Assembly: GCA_021604865.1 (NCBI GenBank)
Contig: BQJU01000035.1
Location: 1 to 64,000, forward strand
Source: Saprospiraceae bacterium
Lineage (GTDB): Bacteria > Bacteroidota > Bacteroidia > Chitinophagales > Saprospiraceae
Direction of reading: 5' to 3'
DNA length: 64,000 nucleotides
In this document: one piece after another, positions 1 through 64,000 of the stretch
Numbering within the stretch: position 1 is the first letter of the stretch
How the letters are laid out: every line of letters begins with the position of its first letter
The notes under the pieces: model-generated
The model's database searches: none
What the model saw: the letters and a program-made list of their open reading frames with translations, nothing else
Told to the model about the DNA's origin: nothing
Program-made: the position numbers and the translations under genes

Positions 1-69
1 CGAAATGCCAGACTCTTGCTCCTTGAGGATCTTAATGATTTGCGTTTCAGTAAATCTCGATTTTTTCAT
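1..69 (-). CDS. IS3-family transposase OrfA, N-terminal fragment (cut by window edge)
   Basis: Reading the minus strand from the ATG at 69 gives 23 codons, beginning MKKSRFTETQIIKILKEQ, with no stop before the window edge. This is the typical start of the HTH_Tnp_1 / InsE-like OrfA protein of IS3-family elements, which binds the terminal repeats and is joined to OrfB by programmed frameshifting. Only the start of the first helix-turn-helix helix is visible, so activity and frameshift site cannot be judged. The family call rests on the characteristic N-terminal motif. Confidence 0.75.
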   Translation of the reverse strand, partial: MKKSRFTETQIIKILKEQESGIS

Positions 70-143
70 CGGCTCTTACTTTTTTTTAAAGTTAGGAATT
101 TTTTCATTTTATTTTTGGTCCTAACTTGGGGGAAGCCGACACA
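1..143 (-). mobile_element. end of an IS3-family insertion sequence (rest lies left of the window)
   Basis: The segment holds the first codons of an IS3-type OrfA on the minus strand, preceded by about 70 bases of AT-rich leader. On the minus strand the element appears to begin near 143 with TGTGTCGGCTTCCCCC, which has the TG start expected for an IS3 terminal repeat. The exact end cannot be fixed because the other terminus and the target duplication are outside the window. Confidence 0.6.
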
Positions 144-654
144 CTGACTTAATTTCCTTATTCCTGTTAAAAGAGCTTCCATTAAGCTGATGAGTTTTTT
201 TACCACTTTATTAGCTTTGATTGGACTTATTCAAATTCGTATTCATCCCATAAAAACTGCCCCAATTTACTATGAATGTGTAAAGTCAATAAAATAGCGA
301 TTCGCTGGCAGTCACAAAAAAAATAGGCCAGACAAAACTTGCCTAGCCTATTCTTTTTTTCTTAACTTTGAAATCCGACGACTCAAATGACAACGCGGAG
401 TCTTTTCAAATCTATTTCGTCCTGATTATTACGGTATTATCTAAACTCTTAGTGATCCCGACAAGATTTTTCCAGAATTTCATTAACTAACTCAACCCAA
501 TCCTGCTTAGCGCAAATTTAATCCCCAAATTATCACATCTCCCCCAAATTTCTTAACTTTGTAAGGTTCTTAAAAACGTCAACGCAAACGACAACGCTTA
601 ATAAAGATTGATGTGTAAGTCGTTCATTTTCAATGCTAAAACGAGTGAAGGTAG
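144..654. other. intergenic region between the IS end and tRNA-Arg
   Basis: No coding sequence is supported here. It contains a hairpin followed by a T run at 322-360 and two plus-strand boxes of the Bacteroidota -7 type, TAACTTTG at 363-370 and 554-561. Each box is followed within 60 bases by a GACAACGC motif. Neither box has a well-placed -33 TTG, and no plus-strand gene begins before 2277, so these may be decayed or may drive non-coding transcripts. Confidence 0.4.
322..360 (+). terminator. rho-independent terminator-like hairpin, orphan
   Basis: AATAGGC (322-328) pairs with GCCTATT (346-352) and is followed by a T-rich tract through 360. No plus-strand gene lies upstream inside the window, so it may end a transcript that leaves the IS element or a small RNA. 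Confidence 0.45.
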
Positions 655-726
655 TGACCCCGCCAGGACTCGAACCTGGATCTAAAGTTTAGGAAACTTC
701 TATTCTATCCCTTGAACTACGGGGCC
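655..726 (-). tRNA. tRNA-Arg (anticodon CCU)
   Basis: The minus strand folds as a complete cloverleaf of 72 bases. The acceptor stem is GGCCCCG against CGGGGTC with one G-U pair, followed by an A discriminator. The anticodon stem GAAGT/ACTTT encloses the seven-base loop TTCCTAA with anticodon CCT, which reads AGG. The T arm has CAGG-TTCGAGT-CCTGG, with the conserved TTCGA. CCA is not encoded and must be added after transcription. It stands alone with no neighbouring tRNA. Confidence 0.93.
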
Positions 727-762
727 ATGTGAATAAGCATTAAATGAAGATTTACAGCACAA

Positions 763-775
763 CCTCCAAACATGC
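763..775. repeat. copy of dispersed intergenic repeat, core CCTCCAAACATGC
   Basis: The core CCTCCAAACATGC lies just upstream (on the minus strand) of tRNA-Arg. Related copies or variants occur in other spacers near 15013-15076, 18713-18730, 31490-31506, 34262-34276 and 38677-38735. Confidence 0.45.
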
Positions 776-876
776 TTCCAATATCGGCAAATCTAATAAT
801 TTTTTTTCATTGCGGTTAATCCTGCTGAATAGGATGTCAAGGTCAGGCCTTCAAACATCAACACCCCATTCTAATA

Positions 877-942
877 GACAGGATTAACAAGATTTACAGG
901 ATAAAATCCAGAAAGAATGCTGTAAAACCAGTTAATCCTGTC
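877..942. repeat. long imperfect inverted repeat (intergenic hairpin)
   Basis: GACAGGATTAAC (877-888) is the exact reverse complement of GTTAATCCTGTC (931-942). Nested inside, TTTACAG (893-899) matches CTGTAAA (920-926). The unit resembles the GGATTAACAAGATTTACAGGAT dispersed repeats common in spacers of environmental Bacteroidota. It lies between tRNA-Arg and the DUF4350 gene and has no T run, so it is not an obvious terminator. Confidence 0.6.
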
Positions 943-974
943 AAAAGAACTGACCCCTAGGGTTACGAACCCCC

Positions 975-1901
975 TCACTTCCCCTCATCCAGCCAATGAA
1001 TAATATTCAGCAGCAACTGTGGGTTTTGTTTAGCTTCCGGCTCATTCATGCCAAACGGACGCTGATTGGGGCCACCCAACTGGGCACTAAACATTGCTGC
1101 TTCGCCAAAAACGACTACTTTGCCTTTGCCATGTGTCAAGTGAGCCGCCTGATACCAGCCACTGCCACTTTTGAAAGGTGTATCTTCCTCAAATTGCCAG
1201 GCCTGCTCAGGTTCCAGCAACGTATAATGTTGATCCAGTTGTAGGATAGGTGTGGCGCCTTTTGGCAACTGAAAAGCACTACCCGTAAAGGTCACCACAT
1301 CATCAATGCGTTCATCTTCGTTTTGCCCTTCAGTGATGGGGCCTACCAACAGCAAACCATTTTCTCGGGTAAAATGTTCCGGACTGCGCCGACGATTGTC
1401 CATGGCAAATCCATTGCTCCACTCCACACCAAATGCTTTGCCCAAATCGTAGGTAGCGCCACCAAAAGGCATGTGGTCAGCAATGAGAAACAATCGCCCC
1501 CCGGATTTGACCCACTCCTTTACGGCTTTGATCTCTGCTTCTGTAAAAGCCGATGGTGTAGGGAGGTTCCAATTGCCCTGATTGCTTTCGTGCAAAGGAT
1601 TGGAAATTACCAATATCCTACATCCAGACAATACTTCTTTGCTAAAGGCTTCATTTGATCCCTTCATCTGATAGCCATCCGCAGCTACAACATTAGCAAA
1701 GGTCTGATACCGACCATCAATAGTGTGGAAATTGTGGTGCGCTCCATCGATATAAATGATGGGCCCTTTGTTTTCCGAATACCGGGCCTTTTTAATGGGA
1801 TAAGTAAAACTGGTATCCGGAACCTGTTGAGAAAATAAGGTTGAAAAACAGAGACAACAAACCAGGCTGAATAGCGACTTTCTGAATTGGTGATTTTTCA
1901 T
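975..1901 (-). CDS. secreted DUF4350-like (GATase-fold) protein
   Basis: This 308-residue protein starts with a signal peptide (about residues 1-25, ending FSQQ), so it should be exported to the periplasm or beyond. The mature part opens with a IIYIDGAHHNFHT segment and includes VVAADGYQ, LVISNPLH and LFLIADHMPFGGATYDLG, spaced as in the DUF4350 / type 1 glutamine amidotransferase-like fold, where a strand-turn carrying conserved Asp/His replaces a catalytic site. I see no classical Cys-His-Glu triad, so enzymatic activity is uncertain. It is transcribed alone on the minus strand. The ATG at 1901 is the only start that keeps the signal peptide. Confidence 0.6.
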   Translation of the reverse strand: MKNHQFRKSLFSLVCCLCFSTLFSQQVPDTSFTYPIKKARYSENKGPIIYIDGAHHNFHTIDGRYQTFANVVAADGYQMKGSNEAFSKEVLSGCRILVISNPLHESNQGNWNLPTPSAFTEAEIKAVKEWVKSGGRLFLIADHMPFGGATYDLGKAFGVEWSNGFAMDNRRRSPEHFTRENGLLLVGPITEGQNEDERIDDVVTFTGSAFQLPKGATPILQLDQHYTLLEPEQAWQFEEDTPFKSGSGWYQAAHLTHGKGKVVVFGEAAMFSAQLGGPNQRPFGMNEPEAKQNPQLLLNIIHWLDEGK

Positions 1902-2276
1902 ACGGGTGATTGATTGTTGGATGATTTCACAAAAAGTACTTTAGAACTCAGTCCACTAAGGGATGTGGGATTAATAACTGTCCGATTTCGATAGGATAGT
2001 GATTTTGTTTCCAATCTGCTCCTCCGCTAAAGCTTCGGCGACACGCGGAAGGCGAAGGTTCCCGCCCATAGCCAAAGTTAAGGAAGGAGGTTCTTCAACA
2101 ACGATTGGAAGCAAAAGCACTCCTAGAAAAGTGGACACTTATTGATACCTCGTCCCTAAGTTAAAAAAACTTCTTTATTTTTACACGACGGAAGAAATGA
2201 GAGAAATGTTGGTCGCAATAAGATTGGTCCTTGTCACCACATCCCCACACCCCTACATCACTTAACTAAAACTACC
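1902..2276. other. intergenic region between divergent genes
   Basis: No gene is seen. A GC-rich patch at about 2027-2075 (AAGCTTCGGCG, GGCGAAGG) distantly resembles the larger mosaic repeats at 34281-34372 and 54654-54763. The last 80 bases before the ATG at 2277 are C/A-rich. No convincing promoter pair was found. Confidence 0.35.
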
Positions 2277-2633
2277 ATGAATATCGAATCCTTTCGCGAA
2301 TACTGCCTCTCCAAACCAGGAACAGAAGAAGGACTACCTTTTGGTCCCGACACCCTGGTCTTTAAAGTGATGGGTAAAATATTTGCCCTTACAGGAATGA
2401 ACAATCCGGAATTTAAGGTCAACCTGAAATGTGACCCGGATTGGGTGCCGGAATTGCGAGAGCAACACCCTGAAATACAACCCGGGTATCACATGAATAA
2501 ACAACATTGGAATACCGTTTCCTTTGAAGGCGGACTTGATAATGCCTTTTTGAGGGAGCTAATAGACCACTCTTATGATTTAATTGTAAAGAGTTTGCCT
2601 AAAAAGACACAGGAAATACTCGCAAACTTATGA
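2277..2633 (+). CDS. MmcQ/YjbR family protein
   Basis: At 118 residues this is the usual size for the MmcQ/YjbR family, a double-wing fold often described as DNA-binding-like with no firmly known function. It shows the family pattern: N-terminal ESFREYCLSKPGTEEGLPFG, then VFKVMGKIFAL, a KCDP segment, PGYHMNKQHWNTV and a C-terminal helix ending in a SYDLIVKSLPKK stretch. It overlaps the next gene by four bases (ATGA), so the two are probably co-transcribed and translationally coupled. The ATG at 2277 follows a long AC-rich leader without a Shine-Dalgarno sequence. Confidence 0.85.
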   Translation: MNIESFREYCLSKPGTEEGLPFGPDTLVFKVMGKIFALTGMNNPEFKVNLKCDPDWVPELREQHPEIQPGYHMNKQHWNTVSFEGGLDNAFLRELIDHSYDLIVKSLPKKTQEILANL

Positions 2634-3697
2634 TTGTCCCCACCTATGATTACCTCATTGTTGGACAAGGTATCGCCGGGACCTTATTGACACATTTCCT
2701 GTTGAAAGCAGGTCAAACCGTGATGGTGGTTGACCAGGATGCTCCGGCTGCTGCATCCAAGGTAGCAGCGGGTATTATCAACCCCATCACAGGTCGCCGC
2801 TACCTCAAGTCCTGGCGTATTGATGAATTGCTGCCTTTTGCGGAAGTGACTTATCAGGCGTTGGAAAAACAGCTGGATCTTCATTTTTTTCATCCGCGTC
2901 GTATTATCCGTGCTATGTTTAGCCCCGGTGAGGAAAACGATTGGCTGGCCCGTACCGCTCAGCCGGGCTACGAAAATTATATCGCCGATCAATTGGAATT
3001 GGGTGCTTATCAACAACACATCAGTCCAGCCAGGGCTTTTGGCGAAATTCTACAAGGCGCGCAGGTCGAATTGGGCAAGTTGGTCAACCATTATCGAGCC
3101 TATCTGGAGGAACTAAATATCTATCGGGAAACAGCATTCGATTATACGCAATTAATTATTGAAAAAGATCATGTTCAATATCGGGATATCCGGGCAAAAA
3201 GAGTGGTATTTTGCGAAGGCATTCAGGTGAAACAAAACCCATATTTCAACTATTTACCGTTCCAGGGAGCTAAAGGAGAAGTGCTGATCATCAAAGTTCC
3301 AACAGTGAACTTCGACAAAATCCTTAAACACAAACTTTTCATTGTCCCCTTGGGTAATGACCACTACTGGATTGGCTCCACCTATGACAACCACTATCAG
3401 GAAACTGGCCCCACTGAAGCCGGAAAACAACGCCTATTGAGCAAATTGCAGGAAATGCTAAAAGTACCCTTTGAAATTGTAGATCACCTCGCTGCCATCC
3501 GGCCTACCGTCCGCGACCGACGGCCCTTCCTGGGCGTGCATCCAAAGATTGATAAACTGTTTCTCTTTAATGGTCTGGGCACCAAGGGCGCCTCCCTGGG
3601 GCCTTTTTGGGCAAATAAAATGATGCATTTCTTATTGGAAAACCAACTTCTTGACCCGGAAGTGGATATTCAGCGGTTTTATAACTTTTTTGATTAA
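2630..3697 (+). CDS. FAD-dependent oxidoreductase (DAO family)
   Basis: This 355-residue flavoprotein has the N-terminal dinucleotide-binding motif GQGIAG at residues 12-17, followed by the acidic VVDQD that contacts the FAD ribose. AAGIINPITGRRYLKSWR near residue 48 is typical of D-amino-acid-oxidase-like proteins. A C-terminal segment (AAIRPTVRDRRPFLG, then GLGTKGASLGP) resembles the second FAD contact region of the DAO fold. The substrate cannot be told from sequence; an amine or amino acid is likely. No signal peptide is present, so it is cytoplasmic. It is coupled to the upstream MmcQ/YjbR gene by an ATGA overlap. Confidence 0.8.
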   Translation: MIVPTYDYLIVGQGIAGTLLTHFLLKAGQTVMVVDQDAPAAASKVAAGIINPITGRRYLKSWRIDELLPFAEVTYQALEKQLDLHFFHPRRIIRAMFSPGEENDWLARTAQPGYENYIADQLELGAYQQHISPARAFGEILQGAQVELGKLVNHYRAYLEELNIYRETAFDYTQLIIEKDHVQYRDIRAKRVVFCEGIQVKQNPYFNYLPFQGAKGEVLIIKVPTVNFDKILKHKLFIVPLGNDHYWIGSTYDNHYQETGPTEAGKQRLLSKLQEMLKVPFEIVDHLAAIRPTVRDRRPFLGVHPKIDKLFLFNGLGTKGASLGPFWANKMMHFLLENQLLDPEVDIQRFYNFFD

Positions 3698-4030
3698 ATC
3701 AATGTGCCAATTTTTCCAATAAGTAGATAAATATCAAGCAGACTTTTAGTTAAAACCGAAAAATCGACAATAAACACCCTGCCATCATAATTTTTTATAG
3801 TTTGTTGTAGTTAATGTATGTAATTAGACGTCAAATGGCATCTAATAAGGTAGAGCAAGTTTAATCTTCATGGTGTTGGTGGCATATTATTGGAAGAAAA
3901 AGGAATATTGGAAGAAATGCAGGGAGGCCCTCAATGCTTTCATCTCATCCACTCCAAAGGCTTTATTACCTTCACCAACTCATGATCATTAAACGACTTT
4001 TTTTACCTATGAAACCATCAAATTCCCAGT
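3698..4030. other. intergenic region upstream of the macroglobulin gene
   Basis: No gene or strong hairpin is seen in these 333 bases. The sequence is AT-rich and contains TTTGTTGTAGTTAATGTATG around 3801-3820, which could be part of a promoter for the large gene that follows, but no clean -33/-7 pair is present. Confidence 0.3.
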
Positions 4031-7000
4031 ATGAAGCGATCATTCATCCCTTTTGTGGCCTTAATGGCATTATCCTGCCTTTTGCATTTTCAGACTTACG
4101 CCCAACCTGGTGCTACTATGCTTAAATTCAACAATGAGCCTTATAAGGCGGAATGGAAAACAATTGACTCCCTGGACCAGAACGGTTTGCCCAAATCGGC
4201 ACTGGAAAAAGTAGAGGCCTTATACCAACGTGCCCGTACAGATAAAAATCCGGCGCAGATCATCAAAACCATGACGTATCGCCTGAAGTACCTCAATACT
4301 TTGGAAGAAGACGGTCTGGTCAAGGCCATCGGGCAGCTGGAATCGGAAATTAGCAATGCCGAGTTTCCGACTCAAAGCATTATGCAGTCGATGCTGGGTG
4401 AAATGTACCAATTTTATATTCAGGCCAATCGCTGGCAACTCGACAACCGTACGGATGTAGTCAACTACCAAAACGATGATATTCAAACCTGGTCGATGGA
4501 GCAACTGGTAGCCCGAAGTATGGAACTTTATGAAGAATCAGTCCAGTCAGAAGCCCTTTATCAGGTGCCAATCCAACTTTTTGATGCCATTTCCACCGAA
4601 GCCAAAAACAGTGAAGGACTAAGACCGACTTTATTTGATTTTCTGGTCCATCGTGCCATTGACCAATTTGCCAATGAGCAAAATTTTGTCACGGCTCCGG
4701 CTTATCGTTTTTATCTGGATCAGGGGGAGGCTTTCGCCAAATGGGATCAGTTTGTAAAAGTGAAATTTATCACCAAGGATACCACCTCCAATAAATTTCG
4801 GGCCATCCTGCTCCTGCAAGAACTATTGAATCGCCATGCAAAAGATTCAGACCCCACTGCTTTGATTGATGCTGACCTGAAACGGTTGGATTTTGTACGA
4901 CAGCATTCTGTTCACCCCGAAAAAGATTCGCTGTATTTAAAGGCTCTTGAAACCCTGGCAGCAACCTACAAAGGCCAGCGACAGGTATCAGAGGTGTTAT
5001 ACAAAATTGCAGAATATCACTACAGTCTAGGATCGGGTTATGATGCTCGTTCGGCACCTGAAAAACGCTGGGGATATAAAAAAGCCAAAGAGGATTGTGA
5101 CCGCGTAATCAGTGATTATTCGGGTACCTATGGGGCCAATTTGTGTCAAAGCCTCATCAATCAAATCCAACAGCCTTCTCTTTATGTAAAATCGGAAGCG
5201 GTCGTATTGCCCAATAAACCGTCCCTGATAGAAGTGAGTTTCCGGAATTTGGCGAAAGCCTATATCAAAGTAGTCGTACTGAGCGAAGGGGAACGGGAAG
5301 AATTGGATCAGAAGAATTACGAGGATAGACTGGATTATATCAATGGTAGGAAAACCGTTTACCAAAGAGAAGAAACCTTGTCGGATGAAGGCGATTTTCA
5401 AAACCATACTGCCGAAACTATGCTCGGGCCTTTGCCGCTAGGTTATTATGTCTTATTGATTTCTGATAATGTCGGCTTTAAAGCCAAAAGCGGCGCCGTA
5501 TCCTATTTGTCTTTCCACGTATCAAGAATCGGTTACCTCAGTCGCAATTCAGGAACTGACCCGTTGGAGTTTGTCGTCCTGGATCGTGAAAATGGAAAGC
5601 CAATGGCAGGCGTCTTGGCCGAATTTTATACCAACCAGTACAATCAGCGAAAAAGAACCAATGAATACCTAAAGATAGGACAGGCTACCAGTGATGAGAA
5701 TGGCTATGTGCATCCTGATTTGTCTAATCGTTCATATTATCGGGTAAAATATACTCAGGGCAATGATGTGCTTTATCTCGAAGATGGTTATTCTAGTTAT
5801 TATCGGGATTCGCGGCCTGTTGTACAGCGGAAGAATACTCATTTTTTCCTGGATCGCGCCATCTATCGGCCAGGGCAAACCGTATATTTTAAGGCCTTAA
5901 TCCTGGAAGAAGGGGAGAATGATATCCCTGCTGTAGTGACCGATGAAAAAGTAACCATATCCTTTTTTGATGCCAATGGACAGGAGGTGAATAAGCTGGA
6001 GCTAAAGACCAATATTTATGGCACGGTACATGGCTCTTTTATAGCACCGGAGGAGGGGCTACGTGGTTCGATGTACCTAAAATCCAGTGCTGGGAATTCT
6101 ACCAGAAACTTTCGGGTGGAAGAGTATAAACGGCCAAAATTTGAGGTCGTGCTGCCTGCCCTGGAAGGTGAATTCAAATTGGGTGACACCCTTGAAATTA
6201 CCGGTCAGGCCAAAGCCTTTGCTGGTAACAATATTGATGGCGCCAAGGTCCAATATCGAGTAGTACGTGAAGTGCGATACCCTTGGTGGCCCTGGTATTA
6301 TGGCCGGTCTCCAATGGGGGGCGAGAATATGGAAATTGCCAATGGCCTTACGGAAACTGATGAAAATGGTCAATTTACCATCCCTTTCACGGCTATTCCG
6401 GATCGTTCTGTCGACCCTAAAAACAAGCCTGCCTTCCGCTTTACCATCTATGCTGATGTAACCGATATCAATGGGGAAACACAATCGGATAGCCGGAGCA
6501 TCAACCTGGGGTATGCTAGCCTGGAAGCATCAGTGCAGGTGCCAGAAGATGTAGATCGCAATGACGCTCTAAAGCTAAATATCGTCACAAAAAACCTGGA
6601 TGGACAATTTCAGGCGGCAAGAGGTAAGATCGTTATTCATAGATTGGACGCTCCCAAACAAATTTTTATTGATCGATATTGGCCTAAGCCAGATTATTAC
6701 CTGATTGAACCCTGGCGCTTTCGCGAAAATTTCCCCTATTTGGCTTATGAAAATGCCGACGAAAAAAACACCTGGCCACGCCTGGAGCAAAAGTTTGTCT
6801 CTCCATTTAATACAGGAGAATCCAAGGACATGGACCTGACCCTTCAGGATTGGCCTGTGGGGCATTATGTGCTGGTGTTGCAAACCCAGGACAAAAATGG
6901 TGTCGACCTGGAGATGGAATATTATTTCCGGGTAATGGACGCTAAAAACAAAGAATTGGCGCCCGGAACCCAATACTGGATTCAAGAAAATAAGGAAAGC

Positions 7001-10000
7001 TTCCAACCGGGAGAAAACCTGAACATTACCTTGGCAACTGCTGACGATGGACTCAATGTATTATACGAAGTGGATCGCCGACGCAGTCTAGTGGAGAAAC
7101 GCCAGGTTACTGTCAACAAATGGCAACAAGAAACCTATGCGATTACAGCAGCGGACAAAGGCAATTTTTATGTCCTGCTCACTTTTATAAAACACAATCG
7201 ACTCTACCAGAAGACCATGTTGATTCCGGTACCGTGGAAGGAAAAAGAGCTAAAAATGGAACTGGCCACCTTCCGCGACAAATTAAAACCGGGCCAGGAA
7301 GAAGAATGGCGGATCAAAATCAGTGGACCGGAAGGAGAGCGCGTATTGGCTGAAATGGTCGCTGGCATGTATGATGCTTCACTGGATCAGTTTGCAGCCA
7401 ATTACTGGACACATTCCTATTTTCCAACCTACAATTATTCCAATAAACAATGGCGAGGAGCACAGTTTGGTGCTCGTGGAAGTAGCCTTCTGGCTAACAA
7501 TTGGCAACTACAAATCCAACTCGAAGGCCGTGCCTATCGCGACTTTAACTGGTTTGGCTTTTTTGGCGGCTATTATGGCGGAGGACCTAGAAGGCGGATG
7601 ACCCTGATGTCGGCTCCACAAATGGAAATGGATGGCATAGCCGAGATGCGAGATGCTGAAGTGGGGATGCTTCAGAAATCTTCGGCACCGCTAAGCTATT
7701 CTGCTAATTCTCCCGATTCTTTAGCACCGCCACCACCACCTGCTCCTCCTGGTGAAGCAGAACGAGAAGAACGCAAAATGGAGGACATACCAGTGCGGAC
7801 CAATTTGAATGAGACCGTTTTCTTCATGCCTCAGTTGCTGACGGACGAAGCAGGTAATATTATCATCAAATTTACGATGAATGAAGCCTTGACCCGGTGG
7901 AAGTTTATGGCTATGGCACATACCTCCAGCCTGCAGACAGGTTATGTTGAAAAAGAGGTGGTCACCCAAAAGGAATTGATGGTGGTACCCAATGCACCCC
8001 GCTTTGTCCGGGAGGGAGACGAGATCGAATTTACAGCCAAAGTGAGCAACCTGACAGAAGAAGAGATAAAAGGCGTAGCGGAATTGACTCTTTTTGATGC
8101 CATTCATGAACAACCGATTAATACGATGGTAGGGAATGCTGCACCCAAAGTTCAATTTGTGGCAAAAGCTGGTCAATCAACCAGCCTGAGCTGGAAAATT
8201 CGCATTCCGAAAGGAGGACGCCTGATGGCCATCAAACACCGGATAACGGCCCGTGCCGACAAGTTTTCTGATGGTGAAGAAAGCGCCCTACCCGTACTCA
8301 CCAATCGCATGTTGGTTACCGAAACATTGCCCATGCCAGTCCGGTCCAAGGAAACCAAGACCTTTACGCTGGAGAGCCTCAAAAATTCCGGAACTTCTAA
8401 GACCTTGACCAATCACCGGTATGCTTTGGAGTTTACGTCCAACCCAGCCTGGTATGCCGTGCAATCACTGCCCTACCTTATGGAATATCCTTATGATTGT
8501 ACGGAACAAATCTTTAATCGTTTCTACGCCAACAGCCTGGCTTCTTCAGTCGCCAATAAATATCCGCGCATCAAACAGGTTTTTGACAGCTGGCAGAATA
8601 CCGAAGCTTTGGAAAGTAACCTGTCCAAAAATAAAGAACTAAAAAATATCTTGCTGGCAGAAACCCCCTGGGTGATGGAGGCCAAATCCGAAGCAGAACA
8701 ACGCAAAAATATCGGCCTGCTTTTTGACCTCAACCGCATGGGCAGAGAAAAAAATGCTGCACTCAATAAATTGGTGGAACGCCAGACGATTAGCGGTGGA
8801 TTTAGCTGGTTCCCTGGTGGAAAGGATAGCTGGTATATCACTCAATATCTGGTCGAAGGCATGGGGCATCTCAAAAAAATGGGTGTGCAAGACCTGGAAG
8901 GTTCTTCCCAAGCACAGACTATGGTCAACAATGCCATTAGTTTTATCGACCGTAAGGTGATCGAGGATTACGAACGATTAGAGCGTCGGGTCAAGGAGGG
9001 AAATGCCAAATGGGAGGAGGATAACCTGAATAATATGGTCATTCACTACCTCTATGCGCGTAGTTTTTTCCCGGACCAAGCGGGTGATGCCCAACTGGAA
9101 AAAATCACAAGCTATTACCTCGGCCAGGCAGAGAAACATTGGTTGAATAAAGGCATTTATCAGGAAGGCATGCTTGGACTAGTATTGCATCGCCACCAAA
9201 AGGCTGAAGCCGCCATGAAAATCATTCGCTCACTCAAAGAGCGGGCGATTATGAATGAGGAATTGGGCATGTATTGGAAAGCGGATCGTGGTTATTTCTG
9301 GTATCAGTTGCCGATAGAAACCCATGCTTTGATGATTGAACTTTTTGCCGAAGTAGCCAAAGATAACAAAGCCGTAGACGAGTTGAAATTGTGGTTGCTT
9401 AAGAACAAACAGACCAACCATTGGAAAACCACCAAAGCTACATCAAGTGCTGTTTATGCCTTGCTGTCTAACGGCTCCAACTGGTTGCTGGAAAGTAACC
9501 AGGTGAGTATTAGTTTCCCGAAGGCGAGTGCCAAGGAAGAAGCTCATATTACTGCAGCCAGCAAGACCCTGGAAGCAGGAACCGGCTATTTCAAAGCCAA
9601 CTGGCCTAAGGAGGAGGTAAACCGTGATCTGGCTACCGTTAAGGTGCGCAACAATAACGATGTGGTGGCCTGGGGAGCCATGTATTGGCAGTATTTTGAG
9701 GAATTGGACAAGATTAAAACCTTCGAAGAAACCCCACTGACGCTGAAAAAACAACTTTATAGGGAAGTCAACTCAGACCGGGGCCCTGTATTGGAAGAAG
9801 TTACGCCGGAAATGAAACTGATACCCGGTGACAAGCTGAAAGTTCGCATTGAACTGAGAGTAGATCGTCCCATGGAATACGTTCACATGAAGGATATGCG
9901 TGCCAGTGGCCTGGAACCCATCAATGTGCTGAGCCATTATAAATGGAATCAGGGGCTTGGTTATTATGAAAGCACCGGTGATGTGGCGACCAATTTCTTT

Positions 10001-10153
10001 TTTGACAATCTGCCGCGTGGTACCTATGTATTTGAATATCCGTTGAGGGTTGCTCATCGCGGAGATTTTTCAAATGGTGTCACTAGTATTCAATGCATGT
10101 ATGCTCCGGAATTTAGCAGCCATTCAGAGGGCATTCGGATACAAGTCAAATAG
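4031..10153 (+). CDS. alpha-2-macroglobulin family protein with thioester motif
   Basis: This 2040-residue exported protein is a bacterial alpha-2-macroglobulin, a periplasmic or surface trap that covalently captures attacking proteases. A signal peptide ends near residue 25 (TYAQ). An MG2 domain begins with DRAIYRPGQTVYFK near residue 606. A proline-rich linker (PPPPPAPP) near 1231-1242 precedes the A2M core domain near 1257-1320 (NETVFFMPQLLTDEAGN). The thioester motif CTEQ is intact at 1490-1493, followed by an alpha-alpha toroid-like helical region and a C-terminal receptor-binding-like beta domain. The proline-rich linker may form part of the bait region, which is inference. No penicillin-binding protein 1C partner gene is adjacent, unlike the enterobacterial arrangement. 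Confidence 0.93.
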   Translation: MKRSFIPFVALMALSCLLHFQTYAQPGATMLKFNNEPYKAEWKTIDSLDQNGLPKSALEKVEALYQRARTDKNPAQIIKTMTYRLKYLNTLEEDGLVKAIGQLESEISNAEFPTQSIMQSMLGEMYQFYIQANRWQLDNRTDVVNYQNDDIQTWSMEQLVARSMELYEESVQSEALYQVPIQLFDAISTEAKNSEGLRPTLFDFLVHRAIDQFANEQNFVTAPAYRFYLDQGEAFAKWDQFVKVKFITKDTTSNKFRAILLLQELLNRHAKDSDPTALIDADLKRLDFVRQHSVHPEKDSLYLKALETLAATYKGQRQVSEVLYKIAEYHYSLGSGYDARSAPEKRWGYKKAKEDCDRVISDYSGTYGANLCQSLINQIQQPSLYVKSEAVVLPNKPSLIEVSFRNLAKAYIKVVVLSEGEREELDQKNYEDRLDYINGRKTVYQREETLSDEGDFQNHTAETMLGPLPLGYYVLLISDNVGFKAKSGAVSYLSFHVSRIGYLSRNSGTDPLEFVVLDRENGKPMAGVLAEFYTNQYNQRKRTNEYLKIGQATSDENGYVHPDLSNRSYYRVKYTQGNDVLYLEDGYSSYYRDSRPVVQRKNTHFFLDRAIYRPGQTVYFKALILEEGENDIPAVVTDEKVTISFFDANGQEVNKLELKTNIYGTVHGSFIAPEEGLRGSMYLKSSAGNSTRNFRVEEYKRPKFEVVLPALEGEFKLGDTLEITGQAKAFAGNNIDGAKVQYRVVREVRYPWWPWYYGRSPMGGENMEIANGLTETDENGQFTIPFTAIPDRSVDPKNKPAFRFTIYADVTDINGETQSDSRSINLGYASLEASVQVPEDVDRNDALKLNIVTKNLDGQFQAARGKIVIHRLDAPKQIFIDRYWPKPDYYLIEPWRFRENFPYLAYENADEKNTWPRLEQKFVSPFNTGESKDMDLTLQDWPVGHYVLVLQTQDKNGVDLEMEYYFRVMDAKNKELAPGTQYWIQENKESFQPGENLNITLATADDGLNVLYEVDRRRSLVEKRQVTVNKWQQETYAITAADKGNFYVLLTFIKHNRLYQKTMLIPVPWKEKELKMELATFRDKLKPGQEEEWRIKISGPEGERVLAEMVAGMYDASLDQFAANYWTHSYFPTYNYSNKQWRGAQFGARGSSLLANNWQLQIQLEGRAYRDFNWFGFFGGYYGGGPRRRMTLMSAPQMEMDGIAEMRDAEVGMLQKSSAPLSYSANSPDSLAPPPPPAPPGEAEREERKMEDIPVRTNLNETVFFMPQLLTDEAGNIIIKFTMNEALTRWKFMAMAHTSSLQTGYVEKEVVTQKELMVVPNAPRFVREGDEIEFTAKVSNLTEEEIKGVAELTLFDAIHEQPINTMVGNAAPKVQFVAKAGQSTSLSWKIRIPKGGRLMAIKHRITARADKFSDGEESALPVLTNRMLVTETLPMPVRSKETKTFTLESLKNSGTSKTLTNHRYALEFTSNPAWYAVQSLPYLMEYPYDCTEQIFNRFYANSLASSVANKYPRIKQVFDSWQNTEALESNLSKNKELKNILLAETPWVMEAKSEAEQRKNIGLLFDLNRMGREKNAALNKLVERQTISGGFSWFPGGKDSWYITQYLVEGMGHLKKMGVQDLEGSSQAQTMVNNAISFIDRKVIEDYERLERRVKEGNAKWEEDNLNNMVIHYLYARSFFPDQAGDAQLEKITSYYLGQAEKHWLNKGIYQEGMLGLVLHRHQKAEAAMKIIRSLKERAIMNEELGMYWKADRGYFWYQLPIETHALMIELFAEVAKDNKAVDELKLWLLKNKQTNHWKTTKATSSAVYALLSNGSNWLLESNQVSISFPKASAKEEAHITAASKTLEAGTGYFKANWPKEEVNRDLATVKVRNNNDVVAWGAMYWQYFEELDKIKTFEETPLTLKKQLYREVNSDRGPVLEEVTPEMKLIPGDKLKVRIELRVDRPMEYVHMKDMRASGLEPINVLSHYKWNQGLGYYESTGDVATNFFFDNLPRGTYVFEYPLRVAHRGDFSNGVTSIQCMYAPEFSSHSEGIRIQVK

Positions 10154-10252
10154 ATGACTATCTTTATAAGAAGTGGTCATGATAAAGGATACGTTGATGG
10201 AAACGGTATTCCTACAAAATACTGGAAAATCAGAGTAAGATTGCTGGAATGA
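10154..10252 (+). CDS. possible 32-residue small ORF abutting the macroglobulin stop
   Basis: The macroglobulin stop TAG is directly followed by ATG, opening a 32-codon frame (MTIFIRSGHDKG...) that ends with TGA at 10252. Zero spacing would allow translational coupling. I recognise no family, and it may equally be a chance frame or a remnant of a longer gene. The remaining bases to 10415 show no further gene. Confidence 0.2.
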   Translation: MTIFIRSGHDKGYVDGNGIPTKYWKIRVRLLE

Positions 10253-10415
10253 TTAGGCGCTTACCAGCATATACTGCCTTGTATTCAGGTGCCTGTTAAA
10301 GGAGTTAAATATCCGGAATCCAGGGTGTTTTTAGTCTGCAAATTTGACTCAATTGTCGATAAAAGCTGCGAAAATGCTGGGATTCGTTTAATATTGTAAG
10401 TAAATACGACAGACC

Positions 10416-11162
10416 ATGAAAAAGAAGATCCTTGATTACGCATCAAAAAGTATAAAGAACCAATTTATGGATAACCAGAATCAGGAACGCTCCAAACACG
10501 CCGAGACCATTATCCGCAACCATGTTATCTTTTCGATGGGTGCCAGTTTGGTCGTTGTCATTCCTATCGCCGACATATTTGCCGTTAGTGCGGTACAGAT
10601 GGATATGGTCAAACAATTGTGCCGGGTGTACGATATCAGTTTTTCCGAAACCCAGGGCAAGGCCATCGTGACTACCCTGACCAGTTCGACGCTGGCCCGT
10701 GCCGGCGCGCGCAGTTTAATTAAATTGGTACCTGGTATCGGAACGGTAATCGGAGGCGTTACCACCTCAGTTTTTAACGGGGCCTCTACCTATGCTTTGG
10801 GTGAAGTGTTCAAAAAACATTTTGAATCCGGCGGAACCATCCTCGACTTTGACCCTGAGCGGTTGAAAAAATACTACAAAGAAAAATTCGAGAAAGGCAA
10901 AAAAATGGCGGAACAATACCGCAAAGAAGAAGCCGCCCCCAAGCAGGAAACTAAATCAGAAACGGCCAAAACTGAAGAAGCTTCCAAAACGACAGCATCG
11001 CCGGTAGCGGAACCAAAAAATGATCAACCAACAGCTGCTGCTGTTAAAGATGTCGATAATGTCCTGGAAAAACTTCACGAACTCGGTGACTTGAAAGAAA
11101 AAGGCATCATCAGTGAAGCGGAATTTGAGGTAATGAAGAAGAAATTGATTGGGAAATTTTAG
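10416..11162 (+). CDS. DUF697-like membrane-associated protein with C-terminal SHOCT domain
   Basis: This is a 248-residue protein. Residues 25-150 look like DUF697, a family linked to YcjF and to GTPase-associated membrane proteins. It has two hydrophobic helical stretches (FSMGASLVVVIPIADIFAV and LVPGIGTVIGGVTTSVF) separated by an amphipathic region. A charged Lys/Glu/Ala-rich linker (about 160-210) joins it to a C-terminal SHOCT motif (LGDLKEKGIISEAEFEVMKKKLI), a short oligomerisation module. No signal peptide is present. It probably sits in the inner membrane; its role is unknown. It is followed 83 bases later by a DUF481 gene on the same strand. Confidence 0.65.
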   Translation: MKKKILDYASKSIKNQFMDNQNQERSKHAETIIRNHVIFSMGASLVVVIPIADIFAVSAVQMDMVKQLCRVYDISFSETQGKAIVTTLTSSTLARAGARSLIKLVPGIGTVIGGVTTSVFNGASTYALGEVFKKHFESGGTILDFDPERLKKYYKEKFEKGKKMAEQYRKEEAAPKQETKSETAKTEEASKTTASPVAEPKNDQPTAAAVKDVDNVLEKLHELGDLKEKGIISEAEFEVMKKKLIGKF

Positions 11163-11245
11163 GAAAGAAAATGAAGTAATGTTTTATTGCTTTTCATTCT
11201 TCAGAAAGCTCAGCGTTATCTGTCGCCAGTAATTCAATCTAACGC

Positions 11246-12013
11246 ATGAGAGTATTATTAATCGTATGGCTAGGCTTCCTGGGAATAAAAAATATAAGCA
11301 GTGGCCAAATCGTAAATATAGAGGATAAGCTTAACCAAAAAGATACCATTGGCTGGTTTGGACAAATAGATGTGAGCCTTAGCTTTGTGCGTAATTCCGA
11401 AAGCGTATTGAGCATTAATGGAACAGGCCGGATCGATTATTTGCGCGAAAGAAGTAGCAACTTCTTATTGGCCAACTACCGGATTGTGCGTTCAGGGGCC
11501 TCTGATGACCTGCTCAATGATGGTTTTGTGCATTACCGCTATGGCAGAAAAATCACCCCTTTTCTACGCTGGGAGTCTTTTGGCCAGATTCAGTACAACG
11601 AAAGGCTGGCGCTACTTTTGCGCACCCTGGTGGGAACTGGGCCCCGTTTTTCTATATTGGATAAGGGAAACCAAAAAATATTCTGGAGTGTACTCTATAT
11701 GTACGAATACGATAAGTTGAGCGAAGGGGAGCACCCTGAATTCAAAGACCATCGGCTGAGTATGTCTGTGGCATTAAAACTGCAACTGGCACCCAACCTG
11801 ACTTTTGCCAGTACCTCTTATTATCAACCAGTCCTTTCCGATTTTGCCGATTCCAGGGTGTCGAGTATAAATGCCCTCAATTTTCAGATCAGCGGACACT
11901 TGAGCTTTCGGGTCAATTTTAATGCGACCTATGATGCTCGTATTGCCAAGGAAACGGACGATGTCCCATCAATGGTATATAGTATCCTCAATGGATTGAG
12001 GTGGACCTTTTGA
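11246..12013 (+). CDS. DUF481 outer-membrane beta-barrel protein
   Basis: The 255-residue product has an N-terminal signal sequence (about residues 1-22) and then alternating beta strands rich in aromatic residues, ending in Phe (GLRWTF), as expected for a barrel recognised by the BAM complex. Internal strands such as NFLLANYRIVRSG, FVHYRYGRKITPFLRWE and FWSVLYMYEYD match the DUF481 (YdiY-like) pattern. Function of the family is unsettled; some members are salt- or acid-inducible. It follows the DUF697/SHOCT gene and may share its transcript. Confidence 0.75.
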   Translation: MRVLLIVWLGFLGIKNISSGQIVNIEDKLNQKDTIGWFGQIDVSLSFVRNSESVLSINGTGRIDYLRERSSNFLLANYRIVRSGASDDLLNDGFVHYRYGRKITPFLRWESFGQIQYNERLALLLRTLVGTGPRFSILDKGNQKIFWSVLYMYEYDKLSEGEHPEFKDHRLSMSVALKLQLAPNLTFASTSYYQPVLSDFADSRVSSINALNFQISGHLSFRVNFNATYDARIAKETDDVPSMVYSILNGLRWTF

Positions 12014-12179
12014 ATTTAAAAGTGAAAAATGAAAAGTCTGCACCTTGTTTGCATCGTGTGCATTCCAGTTCTTCCAATGTTCCAATCCTTCTATTTTCCC
12101 ACTCTTCCACCCCTACATTCCCAAGAAGATAGTATATTTGCTGCCCGATAAATTCCTTCATCAAATATTCAACCATAAA

Positions 12180-13568
12180 ATGCAGAAAGTACAAGACTAT
12201 ATTCAAAGTAACAAAGATCGTTTTCTAAAGGAATTGCTGGAATTATTGAGTATTCCTTCAGTTAGTGCCGATCCGGCCTACAAGTTGGATGTAGAGCGAA
12301 CAGCTGCTTCAGTAGCAAATAGCCTGACCAAAGCCGGAGCAGATAAAGTAGAAATTTGCCCTACTGCCGGTTATCCGATCGTTTATGGCGAGAAAATCAT
12401 TGATGCCAACAAACCCACCGTTTTGGTTTATGGTCATTATGATGTGCAACCACCTGATCCATTGGATCTCTGGGAGTCGGGACCATTTGAACCAGTCATT
12501 AAAAAAACGGAGGTCCATCCTGATGGTGCCATTTTTGCCCGAGGATCTTGCGATGATAAAGGACAGATGTTTATGCATGTTAAGGCTTTTGAGGCTATGA
12601 TGGCCACCGATAGCTTGCCTTGCAACGTTAAGTTTATGATTGAAGGGGAGGAAGAAGTCGGTTCAGACAATTTGGGCATCTTTTGTCAGAGCAACAAAGA
12701 AAAGCTGGCATGTGATGTGGTGCTCATTTCCGATACGTCCATTATAGCCAATGATTCGCCGTCTATTACAACGGGTCTTCGTGGCCTTAGTTATGTAGAA
12801 GTAGAAGTTGTCGGCCCTAACCGCGATTTACATTCAGGGGTTTATGGTGGTGCCGTTGCCAATCCTATCAATGTGCTGAGTGAAATGATCGCTTCTATGC
12901 AGGATGAAAATTTTCACATCACTATCCCTGGGTTTTATGATGATGTGGAAGAAGTCAGCAAGGAAGAAAGAGTGGAAATGAACAAAGCTCCATTTAATCT
13001 GGAGCACTATAAAAAAGATTTGGGAATTGCAGAGGTACGTGGTGAAGCAGGTTTTACCACGCAGGAACGCATCTCGATTCGGCCAACACTGGATGTTAAT
13101 GGTATCTGGGGTGGTTATACCGGTGAAGGCGCAAAGACCGTATTGCCTTCCAAGGCTTTCGCCAAAATTAGCATGCGATTGGTGCCCAACCAGAATTCTC
13201 ACAAGATCACAAAATTATTTGAGGATTATTTCAACAGCATTGCCCCGGCTTCTGTAAAGGTGAAAGTACGCCCTCACCATGGTGGCGAACCAGTGGTAAC
13301 GCCCACCAATACGCCAGAATATAAGGCTGCACACATGGCTATGGAAAAAACTTTTGGCAAATCGCCTATTCCAAAGCGGGAGGGTGGTAGTATACCCATC
13401 GTTGCCTTGTTTGAAGATGTATTGGGCGTAAAATCCGTGCTTATGGGTTTTGGTTTGGATTCAGATTCAATACACTCACCCAATGAACACTATGGCCTGT
13501 TCAACTATTATAAAGGCATTGAAACGATACCTTATTATTACAAATATTATGCAGAGATAAAGGAATAA
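12180..13568 (+). CDS. M20 family dipeptidase (zinc)
   Basis: This 462-residue cytoplasmic peptidase carries the M20 di-zinc site: His in GHYDVQPP, the bridging Asp in SCDDKGQ, the Glu pair in EGEEEVGSDN, and a C-terminal His in SPNEHYG. A dimerisation (lid) domain occupies roughly residues 200-370. Length and motifs fit the CNDP/DapE-like dipeptidases that hydrolyse small peptides. I chose the ATG at 12180 because the upstream in-frame extension is low-complexity C/T-rich sequence and homologues begin with this helix. A TATATTTG box at 12133-12140 could be its -7 element. A strong terminator follows at 13594-13627. Confidence 0.88.
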   Translation: MQKVQDYIQSNKDRFLKELLELLSIPSVSADPAYKLDVERTAASVANSLTKAGADKVEICPTAGYPIVYGEKIIDANKPTVLVYGHYDVQPPDPLDLWESGPFEPVIKKTEVHPDGAIFARGSCDDKGQMFMHVKAFEAMMATDSLPCNVKFMIEGEEEVGSDNLGIFCQSNKEKLACDVVLISDTSIIANDSPSITTGLRGLSYVEVEVVGPNRDLHSGVYGGAVANPINVLSEMIASMQDENFHITIPGFYDDVEEVSKEERVEMNKAPFNLEHYKKDLGIAEVRGEAGFTTQERISIRPTLDVNGIWGGYTGEGAKTVLPSKAFAKISMRLVPNQNSHKITKLFEDYFNSIAPASVKVKVRPHHGGEPVVTPTNTPEYKAAHMAMEKTFGKSPIPKREGGSIPIVALFEDVLGVKSVLMGFGLDSDSIHSPNEHYGLFNYYKGIETIPYYYKYYAEIKE

Positions 13569-13593
13569 TTGTTCCAGCAACTTTGCCAGAATG

Positions 13594-13627
13594 GCCATGC
13601 AAAGCATTTTGCATGGCTATTTTTTTT
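13594..13627 (+). terminator. rho-independent terminator after the M20 dipeptidase
   Basis: GCCATGCAAA (13594-13603) pairs perfectly with TTTGCATGGC (13608-13617) around a four-base loop and is followed by an eight-base T run. It separates the two M20 genes into different transcripts. Confidence 0.9.
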
Positions 13628-13676
13628 GGTGTAATTAAGTATCTTGTGTAAACAACGCTTTCAAAAAAACAGAGGT

Positions 13677-14975
13677 ATGAAAATCCTAACGCTTACTTTT
13701 TTAACCACACTGATTTGCATTACTACCCATGCACAATCCTATTATGCAGACACCCAAAATAAAGCCGAAGCGCTCGAATCCAAAGTCATCGAATGGCGCC
13801 GCCATCTTCATGAACACCCGGAATTGGGCAATCGCGAGTTTGAAACAGCGGCTATGGTAGCCAAACATTTGGAAAAATTGGGCATGGAGGTCAAAACCGG
13901 TATTGCACATACCGGAGTGATTGGGATTCTTCGTGGTGGAAAACCGGGTCCGGTTGTAGCACTTAGAGCAGATATGGATGCCTTGCCGGTAATAGAACGT
14001 ACACCTGTTGATTTTGCTTCAAAAGTCAAATCGACTTACCTGGGCAAAGAAGTAGGGGTGATGCACGCCTGCGGACATGATACTCATGTGGCTATGTTGA
14101 TGGGAGCCGCTGAAATCCTGGCCGGTAAACAAAAAGAATTAGCTGGGACCATCGTTTTTTTATTCCAGCCAGCAGAAGAAGGAGCGCCTCCGGGTGAAGA
14201 AGGTGGCGCAGAATTAATGGTGAAAGAAGGGGCATTAAAAAATCCACAGGTAGATGTGGTCTTTGGTTTGCATATCAACTCCAAAACGGAAGTGGGGAAG
14301 GTACGTTATAAACCTGGTGGCGCCCTGGCTGCATCAAATAGTTTTTCCATCAAAGTGAAGGGAGTACAAACGCACGGTTCAACGCCCTGGACCGGTGTGG
14401 ATCCGATAATAGTGGCTTCCCAAATCATTCAGGGATTACAAAACATTATCAGCCGACAGACGGAACTCACTAAGGAAGCCGCAGTGATCAGTATCGGAAA
14501 GATTCAGGGAGGTGTGAGAAGCAACATCATCCCCGAAGAAGTCGAAATGATCGGGACCATTCGGACCCTGGATACCGAGATGCAGAAAATAATCTTTGAA
14601 AAAATCGAACTGACAGCCACTAAAATCGCTGAAAGCGCTGGCGCCAATGCTGAAGTTACTATTGATAAAGGCTATCCGGTAACTTATAATGATCCTGAAT
14701 TAACCAGCGAGATGTTGCCCGCTATCAAGGCTACCATAGGAGCGGAAAACCTGATCCTCTCCAATGCCATCACTGGCGCGGAAGACTTCTCCTTTTTTGC
14801 GCGGGAAGTTCCAGGCTTATTCCTCTTTGTAGGAGGCATGCCAAAGGGAATGGACCCAAACAAGGCAGCGCCTCATCATACACCCGACTTTTATATTGAT
14901 GAAAGTGGAATGAAAACGGGGGTGGCGCTTTTGTGCAATTTAACCTTGGATTATTTTGCCCGGCATCAGAAGTGA
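13677..14975 (+). CDS. exported M20D amidohydrolase (hippurate/aminoacylase-like)
   Basis: This is a 432-residue amidohydrolase of the M20D group, which cleaves N-acyl or N-aryl amino acids. A signal peptide (residues 1-18, ending THAQ) predicts export. The mature enzyme has the metal motifs RADMDALP, HACGHDTH, PAEEGAP and the C-terminal His pair in PHHTPDF, with a lid domain between about 215 and 330 (HGSTPWTGVDPI). The ATG at 13677 is preferred over the upstream non-ATG frame because it places the signal peptide at the N-terminus. It sits behind a terminator, so it probably has its own promoter. Confidence 0.88.
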   Translation: MKILTLTFLTTLICITTHAQSYYADTQNKAEALESKVIEWRRHLHEHPELGNREFETAAMVAKHLEKLGMEVKTGIAHTGVIGILRGGKPGPVVALRADMDALPVIERTPVDFASKVKSTYLGKEVGVMHACGHDTHVAMLMGAAEILAGKQKELAGTIVFLFQPAEEGAPPGEEGGAELMVKEGALKNPQVDVVFGLHINSKTEVGKVRYKPGGALAASNSFSIKVKGVQTHGSTPWTGVDPIIVASQIIQGLQNIISRQTELTKEAAVISIGKIQGGVRSNIIPEEVEMIGTIRTLDTEMQKIIFEKIELTATKIAESAGANAEVTIDKGYPVTYNDPELTSEMLPAIKATIGAENLILSNAITGAEDFSFFAREVPGLFLFVGGMPKGMDPNKAAPHHTPDFYIDESGMKTGVALLCNLTLDYFARHQK

Positions 14976-15012
14976 TTTTGACTTTGGATGCGATTTGATA
15001 AGCAGTTTTTAA

Positions 15013-15076
15013 GTATGTTTGGGGTAATTCACCATTGGAGCAAGAATTTAGCCCAAACTTTGACCTCCAAATCTGC
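15013..15076. repeat. copy of the GTTTGGAGGTC/CCTCCAAAC dispersed repeat, inverted arrangement
   Basis: GTATGTTTGGGG (15013-15024) faces CCAAACTTTGACCTCCAAAT (15053-15072). The right arm is nearly the reverse complement of the left arm of the copy at 38677-38735. It fills the spacer between the amidohydrolase and the GDPD gene. Confidence 0.55.
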
Positions 15077-15098
15077 ACTTACCCCTAAAAAAGAGTTT

Positions 15099-16037
15099 AT
15101 GATGTTTAATCGTTTCTTTTGCCTTAACCTGTTACTTGCTTTTGTTGTATTTTCTTGTCAAACGGAATCCCCTAAATCGGCTGATACTATGAATCATGAA
15201 TCCAGTGCTGAGTCATTGCCTTTTGACTGGCAAGGCCATCGCGGCGCACGAGGTCTCCTGCCTGAAAATTCCATACCTGCCTTTTTAAAAGCCTTGGATT
15301 TTCCGGCGATTACAACTTTAGAAATGGATGTGGCTATATCAAAAGATAGTCAAATCGTTATCTCTCATGAGCCCTGGATGTCAAGTGGAATTTGTAGCCA
15401 TCCTGATGGCAAGCCGGTCACTAAAGAAGAGGAAGCGCAAATTTTGCTTTACCAGATGACTTATGATGAAATTAAAAAATTTGATTGTGGAAGTCGTGGG
15501 AATGAGCGTTTTACTGATCAACAGCCGACAGCAACCTACAAACCACTGCTTTCTGAAATGGTTGAGGCCGTTGAAAATAAGGTACAACAGCAGCAATTGC
15601 CAGCACCTCTCTACAATATTGAAATAAAAAGCGACGCATCATGGGATGGTGAAAAAGCTCCCTCACCTAAAGATTTCGTCTATTTGCTCCTAAAGGAAAT
15701 AAAACGGCTGGGCATTAGTGAGCGGGTATGTATTCAATCTTTTGACATTCGGTCCCTCCAGATAATGCACCAATTTGCCCCTGAAATGACTACTGCATTA
15801 TTAATTGAAAATAAGGATGGAGTAGAAGACAACCTGAAAAAGCTAGGCTACGTGCCAAATATATATAGCCCTTATTACCAGCTGATTACGGCTAATACCG
15901 TTAAAGTGGTACACGAAAAAGGGATGCGCCTCATTCCCTGGACGGTTAATGAAACGTCTACTATGGAAAGCCTTATTAAGCTAGGTGTAGACGGGATTAT
16001 TACGGATTACCCCAACCTAATTCCCGAAGCAAAGTAG
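15099..16037 (+). CDS. glycerophosphodiester phosphodiesterase family lipoprotein
   Basis: The 312-residue product has a hydrophobic leader ending FSC, a plausible Bacteroidota lipobox, so it is probably anchored in the envelope. The GDPD catalytic site is visible: HRGARGLLPENS with the first catalytic His, E-M-D metal ligands in TLEMDVAIS, the second His in ISHEPWM, and a late GVDGIITDYPN. The family hydrolyses glycerophosphodiesters to glycerol-3-phosphate and an alcohol. The ATG at 15099 is chosen because upstream in-frame sequence belongs to a dispersed intergenic repeat. It converges on recQ, with only nine bases between the stops. Confidence 0.85.
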   Translation: MMFNRFFCLNLLLAFVVFSCQTESPKSADTMNHESSAESLPFDWQGHRGARGLLPENSIPAFLKALDFPAITTLEMDVAISKDSQIVISHEPWMSSGICSHPDGKPVTKEEEAQILLYQMTYDEIKKFDCGSRGNERFTDQQPTATYKPLLSEMVEAVENKVQQQQLPAPLYNIEIKSDASWDGEKAPSPKDFVYLLLKEIKRLGISERVCIQSFDIRSLQIMHQFAPEMTTALLIENKDGVEDNLKKLGYVPNIYSPYYQLITANTVKVVHEKGMRLIPWTVNETSTMESLIKLGVDGIITDYPNLIPEAK

Positions 16038-16046
16038 TGGTCCGGA

Positions 16047-18176
16047 TCACTTTACACCAGTCAATTCATGATAGGTTAATGCCAGATGAATTTTGTCGTA
16101 ACTGATGCTACCTTTGAGTAATTCGTATATGGATTTCACTTTATATGGTTTGTCCAGATACCGAATGGCTTTCCAGACTTGTTTGGCTTCGGGCTCAGAA
16201 ATAAAACGGAAGATATCAATGTCTTTTCCGCGAAGCATCAGCGCACTCAAATGTTTGGAAATGATAGATTCTGTAAGATTGCGCTCACGGGCTATTTCGG
16301 CAATGCTCAATTTTTCCCGATAAAATTCATAGGTAATATCTAGTATATCGCTGGAAAAGGAGTTGGTATTAAACTTGACATATTCACGGATAGCTTCCAT
16401 GAAAAAATCACCATACAATTGCAACTTTCGTTCACCAACCCCTGAAATTTTGCGCATCGCTACATCATTCATAGGTTGATTGACGGCCATTTCTTCCAGG
16501 CTGGCATCGGAGAAGATGATATAGGGAGGTACTCCTTTTTGTTGAGCCAACTTTTTACGTAGTTGGCGCAATTCTTCAAACAATTCATTGCGGGACCGCT
16601 GCCGATGGGTAACTGGTTTGGCTTTGGCCTTTTCCGTTTGTTGGCGTTCCTTGAGGGTAGCCATTTTGAAAAGCTGGACCTTTTCATTTTTAAATAAAAC
16701 GCGGTGGCTAGCCGGTGTAAGTTTCAGTACATTTTTTTGATCATGTGCTATTTCCAGGTAACCCAGGTTAGTCATCTGAGCAATGTAATGCCGCCAGTCC
16801 ACAAAGGGCAGATCCCGGCCCTGCCCATAAGTCTTTATTTCGTGGTATTTTTTTTCAAAAATCTCTCGTTTGCCCGAACCTCTGAGTACATCAATTAACA
16901 GACCCACGCCCACTTGTTCCCGTAGTCGGTATACAGCTGAAAAAGCTTTTTGTGCCAGCATAGTACCATCAAAATATTGAGGTGGATTTTTACAAATGTC
17001 ACAGTTGCCACAATTTTTATTGAGGTCTTCGCCAAAATAGTTAAGCAATACTCTTCTTCGGCAGGCCAGGGATTCCGCATATTGACGCATCCGTTCAAGT
17101 TTGGCCAATTGGATTTCTTGGTTTTCACTGTTGTTGCCAGTGAGAATATCCCGTAGCAGGCTCACATCTCCAAAACTATAAAATAGTAAGGTTTCCGCTC
17201 GTGCTCCATCGCGCCCCGAACGGCCAATTTCCTGGTAGTACCCTTCTATATTTTTAGGCAGGTTGTAATGAATGACCCAGCGGACATTCGATTTGTCTAT
17301 ACCCATGCCAAAAGCGATGGTGGCACAAATTATATTGACATTATCTTTAATGAAACCTTCTTGTACCTCTGAACGCTCAGTATCTCTCAACCCAGCATGA
17401 TAACAAGCAGCATTGAAGCCTGCGTCATTGAGTTTGGCCGCGAGGTTTTCTGTACTCTTCCGACTTAGGCAATAGATGATACCTGGTTGATCAGGCCGTT
17501 GTCCGACAAATTTTTTGATTTGTTCCAATCGGCGCTGCCCTGGGCGAACCTCCAGGCTGAGGTTTGGGCGATCAAAAGAGGCAACAAAAATTTCCGGTTG
17601 CTGAAAGTGCAGCTGGTTGATGATGTCCCGTCGGGTCAATTTATCAGCAGTGGCAGTAAGGGCAACGATCGGGACATCGGGAAATTCCTTTTTCAGAAAT
17701 TTCATTTTTGTGTATTCCGGCCTGAAATCGTGGCCCCATGCCGAGATACAATGTGCTTCATCAATGGCAAAAAGATTGAGTTTTACCCGCTTGAGCAAGG
17801 GAATAAATCCTTGAGAAACCAACTTCTCTGGAGAAACATAAAGGAGGTCTATTTCTCCGCTAAAAAAATCATTCTCTACTTGCTGCTGTTCTTCTGATGA
17901 CAACGAACTATTTAAAAATGAAGCCCGAATACCGTTTACCCGTAGGCCTTCTACCTGATCCTTCATTAAGGAGATCAAAGGAGAAACGACGACACAAGCA
18001 CCCTCAAGGGTCACGGCTGGTATCTGGAAACAAATAGATTTTCCGCCACCCGTGGGCATGAGCACCAAACAATTTTTTTTATCGTATATGGCTTGAATGA
18101 TTTCCGCTTGCATAGGGCGGAAATGGTCGTACCCGAAGTATTTTTTGAGCGCATTGCGGGCGAGATCTAAGTTCAT
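16047..18176 (-). CDS. recQ: ATP-dependent DNA helicase RecQ (full-length, with HRDC)
   Basis: This 709-residue helicase has Walker A GGGKS at 43-47, DEAH at 139-142, motif VI in GYYQEIGRSGRDG (313-324), and the zinc-binding cysteines C372, C389, C392 and C395. An RQC winged helix follows (about 400-510), an HRDC domain (about 528-602) and an extra C-terminal helix-turn-helix region (610-709) of the kind found in Bacteroidota RecQ. It unwinds 3'-5' in recombination and replication-fork repair. The second RecQ in this window (58984-60897) lacks HRDC. It starts at the ATG at 18176 and is preceded by a structured 617-base spacer. Confidence 0.93.
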   Translation of the reverse strand: MNLDLARNALKKYFGYDHFRPMQAEIIQAIYDKKNCLVLMPTGGGKSICFQIPAVTLEGACVVVSPLISLMKDQVEGLRVNGIRASFLNSSLSSEEQQQVENDFFSGEIDLLYVSPEKLVSQGFIPLLKRVKLNLFAIDEAHCISAWGHDFRPEYTKMKFLKKEFPDVPIVALTATADKLTRRDIINQLHFQQPEIFVASFDRPNLSLEVRPGQRRLEQIKKFVGQRPDQPGIIYCLSRKSTENLAAKLNDAGFNAACYHAGLRDTERSEVQEGFIKDNVNIICATIAFGMGIDKSNVRWVIHYNLPKNIEGYYQEIGRSGRDGARAETLLFYSFGDVSLLRDILTGNNSENQEIQLAKLERMRQYAESLACRRRVLLNYFGEDLNKNCGNCDICKNPPQYFDGTMLAQKAFSAVYRLREQVGVGLLIDVLRGSGKREIFEKKYHEIKTYGQGRDLPFVDWRHYIAQMTNLGYLEIAHDQKNVLKLTPASHRVLFKNEKVQLFKMATLKERQQTEKAKAKPVTHRQRSRNELFEELRQLRKKLAQQKGVPPYIIFSDASLEEMAVNQPMNDVAMRKISGVGERKLQLYGDFFMEAIREYVKFNTNSFSSDILDITYEFYREKLSIAEIARERNLTESIISKHLSALMLRGKDIDIFRFISEPEAKQVWKAIRYLDKPYKVKSIYELLKGSISYDKIHLALTYHELTGVK

Positions 18177-18237
18177 CTTGCAATTGTATTGTTATGAATT
18201 CATTTCACTAAAATAGTCAAATTCTCATACTTTGCAA

Positions 18238-18348
18238 AACTTTCCTGATCTGTTTTCATGCAGGCAAACTCTTTGCCGGACAAAATATTCCAACACCAAA
18301 CACAAAGGGCTCTCTTCTGTAAAGAAGAAAGCCCTTTTGCGTTTTTTT
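18238..18348 (+). ncRNA. candidate small structured RNA with intrinsic terminator
   Basis: A TACTTTG box near 18230 precedes a segment with a first hairpin, GGCAAA-ctc-TTTGCC (18263-18277), an unpaired A/C-rich linker, and a terminator hairpin with T run (18304-18348). No plus-strand gene lies upstream to account for the terminator. A 30-codon frame starts at 18258 but runs into the terminator, so an RNA is the more likely product. It could also act from the antisense side on the recQ 5' region. No known RNA family is recognised. Confidence 0.4.
18304..18348 (+). terminator. strong rho-independent terminator without an upstream plus-strand gene
   Basis: AAAGGGC (18304-18310) and TCTTCT (18313-18318) pair with AGAAGA (18323-18328) and GCCCTTT (18331-18337), closing on a GTAA loop, followed by seven T at 18342-18348. 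Confidence 0.85.
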
Positions 18349-18544
18349 GAACACCAGAGGCGTTCGTTTAAATGCCTGGAGTTTAGTTCTATTTTCTTGC
18401 ACATCATCTCCCGAGGGAGCTAAAAGGCGAGACTCTCCGGAGAGAGATTGAAGAGTCTCGACAAGTAAACACGCTTCTTGTTAATGGGTAATAGGAAGGA
18501 TAACAGGTTCCCAACTAAAGGGAGTATTTGTCGATCCTATGGTA

Positions 18545-18602
18545 CAAAGATAGGGGTAGGGGGGCATTCAGAAAACCCCATAAACATGGGGTAGGGGGGG
18601 TG
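18545..18602. promoter_or_regulatory. G-rich direct repeats with palindrome and a -7-like box
   Basis: GGGGTAGGGGGG occurs at 18553-18564 and again at 18588-18599, exactly 35 bases apart. Between them ACCCCAT (18575-18581) pairs with ATGGGGT (18586-18592). Next to the array, the minus strand reads TATCTTTG (18552 to 18545), a match to TAnnTTTG, pointing toward recQ. The arrangement looks like an operator for a dimeric regulator, possibly the LuxR-type regulator encoded at 21983-22612, but that link is inference. Confidence 0.45.
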
Positions 18603-18793
18603 TTACCTAAAAAACAAGCGCTGGGAATAAAATATTGACACCCTAAATTGTTGGTTGTCAGTATGTAGTGTGTTGGTTGAAGCAGGTCAAACTATTTTAT
18701 ATTTAAAAAGTCGGCCTCCAAAACATGCGCTAACCGCTCTAGAAGCAAAACGATCTGACAACGGAGTGGATAACAAAGCGGTCTAAAACAAAA

Positions 18794-21700
18794 TCACCCT
18801 GCCTTCAAAAATCGACGCATTTTAAGTGATACCGTAAAGCCATTTTCGTTGATCAGTTTAAGTTGGGCACTTAATCTATCGGCACGCATTCTTAGGTTAC
18901 TGATACCCTGACCACCTTTTGGGGTAGCCTTGAGTCCTGAATTGCCTTTGCCATTATCATGGATGACCATTTCAAAATGTTGCCCCATATTGCGCAAAAT
19001 TATTTTCACATAGGAAGCACCAGAATGTTTGCCCACATTATTAATGGCTTCTTTAAAAATGAAATATAGGTCTTGGCGTATTTCTAGCGGCATTTTTTGC
19101 AACCGGTCAATTTTATCTATGATCACATCATAGCGGATGCCCATAGGCAACAGTATTTCATCGGCATGTTCCTGCATCCTGATAATCAAGTCTTCTACCT
19201 GGTCCTTGCGCGAATCAACCGACCAGATCACGTCGCTCATTTTTGACAAGGCTGTTCTACTATCGATGCCTATTTTTTTAAGTCGGTCCTTAAAGTTGAG
19301 GTTTTCTGTTATTGATCCCAGAATGTCGGTTTGCATAGCAATACCTGTAAGTAGTCCACTTAATTCATCGTGCAAATCACTGGATATTTTTGTCCGCAGC
19401 CTTTCTACTTTTAGTTTTTGATCCAGTTGAGATTTATAAAAAAGAAATATGCCAAGCCCCACAATGAACAAAAAGGGGATAACAAACCAGGTTTTTCTGT
19501 AAAAAACCTGTTCCACTCTGATTTTTAGGTGATACACTTCATTGCTCCAGTTGCCATTAGGATCGGCTCCTTTTACATGCAAGGTATAGGTACGTGGTGG
19601 CAAGCGGTTGAAACGGATGGAATGATTATTATTGTTGTTGATCCACGTCTTATCATACCCTTCAAGGTAATATTTGAATTGATTGCGAATACTTCTCCGG
19701 TAAACTGGCAGGGTAAAGTCCAGCGTAAAATAGGAGTCCTTGGGTTCAATAACCAATTCGTCTATTTGATCCAGGCCAGTTTCCTGGGTGAGTAAATTTT
19801 CCCTGGCAGTATTGTACCGGGTAATTTTGGTCAGAATCACTTTAGCAATTTCTTTATCTACCAATAAGTCATCGGGAATAAAGGCATTAATTCCATTGAC
19901 GGAGCCCAGATAACATCTGCCATTTTCATCTTTATAATAAGAGAAGCGGTTAAACTCATCATGGCTGAACCCATCGGCCTGGAAAAAATACCGGAAAGAC
20001 TTGTCTTCTGGATCAAAAAAAGAAAGCCCGTTATAAGTACTGATCCAATAGCCACGCTCACCATCCGGAAGGATTCCGCAAACGGTATTGCTAGCCAGGC
20101 CATTATCCCGGGTGTATACTTCTACTTTATTGGTGGCCGGATCTAAAATATTTAAGCCATTTTGAGTGCCCAGCCAAATTTTTCCGGCTTCATCTTCGTA
20201 TATGGCATAAATGACATTATTGCTTAATCCCTTACCGGGAATAGTATCCTTCCGGTATACTTCTGCAGTTGATTTTTCCCGATCTATTTTAAAAAGTCCA
20301 TCCTCTGTTCCCACCCACAGGGTTTTATCCTTACCCTCCAGAATAAAACGAGGCGGAGTATCCTTGAGCGGGTTGTTACCTTCTTTATCTCTAAAAGATT
20401 CAAAGGCTCCGGTCTCCGGATTAAAGGAAACCAACTCACCTTTGATAGCAGATGACGGTGCGGTACCCAACCAGAAAATGCCCGCACTATCCACTGTAAA
20501 AGCATTGATGCGGTCTTCGTATAAAGTTGTGCGTACCATACAATTCTCCAAATCGTAAGCCAAAATTTGACCAATTGAATTGTCCTTACAACAAACACCC
20601 CATAAGGTTCCCTTTCCATCCAGATGCAGGCTTAGTCCACAACTGAAGTCTACAGGTTTTCCGGTATCATAATCAACCATCATCAACGTATCCAGCACTT
20701 CAGTTTCCAGATCCAACTTATACCAATAATCATCCTCCTGTGCAAAATAAACATTCCCGTTTTGATCACCAGTGATCCCCCGCATGACAGCTCCCCGCCG
20801 ATCCACGGATAGTTTTTTTGCCAGGAAAGTTTTAACCTTGGTTCGATTATTTTGTACCACTTTGAAACCCGTATCAATGCCAAAAAAGATGGTTTTGAAA
20901 AAATCTTTGGATTCAGCATTAGTGATGTAGTTACCAACTTCAAGCAGGTCTGAAAAATCGAGAAACTTGCCTTCTTTTGTCACACAATTTAAATCGACAA
21001 TGGGCGGAAAGAATCCTCCCGTATTGGTTTGTGCCAACAATACATTGCCTTTTTGATCTTCCCAGAGATAAACGTAGAAATTGTCCAGCGATAATTGCTG
21101 CACCCGGTTAAAAACCAATTCTGTAGGGTCAAACAGTAGGACACCAGGCGTACCATTAAAGGCTAGCCAGACCCTTGATTGTTTGTCCTGATGTAAAAAA
21201 TAGGCTTTCCGAGGATAGAGAAAATCTTCACTTGGGCAATCGAAATGCTCTGGAAGGAAGGTCTGCATCAATTCACCAGCAGCATCAAGCAGGAACAACC
21301 CCAGATCGCTATCATTAATGAAAAAGAATCCATTTCCCCAATGCAACAAATCAATAGTGAAAGTCCTGTTTTGGTTGTTTCCCTGGCGTTCCAGAGAAAA
21401 TAGTTTCTTAAAGGGGGCCGTGTCGGAATAAGTATATTGATAAACGGTCGTTAACTTTTCTCCTGCTGCTACGGCAAAAATATCACCACTTTGGTCTACG
21501 TGGATTTTGCGTGGAATACCCTCAATGCCAGCATCAGGCAGTAAATTGACTTTTTTGGCTATACGGGAATGTGGATCCAGGATATCGAAAAATACCGCCG
21601 AATTGTATTCAATAATGATATTACCATGCCGGTCTTCAGACAAATTAGCAATGCTGTTAGCCGAAATTTCGTATTGCTGATCCTGGTCGGGATTGTTGTC

Positions 21701-21946
21701 AAAAATCAGAAAATCATACCCATTGAAACGATTGAGCCCATTTTCAGTAGCAATCCATACAAATCCCTGTTTGCTAAACAGGATGTCTTTGACCAGTCGA
21801 TCAGATAAGCCATCGTTGAGGGAATAGTATTGGGATTGCGAAATCCTGAATTGTGCTAACAAGGTACTGATTGCTATAATTAGCATCAGACATAGCGTTA
21901 AATAAGCTCGTAGAGCCCAGCATTTGGGGTATTTGGATCCAAGCAT
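18794..21946 (-). CDS. two-component sensor histidine kinase with beta-propeller and Y_Y_Y domains
   Basis: This 1050-residue membrane kinase has a signal/anchor helix (about 13-31), then a large periplasmic region of two-component regulator propeller repeats (for example FVWIATENGLNRFNGYDF, TLWVGTEDGLFKID, KIWLGTQNGLNILD). A Y_Y_Y domain follows near 715-790 and one transmembrane helix near 800-820. The cytoplasmic part is of the NarL/DesK type: HisKA_3 with the phospho-acceptor His in SSDLHDELSG, about residue 859, and a HATPase with DNGKG and GGQGISNLRMRA. It lacks the receiver and AraC output of hybrid HTCS proteins, so it signals to the separate regulator encoded 36 bases upstream. The ligand is unknown, often a carbohydrate or envelope cue in this family. 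Confidence 0.9.
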   Translation of the reverse strand: MLGSKYPKCWALRAYLTLCLMLIIAISTLLAQFRISQSQYYSLNDGLSDRLVKDILFSKQGFVWIATENGLNRFNGYDFLIFDNNPDQDQQYEISANSIANLSEDRHGNIIIEYNSAVFFDILDPHSRIAKKVNLLPDAGIEGIPRKIHVDQSGDIFAVAAGEKLTTVYQYTYSDTAPFKKLFSLERQGNNQNRTFTIDLLHWGNGFFFINDSDLGLFLLDAAGELMQTFLPEHFDCPSEDFLYPRKAYFLHQDKQSRVWLAFNGTPGVLLFDPTELVFNRVQQLSLDNFYVYLWEDQKGNVLLAQTNTGGFFPPIVDLNCVTKEGKFLDFSDLLEVGNYITNAESKDFFKTIFFGIDTGFKVVQNNRTKVKTFLAKKLSVDRRGAVMRGITGDQNGNVYFAQEDDYWYKLDLETEVLDTLMMVDYDTGKPVDFSCGLSLHLDGKGTLWGVCCKDNSIGQILAYDLENCMVRTTLYEDRINAFTVDSAGIFWLGTAPSSAIKGELVSFNPETGAFESFRDKEGNNPLKDTPPRFILEGKDKTLWVGTEDGLFKIDREKSTAEVYRKDTIPGKGLSNNVIYAIYEDEAGKIWLGTQNGLNILDPATNKVEVYTRDNGLASNTVCGILPDGERGYWISTYNGLSFFDPEDKSFRYFFQADGFSHDEFNRFSYYKDENGRCYLGSVNGINAFIPDDLLVDKEIAKVILTKITRYNTARENLLTQETGLDQIDELVIEPKDSYFTLDFTLPVYRRSIRNQFKYYLEGYDKTWINNNNNHSIRFNRLPPRTYTLHVKGADPNGNWSNEVYHLKIRVEQVFYRKTWFVIPFLFIVGLGIFLFYKSQLDQKLKVERLRTKISSDLHDELSGLLTGIAMQTDILGSITENLNFKDRLKKIGIDSRTALSKMSDVIWSVDSRKDQVEDLIIRMQEHADEILLPMGIRYDVIIDKIDRLQKMPLEIRQDLYFIFKEAINNVGKHSGASYVKIILRNMGQHFEMVIHDNGKGNSGLKATPKGGQGISNLRMRADRLSAQLKLINENGFTVSLKMRRFLKAG

Positions 21947-21982
21947 CTTTAAATATTTAGTCCATCACTGTTTTAAGAGGGG

Positions 21983-22612
21983 TTATATCTCACCATCCAG
22001 CTTTTTCCGAATGACTTCGGCTTTGCTGTTTACCTCCAGTTTTTTATAAATTTTCTTGATGTGGTCCCTTACGGTTTCAACAGAGATTAGATATTTGTCA
22101 CCAATCATTTTATAACTCAGGCCATCTACCAGGCCTTGTACAATTTGTTCTTGTCTTGAAGTCAGCAAATTTCCCGGCCCCTTTGGTTTGGGAACGAAAT
22201 GAGAAATAACCTTACGTGCAATACTCGGAGACATATAAGCCCCACCTTGATGTACCGAAGAAATAGCTTCTTTTATTTTGAAAAGTTCACTTCTTTTAGA
22301 GATATAGGAAACTGCCCCGGCACACAATGCTTTAAAAATACGGTCAGAATCATCATAAGCAGATAAAATCAATACATCCACTTTGGGATATAGTGACCGG
22401 ATATGTCGTATCCCTTCAAGGCCATTCATTCCCGGAAGGTTGATATCTAACAAAACCATATTCATATCACTCGCTAGAGGATCTTTTTCTTCTAAAAACG
22501 CTTCCACTGAACCGGCGGTTTTCACTACTTGCATATCGGGTTGCGCGTTCAAAAAAAGCGTCAGGTTTTCCCTTACCGAAGTTTCATCTTCTACGATTCC
22601 AAGGTTTATCAT
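21983..22612 (-). CDS. LuxR/NarL-type response regulator
   Basis: This is a receiver plus GerE helix-turn-helix protein of 209 residues counted from the ATG at 22612. The receiver has the acidic pocket VEDE and the phosphorylated Asp in LLDINLPG (D56). The C-terminal DNA-binding domain reads LTSRQEQIVQGLVDGLSYKMIGD...SVETVRDHIKKIYKKL. It is the first gene of a two-gene minus-strand operon with the propeller kinase. A TTG four codons further up (22624) lies about 11 bases after AGGAGG, so the longer start is possible. A nine-base inverted repeat (22633-22641, 22673-22681) sits just upstream and might be an autoregulatory site. Confidence 0.9.
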   Translation of the reverse strand: MINLGIVEDETSVRENLTLFLNAQPDMQVVKTAGSVEAFLEEKDPLASDMNMVLLDINLPGMNGLEGIRHIRSLYPKVDVLILSAYDDSDRIFKALCAGAVSYISKRSELFKIKEAISSVHQGGAYMSPSIARKVISHFVPKPKGPGNLLTSRQEQIVQGLVDGLSYKMIGDKYLISVETVRDHIKKIYKKLEVNSKAEVIRKKLDGEI

Positions 22613-22632
22613 AAGTCTAGACAAATTTTTGT

Positions 22633-22681
22633 ATTCCTCCTATTAATTAATACACGGATACACAGTGGATTAAGGAGGAAT
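22633..22681. repeat. inverted repeat upstream of the response regulator
   Basis: ATTCCTCCT (22633-22641) is the exact reverse complement of AGGAGGAAT (22673-22681), and a TATTAATTAATA palindrome (22641-22652) lies inside. The spacer separates the divergent response regulator and FabH genes, so this may be an operator; function is not shown. Confidence 0.4.
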
Positions 22682-22911
22682 GGGCACTTCCTCTTGATTA
22701 AACATAACTGGGAACTCGGCCTTGTGGGAAAGAGGGAAGCAATAACTTCCAAAGTTTATGGATGTTGCAGGTACAAAAAGCGTTGTACACACAAGATAGT
22801 GAAGTTTTTGGGATAAGCCTAAACCGTTTAAGAAAATCTTTGCAAATTTGTGGCAAATAGAAAGAAGCTTTTAGGCTTAAGATTAACATTTGTGTTTAAA
22901 CCTCAGATTTT

Positions 22912-23979
22912 ATGTTGCGAACAAAAATAGCCGGTATCGGCACCTATGTTCCGGAGAAAGTGGTCACTAATGACGATTTGACTAAAGTAATGGATACTTC
23001 TGATGAATGGATCAGGGAAAGGACAGGCATCGAAGAACGCCACTATGGAGCAAAACACCAGGAGACGACAACGACAATGGGCTGCAAAGCGGCTGAGCAG
23101 GCGATCGAAAAGGCAGGCATTCAAAAAGATGAGATAGACTTTATCATTTTTGCTACGCTGAGTCCCGATTATTATTTTCCGGGATGTGGGGTATTGCTAC
23201 AACGGGAATTGGGCATTACCAAAACCGAGGTTGGTGCGCTGGATATTCGCAATCAATGTTCTGGCTTTATTTATGGTTTGTCGGTAGCAGACCAGTTTAT
23301 TAAAAGCGGCATGTACAAAAATGTATTGCTGGTAGGTTCCGAAATGCATTCTATGGGGTTGGATTACACCACCCAAGGCCGTAATGTCACCGTGATTTTT
23401 GGAGATGGCGCAGGAGCTGTCGTGTTGCAACCCACCAAGGAAGAAAATAAAGGGATACTGACCACTCATTTGCATTCGGATGGTACTTATGCTGAAAAAT
23501 TGGCCATGATCAATCCGGGCTCACATGGAGGCTACCATTTTAATAAAATGGGTGAAGAAATAGATTTTGGTTACCCCGATATCGAATTGGGTGGAATATT
23601 TATGACCCGCCGCATGTTGGAAGCAGAAATGCTCTACCCAAACATGGAAGGTCAGGCGGTATTTAAAATTGCCGTTCAGAAGTTTCCGGAGGTGATCATG
23701 GAAGCACTTCAGGCTACTGGTTTGTCGGTAAAGGATATAGATATGTTGATTCCACATCAGGCCAACCTACGCATTAGCCAATTTGTTCAGAAAAGATTGG
23801 GCCTAAGCGATGACCAGGTATGGAATAATATCCAAAAATATGGCAATACGACGGCTGCTTCTATTCCTATAGCCCTTGGAGAGGCTCATGCTTCCGGTGC
23901 TATTAAAGAAGGAGATCTGATTTGTTTGGCGGCCTTTGGTAGCGGTTTCACCTGGGGCTCGGCTTTGATAAGGTGGTAG
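22912..23979 (+). CDS. 3-oxoacyl-ACP synthase III (FabH-like)
   Basis: The 355-residue enzyme has the KAS III catalytic triad: Cys116 in RNQCSGF, His in PHQANLRI and Asn in YGNTTAAS, plus the C-terminal GSGFTWGSAL loop. FabH condenses an acyl-CoA with malonyl-ACP to start fatty acid synthesis. The protein is longer than E. coli FabH (about 317 residues) because of an insertion with GSHGGYHFNKMGEEIDF near residues 203-235, a feature of Bacteroidota paralogues that may act in secondary lipid pathways. No other fab gene is adjacent, so I leave the symbol open. Confidence 0.85.
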   Translation: MLRTKIAGIGTYVPEKVVTNDDLTKVMDTSDEWIRERTGIEERHYGAKHQETTTTMGCKAAEQAIEKAGIQKDEIDFIIFATLSPDYYFPGCGVLLQRELGITKTEVGALDIRNQCSGFIYGLSVADQFIKSGMYKNVLLVGSEMHSMGLDYTTQGRNVTVIFGDGAGAVVLQPTKEENKGILTTHLHSDGTYAEKLAMINPGSHGGYHFNKMGEEIDFGYPDIELGGIFMTRRMLEAEMLYPNMEGQAVFKIAVQKFPEVIMEALQATGLSVKDIDMLIPHQANLRISQFVQKRLGLSDDQVWNNIQKYGNTTAASIPIALGEAHASGAIKEGDLICLAAFGSGFTWGSALIRW

Positions 23980-24146
23980 TCAGCGCTTTTAGTGTAGGGT
24001 TGCGGTCCTGCTCTAATCTGTCATAAATACAAATTTTGGCAGGGAGTCATAATAATTGAACAGCATGACCTGTTTTAAGGTAAGCACTTGTTATTGCCCC
24101 CTCAAACCGAAGTAATTTTTTGACTTACAAAAACGTATCACGGCTA

Positions 24147-24665
24147 ATGCAATCGAACTACTTTATACTTTTGTTATTTTTATTGTTGCAAACCATTACC
24201 GGTATCGCCCAAAAGCTCCCGGAAACAGATGAAGAATTTGAAAAAGCCTATCAGGAGAGAATACAGCAGGAATATTTATTCAATGTCTATATTCCTGCTG
24301 ACCTGACAGATGCTTTTGTACAACTCAATAAACTGATCGATCAGCCATCCAAAGAGAAGTTTAAAAGTCATCCCGAAGCAGAGGCTGCTCATAAGCTTCA
24401 CTTCAGCCTCGGTCGTTGGATCATCCACAATTGGGGTTTCTATCAAGGCTCCCGGCTCACCCACTTCCTCAATGGTATCGATCTTTTCCATCCCGATGAT
24501 ATGGCTCGGTTTATCATCATCACCTACCACCGCAACCTAAACCGCCAATCTCTGGAAGTAAAAGCATTGGTGGCTCAACTCCTTGAACGAAGACAAAAAG
24601 AAGCGCAAGGCCGACAAAAAGAAGGAACGGTTATCCATTCTGAAAAGCGCATTCGTAAGCAGTGA
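24147..24665 (+). CDS. secreted DUF6794 protein
   Basis: This is a 172-residue protein whose leader (residues 1-21, ending GIAQ) predicts export. The mature part carries the pattern I associate with DUF6794: a P-x-D/L start (IPADLTDAFVQLNKLI), HFSLGRWIIHNWGFYQGSRL, and FHPDDMARFIIITYHRNLN. The function of that domain is unknown; it is frequent in Bacteroidota. The ATG at 24147 is chosen over a TTG at 24120 because it starts directly at the signal peptide. The C-terminal 30 residues are highly charged. Confidence 0.7.
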   Translation: MQSNYFILLLFLLLQTITGIAQKLPETDEEFEKAYQERIQQEYLFNVYIPADLTDAFVQLNKLIDQPSKEKFKSHPEAEAAHKLHFSLGRWIIHNWGFYQGSRLTHFLNGIDLFHPDDMARFIIITYHRNLNRQSLEVKALVAQLLERRQKEAQGRQKEGTVIHSEKRIRKQ

Positions 24666-24750
24666 TTTTGGCAATACTAATGACTTGGTGTATAGGCGGA
24701 TCATACCCGCCAAATTCATTTTTTTGCCCTAAAAGCGCGGAAAGAATTCG

Positions 24751-25833
24751 TCAAATCACCAGATCGAATTGCAATTCTCGCTGTAAATAGTATTCTACAT
24801 TCTCATTGACAATAATGTCGAGTGGCAGGTATTGGATGGGTTCCACTTCTTTTTTGAATAGTAGGTGACCTACGATATTCATGATGCCAAGGTAGCCCTG
24901 CTGAACCGGGTTTTGGTTGATCAGAAAACTGATTTTATTTTGCTGAAGGTATTCCAGGTTAGGCTGGATAAGGTCAAAGCCGACTATTTTAATATTTTTT
25001 AAGGCGGCTGATTCCATACAATTGATCAATTTATAGGCCCGTGAGTTGATTACAAAAATGCCGCGCACATGCTGATGTGTCCTCAATTGTTCCATGATGT
25101 AATTCTTCAACTCCTCTTGTTGGTCAAAATCTTCAAAAGCCGATTTGACGATTTCTATATTTTTGGATGAATTTTGGGTAAAATAATCCCGGAATCCTTG
25201 TTCTTTATTGATGACGTGTTTGGCATTACTGGTTTCCTTTCCCAGGTTCAGGATCATGGCGGCCTCTCCTTCGTTGAGACCAAAGTCAAGCAGTTTACCA
25301 CCCAATACCCCACTATGGTAGGAGTCCTGGCCCACGTAACAAAGGGATTTGACATTGCGGATATCCGTATTGATCATGGCTACCGGAATCTTTCTCCTGG
25401 CACATTCCTCCAATAATTTCATAGATTCTTCTAAAAAGATAGGAGCAAAAAGTATCGCTTCAGGTGGGTCATCTAGAATCTTTTTGACGGCCTTTTTAAA
25501 ACTGATGGTATCAAAAAGATCAAAATAATAAGGTCGGTTAATAATACCGTAATGCTGCACGGCTTGCAGGGCTTTTTCCATCCCTAACTTTGGCTGCTGC
25601 CAATAAACATCCGTTGTAAAGTCTGGTAGCAGGGAATCAATGCGTAGGGTTCGGTTTAAAGCGAGGGTACTGGCTATAATGTTGGGCTCATAATCGAGGT
25701 CTTTCATCACAGCAAGTACTTTTTCTTTGGCTTTCTGGGAAACGTTCCCGCGTTTGTGCAGGACTCGATCAACTGTTCCGGTAGACACTCCAGCCCGTTC
25801 GGCAATGTCTTTTATTCTAATCCGTTTGTTCAT
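24751..25833 (-). CDS. LacI-family transcriptional regulator of the amino-sugar locus
   Basis: The 360-residue protein has an N-terminal LacI helix-turn-helix and hinge (residues 5-60: IKDIAERAGVSTGTVDRVLH, then DYEPNIIAS) and a periplasmic-binding-protein-like sensor domain. It is transcribed away from a ROK kinase/NagB operon. The 167-base spacer contains two LacI-type palindromes 31 bases apart, so it very likely regulates itself and the catabolic genes, with a sugar or sugar phosphate such as GlcNAc-6-P or GlcN-6-P as inducer. The ligand is inference. Confidence 0.9.
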   Translation of the reverse strand: MNKRIRIKDIAERAGVSTGTVDRVLHKRGNVSQKAKEKVLAVMKDLDYEPNIIASTLALNRTLRIDSLLPDFTTDVYWQQPKLGMEKALQAVQHYGIINRPYYFDLFDTISFKKAVKKILDDPPEAILFAPIFLEESMKLLEECARRKIPVAMINTDIRNVKSLCYVGQDSYHSGVLGGKLLDFGLNEGEAAMILNLGKETSNAKHVINKEQGFRDYFTQNSSKNIEIVKSAFEDFDQQEELKNYIMEQLRTHQHVRGIFVINSRAYKLINCMESAALKNIKIVGFDLIQPNLEYLQQNKISFLINQNPVQQGYLGIMNIVGHLLFKKEVEPIQYLPLDIIVNENVEYYLQRELQFDLVI

Positions 25834-25891
25834 TGGAAGGGCTTGATTTTAATTGATTACCAAAATAAGCATAAAAATATAGATATGTTTT

Positions 25892-25934
25892 GTGTGCGTA
25901 CACAAATTAAAAAAAAACAACCGTGTGCGCACAC
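25892..25934. promoter_or_regulatory. tandem LacI-type operators in the divergent promoter region
   Basis: GTGTGCGTACAC at 25892-25903, within the near-palindrome TTTGTGTGCGTACACAAA, and the perfect palindrome GTGTGCGCACAC at 25923-25934 have centres 31 bases apart, about three helical turns. This is the size and symmetry of LacI/GalR operators and suggests cooperative binding or looping. Confidence 0.85.
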
Positions 25935-25952
25935 AGTTTTGGTTTTTTCTTT

Positions 25953-25960
25953 TATATTTG
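25953..25960 (+). promoter_or_regulatory. -7 box (TATATTTG) of the ROK-nagB operon
   Basis: TATATTTG matches the Bacteroidota TAnnTTTG element. The expected -33 position overlaps the second operator at 25923-25934, consistent with repression by blocking polymerase. No good TTG is found at the ideal spacing. Confidence 0.5.
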
Positions 25961-26000
25961 TCTTAAATGATAAATATAGGCGGCTAGTATAGTCGCAAAT

Positions 26001-27011
26001 ATGTGTTCAGTAATAAAATTTCCAAACCAACCAAAGCCGATCATCTTGGAGCTTGCCCTCAGCATTGATATAGGTGGAACAAATACGAAACTTGCCCTGG
26101 TTAATCGCAAGGGAGAATTGATAGCACTTAACCGGATGTCGACTTCAGGTACCAGTGGTACTCAGCCTTATTTCAGAAAACTTTTTCAGGCTATTTCCCA
26201 ATTATTTGCCAATAGAGATACGGCCTTTCAACTGATAGGTATTGGGATAGGCGCTCCAGGAAGTAACGGCCCCAAAGGGACAATTGAATATGCAGCCAAC
26301 CTGCCTTTTAGTGGAAAAGTGGAGATTTGCCGGATTCTTGAGAACGAATACAATGTCCCTGCTTTTTTGATCAAAGATGCCAATGCTGCTGCGTTGGGAG
26401 AAAAGTGTTTTGGCGGGGGTAGAGGCATGCAAAACATCATAACTTTGACACTTGGCACCGGATTGGGTTGTGGGATTATTCTCAACAATCAGGTTGTGTC
26501 GGGAACGGATGGACTGGCTGGTGAATTTGGCCATACGATTGCTATTAAAGATGGGCGCCTCTGCAATTGTGGTCGGAAAGGTTGCCTGGAAACCTATGCT
26601 TCGGCCACCGGACTGAAACGAACCGTTTTACATTTACTGGCCCAAACAAAGGAAAAGAGCACCCTCGCTCGATATACCAGTGACAAATTGGAAGCTAAAA
26701 CCATCTTTGATATGGCAAAAGCCGGAGACTCGCTGGCCAAAACGGCATTTGAATATACAGGCAAGCTTTTAGGTAGCAAAATGGCAGAATTGGCGACGGT
26801 ACTTTGCCCGGAAGCTTTTTTCCTTTCAGGCGGAGTCATTGCAGCTGGAGATTTTATTTTAGAACCTACTATCCACCATTTTAATGCCAACTTATTGCCG
26901 ATTATGCAGGGAAAGATAAACATATTACCCTCCAGTTTGGGCGCTGATAATGCGGCTTTACTGGGGGCAGCTTCTATGGTTTGGGAAAAGGCAAAAATCG
27001 TTCAAATATGA
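26001..27011 (+). CDS. ROK-family sugar kinase (GlcNAc or glucose kinase-like)
   Basis: This 336-residue kinase has the ATP-binding start DIGGTNTKLALV (residues 23-34), GIGIGAPG, the catalytic region FLIKDANAAALGE with the general-base Asp, and LGTGLGCGI. A ROK zinc motif reads GHTIAIKDGRLCNCGRKGCLE, with His and three Cys. It is the first gene of an operon that ends in NagB, so phosphorylation of GlcNAc, ManNAc or glucosamine is likely. It overlaps nagB by ATGA. No other in-frame ATG lies near the N-terminus, so the start at 26001 is used although it adds about 18 residues before the family core. Confidence 0.9.
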   Translation: MCSVIKFPNQPKPIILELALSIDIGGTNTKLALVNRKGELIALNRMSTSGTSGTQPYFRKLFQAISQLFANRDTAFQLIGIGIGAPGSNGPKGTIEYAANLPFSGKVEICRILENEYNVPAFLIKDANAAALGEKCFGGGRGMQNIITLTLGTGLGCGIILNNQVVSGTDGLAGEFGHTIAIKDGRLCNCGRKGCLETYASATGLKRTVLHLLAQTKEKSTLARYTSDKLEAKTIFDMAKAGDSLAKTAFEYTGKLLGSKMAELATVLCPEAFFLSGGVIAAGDFILEPTIHHFNANLLPIMQGKINILPSSLGADNAALLGAASMVWEKAKIVQI

Positions 27012-28951
27012 CCACTTTCAAAACGATAAACATGGATGTATTAAAATATCAACTCAAATCACTGGAAAATATTCCAACTAAAATTTGGGAAGACTCAAAA
27101 GAAGCCTCCAATCACGTAGCTCGGTCGATTGCTTTGGCTATCCGGCAAAAACAGCAGGAGGGAGAAAATATCGTTCTGGGGTTGGCAACTGGGTCTTCGC
27201 CCATTCGCATATATGAGGAACTTGTCAGGTTGCACCGCGAAGAAAAACTCAGTTTTGCCAATGTGATTACATTCAATCTGGATGAATACTATCCCATCGC
27301 TCCTGATGCTCAACAAAGCTATGTCCGGTTTATGAATGAGTATCTCTTCGACCACATTGACATCAACCGGGAAAATGTGCATATCCCGGATGGTACTTTA
27401 CCTTTGGATAAGGTAGAAGCATATTGTAAAAATTACGAGAAAAAAATTGAAGCCCTTGGTGGCATTGATATCCAATTACTGGGTATTGGACGTACCGGGC
27501 ATATTGGTTTTAATGAACCAGGTTCCTGGGAAAGTTCATTGACCCGCCTGGTTCGTCTGGACAATATTACCCGCCAGGATGCACTAAAGGATTTTCCAAG
27601 AGAAGAAGATGTTCCTTATCGGGCCATTACTATGGGTATTGCTACTATTTTGAAGGCGCATACCATTTATCTACTCGCTTGGGGCCAGCATAAATCTGCC
27701 GTGCTGAAAAGGGCCATTGAAGACAATATCACACCAACGGTACCGGCTACCTTTCTACAAAAACATTCCAATACCAGAGTTATTCTGGACAAAGCCGCTG
27801 CCGAGGAACTGACTCGATTCAAGGCACCCTGGACGGTAGGCATGTGCAACTGGAACGAAGATTTAATCTGCAAAGCAGTCGTTTGGCTTTCACGAAAAAT
27901 GAATAAACCCATCCTCAAGTTGACGGATGAAGACTATGGGGAGAACGGCCTAAGTGATCTGACCGTAGAATATGCTTCTGCATACAGCATCAATATTATG
28001 GTGTTCAATCGCTTGCAACACACTATTACCGGTTGGCCGGGTGGCAAACCCAATGCCGATGATACGACTCGCCCGGAAAGGGCTAAACCGGCCAAAAAAC
28101 GGGTCATTATATTTAGCCCCCATCCCGATGATGATGTCATCTCTATGGGGGGGACTTTCCAACGTCTGGTGCAGCAAGGCCACGAAGTGCATGTAGCTTA
28201 CCAGACTTCCGGTAATATTGCTGTTCACGATTATGATGCCCGACGTTATGTAGAATACCTGAAGGAGTTTATCGAGCTGGAGGGAGAAGAAGATGATCTG
28301 AAATCTTTGAGTAAAAAACATGATAAGGTCATCCGGTTTCTGAATAGCAAAGAAACCAATGAATCGGACATTCCGGAATTGAGACGTATCAAAGGGTTGA
28401 TCCGTAGGGGCGAAGCCAGAGCCGGAGCCCGTTTTTGTGGCCTTACAGATGATCGCATTCATTTTTTGGATATGCCCTTCTACGAAACGGGTAGAACCCG
28501 TAAAAAACCAATTAGCAAACAGGATATTAAGGTGATTGCCAATTTATTGGAAATCATCAAGCCACACCAGGTATACGCTGCTGGTGATCTGGCTGACCCC
28601 CATGGAACTCATCGGGTTTGTCTGGAGGCCATTTTTCAGGCGATGGGCCAATTGAAAGAAAAAGACTGGATGAAAGATTGCTGGATGTGGTTGTATCGGG
28701 GAGCATGGCACGAATGGAGTGTGGATGAAATCGAAATGGCTGTGCCGCTAAGTCCGGTGGAGTTGGCCAAAAAACGCAAAGCCATTTACATGCACCAATC
28801 ACAAAAAGACCGTCCTCCTTTTCCCGGCAATGATGAGCGAGAATTCTGGAAACGTGCAGAAGACCGCAACCGGGAAACGGCAAACATATACCGCCAACTC
28901 GGCCTGGCTGAGTACGAAGCAATGGAGGCCTTTGTACGGTGGAAGTTTTAA
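27008..28951 (+). CDS. nagB: glucosamine-6-phosphate deaminase fused to a PIG-L (LmbE-like) domain
   Basis: The 647-residue fusion starts with a NagB domain (about 15-270), which converts glucosamine-6-phosphate to fructose-6-phosphate and ammonia. FNLDEYYP places the catalytic Asp-Glu pair at 92-93, followed by GIGRTGHIGFNEPGS. A second domain from about 360 is PIG-L/LmbE-like, with zinc motif HPDDD at 372-376 and a later HGTH. PIG-L enzymes deacetylate GlcNAc-containing compounds, so the fusion could couple deacetylation to deamination. Long NagB proteins of this design are known in Bacteroidota; the role of the second domain is not settled. The ATG at 27008 overlaps the ROK stop (ATGA) and is preferred to the upstream frame. 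Confidence 0.93.
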   Translation: MTTFKTINMDVLKYQLKSLENIPTKIWEDSKEASNHVARSIALAIRQKQQEGENIVLGLATGSSPIRIYEELVRLHREEKLSFANVITFNLDEYYPIAPDAQQSYVRFMNEYLFDHIDINRENVHIPDGTLPLDKVEAYCKNYEKKIEALGGIDIQLLGIGRTGHIGFNEPGSWESSLTRLVRLDNITRQDALKDFPREEDVPYRAITMGIATILKAHTIYLLAWGQHKSAVLKRAIEDNITPTVPATFLQKHSNTRVILDKAAAEELTRFKAPWTVGMCNWNEDLICKAVVWLSRKMNKPILKLTDEDYGENGLSDLTVEYASAYSINIMVFNRLQHTITGWPGGKPNADDTTRPERAKPAKKRVIIFSPHPDDDVISMGGTFQRLVQQGHEVHVAYQTSGNIAVHDYDARRYVEYLKEFIELEGEEDDLKSLSKKHDKVIRFLNSKETNESDIPELRRIKGLIRRGEARAGARFCGLTDDRIHFLDMPFYETGRTRKKPISKQDIKVIANLLEIIKPHQVYAAGDLADPHGTHRVCLEAIFQAMGQLKEKDWMKDCWMWLYRGAWHEWSVDEIEMAVPLSPVELAKKRKAIYMHQSQKDRPPFPGNDEREFWKRAEDRNRETANIYRQLGLAEYEAMEAFVRWKF

Positions 28952-29123
28952 GTTTCATACATATTTGTGAGAGGGTTCTAGGAAAACAACCGCAGTAATT
29001 GGTGCTTTTAAACTGGTAAAACCTAACCATTGAGAAGGAAATAACAATCAATTAATCTCGGCTAGTTGCACTAGTGCCTTCTTTTTTCAATTGTCTTAGA
29101 GCATACTCTTTAACCTTTACCCA

Positions 29124-31415
29124 ATGAGAAATTTAGCATTATTTACCCTTATAGGTCTATTGATGTTTGCTTGCGAATCAGATCAACCCTCTTCGGAAAC
29201 GCCATTGGCTGTAGATTTTCTCATTCCAAAACCCAATACAGTAGAAATAGGTAGCGGTTATTTTGCATTACCCTCCGAAGCACAAATCAGCAGTGGAGAA
29301 TTGGGAGAAGACTGGCAATCTACCCTGCAGTTCTGGGCAGATGTTTTTAGTGAAGAATCTAAATCAACATGGAAAGTAGGAGGCCAAGACAATGCTGCAA
29401 TTGTTGTAGAAAAATCAACAGCTTTATCCTCTCCAGAAGCTTATTTTTTGGAGATCAATCCACAACAAATCCGCATACAAGCTAGCGAGGCAGCTGGCGT
29501 TTATTATGCATTTCAGACGCTTCGTCAACTTATTTGGGCGAACGAAGGTCACATACCGGTGGTGAAGATTTCCGACAGTCCACGTTTTGCTTACCGGGGC
29601 ATGCACCTCGATGTAGGCCGGCATTTCTTTCCGGTTGACTTTATCAAAAAATACATCGATTTATTGGCGACTTATAAAATGAATCGGTTTCATTGGCACC
29701 TGACGGAAGACCAGGGCTGGAGAATTGAGATCAAACAATACCCTAAACTACAGGAAATTGCTGCGTACCGCAAAGAGACCTTAATTGGACATTATAACGA
29801 TCAACCACAAACTTATGATGGACAACGCTACGGCGGCTTTTACACTCAGGAGGAAGTTAAGGAGGTAGTGGCCTATGCAGCCAAACAATTTGTAACCATC
29901 ATACCAGAAATAGAACTGCCCGGCCATGCACAGGCAGCCTTGGCGGCCTACCCCGAACTATCTTGTACCGGTGGCCCCATCGAAGCAGCAACCAAATGGG
30001 GCGTATTTGAAGAAGTCTATTGTCCCAAAGAGAATACTTTTACTTTTCTTGAAAATGTATTGACTGAGGTCATGGCTTTATTTCCTAGTGCGTATGTCCA
30101 TATAGGCGGGGATGAATGCCCGAAAACCCGCTGGGAAGAATGCACCGAATGTCAGGCCTTAATGATAAAAGAAGGCTTAGAGGATGAACATGCTTTGCAA
30201 AGTTATTTCATTCGCAGGATTGAAAAATTCCTCAATGCCAATGGTCGACAGATTATTGGTTGGGATGAGATTTTAGAAGGTGGGCTTGCGCCAAATGCTA
30301 CCGTTATGTCCTGGCGTGGTGAAGAGGGAGGCATTGCAGCTGCCAAACAAGGTCACAATGTCATCATGACTCCTACCACTTATTGTTATTTTGATTATTA
30401 TCAATCACAAGACCCGGGTGAACCATTGGCTATTGGTGGGTTTTTGCCATTGGAAAAAGTATATAACTACGAGCCCATTCCGGCAGAGTTATCCGCAGAA
30501 GAAGCCAAATATATTCTTGGAGCTCAAGGCAATGTATGGACCGAATATCTGAGTACTCCTGGGGCCGTAGAGTATATGGCTTACCCACGAGCTATAGCTT
30601 TGGCGGAAGTCGTTTGGTCTGCAAAAGAGGATCGCAATTTCAAAGGTTTCACCAAGAGATTAAACCCACACCTGAGACACCTCAAAGCTGAAGGCGTCAA
30701 TACCGCTAATCACTTGCTGGATGTCGAACCAGAAATAATAAGTGGCGATGGTGAGGGCATAAAAGTGAAGTTGAGCACCCCTCTGGAGGGCAGTGAGATT
30801 CGCTACACCCTGGATGGTAAAACACCGGATGTAAATAGTGCTTTGTACCAGCAACCGGTCTCGGTGGAAGGCACCCTACAATTGAATGCCCAGGCATTTG
30901 ATCAAGGTAAAGCAAGCGGTCGGCCTGCGAAAATTCAATTTCAGGCACACCTGGCAGCGGGCAAAAAAATTAGTCTGGAACATCAGCCACATCCCAAATA
31001 CAATGCCGGTGGGATAGGGGCTTTGATTAATGGCGTAAATGGAGCAGATGAACGTTACGGCGATGCAGAATGGCTGGGGTTTTCGGGAAAAGATCTGATA
31101 GCCAATATTGATCTAGAAACCAGTCAGGAGCTTGAGTCTATCTCTTTCCGGTTTTTTAATGGCCCTGGGCAATGGATTTATTTGCCACAAAAGGTGGAAG
31201 TTTCCACTTCTGAAGATGGAACAACTTTTAACTTGGCAAACAGCCAAAATATAAATACCTTCAACGAAGAAAAAGTGGTCAATGTAAAGGTGCCGATAAA
31301 AAGTAAAGGCCGTTATTTGAAGGTGCATGTCTACAATTTAGGACGGATTCCTGAAGGGAATGTAGGTGCGGGAAATGCGCCTTGGTTGTTTGTAGATGAA
31401 ATGGTGGTAAAATAA
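29124..31415 (+). CDS. GH20 beta-N-acetylhexosaminidase lipoprotein
   Basis: This is a 763-residue enzyme with lipobox LMFAC at the end of its signal peptide, so it is probably on the outer membrane or surface. An N-terminal GH20b domain (about 30-150) precedes the GH20 barrel (about 155-500) with the catalytic Asp-Glu pair D330-E331 in HIGGDECPKTRW. C-terminal parts are a chitobiase-like immunoglobulin domain (about 540-610, IRYTLDGKTP) and an F5/8-like carbohydrate-binding region (to 763). It releases terminal GlcNAc or GalNAc from chitin oligomers or glycans. Position between NagB and a symporter fits GlcNAc catabolism. Confidence 0.93.
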   Translation: MRNLALFTLIGLLMFACESDQPSSETPLAVDFLIPKPNTVEIGSGYFALPSEAQISSGELGEDWQSTLQFWADVFSEESKSTWKVGGQDNAAIVVEKSTALSSPEAYFLEINPQQIRIQASEAAGVYYAFQTLRQLIWANEGHIPVVKISDSPRFAYRGMHLDVGRHFFPVDFIKKYIDLLATYKMNRFHWHLTEDQGWRIEIKQYPKLQEIAAYRKETLIGHYNDQPQTYDGQRYGGFYTQEEVKEVVAYAAKQFVTIIPEIELPGHAQAALAAYPELSCTGGPIEAATKWGVFEEVYCPKENTFTFLENVLTEVMALFPSAYVHIGGDECPKTRWEECTECQALMIKEGLEDEHALQSYFIRRIEKFLNANGRQIIGWDEILEGGLAPNATVMSWRGEEGGIAAAKQGHNVIMTPTTYCYFDYYQSQDPGEPLAIGGFLPLEKVYNYEPIPAELSAEEAKYILGAQGNVWTEYLSTPGAVEYMAYPRAIALAEVVWSAKEDRNFKGFTKRLNPHLRHLKAEGVNTANHLLDVEPEIISGDGEGIKVKLSTPLEGSEIRYTLDGKTPDVNSALYQQPVSVEGTLQLNAQAFDQGKASGRPAKIQFQAHLAAGKKISLEHQPHPKYNAGGIGALINGVNGADERYGDAEWLGFSGKDLIANIDLETSQELESISFRFFNGPGQWIYLPQKVEVSTSEDGTTFNLANSQNINTFNEEKVVNVKVPIKSKGRYLKVHVYNLGRIPEGNVGAGNAPWLFVDEMVVK

Positions 31416-31489
31416 CGTCGGGGTGACCGTTGTGGCCGCTTAATGACAAGCACCTAATGATGCTGTAGTGATAGAACGATGAATCGGAT

Positions 31490-31506
31490 GGCCTCGAAAC
31501 ATGCTC
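31490..31506. repeat. variant copy of the CCTCCAAACATGC repeat
   Basis: GGCCTCGAAACATGCTC differs from the dispersed core by one base and lies in the hexosaminidase-symporter spacer. Confidence 0.35.
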
Positions 31507-31544
31507 TAAACCCATAATAAGAAAAATACTAAAACAGAACGAAA

Positions 31545-33314
31545 ATGACACTTACTACCCTTGACTGGTCGATCGTGGCCGTTTATTTTCTACTCGTTTT
31601 GATTGTAGGCCTGATGGTATCCAAAAAGGCCGGATCAAGTGTTTCCGAGTTTTTTCTTTCTGGTCGTAATATGCCCTGGTGGCTTTTGGGGGTATCTATG
31701 GTTGCGACTACTTTTTCAGCGGATACGCCCAACCTGGTAACCGGGTTGGTACGAGAAGATGGGGTTGCAGGTAACTGGGCATGGTGGGCCTTTTTGTTGA
31801 CCGGCATGCTGACCGTATTTGTGTATGCCAAGTTGTGGCGCCGGTCAATGGTTTTGACGGATGTAGAATTTTATGAACTTCGATATAGTGGCCAGGCCGC
31901 TGCCTTTTTACGAGGCTTCCGGGCGCTTTATCTGGGGTTAATTTTTAATGTGGTGGTTATGGGCGCCGTTTCTCTGGCAGCGATTAAATTTGGAGAGATC
32001 GTCCTCGGCATGCCTGGTTGGTTGACATTGCTGATTGCCGGCTCTATCACCATTGCTTATAGTGCTTTTGGTGGATTAAAGGCAGTAGTGATTACTGACT
32101 TTGTGCAGTTTATCCTGGCCATGATAGGATCCATTTGGGCTTGTTGGTATTTGATCAATTTAGAAGAAGTTGGTGGTTTGTCTACATTATTGGAACACAA
32201 AAATGTGTTGGATAAAACGGCTTTGTTGCCTGACTTTTCTAATCCTTCTATATGGGTGCCAGTGTTGATGGTACCACTGGCAGTACAATGGTGGGCTTCA
32301 TATTATCCAGGAGCAGAGCCTGGTGGCGGTGGCTATATTGCACAGCGTATGTTTTCTGCCAAAGATGAAAAAAATGCCATTGGGGCCACGCTTTTATTCA
32401 ATATTGCTCATTATGCATTGCGGCCATGGCCTTGGATTTTGATCGCCTTGGCTTCCCTGGTTATTTTTCCAGAACTAGCTGATATACAATCGGTTTTCCC
32501 CAACCTTTCCGAAGATAAGCTGGGCCATGATGTGGCCTATCCGGCTATGTTGACTTTGTTGCCACCCGGTTTGTTAGGATTAGTTGCCGCCTCGTTGATT
32601 GCTGCGTTTATGTCAACTATTTCCACTCAGCTAAATCTTGGCGCTTCCTATCTGGTCAATGATTTTTATCAGCGTTTTATCAAGCCTGATGCCACTCAAA
32701 AACAGCTGGTAAGGGCTGCACAGTTGTTTACCGTTATCTCGGCCATTATGGGCTTAGGATTAGGTTTATTGCTGACGGATGCCGGTCAGGCCTTTCGTCT
32801 GTTGTTGTTGTTGGGTGCGGGTACAGGGCTGATCTATATTTTGCGCTGGTTTTGGTGGCGCATAAGTGCTGCTACGGAAATAATCGCGATGATTGCCTCC
32901 TTGTTGATTGCGGGTTATTTTACCTTTTTTCAGCATACTTTTGAATCCTGGCAAACTATTGTAATCGGAGCCGGATTGACGACTTTTATCTGGATTGTCG
33001 CTACTTTCCTGACGCCTCCAACAGATGATGCAACCTTGCGTAATTTTTATCGAAAGATCAAGCCGGGAGGCCCAGGTTGGGATGCCGTCATTGCTAAAGC
33101 GCATGCAGAAGGCGATATGATTCAAAAAGAGACCGGGCAACTGCCGTTGGAAATTCTTTGTGTACTCATCGGAAGTATTACCGTTTTTGCCGTATTATTT
33201 GCCACGGGCAATTGGGTTTATGGAAATGCGTCCCTGGCTGGCATGTTGACTCTTGCTAGTGTATGTGGTGCCGCGTTCCTGTTTTGGGCCTGGGGGAAAT
33301 TGAGGACGGAGTAG
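31545..33314 (+). CDS. sodium:solute symporter (SSS/SLC5 family)
   Basis: The 589-residue inner-membrane protein has about 13 hydrophobic helices. Helix 1 begins at DWSIVAVYFLLVLIVGLMV, followed by the family signature FFLSGRNMPWWLLGVSMVATTFSADTP. It probably imports a sugar or amino sugar with sodium. Downstream of a GH20 enzyme and NagB, GlcNAc or chitooligosaccharide is the natural guess, but SSS substrates cannot be read from sequence. The stop at 33314 lies inside the first copy of a 67-base direct repeat. Confidence 0.9.
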   Translation: MTLTTLDWSIVAVYFLLVLIVGLMVSKKAGSSVSEFFLSGRNMPWWLLGVSMVATTFSADTPNLVTGLVREDGVAGNWAWWAFLLTGMLTVFVYAKLWRRSMVLTDVEFYELRYSGQAAAFLRGFRALYLGLIFNVVVMGAVSLAAIKFGEIVLGMPGWLTLLIAGSITIAYSAFGGLKAVVITDFVQFILAMIGSIWACWYLINLEEVGGLSTLLEHKNVLDKTALLPDFSNPSIWVPVLMVPLAVQWWASYYPGAEPGGGGYIAQRMFSAKDEKNAIGATLLFNIAHYALRPWPWILIALASLVIFPELADIQSVFPNLSEDKLGHDVAYPAMLTLLPPGLLGLVAASLIAAFMSTISTQLNLGASYLVNDFYQRFIKPDATQKQLVRAAQLFTVISAIMGLGLGLLLTDAGQAFRLLLLLGAGTGLIYILRWFWWRISAATEIIAMIASLLIAGYFTFFQHTFESWQTIVIGAGLTTFIWIVATFLTPPTDDATLRNFYRKIKPGGPGWDAVIAKAHAEGDMIQKETGQLPLEILCVLIGSITVFAVLFATGNWVYGNASLAGMLTLASVCGAAFLFWAWGKLRTE

Positions 33315-33487
33315 GTTTAGGGAGGTTTAGGAGGGTAACGGTGGTTTAAAACGGAGCTGGTCTTTGCAACCTTTGCATTTATTCCAATCCATACATGGGA
33401 AGTAGGTTTAGAGAGGTTGAGTAGGTTTAGGAAGGTTTAGGAGGGGAGCGGCGGTTTAGAACGGAGCTGGTTTTTGCAACCTTTGCA
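33311..33487. repeat. two 67-base direct repeats
   Basis: The units at 33311-33377 and 33421-33487 have equal length and differ at about six positions; both run from GTAGGTTTAGG to CAACCTTTGCA. Each unit contains shorter AGGTTTAGG direct repeats. The first covers the stop codon of the symporter gene. Confidence 0.85.
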
Positions 33488-33858
33488 AAAATGAAAAATC
33501 ATCCATCGGTTTCCCCAATTTCTACAAGTCAAAAATATTCGTTTCTGTGGCTAAATGTTAAAGTTGAGCGATAGCTATCATCTTTTTGAGTTTTGGTCAA
33601 CCCAAATGCTTTTCTGAGTTGTTAATATTTTGTAATTTGATACTTTGATAATGAAAAATTAAGTTTTGTAAAAGGATTAAAAAAATTATTATTATTTTTG
33701 AAATCTAAAAACCAAATTTTACATACACTTTTCCGTTAAGGAGAAAGTGAGTATAACACAAATGGCCTCTACCTGACGACCAACAAAACATTAGGTAGAA
33801 TGGATGAAAACTATTTACCACTAATTGCCTAATTATTTCAAACAAAACCGCGGTAGAT
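33315..33858. other. intergenic region after the symporter
   Basis: It contains most of the two 67-base direct repeats, then AT-rich DNA. TTTTG at 33664-33668 and TATTTTTG at 33693-33700 form a possible promoter with a 24-base gap, slightly longer than usual, pointing to the small gene at 33859. Confidence 0.4.
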
Positions 33859-34089
33859 ATGATGATGACCAGATCTATCAAACGCAGATTGCTTCGTGCA
33901 AGAATCTCGCTCAATCAAACAATCCAAAGAATTCTAGACATCAACCGAAAACGAAAAAACTTATCCTTCACCAAGGACCCAATCAGAAAAAATGAAGATC
34001 TCAACGAGGAACTCAAATTGCTTAATAAACTGGCTGAACAGCAAGCCAAATTAGTCAGGAATTACGAAAACTCTTTGGCAGAACATTAA
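33859..34089 (+). CDS. small basic, helical hypothetical protein
   Basis: This is a 76-residue protein of unknown family. It is rich in Arg/Lys (SIKRRLLRARISL, NRKRKNL) and ends in a likely amphipathic helix or coiled coil (NEELKLLNKLAEQQAKLVRNYENSL). It has a candidate promoter about 160 bases upstream and a very strong hairpin eight bases after its stop, which supports a real transcription unit. It could be a nucleic-acid-binding protein, but that is only a guess from charge. Confidence 0.5.
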   Translation: MMMTRSIKRRLLRARISLNQTIQRILDINRKRKNLSFTKDPIRKNEDLNEELKLLNKLAEQQAKLVRNYENSLAEH

Positions 34090-34096
34090 GAACATG

Positions 34097-34144
34097 TTTG
34101 GCGTGTATCCTATTTGGTGATCATCAAATAGGATGCACGCCAAA
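34097..34144. terminator. very long hairpin after the small basic gene
   Basis: TTTGGCGTGTATCCTATTTG (34097-34116) pairs with CAAATAGGATGCACGCCAAA (34125-34144), 20-base arms with one mismatch and an eight-base loop. There is no T run, so termination is only one possible role; it may instead be a mobile palindromic repeat. Confidence 0.5.
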
Positions 34145-34280
34145 TAGGCGTTCAGTTATTTTCAACTCTATTTTTGGATATCAAAATGCGGGCATCTGAT
34201 ATGGTTTCCCCGGCCAGAATGTCTATTGCCAGTTCTCTATTCATTATGTTAATGGGTAAGCGCATGTTTGGAGGCCAAGC

Positions 34281-34372
34281 ATACGCTTGCGCTGAAGCTT
34301 TCTCCGGGCGTCTGTGCCATGCTTCGCCGTAGCTTCGCGAAGGCAGCGTAGGAACATTGGCTGCAAAGGATC
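34281..34372. repeat. GC-rich mosaic repeat, copy 1
   Basis: ATACGCTTGCGCTGAAGC, TTTCTCCGGGCGTCTG and the closing GGCTGCAAAGGATC (34359-34372) match the copy at 54654-54763 almost exactly, while the middle is diverged and rich in GCGAAGG/GCCGTAGC motifs. Confidence 0.7.
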
Positions 34373-34488
34373 CGTCTTTCGATAATACTTTCCCGACCTA
34401 GTGGTTTCCCTTCGGCGGGACAGGCTGTTACTTTTCTTGTCCGTACCTTTTTATCAACCTTAATCTGAATTTTGTGGAATAGGAGTGG

Positions 34489-34571
34489 CTCTCAAAAGAA
34501 AAGCCCAACAGCATAATGCTTCTTGTTAGAAAACAAAAAGAAAAATACTGTTGAGGGCTGTCTTTTGAAAG
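34489..34571. repeat. imperfect long inverted repeat (MITE-like or structured RNA)
   Basis: The left arm 34489-34514 (CTCTCAAAAGAAAAGCCC...) is close to the reverse complement of the right arm 34545-34571 (...GGGCTGTCTTTTGAAAG). The two arms are about 26 bases with a few mismatches and gaps around a 30-base A-rich loop. Confidence 0.55.
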
Positions 34572-34931
34572 TAAGTACTGAAAAAATTAGCAAAATGAGA
34601 GGGTTGATGCTAAAAGTCTCATCACTAAACAGTTAGAAAGCTTTTGTGTTTAAATGTTTGGTGTAAACTGTTTCACGTAAATGACTTCAATCTTAAGTAG
34701 AAATTGTGTTTAATACTAAAACTGTTTCAAATTTAGGCAAAATGCATGGGTTAGCTTTGCTCATCTGATATTTGGTGCACTACGGGAAAATTTAGGAGAG
34801 AGGTAGGAATAGCGATGTTTCGCAGAGGTGTTTTTGTTGCTACTCATCTCACTCATTGATGGAGAGTAGGTAAACTAGGAAAGAAAAGAGGTGGTATGGC
34901 AGACATGATGCCTGCCATACCAATACTTCAA

Positions 34932-35828
34932 TTATTGCTTGGTGAAAAGCAATAAGGTCTCGGGTTCCTGATCCACAAAAATATGGAGTAAATATTTGCC
35001 AGTATGCAAATCGGAAAGCTGAAGTTGGGTTTTGTTTACCCCCGCTTTTGCATGGACTGTTTTTATTTTTCGACCCATAAAGTCATAAACTTCCAGGATC
35101 GCAGATTGTTTGACTTCGTTTGGAAATTGTACTTGTAGCTGATCTCTGGCCGGGTTTGGATACAAGCTTATCGACCCATAACTACCTTCAGATTGAATAG
35201 AAAATGTTTGATTTTCCACATCACTATTGCTGTTATAGATAGTTGCTCCTGTTTGATTGTCTTCATTATTTAAAAATAGTGACCCGAGGAAGTATTGAAG
35301 TGTATTAACCTGTCCAGGTGTATTTCCAAGGGGTAATGACCAAATAAAGTCTAACAATTGGGTACCTGTACCAATTAATTCCAGGGAGGTCCAGGGAAGC
35401 AATTGAGTTCCGATATGGTTGGAAGTCAAACCAGCAGCAGGACCTTCTATTGCTGAAATAATTGTAGGAAACAAAAATAAAGTTCCAGAATTGCCGTAGC
35501 TGGAAAATGAGGAGACATCACCATTGGGTTTCACAAGAGCGACACCGTTGCTGGATCTGAATTGTTCTACATCAAACCAGATAGAGCCATAACCATTCTG
35601 TTGGTCGGGTATTGAGGTTGCGTTTGCCTCTTTTGTATGCGTGACTCTTCCATTTTTATCATACAAAACCATAGACCATCCATCGAGGTTTTCTCCGGCC
35701 TCTCCAGCAATTTCCGCGCCGGGAGTAGTGCTAGAAAGATAATTGACTTCATTAAGGAAGACATTCTGTGCATAGGAGGTGTTGAATTGCAGGATGACAG
35801 CAAAAAAAAGGAGTAGTAAATTTTTCAT
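34932..35828 (-). CDS. T9SS-secreted protein, lamin-tail-like domain, paralogue 1
   Basis: This is a 298-residue protein with a signal peptide (1-20, ending SYAQ) and a C-terminal type A T9SS sorting domain (about 222-298: SLYPNPARDQLQVQF, DFMGRKI, GKYLLHIF). It is therefore exported across the outer membrane and released or surface-anchored. The N-terminal part (NVFLNEVNY, LDGWSMVLYD, YGSIWFDVEQFRSS, VALV) resembles a lamin-tail domain. A paralogue with the same block order lies at 38762-39649, and both start at a TTCGCCATG context. The pair flanks two uncharacterised genes. No enzymatic motif is seen. Confidence 0.85.
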   Translation of the reverse strand: MKNLLLLFFAVILQFNTSYAQNVFLNEVNYLSSTTPGAEIAGEAGENLDGWSMVLYDKNGRVTHTKEANATSIPDQQNGYGSIWFDVEQFRSSNGVALVKPNGDVSSFSSYGNSGTLFLFPTIISAIEGPAAGLTSNHIGTQLLPWTSLELIGTGTQLLDFIWSLPLGNTPGQVNTLQYFLGSLFLNNEDNQTGATIYNSNSDVENQTFSIQSEGSYGSISLYPNPARDQLQVQFPNEVKQSAILEVYDFMGRKIKTVHAKAGVNKTQLQLSDLHTGKYLLHIFVDQEPETLLLFTKQ

Positions 35829-35939
35829 GGCGAAAAAATTTTTCAGATAATTAAAATATTCCTAAATGTAAGTTTTAGTAGAATGGGTAAGTGAAATTCT
35901 TGAAAAGAAGCGTTTTAGTATGAAGTCTGGACCAAAATA

Positions 35940-37475
35940 CTAATTATTATTTAATAATTCAACAGGTACTGGGATTTTATAATATTGAATGATTTCGATT
36001 AATAAATTTCGGGTGCTATAAAGGATTGTATTGTTTTGTGTTTCTTTCAAAATGGAGCTTAGTTTGTTAAGGTATTGTTTACGGGAGGTTTCCAACCATT
36101 TAGAAAGATAATAAAAACCGTGTAATGATAGGTCATTTTCTTGGTTGACCACTTTATCCTTGATTGATTTTTTGTATCGCCGGTAAAATTTTTCTACCCG
36201 ATCATAAGCTTTGAGGCAAAAAGCGCCCATAATCATTACAGAATATATGGCATCCAAATAGGCATAAAAAGAAACCTGCTGATAAAAAATCAATAGATTT
36301 TCTAGTGTTTGGATACCTTCCTCAATGTCTTTCCTATCCCCCAGCAGTAACAGGCCCGCATAAATTGTGGTAAGATTGATATAACGGAGGATAAATTTTT
36401 CCTCTAACATCTTGTTCTTGAGTATAATCTCGCTGCGTTGTCTTAGAAAGGACAGTTGTTGATGAACCTCTTCGGATAAATTTTGCAAATGATCATCCCT
36501 GTAACTGGTGAAGTGATTGGAAACGTAATAACTACATTGAATGGCTATGGAGTTAATTTCAGGAAGGTTGACAAAACTATTCCAAAAAAGATCATTTTTA
36601 CTTTCTTTGATCAGTTCGGATGCTGCTAGGAGAATTTCTTGCTGAGACAACTCTTTGATAGAATAATTTAACTTCAGGAAGGTCAACTTTTGCCATAAAT
36701 TATACAGATAAGGAATGGTGATATACTCATTTTTTAATAATTCCTCCTCGATAGCTTTGAGTTCCTCCAAAACCTCTTTTTGATAAAAGCGATTATCCCG
36801 GTAAAGGTATAGGGTAAAACAGGCATTCAGGCGGCTCATATTTCTGACTACAAAACTCCCACTTTGCTGAAAGGGTTTTAAAAACGCCAGCATTTGATTA
36901 ACGCTATTTTCATCACTGTCTTTGTCCTTATCTTTGAGTTTTTGGTAAACGAAATAGTTAATGTCATTAAGTTCCTGTTTATATTTTAATAACTCTCCGA
37001 TACGTTCGTAATACACCAGAGCTTGTTTGCTTGACTCCAGCAGCAATTCTCTTTGCGACAAAATGTTTAAAATCTTAATTTCAGCATCAATGGCTTCTAC
37101 TTTTTCAGCAACATCTTGTAGCATTTTAGCTAATTTGGTTGCCCTCCCCAATTGGCCTGTATTAATTTGATGTTGAACCAGTATTATATTCGGTTCCAGG
37201 TACTCTGGATAATTTTTGGCTAGATAACTGGTAAGTTTGAAGGTATGATGTGCTAACTGGAAAAATTTTTTCATTTCCTTTTCACCGGTGGGTGTTTCCC
37301 CATAGACCATTTTATACAGTTGTTCGGAATCCTGCACTATATCAACATCCCGATCAATGACATCAATCAAAGCCAGTGGGTAATATGACCTCACACTGAT
37401 ATTTTTAACGTATTCTCGAAAAATATCAAAGTGAAAATCGTCAAGGAGTTTCACAACTTTTTCTATCAATAACAT
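35940..37475 (-). CDS. large all-helical hypothetical protein
   Basis: The 511-residue protein has no signal peptide or membrane helix. It consists of successive amphipathic helices resembling TPR-like solenoid repeats (for example ILNILSQRELLLESSKQALVYY and LLLGDRKDIEEGIQTLENLL). I do not recognise the family. It is AT-rich with many Lys, Asn and Ile codons, unlike the housekeeping genes nearby, which hints at horizontal origin. It is the middle gene of a minus-strand island between two T9SS-secreted paralogues, downstream of an Imm26-like gene. Confidence 0.75.
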   Translation of the reverse strand: MLLIEKVVKLLDDFHFDIFREYVKNISVRSYYPLALIDVIDRDVDIVQDSEQLYKMVYGETPTGEKEMKKFFQLAHHTFKLTSYLAKNYPEYLEPNIILVQHQINTGQLGRATKLAKMLQDVAEKVEAIDAEIKILNILSQRELLLESSKQALVYYERIGELLKYKQELNDINYFVYQKLKDKDKDSDENSVNQMLAFLKPFQQSGSFVVRNMSRLNACFTLYLYRDNRFYQKEVLEELKAIEEELLKNEYITIPYLYNLWQKLTFLKLNYSIKELSQQEILLAASELIKESKNDLFWNSFVNLPEINSIAIQCSYYVSNHFTSYRDDHLQNLSEEVHQQLSFLRQRSEIILKNKMLEEKFILRYINLTTIYAGLLLLGDRKDIEEGIQTLENLLIFYQQVSFYAYLDAIYSVMIMGAFCLKAYDRVEKFYRRYKKSIKDKVVNQENDLSLHGFYYLSKWLETSRKQYLNKLSSILKETQNNTILYSTRNLLIEIIQYYKIPVPVELLNNN

Positions 37476-37649
37476 GGCGCTGCAATATAACCAGGAAGAA
37501 TCCCTGTATATTAACTAGTTCAGTTTATAGAATATCCTATGGATGGCACAAGATACTATTTCTCGCCAAACTAATTTTCCAATTCTCCACCGAACAGCTT
37601 GTAGCAAGCTATTGTCAACAGATTTTGAGCTGATTATTTAAGAGCCTGT

Positions 37650-38330
37650 TTAAAAACTAAGCGCTGCAGCTAGACAAAGTGCTACACTAGGAATATGCTT
37701 GATAGCAGGTAACTCTTTTGTGGGAATAACCTTATTCCGATATTCAATTGGGATATTGGAATAAAAAGGCATTTGAATGGCTTGGTGATAATCTTCCAAT
37801 GTTGCCTTGTTTTCTTCCTCGTAATAATAATTTTCAATTTTTTCACCTGATTTTCGCAAAAATTCCATCGTTGTCCGATTGATAATACTTTGAGTAGTTA
37901 CCAATTGTAATGTTTCAAGGTGGGCAAGTTGGTTATACTGGCAGCTTGTCCCTTTTTTAGAAAAGTTGTAGATCGGGCACCAATTTTTCGTTGCAAATTT
38001 TGACGATTTATTTTGAGAAGATGATTCCTTTTCAATTTTATAGACAGGACATACACTATCATCTGCCCGGCTGAGTTTTCCAATGATTTTCCATTTGCAT
38101 TGGTCATTCAAACTAGGAAACCATCCCAGCGTTAATGGATTTAAAAGATATTCAACATCCTGTAACACCTTGACATCCTGGATGGGTTTTTCAGATTTGA
38201 AATCATATATTTTTATGACAAGGCCATACCAGGGATCCAAAGAAGTAAAATCTAACAGTTTACAGTATCCATAACCTAACCCCATATCAAGTTGGTATTG
38301 TAAAACTGAACGATGTTGAACATTATTCAT
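37650..38330 (-). CDS. hypothetical protein with Imm26-like N-terminal domain
   Basis: This is a 226-residue cytoplasmic protein. Residues 8-90 show the order of features I associate with immunity protein 26: a GYGYCKLLDF strand, LVIKIYDFKSEKP, and KWKIIGKL. Imm26 proteins protect cells from polymorphic toxins. The rest (about 90-226) is cysteine-containing (CPVYK, WCPIY, SCQYN) and of no known family, with AALEDY-like charged helices. The match is by eye and weak; a stand-alone hypothetical protein is the alternative. The gene is AT-rich and may share a transcript with the 511-residue gene that follows it after 174 bases. Confidence 0.6.
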   Translation of the reverse strand: MNNVQHRSVLQYQLDMGLGYGYCKLLDFTSLDPWYGLVIKIYDFKSEKPIQDVKVLQDVEYLLNPLTLGWFPSLNDQCKWKIIGKLSRADDSVCPVYKIEKESSSQNKSSKFATKNWCPIYNFSKKGTSCQYNQLAHLETLQLVTTQSIINRTTMEFLRKSGEKIENYYYEEENKATLEDYHQAIQMPFYSNIPIEYRNKVIPTKELPAIKHIPSVALCLAAALSF

Positions 38331-38360
38331 AAGGTCGGGACTTTTGATTTTTGAATGAAT

Positions 38361-38393
38361 AAAAAAGTGCCTGCGTCAGCAACCCAGGCACTT
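38361..38393 (-). terminator. rho-independent terminator, minus strand, orphan
   Basis: AAGTGCCTG (38365-38373) pairs with CAGGCACTT (38385-38393); on the minus strand the hairpin is followed by a T run (A run at 38361-38366). Confidence 0.8.
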
Positions 38394-38602
38394 AGCTTAG
38401 TACAAATGAAATATCTTTTGTATTGGGGGAATATTTCTGGGTTGAAAAAGGAAGAAAAGGCACTGAATTTTTGAAAACTCATGCCAATTCCTCCGCATCG
38501 CCATGTAATCTTTTCAGCACACAAGTATTTGTATGTGCTATTGCAAATATGGATGATTCTGATACCAATCTTCCTTCTATCTGATAAATGGAATACTATG
38601 GG

Positions 38603-38644
38603 AAAAAAAGACAGGCCCTATCTAAATTCTTAGATAGGACCTGT
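38603..38644 (-). terminator. rho-independent terminator of the upstream T9SS gene
   Basis: ACAGGCCCTATCTAA (38611-38625) pairs with TTAGATAGGACCTGT (38630-38644) with one mismatch, and the minus strand continues into seven T (A run 38603-38609). Confidence 0.85.
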
Positions 38645-38676
38645 ATATGCCTAAAACCCAATTCCGGTGTTTCAGT

Positions 38677-38735
38677 GTATGTTTGGAGGTCAAACTTTGG
38701 ACTACAAAGCATCAAATCCGACCTCCAAACAAGCA
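38677..38735. repeat. inverted pair of the GTTTGGAGGTC repeat
   Basis: GTTTGGAGGTC (38681-38691) and its exact reverse complement GACCTCCAAAC (38720-38730) are separated by 28 bases. This is the best preserved copy of the family in the window. Confidence 0.75.
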
Positions 38736-38761
38736 CTCAGAGCAAAAGCTTTTCCGAAACT

Positions 38762-39649
38762 TTATTGTTTGGAGAAAATTATTGAGTTATTGGGCTTTTG
38801 ATCCGTTAAAATATTGAGGAGGTATTGACCTTCCGGCAAATCGAAAAGTTGCAATTGCGTAGTTTCTATGCCTGCTTGTACCTGTGTGGTCTGGATTTTT
38901 CTACCCATGAAGTCGAAAATCTCCAAGATGGATGGCGCTTCAGCGCTCCCTAGAAATTGAACTTGAAGCAAATCATTAGCTGGGTTAGGGTACACCTTGA
39001 TAGTCGTATTATTTTGACCATTTATTATTGGAGTCTCAATATCGGTACTGCCCTTGAAGCTCGCTTTGCCAGGAATATTAGGGGCACTGCTTAATGGAGA
39101 TGGTGTGGAGAAATATTGAGAGGTATTTGTTTGCCCAGGAGTGCTGCCAGAGGGTAATGACCAGACAAAATCCGAGCCTTGACTCCCTGTACCAGTTAAT
39201 TCCAGTGAGGTGCCGGAAAGTGATTGCGTACCAATATTGACAGAAGTCAGTCCATCAGCAGGTCCTTCTGTTGCCGTAATTATGATGGTGGTCGAAGAGA
39301 AAGGTAGGTTATCACCATAGCTGAAGAATGAAATAACATTATCTGAGGGGTCTACCAGCGCAACCCCACTACTAGATCTGGATTGCTCAACATCAAACCA
39401 AATAGAGCCATACCCATTATCTTGGTTGGGTATAGAGATTGAGCCTACGGTTTCTGTATTTGTAACACTTCCGTTCTCATGATAAAAAACCATAGACCAT
39501 CCGTCAAGATCAATATTAGCTTTTCCTGTGATTTCTACGCCCTGGTCGTCAGGGTCGGAGGCCTTATAGTTGACTTCATTGATGAAAACTTGCGCAGATA
39601 CATTAAAGAATGTACCCATTACCAATAGAATGAATAAAAACTGTTTCAT
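38762..39649 (-). CDS. T9SS-secreted protein, lamin-tail-like domain, paralogue 2
   Basis: This is a 295-residue paralogue of the protein at 34932-35828. The shared blocks in order are NEVNY, LDGWSMV, NGYGSIWFDVEQ, GVALV, EGPA-GLTS, LEL-GTG, WSLP-G-TPGQ, YPNPA-D-LQVQF and DFMGRKIQT. It has a signal peptide (ending NVSAQ) and a C-terminal T9SS sorting domain (about 215-295). The ATG at 39649 is chosen because it starts the signal peptide; an upstream extension to 39694 is possible but unlikely. A terminator follows at 38603-38644. The function is unknown; adhesion or matrix roles are common for such cargo. Confidence 0.85.
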   Translation of the reverse strand: MKQFLFILLVMGTFFNVSAQVFINEVNYKASDPDDQGVEITGKANIDLDGWSMVFYHENGSVTNTETVGSISIPNQDNGYGSIWFDVEQSRSSSGVALVDPSDNVISFFSYGDNLPFSSTTIIITATEGPADGLTSVNIGTQSLSGTSLELTGTGSQGSDFVWSLPSGSTPGQTNTSQYFSTPSPLSSAPNIPGKASFKGSTDIETPIINGQNNTTIKVYPNPANDLLQVQFLGSAEAPSILEIFDFMGRKIQTTQVQAGIETTQLQLFDLPEGQYLLNILTDQKPNNSIIFSKQ

Positions 39650-40126
39650 GGCGAATGAATTTAAGTTATGATGAAATATTAATAAAAGAGTCACAGGTAA
39701 GTGCAGGTTGGGCTAGAAATACATAAATGTTAGCGATTGGAAGTAATGTACTAACTAATATTTAATAAAACAATATGTATTTTGAAGTTAACAGTGGATT
39801 TATTCAATAGCTTATTTTTTTTCCCATACTTCACCGTACATCAGATAAGCCTCCATTTTGAAGTTGAGTGCCCCATATTTGTAGCAGGAACAATGGTTCC
39901 TAAAATTTAGTATGGAGTATTAAATAATAAGGTTGTGGTATGGATTCCTGAATAGGAGAAATGCCACAACTTTTTTTTGCGTTGGACTATTCTAACTGAT
40001 ATTTCCTGCCTTATGTTATCCTCATCAATGGCATCAACTCTAGCCAATTACCATTATTTATAATTCCCTATCTTGTAGACGTATATTGATTGGCTCTAAG
40101 ACTAATACAACAACTCAGAGTAGGTT
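39650..40126. other. divergent spacer upstream of the MFS transporter
   Basis: It contains a two-hairpin element ending in a plus-strand terminator (39886-39978), about 150 bases before the transporter ATG. AGCCAAT (40042-40048) and ATTGGCT (40089-40095) form a spaced inverted repeat that may be an operator. No protein gene is supported. Confidence 0.4.
39886..39978 (+). ncRNA. candidate attenuator leader or small RNA with terminator
   Basis: A first hairpin AGGAAC-aatg-GTTCCT (39886-39901) precedes a long stem GTTGTGGTAT (39932-39941) with ATGCCACAAC (39961-39970), followed by eight T at 39971-39978. No plus-strand gene lies upstream, since the neighbour is on the minus strand. Either it ends a small RNA or it attenuates transcription into the sugar transporter at 40127. 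Confidence 0.4.
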
Positions 40127-41470
40127 ATGAATCACAACAAAGTATTGTTCTGGTCAATTACAGTGGCCCTAGCTGGATTTTTATTTGGTTTTGACACGGT
40201 TGTTATATCCGGAGCAGACAAACAATTGCAGCTTTTATGGGAAACAAATGATTTATTTCACGGCTTTGTGGTGATGTCAATGGCACTGTGGGGAACGGTG
40301 ATCGGTGCATTTTTTGGAAATATTCCTGCTGATAAATTAGGTAGAAAGCGGACCCTTTTCTGGATTGGTATCTTTTATTTTGTTTCTGCTATGGGGTCGG
40401 CTCTTTCTTCTGATCCATATTTATTTTCTTTTTTTAGATTCATTGGTGGATTGGGGGTAGGTGCCTCCACGATAGCAGCACCGGCTTATGTGTCGGAAAT
40501 TGCGCCTCCTGAAAAACGAGGAAGGCTGGTTGCACTCTATCAGTTCAATATCGTTTTCGGTATATTAATCGCTTTTATTTCCAATTATTTATTAAAAGAT
40601 ATGGGGGATAGTGCCTGGCGTTGGATGGTAGGTGTAGAGGCCATTCCGGCATTCATTTATACCCTGATAGTGTTGTTTATACCCAATAGCCCAAGGTGGT
40701 TGATGTCTTTTAAAAATGATAGGGAAAATGCCCGTAAAGTTTTATTGATGATTGATCCTTCCCGTGATCCTGAGCCGGTTCTAAATGCAATGGTGGAAGA
40801 AGAAAAAAATATTGTTCATGGGGTGGGGATTTATCACCCCAAATTTCGACTTCCCCTGATGCTGGCATTTTGGATAGCTTTCTTTAACCAATTGTCAGGC
40901 ATCAATGCTTTTCTATATTATTCGCCGCGTATTTTTGAAGAAGCAGGCTTGGGGGCCAGTACTGCTCTGCTCAGTAGCATTGGGATTGGCATCACCAATT
41001 TAGTCTTTACTTTGCTGGGTTTATATTTGATTGACAAATTGGGTCGAAAAGTACTCATGTACATTGGTTCATTTGGATACATCGTTTCTTTGAGCTTGGT
41101 TGCTACAGCTTTTTTTCTTGGCTGGAAAGGCATGTTTGTTCCCATCTTTTTCTTCCTGTTTATCGCTGCACATGCCGTTGGTCAGGGAGCAGTGATCTGG
41201 GTATTTATTTCAGAAATATTTCCGAATCATCTCCGAGCGAAGGGCCAATCCTTTGGCAGTTCTACTCATTGGGTACTAGCGGCCTTAATTACCATTTTTA
41301 TGCCAGCCTTGTTGAGTGGTACTGGCAATCCTGGTTATGTATTTGCCTTTTTTGCTTTCATGATGGTCTTACAACTACTGTTCGTCTGGAAAATGATGCC
41401 GGAAACCAAGGGGGTACCGCTGGAAGAATTAGAAAAGCAGTTGATTGGATCACGGGGGCAAGCTTTATAA
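40127..41470 (+). CDS. MFS sugar porter
   Basis: The 447-residue inner-membrane transporter of the sugar porter family has 12 predicted helices. Family signatures are GFLFGFDTVVISG in helix 1, DKLGRKR in loop 2-3, PEKRGRLVALYQ after helix 4, PNSPRWLM (PESPRW-like) before the central loop, DKLGRK again in loop 8-9, and the C-terminal PETKGVPLEELE. Such proteins import hexoses or pentoses with protons. It is not adjacent to a sugar kinase. A terminator-like leader (39886-39978) may control it. Confidence 0.92.
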   Translation: MNHNKVLFWSITVALAGFLFGFDTVVISGADKQLQLLWETNDLFHGFVVMSMALWGTVIGAFFGNIPADKLGRKRTLFWIGIFYFVSAMGSALSSDPYLFSFFRFIGGLGVGASTIAAPAYVSEIAPPEKRGRLVALYQFNIVFGILIAFISNYLLKDMGDSAWRWMVGVEAIPAFIYTLIVLFIPNSPRWLMSFKNDRENARKVLLMIDPSRDPEPVLNAMVEEEKNIVHGVGIYHPKFRLPLMLAFWIAFFNQLSGINAFLYYSPRIFEEAGLGASTALLSSIGIGITNLVFTLLGLYLIDKLGRKVLMYIGSFGYIVSLSLVATAFFLGWKGMFVPIFFFLFIAAHAVGQGAVIWVFISEIFPNHLRAKGQSFGSSTHWVLAALITIFMPALLSGTGNPGYVFAFFAFMMVLQLLFVWKMMPETKGVPLEELEKQLIGSRGQAL

Positions 41471-41484
41471 TAGGCATCAAATAC

Positions 41485-41589
41485 TCATAAATTCAACACA
41501 ATTTTAAGGTTATCCAGAATCTTCTTCCGGAATTCAGCTGGTAAATCTCCCAATTTTTTGATATCAATCAAGTGTTTCCATATTGGCAT
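41485..41589 (-). CDS. possible 34-residue small ORF downstream of the serine hydrolase
   Basis: An ATG at 41589, three bases after the hydrolase stop, opens a 34-codon frame (MPIWKHLIDIKKLGDLPAEF...) ending at 41485. The sequence looks protein-like and helical, and tight spacing would allow coupled translation. I recognise no family; it may be a real small protein or the remnant of a longer one. Confidence 0.3.
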   Translation of the reverse strand: MPIWKHLIDIKKLGDLPAEFRKKILDNLKIVLNL

Positions 41590-41592
41590 CGA

Positions 41593-43260
41593 TCAATTAT
41601 TTATCACTGCCGGCAAAATATTATCCTTCATCATCTTATCCACCTGCACATGGCCATAAGGCTGTCCATAAGCTGTAGCAGTAATAACCACAACCAAAGG
41701 TAAATCCTTGAAGACGAAAATCTTATTACCTCCATTTCCACTGGCAGCAGAAAATTCGTAGGTTTTGCCGCCTGCCTCGTAGGTTTTATTCCAAAACAGA
41801 TACCCGTAATATCCACCACCAGTATCCTCCGGCAATGCGATCTGCTGACTAAGGCTTGCATCAACCCAGTTTTGGGGAATGATTTGTTGATCCTTCCAAA
41901 CGCCGCCATTTTTATAGAGCTGACCATATTTAGCATAATCAAGGCTATTCATTTGCAAACCACCAGCAGTATTGGCCACTTCTTGTGGGGTATATTGCCA
42001 TTGATAATTTTGAATGCCCAGTGGCTCAAACAGTTTTTCATGCGTATACTTTTCGAGACCACCTGGAACCTTCTGATGGATTATATCTCCCAGGATGACT
42101 GCGCCAGCCGTAAAATAAGCCCATTCTTCACCCATGATTTTCTGTTCATGCATTGGTAAATCCAATGCAAATTTTACCCAATCGGAAGTAGGGTACATCT
42201 TTTCTTCATTTCCAGGGGACTCCATATCCATATCATTGCCCTCAAAACCTGAACTCATGGTCAATAAATGTTTAATCGTTACTTTTTCTTTATTGGCAGA
42301 GTAGTTATCATACTTTTTCAAGTCATAGAAATCTTTTAGCGTCAACATTTCATCTTTGATATGGCCTTCCTTTATGGCAATGCCCATCATTGTGGACGCA
42401 AAAGATTTGCCAACAGAGCGGGTGTCGTGCAGGGTCGCGCGGTTGGCGCCATTAAAATACTCCTCCAAAAGTAATTCACCATTTTTGATCAATACAATAC
42501 TGGTGATATTCTTGAAGCTGTTTTGCGCAATTCTTTTATTGAGTGCTCTTATTTTCGCTGTATCGTAGCTGTCTTTTGAAAGATTCCACCCACTATCCGC
42601 AGATATGGGTTGAATGGAAATTTGACTTTCATCAACCTTTGTTTTGATGATATTTAGCGAAATTTGCCCCTCAGCAATAAGGTTGCCTACTTTAAGCTCT
42701 GAAGTTTCGATATAGGGCCGCATTTCAATTTTTAAGATATGGCTACCTTCTGACAGGGCTTCTTCGCCTCCTTCCTTTTTCATAAACCTCATCCACATAA
42801 ACCTACCCCAGGAATCTTCCTCGGAAGTGCTAAGCAAAGGAACCCTGAAAAGGGTCATTGAATTTTTGTACCAGCAAGATCCAGCACCGGAATTTAAATT
42901 TTCAGTATACACCAATCTATTGTCGACATAAAAAGAGAATTGATAATTACCTTTTTTACACAATTCATTCACCGGTAGATCGGGTGCCAATTCATGCAAA
43001 TAATAGGTCAGGGTTTTGCCTAAAAAAACGCGAATATTCAAATCAACATTGTCACTTAAGTCAAAAGCCGTTAAAAAGTCTTTTTCAGTATACTCATCTA
43101 TTGGAATAGGATCACCCATAAAGGTGATTTTTCCGATATTGGCTTGATGCAAATCTCCGTGAATTTCACCTTCTTGCAAGACGAGTTCTTCTTCCGCTGT
43201 ATTGCAGGAGGTCAGGCATAAAATGAGGCCTAGGGCAATGAGAAGGGTACTTAATTTCAT
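41593..43260 (-). CDS. lipoprotein serine hydrolase (beta-lactamase class C fold)
   Basis: This 555-residue lipoprotein (leader ending LTSC) has a C-terminal domain of the beta-lactamase/penicillin-binding class C type (about 240-550). The nucleophile motif SVGK lies at 282-285, and a YAKYGQLY element may supply the Tyr. The family includes esterases, D-aminopeptidases and PBP-like hydrolases, so the substrate is uncertain. The N-terminal 200 residues form a separate region of no recognised family. It is followed by a tiny frame at 41485-41589 and lies next to a cupin gene on the same strand. Confidence 0.85.
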   Translation of the reverse strand: MKLSTLLIALGLILCLTSCNTAEEELVLQEGEIHGDLHQANIGKITFMGDPIPIDEYTEKDFLTAFDLSDNVDLNIRVFLGKTLTYYLHELAPDLPVNELCKKGNYQFSFYVDNRLVYTENLNSGAGSCWYKNSMTLFRVPLLSTSEEDSWGRFMWMRFMKKEGGEEALSEGSHILKIEMRPYIETSELKVGNLIAEGQISLNIIKTKVDESQISIQPISADSGWNLSKDSYDTAKIRALNKRIAQNSFKNITSIVLIKNGELLLEEYFNGANRATLHDTRSVGKSFASTMMGIAIKEGHIKDEMLTLKDFYDLKKYDNYSANKEKVTIKHLLTMSSGFEGNDMDMESPGNEEKMYPTSDWVKFALDLPMHEQKIMGEEWAYFTAGAVILGDIIHQKVPGGLEKYTHEKLFEPLGIQNYQWQYTPQEVANTAGGLQMNSLDYAKYGQLYKNGGVWKDQQIIPQNWVDASLSQQIALPEDTGGGYYGYLFWNKTYEAGGKTYEFSAASGNGGNKIFVFKDLPLVVVITATAYGQPYGHVQVDKMMKDNILPAVINN

Positions 43261-43298
43261 ACTAATCCGGTTTTTAACAAATATGAGGAATTTATTTC

Positions 43299-43613
43299 TT
43301 ATATTTTTTCAAATAAAATCAATTTGGCTCTTCCTCCATTGGGAATGATTGCTTTGTGTTGACTACCGACTCCTGCTTCAATACAAATGCCATCGCCCTC
43401 TCTATATTCAATAATATGGCCATTAAAATCAATATTTAGCTGCCCTTCCAGCACATAGCCATAGTGGCCTTTTTGACACCAGTCTTTTTCTTCAAAGTCA
43501 TCAAAGATTTCCATTAGCCGAATTTGAAAATTTTCTCTTTGAAAAGTTTTAAATTGAGCTCCGGGAATCGGTGTCCATGCCATTTTAGGAAAATCAATCT
43601 TTTTTTGATCCAT
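43299..43613 (-). CDS. small cupin-domain protein
   Basis: The 104-residue protein from the ATG at 43613 is a single cupin barrel. The first motif holds GHYGYVLEGQLNIDFNG and the second EYREGDGICIEAGVGSQHK, with a His in place for metal binding. Function of such small cupins is usually unknown; a ligand-binding or isomerase role is possible. An ATG at 43631 would add six residues but would leave only 14 bases to the divergent aminotransferase gene, so the shorter start is preferred. Confidence 0.75.
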   Translation of the reverse strand: MDQKKIDFPKMAWTPIPGAQFKTFQRENFQIRLMEIFDDFEEKDWCQKGHYGYVLEGQLNIDFNGHIIEYREGDGICIEAGVGSQHKAIIPNGGRAKLILFEKI

Positions 43614-43645
43614 GATATAGTTTTTATACAAAGAACCATAATTTT

Positions 43646-44815
43646 ATGCATTGCCAAAAAGACAAATTCAATCTACCTGAAGACATCAGCTATATAAATG
43701 GAGCCTATATGTCTCCCCAAATGAAAGTTGTTGAGGCTGCCGGGCTAGAAATGCTGCGCACACAAAACCTGCCTCACCTGATCACAACAGCCGATTTTTT
43801 TCATCCTGTCGATCAACTTAAACAAGCTTTTGCCCGACTGATTCATACCAACGAATGGGAAAGAATTGCCCTTGTCCCTTCTGTTTCCTATGGAATAGGC
43901 AATGTGGCGAATAATATATCCTTAAAACCCAAGGAAAAAATCATCTTGTTGCATGAACAATTTCCGAGTAATGTTTATCCCTGGATTCAATTAGCTGAAA
44001 AATCCAAGGCCAAGATTGAGACCATTCAACCACCTGAAAACTTTGCAGATAGAGGACGGATTTGGAATGAACGTATCCTGGAAGCCATTGATGATTCGAC
44101 GGCAGTAGTGGCCATGGCTCACGTGCATTGGACGGATGGCACTAAATTTGACCTGAAAGCCATTCGCGAGAAAACCAGACAGCATGGTGCTTTATTGGTT
44201 ATTGACGGAACCCAGTCGGTGGGTGCTATGCCTTTTAACGTCAATGAATTGAAACCAGACGCCCTGGTATGTGCCGGGTATAAGTGGCTGATGGGGCCTT
44301 ACTCGCTTGGGCTGGCCTATTATGGTGCCCAATTTGATGGGGGAAGGCCGATAGAAGAACATTGGTTGAACCGGCTCAACAGTGAAGATTTTTCCGGTTT
44401 GGTAGACTATCAGCCGAATTATCGGCTTAATGCAAACCGGTTTGGTGTAGGAGAGCAAAGCAACTTTATATTGGTACCCATGTTATTGGCAGCAATCGAA
44501 CAACTTTTAGAATGGAGCCCTGAAAACATTCAGCAGTATTGTCATAAAATATCAAAGGATACGATTATAGCCTTAAAAGCACTAGGTTTAAAAATGGAGG
44601 ACCCCGAATTTCACGGCCATCACCTTCTTGGCGTACAACTCACTGATGCGTTTGATCTGGCTAGCCTAAAACTACAATTTTCTAAAGAAAAGGTCCTGAT
44701 TTCCTATCGAGGAAAGGCCATTAGAATGTCACCCAACGTATATAATGATGAGGGTGATTTTGAAAAGTTATTGAGGTGTTTTAAAATGGCAAAAAAGGTT
44801 GATACAATGGGTTAG
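43646..44815 (+). CDS. PLP-dependent class V aminotransferase-fold enzyme
   Basis: The 389-residue enzyme shows the class V (NifS/kynureninase-like) fold. VVAMAHVHWTDGTKFDL and LLVIDGTQSVGAMPF supply the PLP ring contacts, and the Schiff-base Lys lies in CAGYKWLMGPYSLGL. Unlike cysteine desulfurases, no active-site Cys loop is apparent near the C-terminus, so it is probably an aminotransferase or lyase acting on an unknown amino acid. It is transcribed divergently from a cupin gene only about 30 bases away. It stands alone on the plus strand. Confidence 0.85.
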   Translation: MHCQKDKFNLPEDISYINGAYMSPQMKVVEAAGLEMLRTQNLPHLITTADFFHPVDQLKQAFARLIHTNEWERIALVPSVSYGIGNVANNISLKPKEKIILLHEQFPSNVYPWIQLAEKSKAKIETIQPPENFADRGRIWNERILEAIDDSTAVVAMAHVHWTDGTKFDLKAIREKTRQHGALLVIDGTQSVGAMPFNVNELKPDALVCAGYKWLMGPYSLGLAYYGAQFDGGRPIEEHWLNRLNSEDFSGLVDYQPNYRLNANRFGVGEQSNFILVPMLLAAIEQLLEWSPENIQQYCHKISKDTIIALKALGLKMEDPEFHGHHLLGVQLTDAFDLASLKLQFSKEKVLISYRGKAIRMSPNVYNDEGDFEKLLRCFKMAKKVDTMG

Positions 44816-45019
44816 TCTAACGTCATACTTCACAGGAATCAGGTTGGATAAAAAACAAAATGTACCCCAATATTCTATTCCATAATTCAACATTTTTGTA
44901 GCCATAATGCATTCAATTTATTATCCTGTAAACATTTTGGTGTAATTTTATTAATGTTTTGCTTTCGATTCTGATGGATTGTCGATAAATTTAGGTTTTT
45001 ATAAAATAACCTGTTGATT

Positions 45020-47392
45020 ATGAATATGGTAAAAAGAACACTGTTGACCCTATGTGTTATGTTGGTGGCCTTTTCTGTATTTGGCCAGTTCAATTCATTG
45101 ATGAGAAAGGCCAATACTCAGTATGATCTGCACGCCTTCAATTTGGCAATTCCTACCTATAAGGAGGCATTGGATAAGCGGCCGGATAGTGGTGAAGCAT
45201 TGAGCAAGTTGGCTGATTGTTATCGGCATTTGAATCAAATGGAAGACGCAGCAATGATATATGCTCAGGCTGTAAGGATGAAAGATATTGACAAAATCCA
45301 TATTCTCAACTATGGCCAGGTATTAAAGTCTTTGGGGCGTTATGAAGAGGCCAAACAATTCTTTTTATTATATGCCAGAGATGAAAATGCAATGGTTGGT
45401 AATCATTACGCTCAAAGTACAGACTTTGCCAGGTCACAGCTGGGGGTCAACTCCTCCTATACTATAACAAATGAATTTATCAATACCTCTGCTTCAGATT
45501 TTGGCGCTGCTTTTTATGGAAAACAGCAGGCCATTTATTCTTCCGCCCGGACCGATATTCAGCGGTCTAGCGCCAATTGGAGTGGCAAGGCTAAAAATCA
45601 ATTGTTTTTGGCCAATATCGGTGGGTCGACCTATCTAGAATCACCGGTCTTCTTGAAAAGCAGCAATAAAAACGAATTCGATGAGGGACCACTGACCTTT
45701 TCGCCGGATGGGCGCACAGTGGTGTTTACCAAAAATAATTTTGTTGATGGTACCCGCCAAATTCCATCAAGTGGACTCGATCTCAAAATTTTTATGGCTC
45801 AGGTAAGTCAAAATGGCGACTGGATAGATATACGACCATTTCCATTTAATGGAACGGGCTATTCTACAGGATATCCAGCATTTTCACCGGATGGCACTGC
45901 TCTTTATTTTGCTTCCGACCAGCCGGGTGGATTTGGTGGTTTTGATTTGTATGTGACCAAATGGACGGGTAATTCCTGGACTACACTAGAAAACCTTGGA
46001 CCTGTTGTCAATTCTCCAGGTAATGAGATTACGCCTTATTATGATGGTAATATGTTATACTTTGCTTCTGACTGGCACCAGGGACTAGGTGGTTTTGATT
46101 GTTTCCGGGCTGAGGCAACCAATGAACGCTGGACGCGCATTTTTCACCTGGGCAATGCTGTCAACTCTTCCTATGACGACTATGGATTCATTTATGACAC
46201 TTTTAGAAATATAGGTTACTTGACTTCCAACCGGCTCAATGGCCGGGGCAATGAAGACATATACCGGGTGCAACGCTCAGCAGATTATATCGTCCTGCAT
46301 ATCAAAAATGCAAGTGATGGCAGCCCGGTTCCCAATGCAATAGTCGACTTTTCAAATTGTGGAGAAGGTGTTTACCAATCGGATGTGCAGGGTAATTACA
46401 GCTTCCAGGCCATTCAGGGCCTCAATTGTAATTTATTGATTCGCAAGGAGGGTTTTGCCAGCAGTACGGTACAAATTTCTACAATCGGACTTAACAACAA
46501 TCGAGAATATAATATCCAATTGACTCGAATGAGTGAGGCTTATGCCGGAAAAATATTGAGTTATACCGATCGTTTTCCATTAGATGGTGTACAAATTACA
46601 GCTACTAATCAGGCCACCAACAATTCCATGCAGGCGGTTACAGATACAGAAGGCAACTATTTTCTTTCGCTTAGCCCTTATGCTACCTATGTATTACGGT
46701 TGTCCAGAGTTGGATTTAAAGACCTGAATGTCACAGTGCGTACCGAGGATGGTTTGGATCGGTCTATTCTGGGTGTTATTTCTCTGATACCTTCTAATTC
46801 AAATGTCGGTGTTGTTGAACCTCCTTTTAATGGGGGAGGAAATGAACCCGACGGACCGGTGCGACCACAGGAGGAAATTGGTAGTGGATATGCTGTACAG
46901 GTTGCAGCTATCAGCTCTCCTAATCTGGATGCTTTTGGTAATCTGGAGGATTTGGGTAGTGTGTATTATAAAGAGCAGAATTCTCGCTATAAAATCCGCT
47001 TAGGGGTTTTCACTGATCGGGCAGATGCTGATCGTGTTTTGCGTACTGCGAAGTCAAGAGGATATCCCGGTGCTTTTATTGTCAAAGAAGAAGGTGGAAC
47101 AACTGGTGTTAAAGGGGTTGACCAATCAAGTAGTAATAACATCAGTAATTCAACAGGGCGTTATAAAGTGCAACTAGGCGCCTATAGCAACGTCAAATAT
47201 TTTAATCCTTCGCAAGTGGAAGATTTAGGATTTATTGAGGAGCGTCAAAAAGGAAAATTAACCGTGAAATACCTGGGAGGATTTGATTCCCTTAATGAGG
47301 CACAGGTCGCTTTGCGTAGTGCTAAGTCAGGCGGTTTTCCTGATGCTTTTGTTGTCGTTGAGGAAAATGGTGTGCTGAAGCCGGTGAGGTAG
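45020..47392 (+). CDS. TPR-PD40 envelope protein with two C-terminal SPOR domains (PorE-like layout)
   Basis: This exported 790-residue protein has a signal peptide (1-23, ending VFGQ). TPR-like helices (about 30-140) are followed by PD40/WD40-type strands (about 170-430: LTFSPDGRTVVFTKN, PAFSPDGTALYFASD), two carboxypeptidase-regulatory-like domains (about 430-600), a Pro/Gly-rich linker and two SPOR domains (about 625-690 and 710-785: YAVQVAAISS, YKVQLGAYSN). In the T9SS protein PorE the same order ends in OmpA, which binds peptidoglycan; SPOR binds denuded glycan strands, so this may be an analogous anchor. The ATG at 45020 is preferred to a TTG at 45014. Confidence 0.85.
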   Translation: MNMVKRTLLTLCVMLVAFSVFGQFNSLMRKANTQYDLHAFNLAIPTYKEALDKRPDSGEALSKLADCYRHLNQMEDAAMIYAQAVRMKDIDKIHILNYGQVLKSLGRYEEAKQFFLLYARDENAMVGNHYAQSTDFARSQLGVNSSYTITNEFINTSASDFGAAFYGKQQAIYSSARTDIQRSSANWSGKAKNQLFLANIGGSTYLESPVFLKSSNKNEFDEGPLTFSPDGRTVVFTKNNFVDGTRQIPSSGLDLKIFMAQVSQNGDWIDIRPFPFNGTGYSTGYPAFSPDGTALYFASDQPGGFGGFDLYVTKWTGNSWTTLENLGPVVNSPGNEITPYYDGNMLYFASDWHQGLGGFDCFRAEATNERWTRIFHLGNAVNSSYDDYGFIYDTFRNIGYLTSNRLNGRGNEDIYRVQRSADYIVLHIKNASDGSPVPNAIVDFSNCGEGVYQSDVQGNYSFQAIQGLNCNLLIRKEGFASSTVQISTIGLNNNREYNIQLTRMSEAYAGKILSYTDRFPLDGVQITATNQATNNSMQAVTDTEGNYFLSLSPYATYVLRLSRVGFKDLNVTVRTEDGLDRSILGVISLIPSNSNVGVVEPPFNGGGNEPDGPVRPQEEIGSGYAVQVAAISSPNLDAFGNLEDLGSVYYKEQNSRYKIRLGVFTDRADADRVLRTAKSRGYPGAFIVKEEGGTTGVKGVDQSSSNNISNSTGRYKVQLGAYSNVKYFNPSQVEDLGFIEERQKGKLTVKYLGGFDSLNEAQVALRSAKSGGFPDAFVVVEENGVLKPVR

Positions 47393-47425
47393 ATTTTTGT
47401 ACAACAACTCTATTTTTAAAAATAA

Positions 47426-47459
47426 AGAACCGGAATTGAAGTGCTTCGATTCCGGTTCT
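47426..47459. terminator. bidirectional terminator between convergent genes
   Basis: AGAACCGGAAT (47426-47436) pairs exactly with ATTCCGGTTCT (47449-47459), and the inner bases extend the stem. On the minus strand it is followed by TTTATTTTT; the plus side is less T-rich. Confidence 0.75.
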
Positions 47460-47491
47460 CTGATTTTGGATGAGGTATCCAGTTGAGTTTC

Positions 47492-47586
47492 CAGTTAAAA
47501 TTGGTAGGTATGGTGGTATAAGAAACTACCAATTAAAATTGGTAGGTACGGTGGTAAAGAAACTACCAATTAAAATTGGTAGGTAC
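47492..47586. repeat. tandem repeat of a 37-38-base hairpin unit, 2.5 copies
   Basis: Units start at 47492, 47530 and 47567; the last is partial and ends at the alanine dehydrogenase stop. Each reads (A/G)TTAAAATTGGTAGGTA... and ends in AAACTAC. AATTGGTAG and CTACCAATT are exact complements, so successive units can fold as alternative hairpins. Confidence 0.85.
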
Positions 47587-48698
47587 TACAGTACCGTATT
47601 TACATCCGTTAAAGTCAGGTCAAATGCTTCGGCTACGCCTTTGTAAACCACTTTGCCATTCACTACATTCAAACCCAGCTTTAAAGGCAGGTTGTCCTTA
47701 CAGGCTTTTTTCCAGCCTTTACTTGCCAATTGGATGGCATAGGGTAGGGTAGCATTGGTCAATGCAATGGTAGAAGTATAGGGTACCGCACCAGGCATAT
47801 TGGCTACACAGTAATGTACTACATCGTCGATGATGAAGGTTGGATCGGCATGTGTGGTAGGTTTACAGGTCTCGATACACCCTCCCTGATCCACAGCTAC
47901 GTCAACCAATACCGTGCCAGGCTGCATTTCTTTGAGCATATCGCGGGTAATCAGATTGGGTGCTTTGGCACCTGGAATCAACACTGCGCCTACGATCAGA
48001 TCATGATCCTTGATATATTGACGGATATTGTACTCATTTGAAATGACGGTGTTTACATTGGCCGGCATCACATCAGCAAGATAGCGAAGACGGGAAAGGC
48101 TAATGTCCATGATGGTTACCTGAGCACCAAGACCAGCTGCCATTTTTGCTGCCTGTGTACCAACCACGCCACCTCCTAGAACAAGTACTTTACCTGGTGC
48201 TACACCTGGTACGCCGCCAAGCAGAATGCCACGACCCTGCATCGGTTTTTCCAGATATTTGGCCCCTTCCTGAACAGCCATACGGCCAGCTACTTCAGAC
48301 ATGGGAATCAGCAATGGCAAGCTACGATCCGGCATTTCTACGGTTTCATAAGCCAAACAAACAGCATTGCTCTTGATCATGGCGTGGGTCAAAGGTTCGT
48401 AGGAAGCAAAGTGGAAATAGGTAAACAAAAGCTGATCGGCCTTGATCAAGTCATATTCTGGCTCGATGGGCTCTTTCACCTTGATGATCATTTCGGCCTT
48501 GTCGTAAGTAGCCTCAATGGTCGGTAATATTTTAGCTCCTGCTGTTTTGTAGTCGTCATCTGCAAAACCACTGCCTTCACCAGCTGTTGCCTGAATGTAT
48601 ACTTCATGCCCTCGCTTGGTAAGTTCCAGGGCCCCGGCAGGGGTTAATGCAACACGATTCTCGTTGTTTTTTATTTCCTTAGGTACGCCAATAATCAT
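47586..48698 (-). CDS. ald: alanine dehydrogenase
   Basis: The 370-residue enzyme interconverts L-alanine and pyruvate with NAD and ammonia. It begins [20 protein letters not shown] with the substrate-binding Arg and Lys, and has the [13 protein letters not shown] region, [20 protein letters not shown] as the Rossmann NAD-binding motif, and [19 protein letters not shown]. Length matches the family exactly, so the ATG at 48698 is used and the upstream frame is ignored. A TATTTTTG box and palindrome at 48731-48748 lie about 35-50 bases upstream of the ATG. The stop overlaps a tandem hairpin repeat. Confidence 0.96.
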
Positions 48699-48730
48699 GA
48701 TGGAATAGTTAAATTTGATTAGGATAAAAA

Positions 48731-48748
48731 TTTTGCGTCGCAAAAATA
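48731..48748 (-). promoter_or_regulatory. ald -7 box overlapped by a palindrome
   Basis: On the minus strand TATTTTTG (48748 to 48741) matches TAnnTTTG. The perfect palindrome TTTTGCG-t-CGCAAAA (48731-48745) overlaps it and the expected start site, as an operator would. No good -33 TTG is visible. Confidence 0.5.
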
Positions 48749-48867
48749 GGAAAGAAAGTGCATTATTTCTAAAAGTTTGAAAGATTGAGATGCATTGGAA
48801 GGATAGGACGACAAGATTGAGGAAATTATTGAAGCAAACAAGTGTAAATAGTATAAACAAACATCAG

Positions 48868-51672
48868 ATGAAGCCAATCATTCAGTGCCTAATACTACTA
48901 CTGCTTTCAGCCTGTAATTCAGAAAATAATCAACAAGACAATACCTTATGGATCATATCCGCACCTGCGGGAAGTGAATTCACAAAAATTGATAAAAATG
49001 GCACAACTGTCATTCCCAATGGCCGATTTATTACGCCTGCGGGAAAAAGTATCACCACTGCACCTCATCCCTATGGATTGACGCTGAGTCCGGATGGGCA
49101 GGTTGCGGTTACGGCTAATTCCGGGACCAGTCCTCTGTCTATTACCATAATCCGTGATTTGTTGTCAGAGAAACCTGATGTGCAACAAGTTCCTCCCGGG
49201 CCATCAACGGATAAAGGCGTCCTCGCTTCCGTATTTATGGGACTGGCCATTTCTCCTGATAATAAGACCATTTATGTGGCTGGCGGGCAAGAGAACAAGA
49301 TTTATTTATTTGCGGTAGATTCCGGCGAAAAAACGGATAGTATTGACTGTTCTTATCTTTCAAAAGAGGTAGATTATACTCATGGCTATATAGGTGATCT
49401 TAAATTGTCGAAAGACGGGAAAACGCTCTATGCGGTGGATCAAATCGGTTTCAGAGTGGTCATTATAGATACGGAGAGTAGGGCACTGAAACACTCCATT
49501 CCCGTAGGGCGGTATCCATTTGGACTCTGTTTGTCTCCAGATGAAAAAAAGGCTTATGTTGCCAATGTAGGCATGTTTGAATATGGCTTAATAAAAGAAG
49601 GATCAGCGGATTCTTCGAAGGTGAAACCCATCGGCTATCCTGCTACTGCTTTTGGATCAAAAGAGATGAGAGAGGGCATCCAGAATGATACCTTATCTGT
49701 TCCAGCATTAGGCGACCCAAATGCCATTGAAGCCTTTTCCGTCTTTGCTATAAATCTTGAAGATGCGGAAAACCCCAAAGTAATGGCCAAGATAAAAACA
49801 GGACATCTTGTTGGGGCCTTGGTCGAAGATATTCCGGCCGTTGGCGGTTCCAGTCCAAATTCGATTGTAGCAACAGAGGAATATGTATTTGTCAGCAATG
49901 GCAACAATGACAACCTTTCTGTTATTTCTATGGAAAAAGATACCGTTGTACACACCATCTACCTAAAGCCTGAGCAACGGCTGCGGCAATTCAGGGGTGT
50001 TATTCCCTTTGGTTTAGCATTAAGCCCGGATCAAAAACGGGTTTATGTTGCGGAATCAGGAATTAATGCCATTGCGGTGATCAATGTTTCCGATTTAAAA
50101 GTTGTGGGACATATACCAACGGGCTGGTTTCCATCAAAAGTGGAGGTGAGTAAGGATGGCAAATACCTGATCATTGCCAATGCCAAAGGTTACGGTAGTG
50201 GCCCAAATGGAGGTGCAGCCTTTGAGGTGGGCGAAGAAGGCAGTTACATCGGTTCTTTGATGAAAGGAACGGTACAAATTGTCGCGATCCCCAATGATGA
50301 ACAGCTTGCTGAGATGACTCAACAGGTTATTGCCAATAACTTCCATTTTGCCAAAGCCAATGACCCTGTTTTTGAAAAAAGAACAGAAAATCCGATTCCA
50401 TTATACCCCGGAGAGAAAGAAAGTCCGATTAAACATATTGTATTTATCTCGAAAGAGAATAGAACTTATGATGAAGTTTTTGGACAAATCAAACAAGGAG
50501 ATGGCGATTCAACTATAGCTCGTTATGGTAGTGGGGCCTCCTTTACAAATTGGGAAAAAACGGACTCCTTAGCTCATGTTACTGTCATGCCCAACCATTT
50601 GGAATTGGCTAGACAATTTGCCATTTCCGACAACTTCTATGTAGATGCTGATGTATCGGCTGATGGTCACCGCTGGTTGGTCAATACTTACCCGAATGAG
50701 TGGTGTGAAACGTCTACCGCAGCCAGTTATGGAGGCAATCGTAATTACCGGGAAGGTTCAAAGGCTCCCGGTGTTTTTGCGATGAACGGTGCTGCCGGAG
50801 CTATTTATCCCGAAGATTATAATGAAGCTGGTTCAATGTGGGATCACCTGGAGCGTCATGATGCTAGCTTTTACAATTTTGGGTTTAGCATTATGTTTGA
50901 ACCGGCGCTTTATAAGGCAGAATACAAATACACCGGCATCCATCAGTATATTAACTACCCTATGCCACAGCCACTTTTTGAGCGCACTTCCAAAAAATTT
51001 CCCACCTATAATATGGCCATTCCTGATCAATTCAGGGTAGATCAATTTATAAAAGAATTTGATGAAAAATGGATTTCGGGGCCAGATACAATGCCTCAAC
51101 TTTTAACGGTAATCCTGCCAAATGACCACGGCGCAGGTGATCGCCCGGAGGCGGGATACCCATTTCGCGAAAGCTATATGGCTGATAATGACCTGGCCGT
51201 GGGCCGGATTGTGGAATACCTTTCGCGGACCCCTTATTGGGAGAATATGTTGATTGTGATTACCGAAGATGATGCCCAAAATGGAGTAGATCACATCGAC
51301 GCCCATCGCAGTATTTTGATGTTAATTTCTCCGTGGGTAAAAAGAGATTATGTGAGTCACGTGCATTATAGTTTTGGGAGCCTGTTCAAATCCTTCTGGA
51401 ATATCATGGGCCTGCCTTATTTGAATCAATATGATGCGGGGGCTACTGATCTGGCGGACTTTTTTACCACCACACCTGACTACAAACCATACGATGCATT
51501 ATCCGTTGATGCAAGAATATTCAACCCTCAAAAGGCCCTTGATCCTTTTGATGAAAAATTTGATTGGAAGGCGGTTCAACAATCTCCGAAAATTGACAAT
51601 GTCGAGGATATGCTTCGGGAAAGCAAGGAACAGGATAAAGATAGATTGGAGAATCGGGAGAAGAAGGAATAA
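48868..51672 (+). CDS. YncE-type beta-propeller / phosphoesterase lipoprotein
   Basis: This 934-residue lipoprotein (leader ending LLSAC) joins two modules. Residues about 30-480 form a YncE-like seven-bladed propeller (PYGLTLSPDGQVAVTAN, PFGLCLSPDEKKAYVAN, PFGLALSPDQKRVYVAE). Residues about 525-850 are a phosphoesterase/alkaline phosphatase-like domain (HIVFISKENRTYDEVFG, FYVDADVSADGHRWLVN, ILPNDHGAGDRP, VITEDDAQNGVDHIDAHRS). The Asp/His ligands fit a two-metal site. The pair is a common bifunctional family in Bacteroidota with unknown substrate, perhaps a phosphorylated lipid or polymer. The ATG at 48868 starts the lipoprotein signal. Confidence 0.88.
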   Translation: MKPIIQCLILLLLSACNSENNQQDNTLWIISAPAGSEFTKIDKNGTTVIPNGRFITPAGKSITTAPHPYGLTLSPDGQVAVTANSGTSPLSITIIRDLLSEKPDVQQVPPGPSTDKGVLASVFMGLAISPDNKTIYVAGGQENKIYLFAVDSGEKTDSIDCSYLSKEVDYTHGYIGDLKLSKDGKTLYAVDQIGFRVVIIDTESRALKHSIPVGRYPFGLCLSPDEKKAYVANVGMFEYGLIKEGSADSSKVKPIGYPATAFGSKEMREGIQNDTLSVPALGDPNAIEAFSVFAINLEDAENPKVMAKIKTGHLVGALVEDIPAVGGSSPNSIVATEEYVFVSNGNNDNLSVISMEKDTVVHTIYLKPEQRLRQFRGVIPFGLALSPDQKRVYVAESGINAIAVINVSDLKVVGHIPTGWFPSKVEVSKDGKYLIIANAKGYGSGPNGGAAFEVGEEGSYIGSLMKGTVQIVAIPNDEQLAEMTQQVIANNFHFAKANDPVFEKRTENPIPLYPGEKESPIKHIVFISKENRTYDEVFGQIKQGDGDSTIARYGSGASFTNWEKTDSLAHVTVMPNHLELARQFAISDNFYVDADVSADGHRWLVNTYPNEWCETSTAASYGGNRNYREGSKAPGVFAMNGAAGAIYPEDYNEAGSMWDHLERHDASFYNFGFSIMFEPALYKAEYKYTGIHQYINYPMPQPLFERTSKKFPTYNMAIPDQFRVDQFIKEFDEKWISGPDTMPQLLTVILPNDHGAGDRPEAGYPFRESYMADNDLAVGRIVEYLSRTPYWENMLIVITEDDAQNGVDHIDAHRSILMLISPWVKRDYVSHVHYSFGSLFKSFWNIMGLPYLNQYDAGATDLADFFTTTPDYKPYDALSVDARIFNPQKALDPFDEKFDWKAVQQSPKIDNVEDMLRESKEQDKDRLENREKKE

Positions 51673-51697
51673 GGGGAATTACTCTCCAACTATTGCC

Positions 51698-51705
51698 TAT
51701 CTTTG
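51698..51705 (+). promoter_or_regulatory. TAnnTTTG box directly before the helicase start
   Basis: TATCTTTG ends four bases before the ATG at 51710. If it is a -7 element, the transcript would start at or just after the ATG, so this would be a leaderless mRNA. No TTG is found at the ideal -33 spacing, so the promoter is weakly supported. Confidence 0.4.
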
Positions 51706-51709
51706 CAAA

Positions 51710-53020
51710 ATGTCAAAAGCAATAAAAAATCAAAAGAAGATACTGAATAAGTTGGACATTGAGCAGCTCAATGCCATGCAGGAGGCCGCTCAATTTGCCA
51801 TTCATTCCAATTCAGAAATCGTATTGCTTTCTCCTACCGGAACTGGAAAAACACTAGCTTTTCTGTTGCCAATAATCGCAGAATTGGATCCGGATTGTGC
51901 GGAAGTTCAGGTGCTGATCTTGGTGCCATCCAGAGAATTGGCCATTCAGATTGAACAAGTTACCCGGGAAATGGGGGCCGGATATAAAACCAATGCAGTA
52001 TATGGAGGACGCGCCTTTTCAAAAGACAAAATTGAGTTGAAACACCGACCGGCTATACTGATTGGTACACCAGGTAGGATTGCGGCTCATCTGAGAAGGG
52101 AAACCATTTCAACGGACCATATTAAAACCCTGGTGCTGGATGAATTTGACAAATCACTAGAGGTGGGTTTTGAAGAGGAAATGAGTGAAATTGTTGCTGC
52201 TTTGCCCGAGGTCAACAAAAAGATATTGACTTCTGCTACACAATCCGTTGATATTCCGGAATTTGTAGGTTTACAAGATCCAACTTATATCGATTACCTG
52301 GATGAAGGCATTGATCAGCTAAAGGTCAAAATGATTCTTTCTCCTTCAAAGGATAAACTGGAAACCTTGGTTGATGCGCTTTGCCACCTGGGCAATCAAC
52401 CGGGCATTATCTTTTGCAATTTTAAAGATAGTATCCAACGAGTGAGTGATTTTCTTACCGAAAACAAGATCGCTCACGGCTGCTTTTTTGGTGGTATGGA
52501 ACAACAAGACCGGGAAAGAGCCCTGATTAAATTCCGCAATGGCACTCATCAATTAATCATTGCCACGGACCTTGCCGCCCGAGGAATCGACATTCCGGAG
52601 TTGAAATTTATCATCCACTATCACTTACCACCCAGAAGCCAGGAATTTACCCATAGGAATGGAAGAACGGCTCGGATGAATAATGAAGGAACCGCCTATA
52701 TTTTGAAATGGACACTTGAAAATTTGCCGGATTTTATCCAGAATCCGGAAATTGAAGAGATACAACCGGCAAGTCTACCGGCACCTTCCATTTGGAAAAC
52801 CTTATTTATTTCAGGAGGGAGAAAGGATAAAATATCTAAAGGAGATATTGCCGGATTGTTTTTTAAACAGGGTAACCTTAACAAAGACGAGCTAGGCGTC
52901 ATTGAACTCAAGCAGGATTGTGCTTTTGTGGCGGTGCATGCCTCAAAAGTTGATCAGCTTGTTCGGGCGGTTGACAATAGCCGGTTGAAGAAAAAGAAGG
53001 TTCGGGTAACTGTAATTTAA
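51710..53020 (+). CDS. DEAD-box RNA helicase with DbpA-like C-terminus
   Basis: The 436-residue helicase has motif I SPTGTGKT, motif Ia PSRELA, motif II in the variant form DEFD (LVLDEFDKSLE), motif III SAT, ARGIDIPELKFIIHY and HRNGRTARM as motif VI. The C-terminal 70 residues (FISGGRKDKISKGDIAGLFF and a KVRVTVI end) match the DbpA RNA-binding domain, which targets 23S rRNA hairpin 92 in E. coli. A role in 50S ribosome assembly is likely. The DEFD variant of DEAD occurs in Bacteroidota homologues. The ATG at 51710 is the family start; the upstream in-frame sequence overlaps the previous gene and is not used. Confidence 0.88.
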   Translation: MSKAIKNQKKILNKLDIEQLNAMQEAAQFAIHSNSEIVLLSPTGTGKTLAFLLPIIAELDPDCAEVQVLILVPSRELAIQIEQVTREMGAGYKTNAVYGGRAFSKDKIELKHRPAILIGTPGRIAAHLRRETISTDHIKTLVLDEFDKSLEVGFEEEMSEIVAALPEVNKKILTSATQSVDIPEFVGLQDPTYIDYLDEGIDQLKVKMILSPSKDKLETLVDALCHLGNQPGIIFCNFKDSIQRVSDFLTENKIAHGCFFGGMEQQDRERALIKFRNGTHQLIIATDLAARGIDIPELKFIIHYHLPPRSQEFTHRNGRTARMNNEGTAYILKWTLENLPDFIQNPEIEEIQPASLPAPSIWKTLFISGGRKDKISKGDIAGLFFKQGNLNKDELGVIELKQDCAFVAVHASKVDQLVRAVDNSRLKKKKVRVTVI

Positions 53021-53026
53021 TCCGCC

Positions 53027-53857
53027 TCACGCCACAAAAATATCCTCCCGAAACTGCGGAATAAGCCCCTTCCTCACCGCCTCGTCAAACATGTGTTCTA
53101 CAGCAGCCCGGCCCCTGGTGCCTAGCTCCCGGGTAAAATCATTGACGTACAAGCCAATATGTTGCATCATAACGGTTTCATCCATCTCCTGGGCGTGAGG
53201 GCGGACATAATGCATCGTTTGGGAGGGATTGGCTTGGGCAAAGGTGACACTGCGTTGCATTACCCGGTCGATCTTTTGGCGAATGTCTTTTGATAGGTTC
53301 CGATTGACGACGATACCGCCTAAAGGGATAGGCATTTGGGTGGTTTCTTCCCAATATTCTCCCAGGTCCCGGATTTTGATCAGGCCTTTTTTGTGATAGG
53401 TAAAACGATTTTCATGGATAATCAATCCCGCATGAACCCTATCGGAAAGCACAGCATCCTCAATGTCGGAAAAGACCATTTCTACTTTGTCTTTTGCCTC
53501 TGGATAGGCAAGACCAAGCAGAAAATTAGCGGTGGTGTATTGTCCGGGAATAGCGATACGGCCGTCATTGATTTGAGCCTCAGTGAGGGGATGTTTGGCA
53601 ATCAATAAAGGGCCGCAATTGTTGCCTAGAGCACTGCCGGCATTGAGCAGTTGGTAGTGATCCTGCAAGTGGGCGTAGGCGTGGTAGCTCAGTTTGGTTA
53701 TATCCAGTTCATGGCGGAAAGCACGGCGGTTGAGGTCTTCCACATCAGCCAAGATAATTTCAAAGTTTAGGCCTTCGGTATCGATTTTTCCATGCACCAT
53801 TGCATCAAAGATGAAAGTGTCATTGGGACAGGGGGAAAAGCCAAGCGATAATTTCAT
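53027..53857 (-). CDS. mqnD: 1,4-dihydroxy-6-naphthoate synthase (menaquinone, futalosine pathway)
   Basis: The 276-residue enzyme converts cyclic dehypoxanthinyl futalosine to 1,4-dihydroxy-6-naphthoate. The N-terminus SLGFSPCPNDTFIFDAMVHG, the DITKLSYHAYAHL element and GCGALLI-like NNCGPLLIAKHPL fit MqnD, as does TTANFLLGLAYPEA followed by GLIIHENRFTYHKKGL, which carries the key His. It indicates that this organism makes menaquinone by the futalosine route rather than the classical men pathway. No other mqn gene is in the window. It converges on the helicase gene with six bases between stops. Confidence 0.93.
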   Translation of the reverse strand: MKLSLGFSPCPNDTFIFDAMVHGKIDTEGLNFEIILADVEDLNRRAFRHELDITKLSYHAYAHLQDHYQLLNAGSALGNNCGPLLIAKHPLTEAQINDGRIAIPGQYTTANFLLGLAYPEAKDKVEMVFSDIEDAVLSDRVHAGLIIHENRFTYHKKGLIKIRDLGEYWEETTQMPIPLGGIVVNRNLSKDIRQKIDRVMQRSVTFAQANPSQTMHYVRPHAQEMDETVMMQHIGLYVNDFTRELGTRGRAAVEHMFDEAVRKGLIPQFREDIFVA

Positions 53858-53888
53858 ACTTTTGTGATTTTATGGACAGGAGTCAGCG

Positions 53889-53928
53889 GTCAGGAGTCAG
53901 GTCGACATCGTTCAACCTGACTCCTGAC
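53889..53928. repeat. inverted repeat built of CAGGAGTCAGG units
   Basis: GTCAGGAGTCAGGT (53889-53902) is the exact reverse complement of ACCTGACTCCTGAC (53915-53928), and further GGAGTCAG/CTGACTCC units flank it. It occupies the mqnD/rluA divergent spacer. Confidence 0.8.
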
Positions 53929-53951
53929 TCCTGACCCCTACAACCTTTGTT

Positions 53952-54641
53952 ATGGACAATATTCAGGTTTTATTCGAAGATAATCATCTCATAGCCATAA
54001 ACAAACCGGCAGGCTGGCTTGTTCAGGGTGATGCCACAGGTGATGCGCCTATCAGTGACTGGGTTAAAGGTTACATCAAACAACGCTACAAAAAGCCAGG
54101 CGATGTCTTTCTAGGAGTCATCCACCGTTTGGACCGTCCAGTGAGTGGCGTAGTGGTGTTTGCCCGTACAAGTAAGGCACTCACACGTATGAATCAATTA
54201 TTTAAAGACCGGGAGGTTGAAAAAAAATATTGGGCCATTACCGGCGAAAGACCCAATCCGATAGAAGGCTCCTTAACCCATTTTTTGCTGAAAGATAAAA
54301 CGAAAAATAAAGCCAAAGCGCTGGATCGCATTAGCAATCGTTCTGCTGAGGCCAAAGAATCGACGCTCAATTATAAAGTGATCGGCGTAATTGGTGATCA
54401 TCACCTGGTGGAAGTACATCCCATTACCGGTCGGCCCCACCAGATTCGGGTGCAATTGGCGAAAATGGGCTGGGCTATCCGCGGCGACCTGAAATATGGT
54501 TTTCACAAAGCCAATCCCGATGGTTCGATTTTTCTGCATTGTCGTTCCTTGAGTTTTATCCACCCTGTGAAAAAGGAGCCGGTTACCATTGTTGCTGATC
54601 CACCAGATTTGCAAAATTGGAAGATGTTTGATGTGGTTTAG
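53952..54641 (+). CDS. RluA-family pseudouridine synthase
   Basis: The 229-residue enzyme isomerises uridine in rRNA or tRNA. HRLDRPVSG contains the catalytic Asp at residue 61, followed by KKYWAIT and TGRPHQIRVQLAKMGWAIRGD, which are RluA family motifs. An S4 RNA-binding domain is absent, as in the short RluA/TruC-like members. The target base cannot be decided from sequence. It is divergent from mqnD across a palindromic repeat. Confidence 0.9.
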   Translation: MDNIQVLFEDNHLIAINKPAGWLVQGDATGDAPISDWVKGYIKQRYKKPGDVFLGVIHRLDRPVSGVVVFARTSKALTRMNQLFKDREVEKKYWAITGERPNPIEGSLTHFLLKDKTKNKAKALDRISNRSAEAKESTLNYKVIGVIGDHHLVEVHPITGRPHQIRVQLAKMGWAIRGDLKYGFHKANPDGSIFLHCRSLSFIHPVKKEPVTIVADPPDLQNWKMFDVV

Positions 54642-54653
54642 AGGGCAACCTTA

Positions 54654-54763
54654 TACTTGCGCTGAAGCTTTCTCCGAGCGTCTGCGCGAAAGGTTTCGAC
54701 GACGGCGCGCGGCCGTAGCCTTTGGCGAAGGACTCAGCATAAGAGCATGGGCTGCAAAGGATC
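54654..54763. repeat. GC-rich mosaic repeat, copy 2
   Basis: ATACTTGCGCTGAAGCTTTC, GCGTCTG and GGCTGCAAAGGATC (54750-54763) match the copy at 34281-34372, and the middle contains GACGGCGCGCGGCCGTAGCC, which can fold. It begins 12 bases after the rluA-type gene. Confidence 0.7.
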
Positions 54764-54902
54764 ACTTTTTCCCACCGCCCTGGCCACCCGCACCATCAAA
54801 TGTTGTTGCCTTGAAATGAATTGGGGTGATGACATTCCGTGCAAAGCATGCCATTAAATTTTTTGTATACAACACGGGTGACCCCATTCGCAACAAATTA
54901 TC

Positions 54903-54932
54903 TTGCAGGTAGCCTAAGCTTTTGTAACTTTG
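54903..54932 (+). promoter_or_regulatory. near-ideal Bacteroidota promoter for the LytS-type kinase
   Basis: TTG (54903-54905), a 19-base spacer, then TAACTTTG (54925-54932) fit the -33/-7 consensus. The transcript would start about at 54938, which is at the first ATG (54937). Confidence 0.75.
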
Positions 54933-54936
54933 AAAT

Positions 54937-56052
54937 ATGCGTATTGCACCAAATTTTACGAAAGTTTCTTTTGCGCCATTTTTAAGCAAGATGGCCATTA
55001 TAAGCATCTGGTTACTTATTGCGCTTGTGTCAACGACGGCACTTTATTATCAGCTCAAATCGGGTGTAGCTGCGCCTCCCTGGCTCAATATCTTTGTGGT
55101 CAAACTGGCAGTATGGGGTTTTTGGGGGATTTATGCCCTGCTAATCTTTCGTTTTGCCCGCCGATTTCGCCTGAACAGAGACCAACCGATATTGACCGGT
55201 TTATTGCACCTGTTTTTTTGTCTTTTTTCCATTTCAGTGCAGGTTTTATTTTATGCTTTAATCGCTTATGGGATCGGTCTTGGCGCTTTTAAAGAAATGG
55301 GTTTACTAGCCAGCTTTAAGGCGCTGTTTGTGGGATTGTTTGAATGGTATTTTATCATTTATTTGTCGATTGTTTTGGTGACTTATGCTTTTGATTATTA
55401 CCAGAAATTCCGAAAACAGGAGCTCCAGGCTTTACATCTGGAAACCCAATTGGTGCAAGCTCAATTGCAAGCCTTAAAGATGCAATTACAGCCACATTTT
55501 CTGTTTAATACGTTAAATACCATTGCTTCGCTGGTCAGACAAGAACGCAGTAAAATGGCGATTGAAATGCTTTCGGGCTTGAGTGAATTACTGCGCATAA
55601 CGCTTTCGCAAAAGGATCAACAACAAATATCTCTAGAATCGGAATTGGCCTTCATCCGCCGGTATCTGGAATTGGAAAAGAAGCGGTTTGGTGACAAAAT
55701 CCAGATAGAAATGCAGGTAGCACCGGAAGCCCTTGATGCTTCTGTCCCCAATTTTTTATTACAACCCATTGTAGAAAATGCCATTTATCATGGTCTTTCA
55801 AAAAAGATATCAGCCCGAAAACTGATGATTAAGGTGCAAAAAACTGGCGAAAAACTCCTCTTGAAAGTTTATAATGATGGGAATGGTCTCGCCCCTGGAT
55901 TTGACCTGACATTTAGTAATGGCATTGGCTTGAGCAGCACGCTGGAGCGACTGGGACAACAGTTTGAAGATCATTTTCAGTTTTCTTTAAACAACCACGC
56001 TGACGGTGTTGAAGTGATGATTGAAATACCTTATATCCCTTATGGAAAATAA
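54937..56052 (+). CDS. LytS/YehU-type sensor histidine kinase
   Basis: This 371-residue inner-membrane kinase has four hydrophobic helices (about 20-40, 53-72, 88-112 and 133-152), a short coiled coil, and a His_kinase domain with the phospho-acceptor H187 in LQPHFLFNTLNTI. A HATPase follows, with NAIYHGL and NGIGLSSTLERL. It passes signals to the LytTR regulator that overlaps its end. The strong promoter at 54903-54932 predicts a transcript start at the first ATG, so either the mRNA is leaderless or translation begins at the ATG at 54991 (residue 19, just before helix 1). Confidence 0.9.
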   Translation: MRIAPNFTKVSFAPFLSKMAIISIWLLIALVSTTALYYQLKSGVAAPPWLNIFVVKLAVWGFWGIYALLIFRFARRFRLNRDQPILTGLLHLFFCLFSISVQVLFYALIAYGIGLGAFKEMGLLASFKALFVGLFEWYFIIYLSIVLVTYAFDYYQKFRKQELQALHLETQLVQAQLQALKMQLQPHFLFNTLNTIASLVRQERSKMAIEMLSGLSELLRITLSQKDQQQISLESELAFIRRYLELEKKRFGDKIQIEMQVAPEALDASVPNFLLQPIVENAIYHGLSKKISARKLMIKVQKTGEKLLLKVYNDGNGLAPGFDLTFSNGIGLSSTLERLGQQFEDHFQFSLNNHADGVEVMIEIPYIPYGK

Positions 56053-56815
56053 AATTTCCGCACTAATTATTGACGATGAGGAACATGCAAGAACCAATCT
56101 GCGCATGTTGCTGGCCAATTATCCAAACATTCAGCTGCTAGGGGAGTGCCCAGATGGCATTGCTGCCATCCAAACGATAAAGTCTACACAACCACAATTG
56201 ATTTTTTTGGATATTCAAATGCCGGAACTGGATGGCTTTGCCGTATTACGACGCATTCCTGAAAATGTACAGCCCTACGTCATTTTTACTACTGCTTTCA
56301 ATGAATATGCCATTCGTGCCTTTGAAGTGAATGCTGTTGATTATTTGCTCAAACCTTTTGACGATCAGCGCTTTGGTCAGGCTGTGCAAAGGGCTGTTAC
56401 CCGAATACGGCAAGCAGATGACTGGGAGATGAAAACCCGGCTGGCGCAATTGCAGCAATTTTTGGAAGGTGAAAAAACGGAATGCTTTTTGCAAAAGCTG
56501 GCGTTTCGGGCCAACAATAAAATTCGCTTTATTTCCGTGACGGACATCCATTGGATTGAGGCCGACAATCAATATGTCAAAATACATACCAGCCAGCATA
56601 CCCCGATACTTCGCCAATCTTTGACTGCACTGGATAAACAACTTGATCCTGCTGGTTTTTACCGCACCCACCGTTCTGCCATCGTAAATATCGAAGCCAT
56701 TCGTGAAATTGAGCCTTATTTCAAAGGAGATTATGTGATCACACTGCATTCGGGAGTGAAAGTGAAATTGTCTAGAAGTCGGGTGGAGGGATTGCGGCGA
56801 TTGTTGAATTGGTAG
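56042..56815 (+). CDS. LytTR-type response regulator
   Basis: The 257-residue regulator has a receiver with acidic pocket DDEE, phosphorylated Asp57 in IFLDIQMPELDG and Lys in DYLLKPFDD. A C-terminal LytTR DNA-binding domain (about 155-255) reads WIEADNQYVKIHT and FYRTHRSAIVNI...IREIEPYFKGDY...LSRSRV. The ATG at 56042 overlaps the last 11 bases of the kinase gene, so the pair is translationally coupled. The target genes are unknown; LytTR systems often control envelope or exopolysaccharide genes. Confidence 0.92.
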   Translation: MENKISALIIDDEEHARTNLRMLLANYPNIQLLGECPDGIAAIQTIKSTQPQLIFLDIQMPELDGFAVLRRIPENVQPYVIFTTAFNEYAIRAFEVNAVDYLLKPFDDQRFGQAVQRAVTRIRQADDWEMKTRLAQLQQFLEGEKTECFLQKLAFRANNKIRFISVTDIHWIEADNQYVKIHTSQHTPILRQSLTALDKQLDPAGFYRTHRSAIVNIEAIREIEPYFKGDYVITLHSGVKVKLSRSRVEGLRRLLNW

Positions 56816-56961
56816 GTAGATTTTAGATCACTTGACTGTCAGACCTGTATCTCATTCCTCTTCCACAACACTCTGCCTCCATTCACCACAAATCACTGGA
56901 AAGAAACCCGCATTGCCTGCACTTTTGCATTGTGAGTTTAATTAATTCTTTTAAAATTAGG

Positions 56962-57390
56962 ATGATGAAAAACGGAATTCTTGTATTAATGGCTTTGGGT
57001 TTTACGACCCTGAAAAGTGCAGCTCAAATGGCAAATCAGGATATCACAGAGGTAGTGACACAATTTGTCGAAGCAGGTGATGCCCAGGATGTTAAATCCC
57101 TGGAAAAAGTGATCCATGATAGCTACCGGATTGTATGGAATGATTTGAATGAAAAGGCAGTTAAGGTAGTAGATCGGGCCACTTATTTACAGCTCATAGG
57201 GGCCAAAAAGTTTGGCGGTGATGTTCGCGAAATTCACATTGAGAGTATTGCTATGCGCAATGAAGTTAATGCCGTGGTTCGGGTGAGCTTGGTGGGCAAA
57301 AAAGCGGATTTTTGGTCTTTTTTGAGTCTGATAAAAGTGGGAGGTAAATGGCTGATCGTGGAAGATATGATCGATGCGAAGTTTAAATAA
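56962..57390 (+). CDS. exported NTF2-like (putative lumazine-binding type) protein
   Basis: This is a 142-residue protein with a signal peptide (ending SAAQ) and an NTF2/SnoaL-type fold: a helical start (EVVTQFVEAGDAQDVKSLEKVIHDSYRIVW) followed by alternating strands (VNAVVRVSLVGKK, DFWSFLSLIKVGGKWLIVEDM). Families of this fold bind small ligands or act as isomerases; no catalytic residues can be assigned. The ATG at 56962 (MMKNGIL) is chosen as the signal peptide start. It converges on the DUF2141 gene with seven bases between. Confidence 0.75.
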   Translation: MMKNGILVLMALGFTTLKSAAQMANQDITEVVTQFVEAGDAQDVKSLEKVIHDSYRIVWNDLNEKAVKVVDRATYLQLIGAKKFGGDVREIHIESIAMRNEVNAVVRVSLVGKKADFWSFLSLIKVGGKWLIVEDMIDAKFK

Positions 57391-57397
57391 TTGGGCA

Positions 57398-57814
57398 CTA
57401 CTTTAATTTTATGACCAGCTTTTTATCGGCATTAACTACAATTCGGGCCTCAGCGAAAGTTGGGGCCCGAAACCATATTTTGGGGTTGTTGGAAAAGCCA
57501 TAATCTTCCTTTGGAGCACCAAAAAAGTTAGTGTCCATTTCTCCGTTATCGTTAGCATCATGGAACAGGGAGATGGCATATTGTCCTTGTGGTAAATCCG
57601 AAAACTGGATGGTGACTTTATCTGCATCCACTGCAGTAATATTTGAGCGAAAAATATGGTCATCGTCCAGAAAATTGGTTTCCTGATTGTATACGGCGAC
57701 GTAAACTTTTCCTTTGTGGGCCTTAAATTTGCCAATTTCTACCGTCAGATTGTATTGGGCAAATCCGCAGATGACTGCTAGGAATTGTAGAACTATTAAG
57801 AGTGTTAATCGCAT
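57398..57814 (-). CDS. exported DUF2141 protein
   Basis: The 138-residue protein has a signal peptide (ending GFAQ) and the DUF2141 beta-sandwich: GKFKAHKGKVYVAVYNQETNF, IQFSDLPQGQYAISLFHDANDNGEMDTNF and GAPKEDYGFSNNPK. The DANDNGEMD segment is calcium-site-like. The function of the family is unknown; members are periplasmic or secreted. The ATG at 57814 begins the signal peptide, so the longer frame is not used. Confidence 0.85.
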   Translation of the reverse strand: MRLTLLIVLQFLAVICGFAQYNLTVEIGKFKAHKGKVYVAVYNQETNFLDDDHIFRSNITAVDADKVTIQFSDLPQGQYAISLFHDANDNGEMDTNFFGAPKEDYGFSNNPKIWFRAPTFAEARIVVNADKKLVIKLK

Positions 57815-57889
57815 TGTTTTTTTTTGAAAAGAGACCGCTTTGTTGCCAATCGATTTGTTATCAGATCGTTGCACTGTCAGATCGCTTTG

Positions 57890-58987
57890 CTACCAGACAA
57901 TATTTTTATAGAAACGTAGTAATCGTTGTTCTTCTTGTGCCCAGTTTAGGGTTTTTGCAGCTTGATGACAATTATGCTGTAGTTTTTGGTAGAGATCCGG
58001 GTGTTGCAATAAGTGCTGTATGAGTTGAGCGATATAGGTTGCCTCCAGGCGGTCGGCTAATAGGAAGACCTCGTATTGGTCTTGCAGGTTGCGGTATTCC
58101 GGAAAGTCCATGTGTAGCGATGGAATGCCGGCCTGAATATAATCGAATGCTTTGTTGGCTAGAGAGTAGTAGTAGCTTAAGCCGTTGTTTTCCAATAGGT
58201 TGAGACCGATGTAGGCTTGTTTTGTTAAAGATTTCAACTCCTCTGGTCGTATGTATCCCAGAAATTTCACTCGGTCCGTTAGTTTTAAGTCTTCAGTCAT
58301 TTGCCGCAAGGCTTCAGAAAGATCGCCCTCGCCAGCCAACCATAATTCTACATTTGGGAGGTATTGCATTGCCTGTATCGTTACCTCCAGACCACGTCCT
58401 TCGTTGAGGGCACCCTGATAGAGCAAGACTTTGATTTCCTTTGAGGAATTAACCGCATGCTGTGGAGATGCATGAGGTACATTACGGATTACGGTAAAAG
58501 GAATCCCATATTGCTTTTCAAATAATTGTGCCAACTGATCGCCAACGGTGTAGGCGTATTTTAAACGGGGAATAATCAATCGGGCAAGTGCTGCCCAAAT
58601 TCGCTGTATCCAGGGCCGACGTACAACTTCAGGGGTTTCGGTGAAATATTCATGAGCATCATATACGCAGATTTTACCTTTCAGCTTGCTGGTGAAATAA
58701 CCAGGGCCCAATGTATCCAAATCGATCGCACAAATCAGGTCATAGGGCGTAACCAATAGGTAAAAAAACAAACGCAAGTTGTACTCCAGATAAAACCATT
58801 TTCCCTTCTGAAAAAAACAGGACAAACGTCGTTGATCAAAAGCTAAACTGGGCAGGGTGGGGGAGTTGTGTTTTTTACGTCCTACCAATCGCACCTGGTA
58901 TCCGGCTTTTGTTAAGCTGTTACAAATCCTGATCATACGCTGGTCATAGACGAGGTCGTTGGTAACGGTACAGATAATTTTTTTCAT
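57890..58987 (-). CDS. glycosyltransferase (GT4-like)
   Basis: The 365-residue GT-B fold enzyme has an N-terminal domain with VTNDLVYDQRMIRICNSLTKAGY and a DAHEYF motif. The C-terminal donor-binding domain has LLYQGALNEGRGLEVTIQAMQ, VELWLAGEGDL, VKFLGYIRPEEL and a late Glu-containing SLANKAFDYIQAGIPSL. It would transfer a sugar from a nucleotide donor, probably in polysaccharide or glycoconjugate synthesis. The ATG at 58987 overlaps the recQ stop as ATGA, so the two genes are translationally coupled although functionally unrelated. Confidence 0.87.
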   Translation of the reverse strand: MKKIICTVTNDLVYDQRMIRICNSLTKAGYQVRLVGRKKHNSPTLPSLAFDQRRLSCFFQKGKWFYLEYNLRLFFYLLVTPYDLICAIDLDTLGPGYFTSKLKGKICVYDAHEYFTETPEVVRRPWIQRIWAALARLIIPRLKYAYTVGDQLAQLFEKQYGIPFTVIRNVPHASPQHAVNSSKEIKVLLYQGALNEGRGLEVTIQAMQYLPNVELWLAGEGDLSEALRQMTEDLKLTDRVKFLGYIRPEELKSLTKQAYIGLNLLENNGLSYYYSLANKAFDYIQAGIPSLHMDFPEYRNLQDQYEVFLLADRLEATYIAQLIQHLLQHPDLYQKLQHNCHQAAKTLNWAQEEQRLLRFYKNIVW

Positions 58988-60897
58988 GCCTCCACCTCTT
59001 TCCAAAGAAATCTATCATTCTGTTTGATTATAAAACCTTCATCCTCCAGGTATTCGATGGTTTTTAATACCTGATGTTCCCGTTTGGGGTGAAAGGATTT
59101 GACCAGTTCTTCCAATTGTAAATGTTCTTTGGTCAGCAATTTGCGGATTTTGGTTTTATAGACCTCAAAAGTATCCTGGTCGACATCGGATTTTGTGCGT
59201 CCGGTACAAACATCGCAGATGCCGCAGATTTCGGCATCAGATTGGCCAAAATATCGAAGCAATTGTTGGCTACGGCAAATGGGATTTTCCGCATAGGCAA
59301 TGGCTGCCTGAATACGGGCCAGATGGCCTTTTTTTCTAAATTCGTATAAACGATGATCAAGGGAAAGGTTTTCGGCGTCCACCCTTTCTTTACAAAAGAT
59401 GATTTGTGGTTTGTCTTTTTGTGGTTGATAGTTGATGATGCCTTCCTGTTGTAACAATTCCAGTGATTTGCGTAGTTCTCCAACGGGCATTTTTAAGAAA
59501 TTTGCCAATTGTTTTTCCCGTATGTTGATAAAATGTTGGAATGCTCCCTGATAGGTACGCAGGATGGTTTTGATGATGAGATCCATCTTGGGGTGCCGCA
59601 GTTGGTAATCGTATAATTCATCTTTACTCACCAATATTTTCAAGGAGGAAGGAATAAATATGGCATCTGTCATTACAAGCCATTCCGATTGCTCCAATAT
59701 TTTTAAACTATTGTGTACCGTAACCGGGCTGAGTTGGAAATTTTGACAAAATTCGATTAAATCAAAATCGAAAGCTCCACCAGCTCCCGCTCCAATGGCC
59801 AATTGGAAATAACTGCCCAATGCCCGATACACCTGTCGGATTTCAGCAAGTGCAGGAAAGGAACGCTCATAGTTTTTCTCCAGGTTGAGGCGGTCACTTT
59901 GGTTGTATAACAATACGGCATAAGCCTTTTTACCATCCCGTCCTGCCCGTCCTGCTTCCTGGAAATAAGCCTCCAGGCTATCTGGTAGTCCCATGTGTAC
60001 AACTAGCCGGACATCCGCTTTGTCGATGCCCATACCAAAGGCATTGGTGCTCACTACGACCCTGGTTTTTCCTTTTATCCAATCTTCCTGGCGGCTTGTC
60101 CGTTGGTCCGGGTCGAGACCGGCATGGTAAAAGTCGGCCCGGATCCGGGACCGTAGCAGTAGTTGTGCCAGGTCCTTGGTTTTGCGTCGGTTGCGTACAT
60201 AGATGACTGCGGATCCTTGGACCCGCCGGAGGATGTCTAATAGTTTGGCTTCTTTATTTTCTTCTGCTAAAACGGCATAAGCCAGATTGTCTCTTGCAAA
60301 GCTTTTCTCAAATACCTGTCCTTTTTTAAATTCAAGCTTTTGTTGTATATCTTCCACCACTTCTTTGGTAGCGGTAGCTGTGACGGCAATGATTGGCGTA
60401 TCGGGCACCAGTTCCCGTAGTTTAACAATATCGTGATAAGCTGGCCGAAAATCATAACCCCATTGGGAAATACAATGTGCTTCGTCAACTGCGATCAGGT
60501 TGACATTCATCCTTTTGATACGTTCCTGCACCAATTCGGAATTCAATCGCTCAGGGGAAAGGTAGAGGAATTTTAAATGTCCATGTGCCGCATTATCGAG
60601 TGTGCGGTCAATATCGCGGTAGGGCATACCCGAAAATATGGCGGCGGCTTTGATTTTGCGTTTTTGAAGATTCTCAACCTGGTCTTTCATCAAGGCGATC
60701 AGTGGAGAAATAACCAGGCAAATGCCTTCCTTGCACAAGGCCGGTACCTGGAAACAGATAGATTTTCCTCCTCCGGTAGGCATCAAAGCCAGGGTGTCAT
60801 TTCCTTCCAGAACGGAATGGATAATCGGTTCCTGCAATGGCCGGAATTCGCTATATCCCCAATATTTCTGTAAAATATCGATTGGTCTGGTCTCCAT
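58984..60897 (-). CDS. RecQ-family ATP-dependent DNA helicase (short, no HRDC)
   Basis: This 637-residue helicase has Walker A GGGKS at 42-46, DEAH at 138-141, motif VI AYFQEAGRAGRDG and C-terminal zinc cysteines in ICGICDVC. The RQC-like winged helices continue to the end, but no HRDC domain is seen, unlike the RecQ at 16047-18176. This second type is widespread in Bacteroidota, and its precise role beside RecQ is unclear. Its stop is overlapped by the glycosyltransferase start (ATGA). Confidence 0.9.
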   Translation of the reverse strand: METRPIDILQKYWGYSEFRPLQEPIIHSVLEGNDTLALMPTGGGKSICFQVPALCKEGICLVISPLIALMKDQVENLQKRKIKAAAIFSGMPYRDIDRTLDNAAHGHLKFLYLSPERLNSELVQERIKRMNVNLIAVDEAHCISQWGYDFRPAYHDIVKLRELVPDTPIIAVTATATKEVVEDIQQKLEFKKGQVFEKSFARDNLAYAVLAEENKEAKLLDILRRVQGSAVIYVRNRRKTKDLAQLLLRSRIRADFYHAGLDPDQRTSRQEDWIKGKTRVVVSTNAFGMGIDKADVRLVVHMGLPDSLEAYFQEAGRAGRDGKKAYAVLLYNQSDRLNLEKNYERSFPALAEIRQVYRALGSYFQLAIGAGAGGAFDFDLIEFCQNFQLSPVTVHNSLKILEQSEWLVMTDAIFIPSSLKILVSKDELYDYQLRHPKMDLIIKTILRTYQGAFQHFINIREKQLANFLKMPVGELRKSLELLQQEGIINYQPQKDKPQIIFCKERVDAENLSLDHRLYEFRKKGHLARIQAAIAYAENPICRSQQLLRYFGQSDAEICGICDVCTGRTKSDVDQDTFEVYKTKIRKLLTKEHLQLEELVKSFHPKREHQVLKTIEYLEDEGFIIKQNDRFLWKEVEA

Positions 60898-61261
60898 GAT
60901 TACTCAGCTGCAGTGGATTTTTGCGAAGTTAGGGGTGTTCGATGAAATATGCGCACTATCAATGGGTAATTTTTGAACTAGTAAATATTTTATAACTGAG
61001 GGGTAGGTGTAAATAGGTATATTTTTGTCTGTCGGACAATTATTTATTCACAGCAGAGGCGCTAAGAACGCAGAGGTTTCGCAGCGTAAAAATGGGAGGT
61101 GTTTATTCTGTTCCCCAAAAGCTCAACAAAATGGGGGTAATCTAATGATGCGTAACGCCGCGTCGACAAAACTTCTCAAAAAAAAGAAGCGGAACCATAT
61201 TGGCTCCGCCTCCGAAATAACTCAAATCGTTTTATTTATAAATCTTAAAGATTATTCAAAT
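60898..61261. other. intergenic region between leuB and the second recQ
   Basis: It contains a CAGCAGAGGCGCTAAGAACG segment near 61050-61070, like the GCAGAGGCGC dispersed repeats common in environmental genomes, and the leuB terminator at 61178-61209. No gene is supported. Confidence 0.4.
61178..61209 (-). terminator. rho-independent terminator after leuB
   Basis: GCGGAACC (61189-61196) pairs with GGCTCCGC (61202-61209) with one mismatch; on the minus strand the stem is followed by TTCTTTTTTTT (61188 to 61178). Confidence 0.85.
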
Positions 61262-62377
61262 TTAGATAATCGTACTGGTCTGCTCCCTCATCTTGGATTC
61301 GCTAAAGCGAAAACTTTTGGGATCAGCTACCTGTAAAGCAATCAGGTCACCAATTTCAGCACAACCATAAGGGAACTGCGGGTTTAATTCCGGGGTTCCG
61401 AAGCCCTTTTCCAAGATAAATTGTACGGCGTCACGGATAGCTTGTGCTTCTTCCGTGAGGGCTAATGAATCCAACATCATTGCTGCGGATAAAATGGCTG
61501 CCATAGGGTTGGCAATATTTTTTCCTACTCCTTCCGGATACGAGCCGTGGATGGGTTCAAACATGGAAGTGAGTAATCCGATAGATGCTGATGGCAATAA
61601 GCCCATTGAGCCTGCAATTACGCTGGCTTCATCAGAGAGGATATCTCCAAACATATTGGAGGTCAACATGACATCAAACTGAGTCGGATTTTGGATGAGT
61701 TGCATGGCTGCATTGTCTACAAACATGAAGTTCAACTCGATATCTGCATAATTTTTGTGCATTTTTGAGACTGTATCTCGCCACAGCCGGGAAGTTTCCA
61801 TCACATTAGCCTTATCTACCAGGGTCACTTTTTTGCGACGTTTGCCGGCATAGTCGAAAGCCAGATGTGCAATGCGTTCTATTTCATGCACGTGGTAGGT
61901 ACAGGTGTCAAAGGCAGTTTTTCCGTCTTCACTGCGTCCTTTTTCTCCAAAATAAATGCCGCCGGTCAATTCCCGGAGAATGATAAAGTCGGCCCCTTTA
62001 ATGCGCTCTTCCTTTAATGGAGAAAGGTGCAATAAATTGGCATAGGTCGTTACCGGCCGGATATTGGCATATAGCCCCAGAGACTTTCTTAAGGCCAACA
62101 AGCCCTGCTCAGGCCTTACTTTAGCATTGGGGTCATTGTCATATTTGGGATGGCCTATGGCTCCAAACAGGATGGCATCCGCATTTTTGCAGGCATCTAG
62201 TGTTACATCAGGAAGCGGTGTGCCAAAATGGTCAATCGCAATGGCGCCCACATCCGCATAACAGTATTCAAAATAATGGCCAAAGCGATCAGCAGTAGCA
62301 TTTAATACTTTTACAGCTTGGCGGATCACTTCGGGGCCAATGCCGTCACCTGGTAGCAAGGCAATTTTCTTTTTCAT
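61262..62377 (-). CDS. leuB: 3-isopropylmalate dehydrogenase
   Basis: The 371-residue enzyme oxidatively decarboxylates 3-isopropylmalate in leucine synthesis. It shows the family start IALLPGDGIGPEV, the catalytic RELTGGIYFGEKG segment with Arg/Tyr, VDKANVMETSRLWRD with the active-site Lys, and the metal/NAD site DVMLTSNMFGDILSDEAS. FEPIHGSYPEG follows. It is the last gene of the leuC-leuD-leuB minus-strand operon and is followed by a terminator. Confidence 0.97.
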   Translation of the reverse strand: MKKKIALLPGDGIGPEVIRQAVKVLNATADRFGHYFEYCYADVGAIAIDHFGTPLPDVTLDACKNADAILFGAIGHPKYDNDPNAKVRPEQGLLALRKSLGLYANIRPVTTYANLLHLSPLKEERIKGADFIILRELTGGIYFGEKGRSEDGKTAFDTCTYHVHEIERIAHLAFDYAGKRRKKVTLVDKANVMETSRLWRDTVSKMHKNYADIELNFMFVDNAAMQLIQNPTQFDVMLTSNMFGDILSDEASVIAGSMGLLPSASIGLLTSMFEPIHGSYPEGVGKNIANPMAAILSAAMMLDSLALTEEAQAIRDAVQFILEKGFGTPELNPQFPYGCAEIGDLIALQVADPKSFRFSESKMREQTSTII

Positions 62378-62411
62378 AGGATTTTTACAATTTGAGTTAA
62401 CATGTTCGGAA

Positions 62412-63005
62412 TTATGGGATCAATTGTTTGGCTTCAAATTCTTCGATTTCATCACGGATACTCAACAGATAATCGATATCATCATAGCCATTAATCATAC
62501 ACATCTTTTTGTAGGGATCAATGGCAAAGGAGGCCGTATCTCCGCTGGCAACGATACTAAAGGTCTGGGCCTCCAGATCGACTTTGAATTGTGCTTTTGG
62601 ATTGGCTTCAATTGCCTGAAAAATCTTATCCAGAAATTCCCCGGATACTTGAACGGGTAATAGGCCATTATTAATTGCATTACTTCGAAAAATATCTGCA
62701 AAAAAACTGGATACGACCACCCGGAAACCATAATCATGCAGTGCCCAGGCAGCATGCTCCCGACTGGAACCACAGCCAAAGTTTTTACCGGCCACCAGAA
62801 TTTCTCCTGCATAGATCGGGTTGTTGAGCACAAAATCCTCTTTTGCACTGTCACCGGAATGGTAACGCCAATCCCGAAACAAATTGTCTCCAAAACCTTC
62901 CCGTGTGGTTGCTTTAAGAAACCTCGCTGGAATAATCTGATCGGTGTCTACCTCCTCAATGGGTAACGGGACTGCCGATGATTTGATGGTATTAAATTTT
63001 TCCAA
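62412..63005 (-). CDS. leuD: 3-isopropylmalate dehydratase small subunit
   Basis: The 197-residue subunit pairs with LeuC to convert 2- to 3-isopropylmalate. Family motifs are [15 protein letters not shown] near the N-terminus, [16 protein letters not shown] at the active site, and [17 protein letters not shown]. It lies 54 bases after leuC and 34 bases before leuB in the operon. Confidence 0.97.
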
Positions 63006-63059
63006 AATACTTATTGTTCGTGTTGATGATTACGTAATTGGTGTTGTGCCAAGTCGGCT

Positions 63060-64000
63060 CTATTGCTCATTTCTAACATCCACAATCTTTCCCGCAATAG
63101 CGGTGGCTGCGGCCATAAGCGGGCTGGCCAGTATGGTCCTTGCTCCGGGGCCCTGTCGGCCTTCGAAATTCCGATTTGAAGTAGACACACAATAGGCTCC
63201 TTTAGGGATTTTATCTTCGTTCATACCTAGACAAGCAGAGCAACCGGGCTCTCTAAAATCAAAACCTGCCTCGATGAATACCTTGTCTAGACCTTCTGCG
63301 CGGGCTTGTGTGATGACCTGTTGTGATCCAGGAACAATCATCGCATTAACATTCCCGGCTTTTTGTTTGCCTTTCACATATTCAGCTACCATGCGCAGGT
63401 CTTCGATTCGGGAATTGGTGCAACTACCGATGAAAACATAGTCAATGGGTTTGTTCAGCAAAGATTCTCCACCTTCAAAACCCATATATGCCAATGATTT
63501 TCGAAAGGTAGCTGGATTGTCGGCACTATCAGGAGTTGGAATGTGCTCGCTGATCTTAATACCCATACCCGGATTGGTGCCATAAGTGAGCATCGGTTCA
63601 ATATCGGCTGCATTGAAGACATATTCCTGATCAAAGGAGGCATCTTCATCAGTGTACAACGTTTGCCAATAGGCTACTGCCTGATCAAAGGCATCACCTT
63701 TTGGGGCAAATTCCCGTCCGCGTAGATAGTTGAAGGTGGTTTCGTCGGGGGCAATTAATCCGCCACGGGCACCCATTTCAATACTCATATTGCAGATGGT
63801 CATACGTGCCTCCATCGATAGCGAGCGGATTGCAGAGCCAGCATATTCTACAAAATATCCGGTACCACCACTAGCGGTGAGCTTTGAAATGATGTAGAGG
63901 ATAATATCTTTTGAAACTACGCCCGGTTGAAGCGTACCATCTACTGTAATGCGCATGCGTTTCGGTTTGTTTTGCAGTAGGCATTGGGTGGCAAAAACTT
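63060..64000 (-). CDS. leuC: 3-isopropylmalate dehydratase large subunit, C-terminal part (cut by window edge)
   Basis: The frame is open to the window end, reading back through [21 protein letters not shown], so the N-terminal part with the first iron-sulfur cysteine is not fully seen. The visible 313 residues contain [15 protein letters not shown] and [17 protein letters not shown], which supply the [4Fe-4S] cysteine ligands, and the aconitase fold end [20 protein letters not shown]. An internal ATG at 63956 is not the true start. leuA and the operon promoter are outside the window. Confidence 0.97.

What the first reader, a model, noticed from the sequence alone, without database searches (positions are those of the whole stretch)
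34932..39649. Two paralogous T9SS-secreted proteins enclose an all-helical protein and an Imm26-like protein
Directly seen: four minus-strand genes, the outer two sharing at least nine ordered blocks and T9SS sorting domains, the inner two AT-rich and without close recognised families. The inner 226-residue protein has a weak Imm26-like pattern (immunity against polymorphic toxins). A secreted pair beside an immunity-like gene could be a contact or defence module delivered by T9SS, but no toxin domain is seen in the secreted pair, so this is speculative. Repeats and orphan terminators on both sides support an accessory island.
Basis: partly seen in the sequence, partly recalled or inferred. 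Interest (0 to 1): 0.62.

Follow-up and report, generated by a model that had tools for sequence, protein, structure and literature searches.

The report
Helical-repeat protein paired with secreted protein
The four genes are mainly a conserved, undescribed pair (an internal helical-repeat protein plus an exported surface-type protein) whose exported gene has been duplicated, with a stray immunity-type gene in between; it looks more like a control unit for secreted proteins than a weapon.

Summary
The four genes are real, but the grouping is misread. The core is a pair: F0 (511 aa, 35940-37475), all-helical, no Pfam family, followed by F1 (298 aa, 34932-35828), a small T9SS-exported protein. 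F1 is directly behind F0, same strand, in 15 of the first 19 of 53 listed F0 loci, nearby in 2, and in none of the other 34, of which 7 lack downstream sequence. In 11 of 17 named F1 loci, T9SS metallopeptidases lie within 7 kb. F0's model (pLDDT 91.7) holds a TPR-like superhelix; re-aligned solved matches are led by the pheromone receptor NprR (Z 17.9), though Foldseek alone is weak. Here F1 is duplicated (sister copies, 100/100). The 226-aa gene passes Pfam's Imm26 cut-off, but is a singleton with the lowest GC3, no toxin beside it and no counterpart near other F0 genes. A toxin-immunity module is not supported. Most likely F0 is a cytosolic TPR regulator for linked secreted proteins, built like NprR; that function is inferred, and neither propeptide gene nor HTH was found.

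The parts
35940..37475 (-). F0: 511-aa all-helical protein. Residues 61-110 are the best conserved stretch, 1-60 and 401-480 next; residues 162-511 (about 35943-36992) form a TPR-like superhelix
   Evidence: ORF; no Pfam match over cut-off, no NCBIfam match; model pLDDT 91.7, pTM 0.83; fold matches; conservation
34932..35828 (-). F1: 298-aa T9SS-type protein (hydrophobic leader, beta module, linker, type A sorting domain at residues 222-285, about 34974-35165); partner of F0
   Evidence: Por_Secre_tail 52.8 bits against cut-off 27; 111 nt behind F0, same strand; same order in 15 of 53 named loci
38762..39649 (-). F1': second, sister copy of F1 (295 aa; sorting domain residues 215-295, about 38765-39007; weak LTD-like match residues 18-112, about 39314-39598)
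   Evidence: sister of the other window copy, 100/100 support; model; C-terminal fold = T9SS CTD, mirolase CTD Z 12.4
37650..38330 (-). 226-aa Imm26-family protein (Imm26 domain residues 9-99, 38034-38306)
   Evidence: PF15428 32.3 bits, cut-off 23.3; GC3 0.308 against 0.438 +/- 0.033; no relatives by direct search
39749..39779 (-). possible remnant of an F0 3' end upstream of F1' (matches 35938-35968; it ends 99 nt before F1', the original 109 nt before F1)
   Evidence: local alignment score 32, reached by 4 of 500 random sequences (200-nt test) and 5 of 300 (whole-gap test); same pair as repeat D3
35829..35939 (-). F0-F1 gap of 111 nt; several relatives carry a TACTTTTG-like element here, so F1 may also have its own promoter
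   Evidence: gap lengths; sequences; read by eye, -7 consensus recalled, not scored

Best explanation
Shown: the core is a conserved two-gene unit of a Saprospiraceae-type group of Bacteroidota. F0 encodes a helical protein without a database family whose C-terminal two thirds are predicted to form a TPR-like superhelix. F1, directly behind it, encodes a small protein with a T9SS sorting domain. Large T9SS metallopeptidases (mostly M36 and M4) often lie beside the pair. In this genome F1 was duplicated, and an Imm26-family gene lies between F1' and F0. Inferred: the duplication was of the F0-F1 unit with loss of one F0, and the Imm26 gene arrived later. F0 stays in the cytosol (no leader seen by eye) and works like the TPR receptors of the NprR/Rap kind: its superhelix binds a peptide or protein ligand, and the conserved N-terminal part passes this on to control the linked exported proteins. 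F1 is the exported partner, a surface-bound or released binding module. The Imm26 protein is an orphan immunity gene, perhaps against Rhs-type toxins of its own or rival cells, and is not part of the unit.
For: F1 directly downstream of F0, same strand, in 15 of 53 named loci (15 of L050-L068, plus 2 nearby; 0 of the other 34, 7 of which have no downstream ORF held) and in the window. In a draw of 248 same-family genomes, own included, 24 had a profile hit; 22 were kept (2 weak partial hits dropped), and F1 is directly behind F0 in 14 of the 20 with enough flank (own included), nearby in 2, not in the stretch held in 4 (the two sets overlap in genomes). The F0-F1 gap is mostly 70-170 nt although the F1 proteins are only 27-53% identical to F1'. 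T9SS tail in 19 of 19 F1 members. Of 20 neighbour peptidases from 11 of 17 named F1 loci, 14 match M36, 5 M4, 1 M43, and 19 carry the T9SS tail (2 of the 22 members of these clusters, in L085 and L088, were not scanned). Fold: NprR 4gpk Z 17.9 over 300 residues, RapH 15.9 over 271; 18 of 50 listed rows are RRNPP or AimR receptors (several entries of the same receptor); best other row, LGN, 15.4. NprR precedent: nprR is upstream of the neutral protease gene nprA and followed by the gene of the secreted NprX (PMC4147580, passages). Nearly invariant polar residues Q399, Q400, D408, R433, K436, N447, Q467, K471 in the last repeats. Imm26; Rhs cores in this genome.
Against: Foldseek E-values are weak (none at or below 0.001; best 3.2e-3, to a Ctr9/Paf1 complex; NprR rank 12 at 0.018), and TPR superhelices resemble each other: the tool puts the typical best Z of helical models without a clear match at 14. 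No HTH or other known domain was found in residues 1-110. No conserved small propeptide gene was found next to F0 (crude scan). F0 occurs without F1 in the more distant loci and in 4 of 20 family genomes. Away from L050-L068, F0's neighbours are not clearly richer in T9SS tails: 5 of 56 against 3 of 70 genes further off. No metallopeptidase lies within 7 kb of the pair in this window. No expression, binding or localisation data exist. The remnant match is short and random sequences reach it at about 1%.
Confidence: 0.4

Rival explanations
1. F0 is a cytosolic chaperone or adaptor that holds F1 (and other T9SS cargo) before Sec export, not a regulator.
For: Tight one-to-one adjacency with a T9SS cargo gene; TPR superhelices commonly bind proteins (rows); T9SS peptidases nearby.
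Against: In the 34 more distant loci no F1 lies beside F0 (7 of them lack downstream sequence), and neighbours there carry the T9SS tail in 5 of 56 cases against 3 of 70 genes further off (3 edge ORFs left out). T9SS cargo reach the periplasm by Sec without known dedicated chaperones (recalled).
Confidence: 0.2
2. F0 and F1 are only long-standing neighbours with no functional tie; ordinary conserved synteny in one group.
For: The linkage is limited to one group; gene order elsewhere differs. F1 seems to have its own promoter-like element in several relatives (by eye).
Against: Adjacency, order and strand hold among F1 proteins only 27-53% identical to F1', while other neighbours change.
Confidence: 0.25
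3. One reading: a T9SS-delivered contact or defence module with an immunity gene.
For: Imm26 over the curated cut-off; the outer proteins carry T9SS sorting domains; T9SS-linked antibacterial toxins have been proposed in Bacteroidetes (TANFOR proteins, PMC7073777, passages).
Against: F1' is accounted for by a leader, one beta module, a linker and a sorting domain; no toxin domain was found in either copy. No Imm26-like gene was found beside F0 elsewhere. Imm26 is listed with the Tox-URI1 nuclease (PMC3482391, passages), which no Pfam match in the four proteins suggests. No TANFOR match in this genome (control silent, so weak).
Confidence: 0.07
4. The unit is surface matrix or adhesion machinery: F1 is a small adhesin working with the M36/M4 peptidases, and F0 an unrelated housekeeping TPR protein.
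For: F1-like modules recur, also in tandem, in very large predicted ORFs of relatives (1482-1832 codons); peptidase neighbours.
Against: Does not explain why F0 is the closest conserved partner of F1.
Confidence: 0.08

Closest known systems
RRNPP peptide-pheromone receptors (NprR, Rap, PlcR, PrgX, Rgg) and AimR
   Same: predicted TPR superhelix of similar size; a secreted product encoded directly behind; secreted metallopeptidases as neighbours in relatives, as NprR with NprX and NprA
   Different: Bacteroidota, not Bacillota; no HTH found; the partner is a T9SS protein of about 270-380 aa, not a 10-100-aa propeptide; no sequence match found
T9SS type A cargo proteins (Por_Secre_tail, TIGR04183)
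   Same: F1 and F1' end in a sorting domain; the F1' model matches the C-terminal domains of mirolase, PorU, PorZ and the NucA-bound GldL complex entry
   Different: F1 is a minimal cargo: one small module and a linker
Imm26 immunity family (PF15428)
   Same: 226-aa protein over the curated cut-off; aligns over most of its length, at 15-24% identity, with four Imm26 proteins of 153-171 aa
   Different: longer C-terminal part; no toxin beside it; singleton
Lamin tail domain proteins of bacteria (e.g. ExeM)
   Same: weak match of F1' residues 18-112; secreted
   Different: below the curated cut-off; no nuclease or phosphoesterase domain found

Membership tests
T9SS type A cargo | C-terminal sorting domain over the curated cut-off | tested here: met
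   52.8 and 44.1 bits against 27; 19 of 19 family members match at E<=0.01; CTD fold Z 12.4 to mirolase CTD
T9SS type A cargo | N-terminal Sec signal peptide | tested here: inconclusive
   hydrophobic leader in the rows, by eye; no signal-peptide predictor at hand
Imm26 (PF15428) | profile match over the gathering score | tested here: met
   32.3 against 23.3 bits. My own model from four other Imm26 rows ranks it second of 733 ORFs at E 0.035, behind an ORF of L066, so does not confirm it
Imm26 (PF15428) | encoded beside a cognate toxin | tested here: not met
   neighbours are F0 and F1'; no toxin domain found. An Imm26 gene of another genome, L108, does follow an Rhs-like C-terminus (by eye)
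Polymorphic toxin-immunity system | toxin domain at the C-terminus of the secreted protein | tested here: not met
   F1 and F1' end in the sorting domain itself
RRNPP receptors | TPR superhelix that binds a peptide | tested here: inconclusive
   superhelix predicted and closest to NprR after re-alignment; binding not testable; no Pfam TPR match for the window protein, one of 8 relatives weakly matches TPR_MalT at E 0.019
RRNPP receptors | adjacent 10-100-aa secreted propeptide gene | tested here: not met
   138 small same-strand ORFs around F0 in the window and 19 loci, 15 signal-like by a crude rule; none of these similar between loci
RRNPP receptors | N-terminal HTH (all but Rap) | tested here: inconclusive
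   no HTH among Pfam matches of 24 N-terminal parts and no PDB sequence match below E 0.43; that part not folded or searched alone
RRNPP receptors | receptor of 250-500 aa | tested here: inconclusive
   511 aa here, about 480-545 in relatives not cut by contig ends; limit from PMC10075063
Lamin tail domain (PF00932) | profile match over the gathering score | tested here: not met
   24-25 against 34.3 bits for F1', none for F1; 1 of 19 at E<=0.01
Known anti-phage defence proteins (PADLOC) | convincing profile match | tested here: not met
   one weak match in 4 proteins: LmuB E 0.013, 12.5 bits, on the 226-aa protein

The most novel reading that the evidence does not exclude
F0 is a Bacteroidota counterpart of NprR: a cytosolic TPR receptor that reads a peptide, possibly made from exported or extracellularly cleaved protein, and switches on a linked T9SS programme (F1 plus M36/M4 peptidases). 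This would be a peptide-sensing circuit whose built-in partner is a T9SS surface protein instead of a propeptide.
Probability: 0.12. Interest if true: 0.8.

Novelty: new variant of a known kind. Interest (0 to 1): 0.42.

Why it matters
Full-text searches of the held library for 'Saprospiraceae' + 'type IX secretion' + 'tetratricopeptide', for 'lamin tail domain' + 'type IX secretion', and for 'quorum sensing' + 'peptide' + 'Bacteroidota' + 'tetratricopeptide' + 'Rap' found no paper. 'RRNPP' + 'Bacteroidetes' gave four papers; the one read in passages treats these systems in Firmicutes and viruses. A conserved TPR protein tied to a T9SS cargo gene, often beside T9SS proteases, would be a handle on how Saprospiraceae, many of them predators or degraders (recalled), control surface proteins and exoproteases. 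It is testable in named strains that carry the same pair (L056, Flavilitoribacter nigricans; L059, Lewinella cohaerens).

Tried and rejected
Island by composition: the helical gene has lower GC than its neighbours in 49 of 49 loci without lower GC3 on average, so this is no evidence for it; kept only for the Imm26-like gene.

Relatives of the 226-aa protein: 59 other related genomes, the named genome collection, plasmids and phages gave none. PF15428 itself rings in 2 of 60 related and 9 of 395 phylum genomes, own genome included in both.

Repeat of the 177-nt gap 37476-37652 elsewhere in the genome (possible insertion-element end): only itself.

T9SS enrichment near F0 outside L050-L068: 5 of 56 neighbours (3 edge ORFs left out) against 3 of 70 genes three or more places away, drawn from 208; no clear enrichment.

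F0 profile against PDB sequences: 4 hits, best E 0.048; N-terminal profile: best E 0.43. The NprR/Rap likeness is fold only. In the VIA list for F1', 48 of 50 rows align from residue 205 on, i.e. to the sorting domain, so the N-terminal beta module is barely tested by fold; the N-terminal part of F0 is likewise barely tested.

LTD name: kept only as a weak resemblance.

Inverted repeat 38578-38609 / 39816-39847 (78%) flanking F1': left as chance, not tested.

Count choices: for GC3 I used 32 of the 44 ORFs (the rest mostly overlapping or short), 28 of them background. In one search, 2 of 24 hits (E 3.5e-5 and 8.9e-4, partial) were dropped as likely generic repeats. In alignment A3, 48 of 53 named loci were used (5 truncated ones left out). 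ORF families come from my own ORF caller (80 aa or more, overlaps removed), not from annotation; start codons of eight F1 rows were chosen by hand.

I also corrected F1 identities to 27-53%, added the loci without downstream sequence, the second random control, and the GC3 of F0 and F1.
Full report
Observation. The four ORFs are present on the minus strand as described. I call them, in order of transcription, F1' (38762-39649), the Imm26-like gene (37650-38330), F0 (35940-37475) and F1 (34932-35828). F1 and F1' are paralogues with T9SS sorting domains over the curated cut-offs. The Imm26-like gene passes Pfam's Imm26 gathering score (32.3 against 23.3 bits). F0 matches no Pfam family over cut-off and no NCBIfam family at E<=10.

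The conserved unit. F0 is single-copy in this genome. A profile scan of named genomes gave 53 loci, all with titles of Bacteroidota groups. In the first 19 of the list, L050-L068 (38-59% identical to F0), F1 is the next gene behind F0 on the same strand in 15, lies nearby in another arrangement in 2 (L054, L062), and was not found in 2 (L065, L068). In the other 34 loci no F1 was found beside F0, but 7 of these have no ORF held downstream. In a draw of 248 genomes of the same family, own included, 24 had a hit. I dropped two weak partial hits. Of the other 22 genomes, 14 (own included) have F1 directly behind F0, 2 have it nearby, 4 do not have it in the stretch held, and 2 are cut by contig ends. 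The two sets overlap in genomes. The gap is mostly 70-170 nt, yet the F1 proteins are only 27-53% identical to F1'.

Neighbours of the pair. In 11 of the 17 named loci with F1, large proteins of two groups lie within 7 kb. Of the 20 from these loci, 14 match peptidase M36, 5 M4 and 1 M43, and 19 carry the T9SS tail. A third family, whose L050 member matches DUF4382, is seen in five loci. The window has none of the peptidase groups nearby; its flanks are a sodium:solute symporter, a sugar transporter and a beta-lactamase-fold protein.

What happened in this genome. The two F1 copies are sisters with 100/100 support in a 19-row tree, so among the rows compared the second copy is particular to this lineage. 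Upstream of F1' a 31-nt stretch (39749-39779) matches the 3' end of F0 and two bases behind it, at nearly the same distance from the start codon (99 against 109 nt). Random sequences of like dinucleotide make-up reach the score in 4 of 500 (200-nt test) and 5 of 300 (whole-gap test) cases. This suggests that the F0-F1 pair was duplicated and one F0 lost; it is an inference from a short match. The Imm26-like gene between F1' and F0 has the lowest GC3 of the 32 genes compared (0.308; background 0.438 +/- 0.033, n = 28); F0 (0.373) and F1 (0.361) are about 2 SD low as well. It has no relatives by direct search in 59 other related genomes, the named genomes, plasmids or phages. No other Imm26-like gene was found among the ORFs of the 53 related loci (733 ORFs with the window's). 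It looks acquired. The low overall GC of F0 is not a sign of transfer: it is below its neighbours in 49 of 49 loci, while its GC3 is on average 0.011 above them.

F1. The F1' model (pLDDT 79.0, pTM 0.56) has a leader helix, a beta module (about 22-164), a low-confidence linker (184-213) and a C-terminal Ig-like domain. The last is the T9SS sorting domain: mirolase CTD Z 12.4, NucA-bound GldL complex entry 11.5, PorU 10.4, PorZ 9.9. The N-terminal module is LTD-like only weakly. Similar modules recur, sometimes in tandem, in very large predicted ORFs of relatives. No toxin domain was found.

F0. The model is all-helical and confident (pLDDT 91.7, pTM 0.83, 49 sequences). Among solved structures the best re-aligned matches are peptide-pheromone receptors: NprR Z 17.9 (300 residues, rmsd 4.7), RapH 15.9. 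Of the 50 listed rows 18 are RRNPP or AimR receptors (several entries of the same receptor), and the best other row, LGN, has 15.4. Foldseek alone is weaker: no match at E<=0.001, and NprR is rank 12. The tool states that helical models without a clear match typically reach a best Z of 14, so the likeness is suggestive, not proof. Residues 61-110 are the best conserved stretch, followed by 1-60 and 401-480; polar residues in the last repeats (Q399, Q400, R433, K436, N447, K471) are nearly invariant, as expected if they hold a ligand or partner.

Mechanism. In Bacillus, nprR lies upstream of the neutral protease gene nprA and is followed by nprX, whose secreted peptide binds the NprR TPR domain (PMC4147580, passages read; that NprA is an M4 enzyme is recalled). 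F0 has a similar predicted superhelix, is followed by a secreted-protein gene and in relatives often neighbours M4 or M36 peptidases. I therefore propose that F0 is a cytosolic ligand-sensing TPR regulator of linked T9SS proteins. Shown: synteny, T9SS tails, predicted fold. Inferred: cytosolic location, ligand, regulation. It is not filed as an RRNPP member: no adjacent conserved propeptide gene was found in a crude scan, no HTH was found, and the partner is a full protein. Against a general tie to T9SS: in the more distant loci 5 of 56 neighbours carry the T9SS tail, against 3 of 70 genes further away.

Imm26 gene. Imm26 is listed as a candidate immunity family linked to Tox-URI1 and found in poly-immunity loci (PMC3482391, passages). 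This genome has nine matches to the Rhs core, so an orphan immunity gene against Rhs-type toxins is plausible. In another genome an Imm26 gene directly follows an ORF with an Rhs-like C-terminal stretch (L108, by eye). The TANFOR polymorphic toxins, proposed T9SS cargo (PMC7073777, passages), were not found here, but the control genomes were silent too.

Verdict. The toxin-immunity reading is mostly not supported. The interesting part is the conserved F0-F1 unit, for which the searches made in the held library gave no description.

Noticed in passing
34932-35828 and 38762-39649; F1 starts in L050, L052, L054-L058, L060: F1 start codons are preceded by GCC (TCGCCATG in 9) in 10 of 19 family members against 4 of 131 other ATG starts in the same loci (Fisher 6e-8, relatedness ignored, eight starts chosen by hand). 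F0 of the window, L052 and L055 share it. Possible shared translational control.
   Followed up: partly
L070, L072, L098, L100, L102: In other Bacteroidota the F0 gene neighbours a conserved 464-555-aa protein on the opposite strand (F7); the L070 member matches a PETase-like hydrolase, and six of 56 distant-locus neighbours match PETase-like models.
   Followed up: no
33309-33509: Imperfect 91-nt direct repeat (82%) with GTAGGTTTAGG-like units, at the end of and behind the symporter gene.
   Followed up: no
34097-34144, 34893-34921, 38367-38397, 38610-38648, 38674-38737: Hairpins between the genes; some look like terminators of F1 and F1', others have no obvious gene (first and last, the others by eye).
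   Followed up: no
G000 contigs C18, C28, C32, C34, C103, C133 (L138-L146): Nine Rhs-core matches in the same genome, pairs of them in short ORFs on C28, C32 and C34, as in displaced toxin-tip cassettes.
   Followed up: partly
24751-33314: LacI-type regulator, ROK kinase, GH20 hexosaminidase and symporter: looks like an amino-sugar utilisation cluster beside the finding.
   Followed up: no
L078, L093, L101 (one genome); L090, L094 (one genome): Some distant Bacteroidota carry two or three F0 relatives, not all in the same neighbourhood.
   Followed up: no
L013, L014, L015: F1-like modules recur, also in tandem, in predicted ORFs of 1482-1832 codons of relatives.
   Followed up: no
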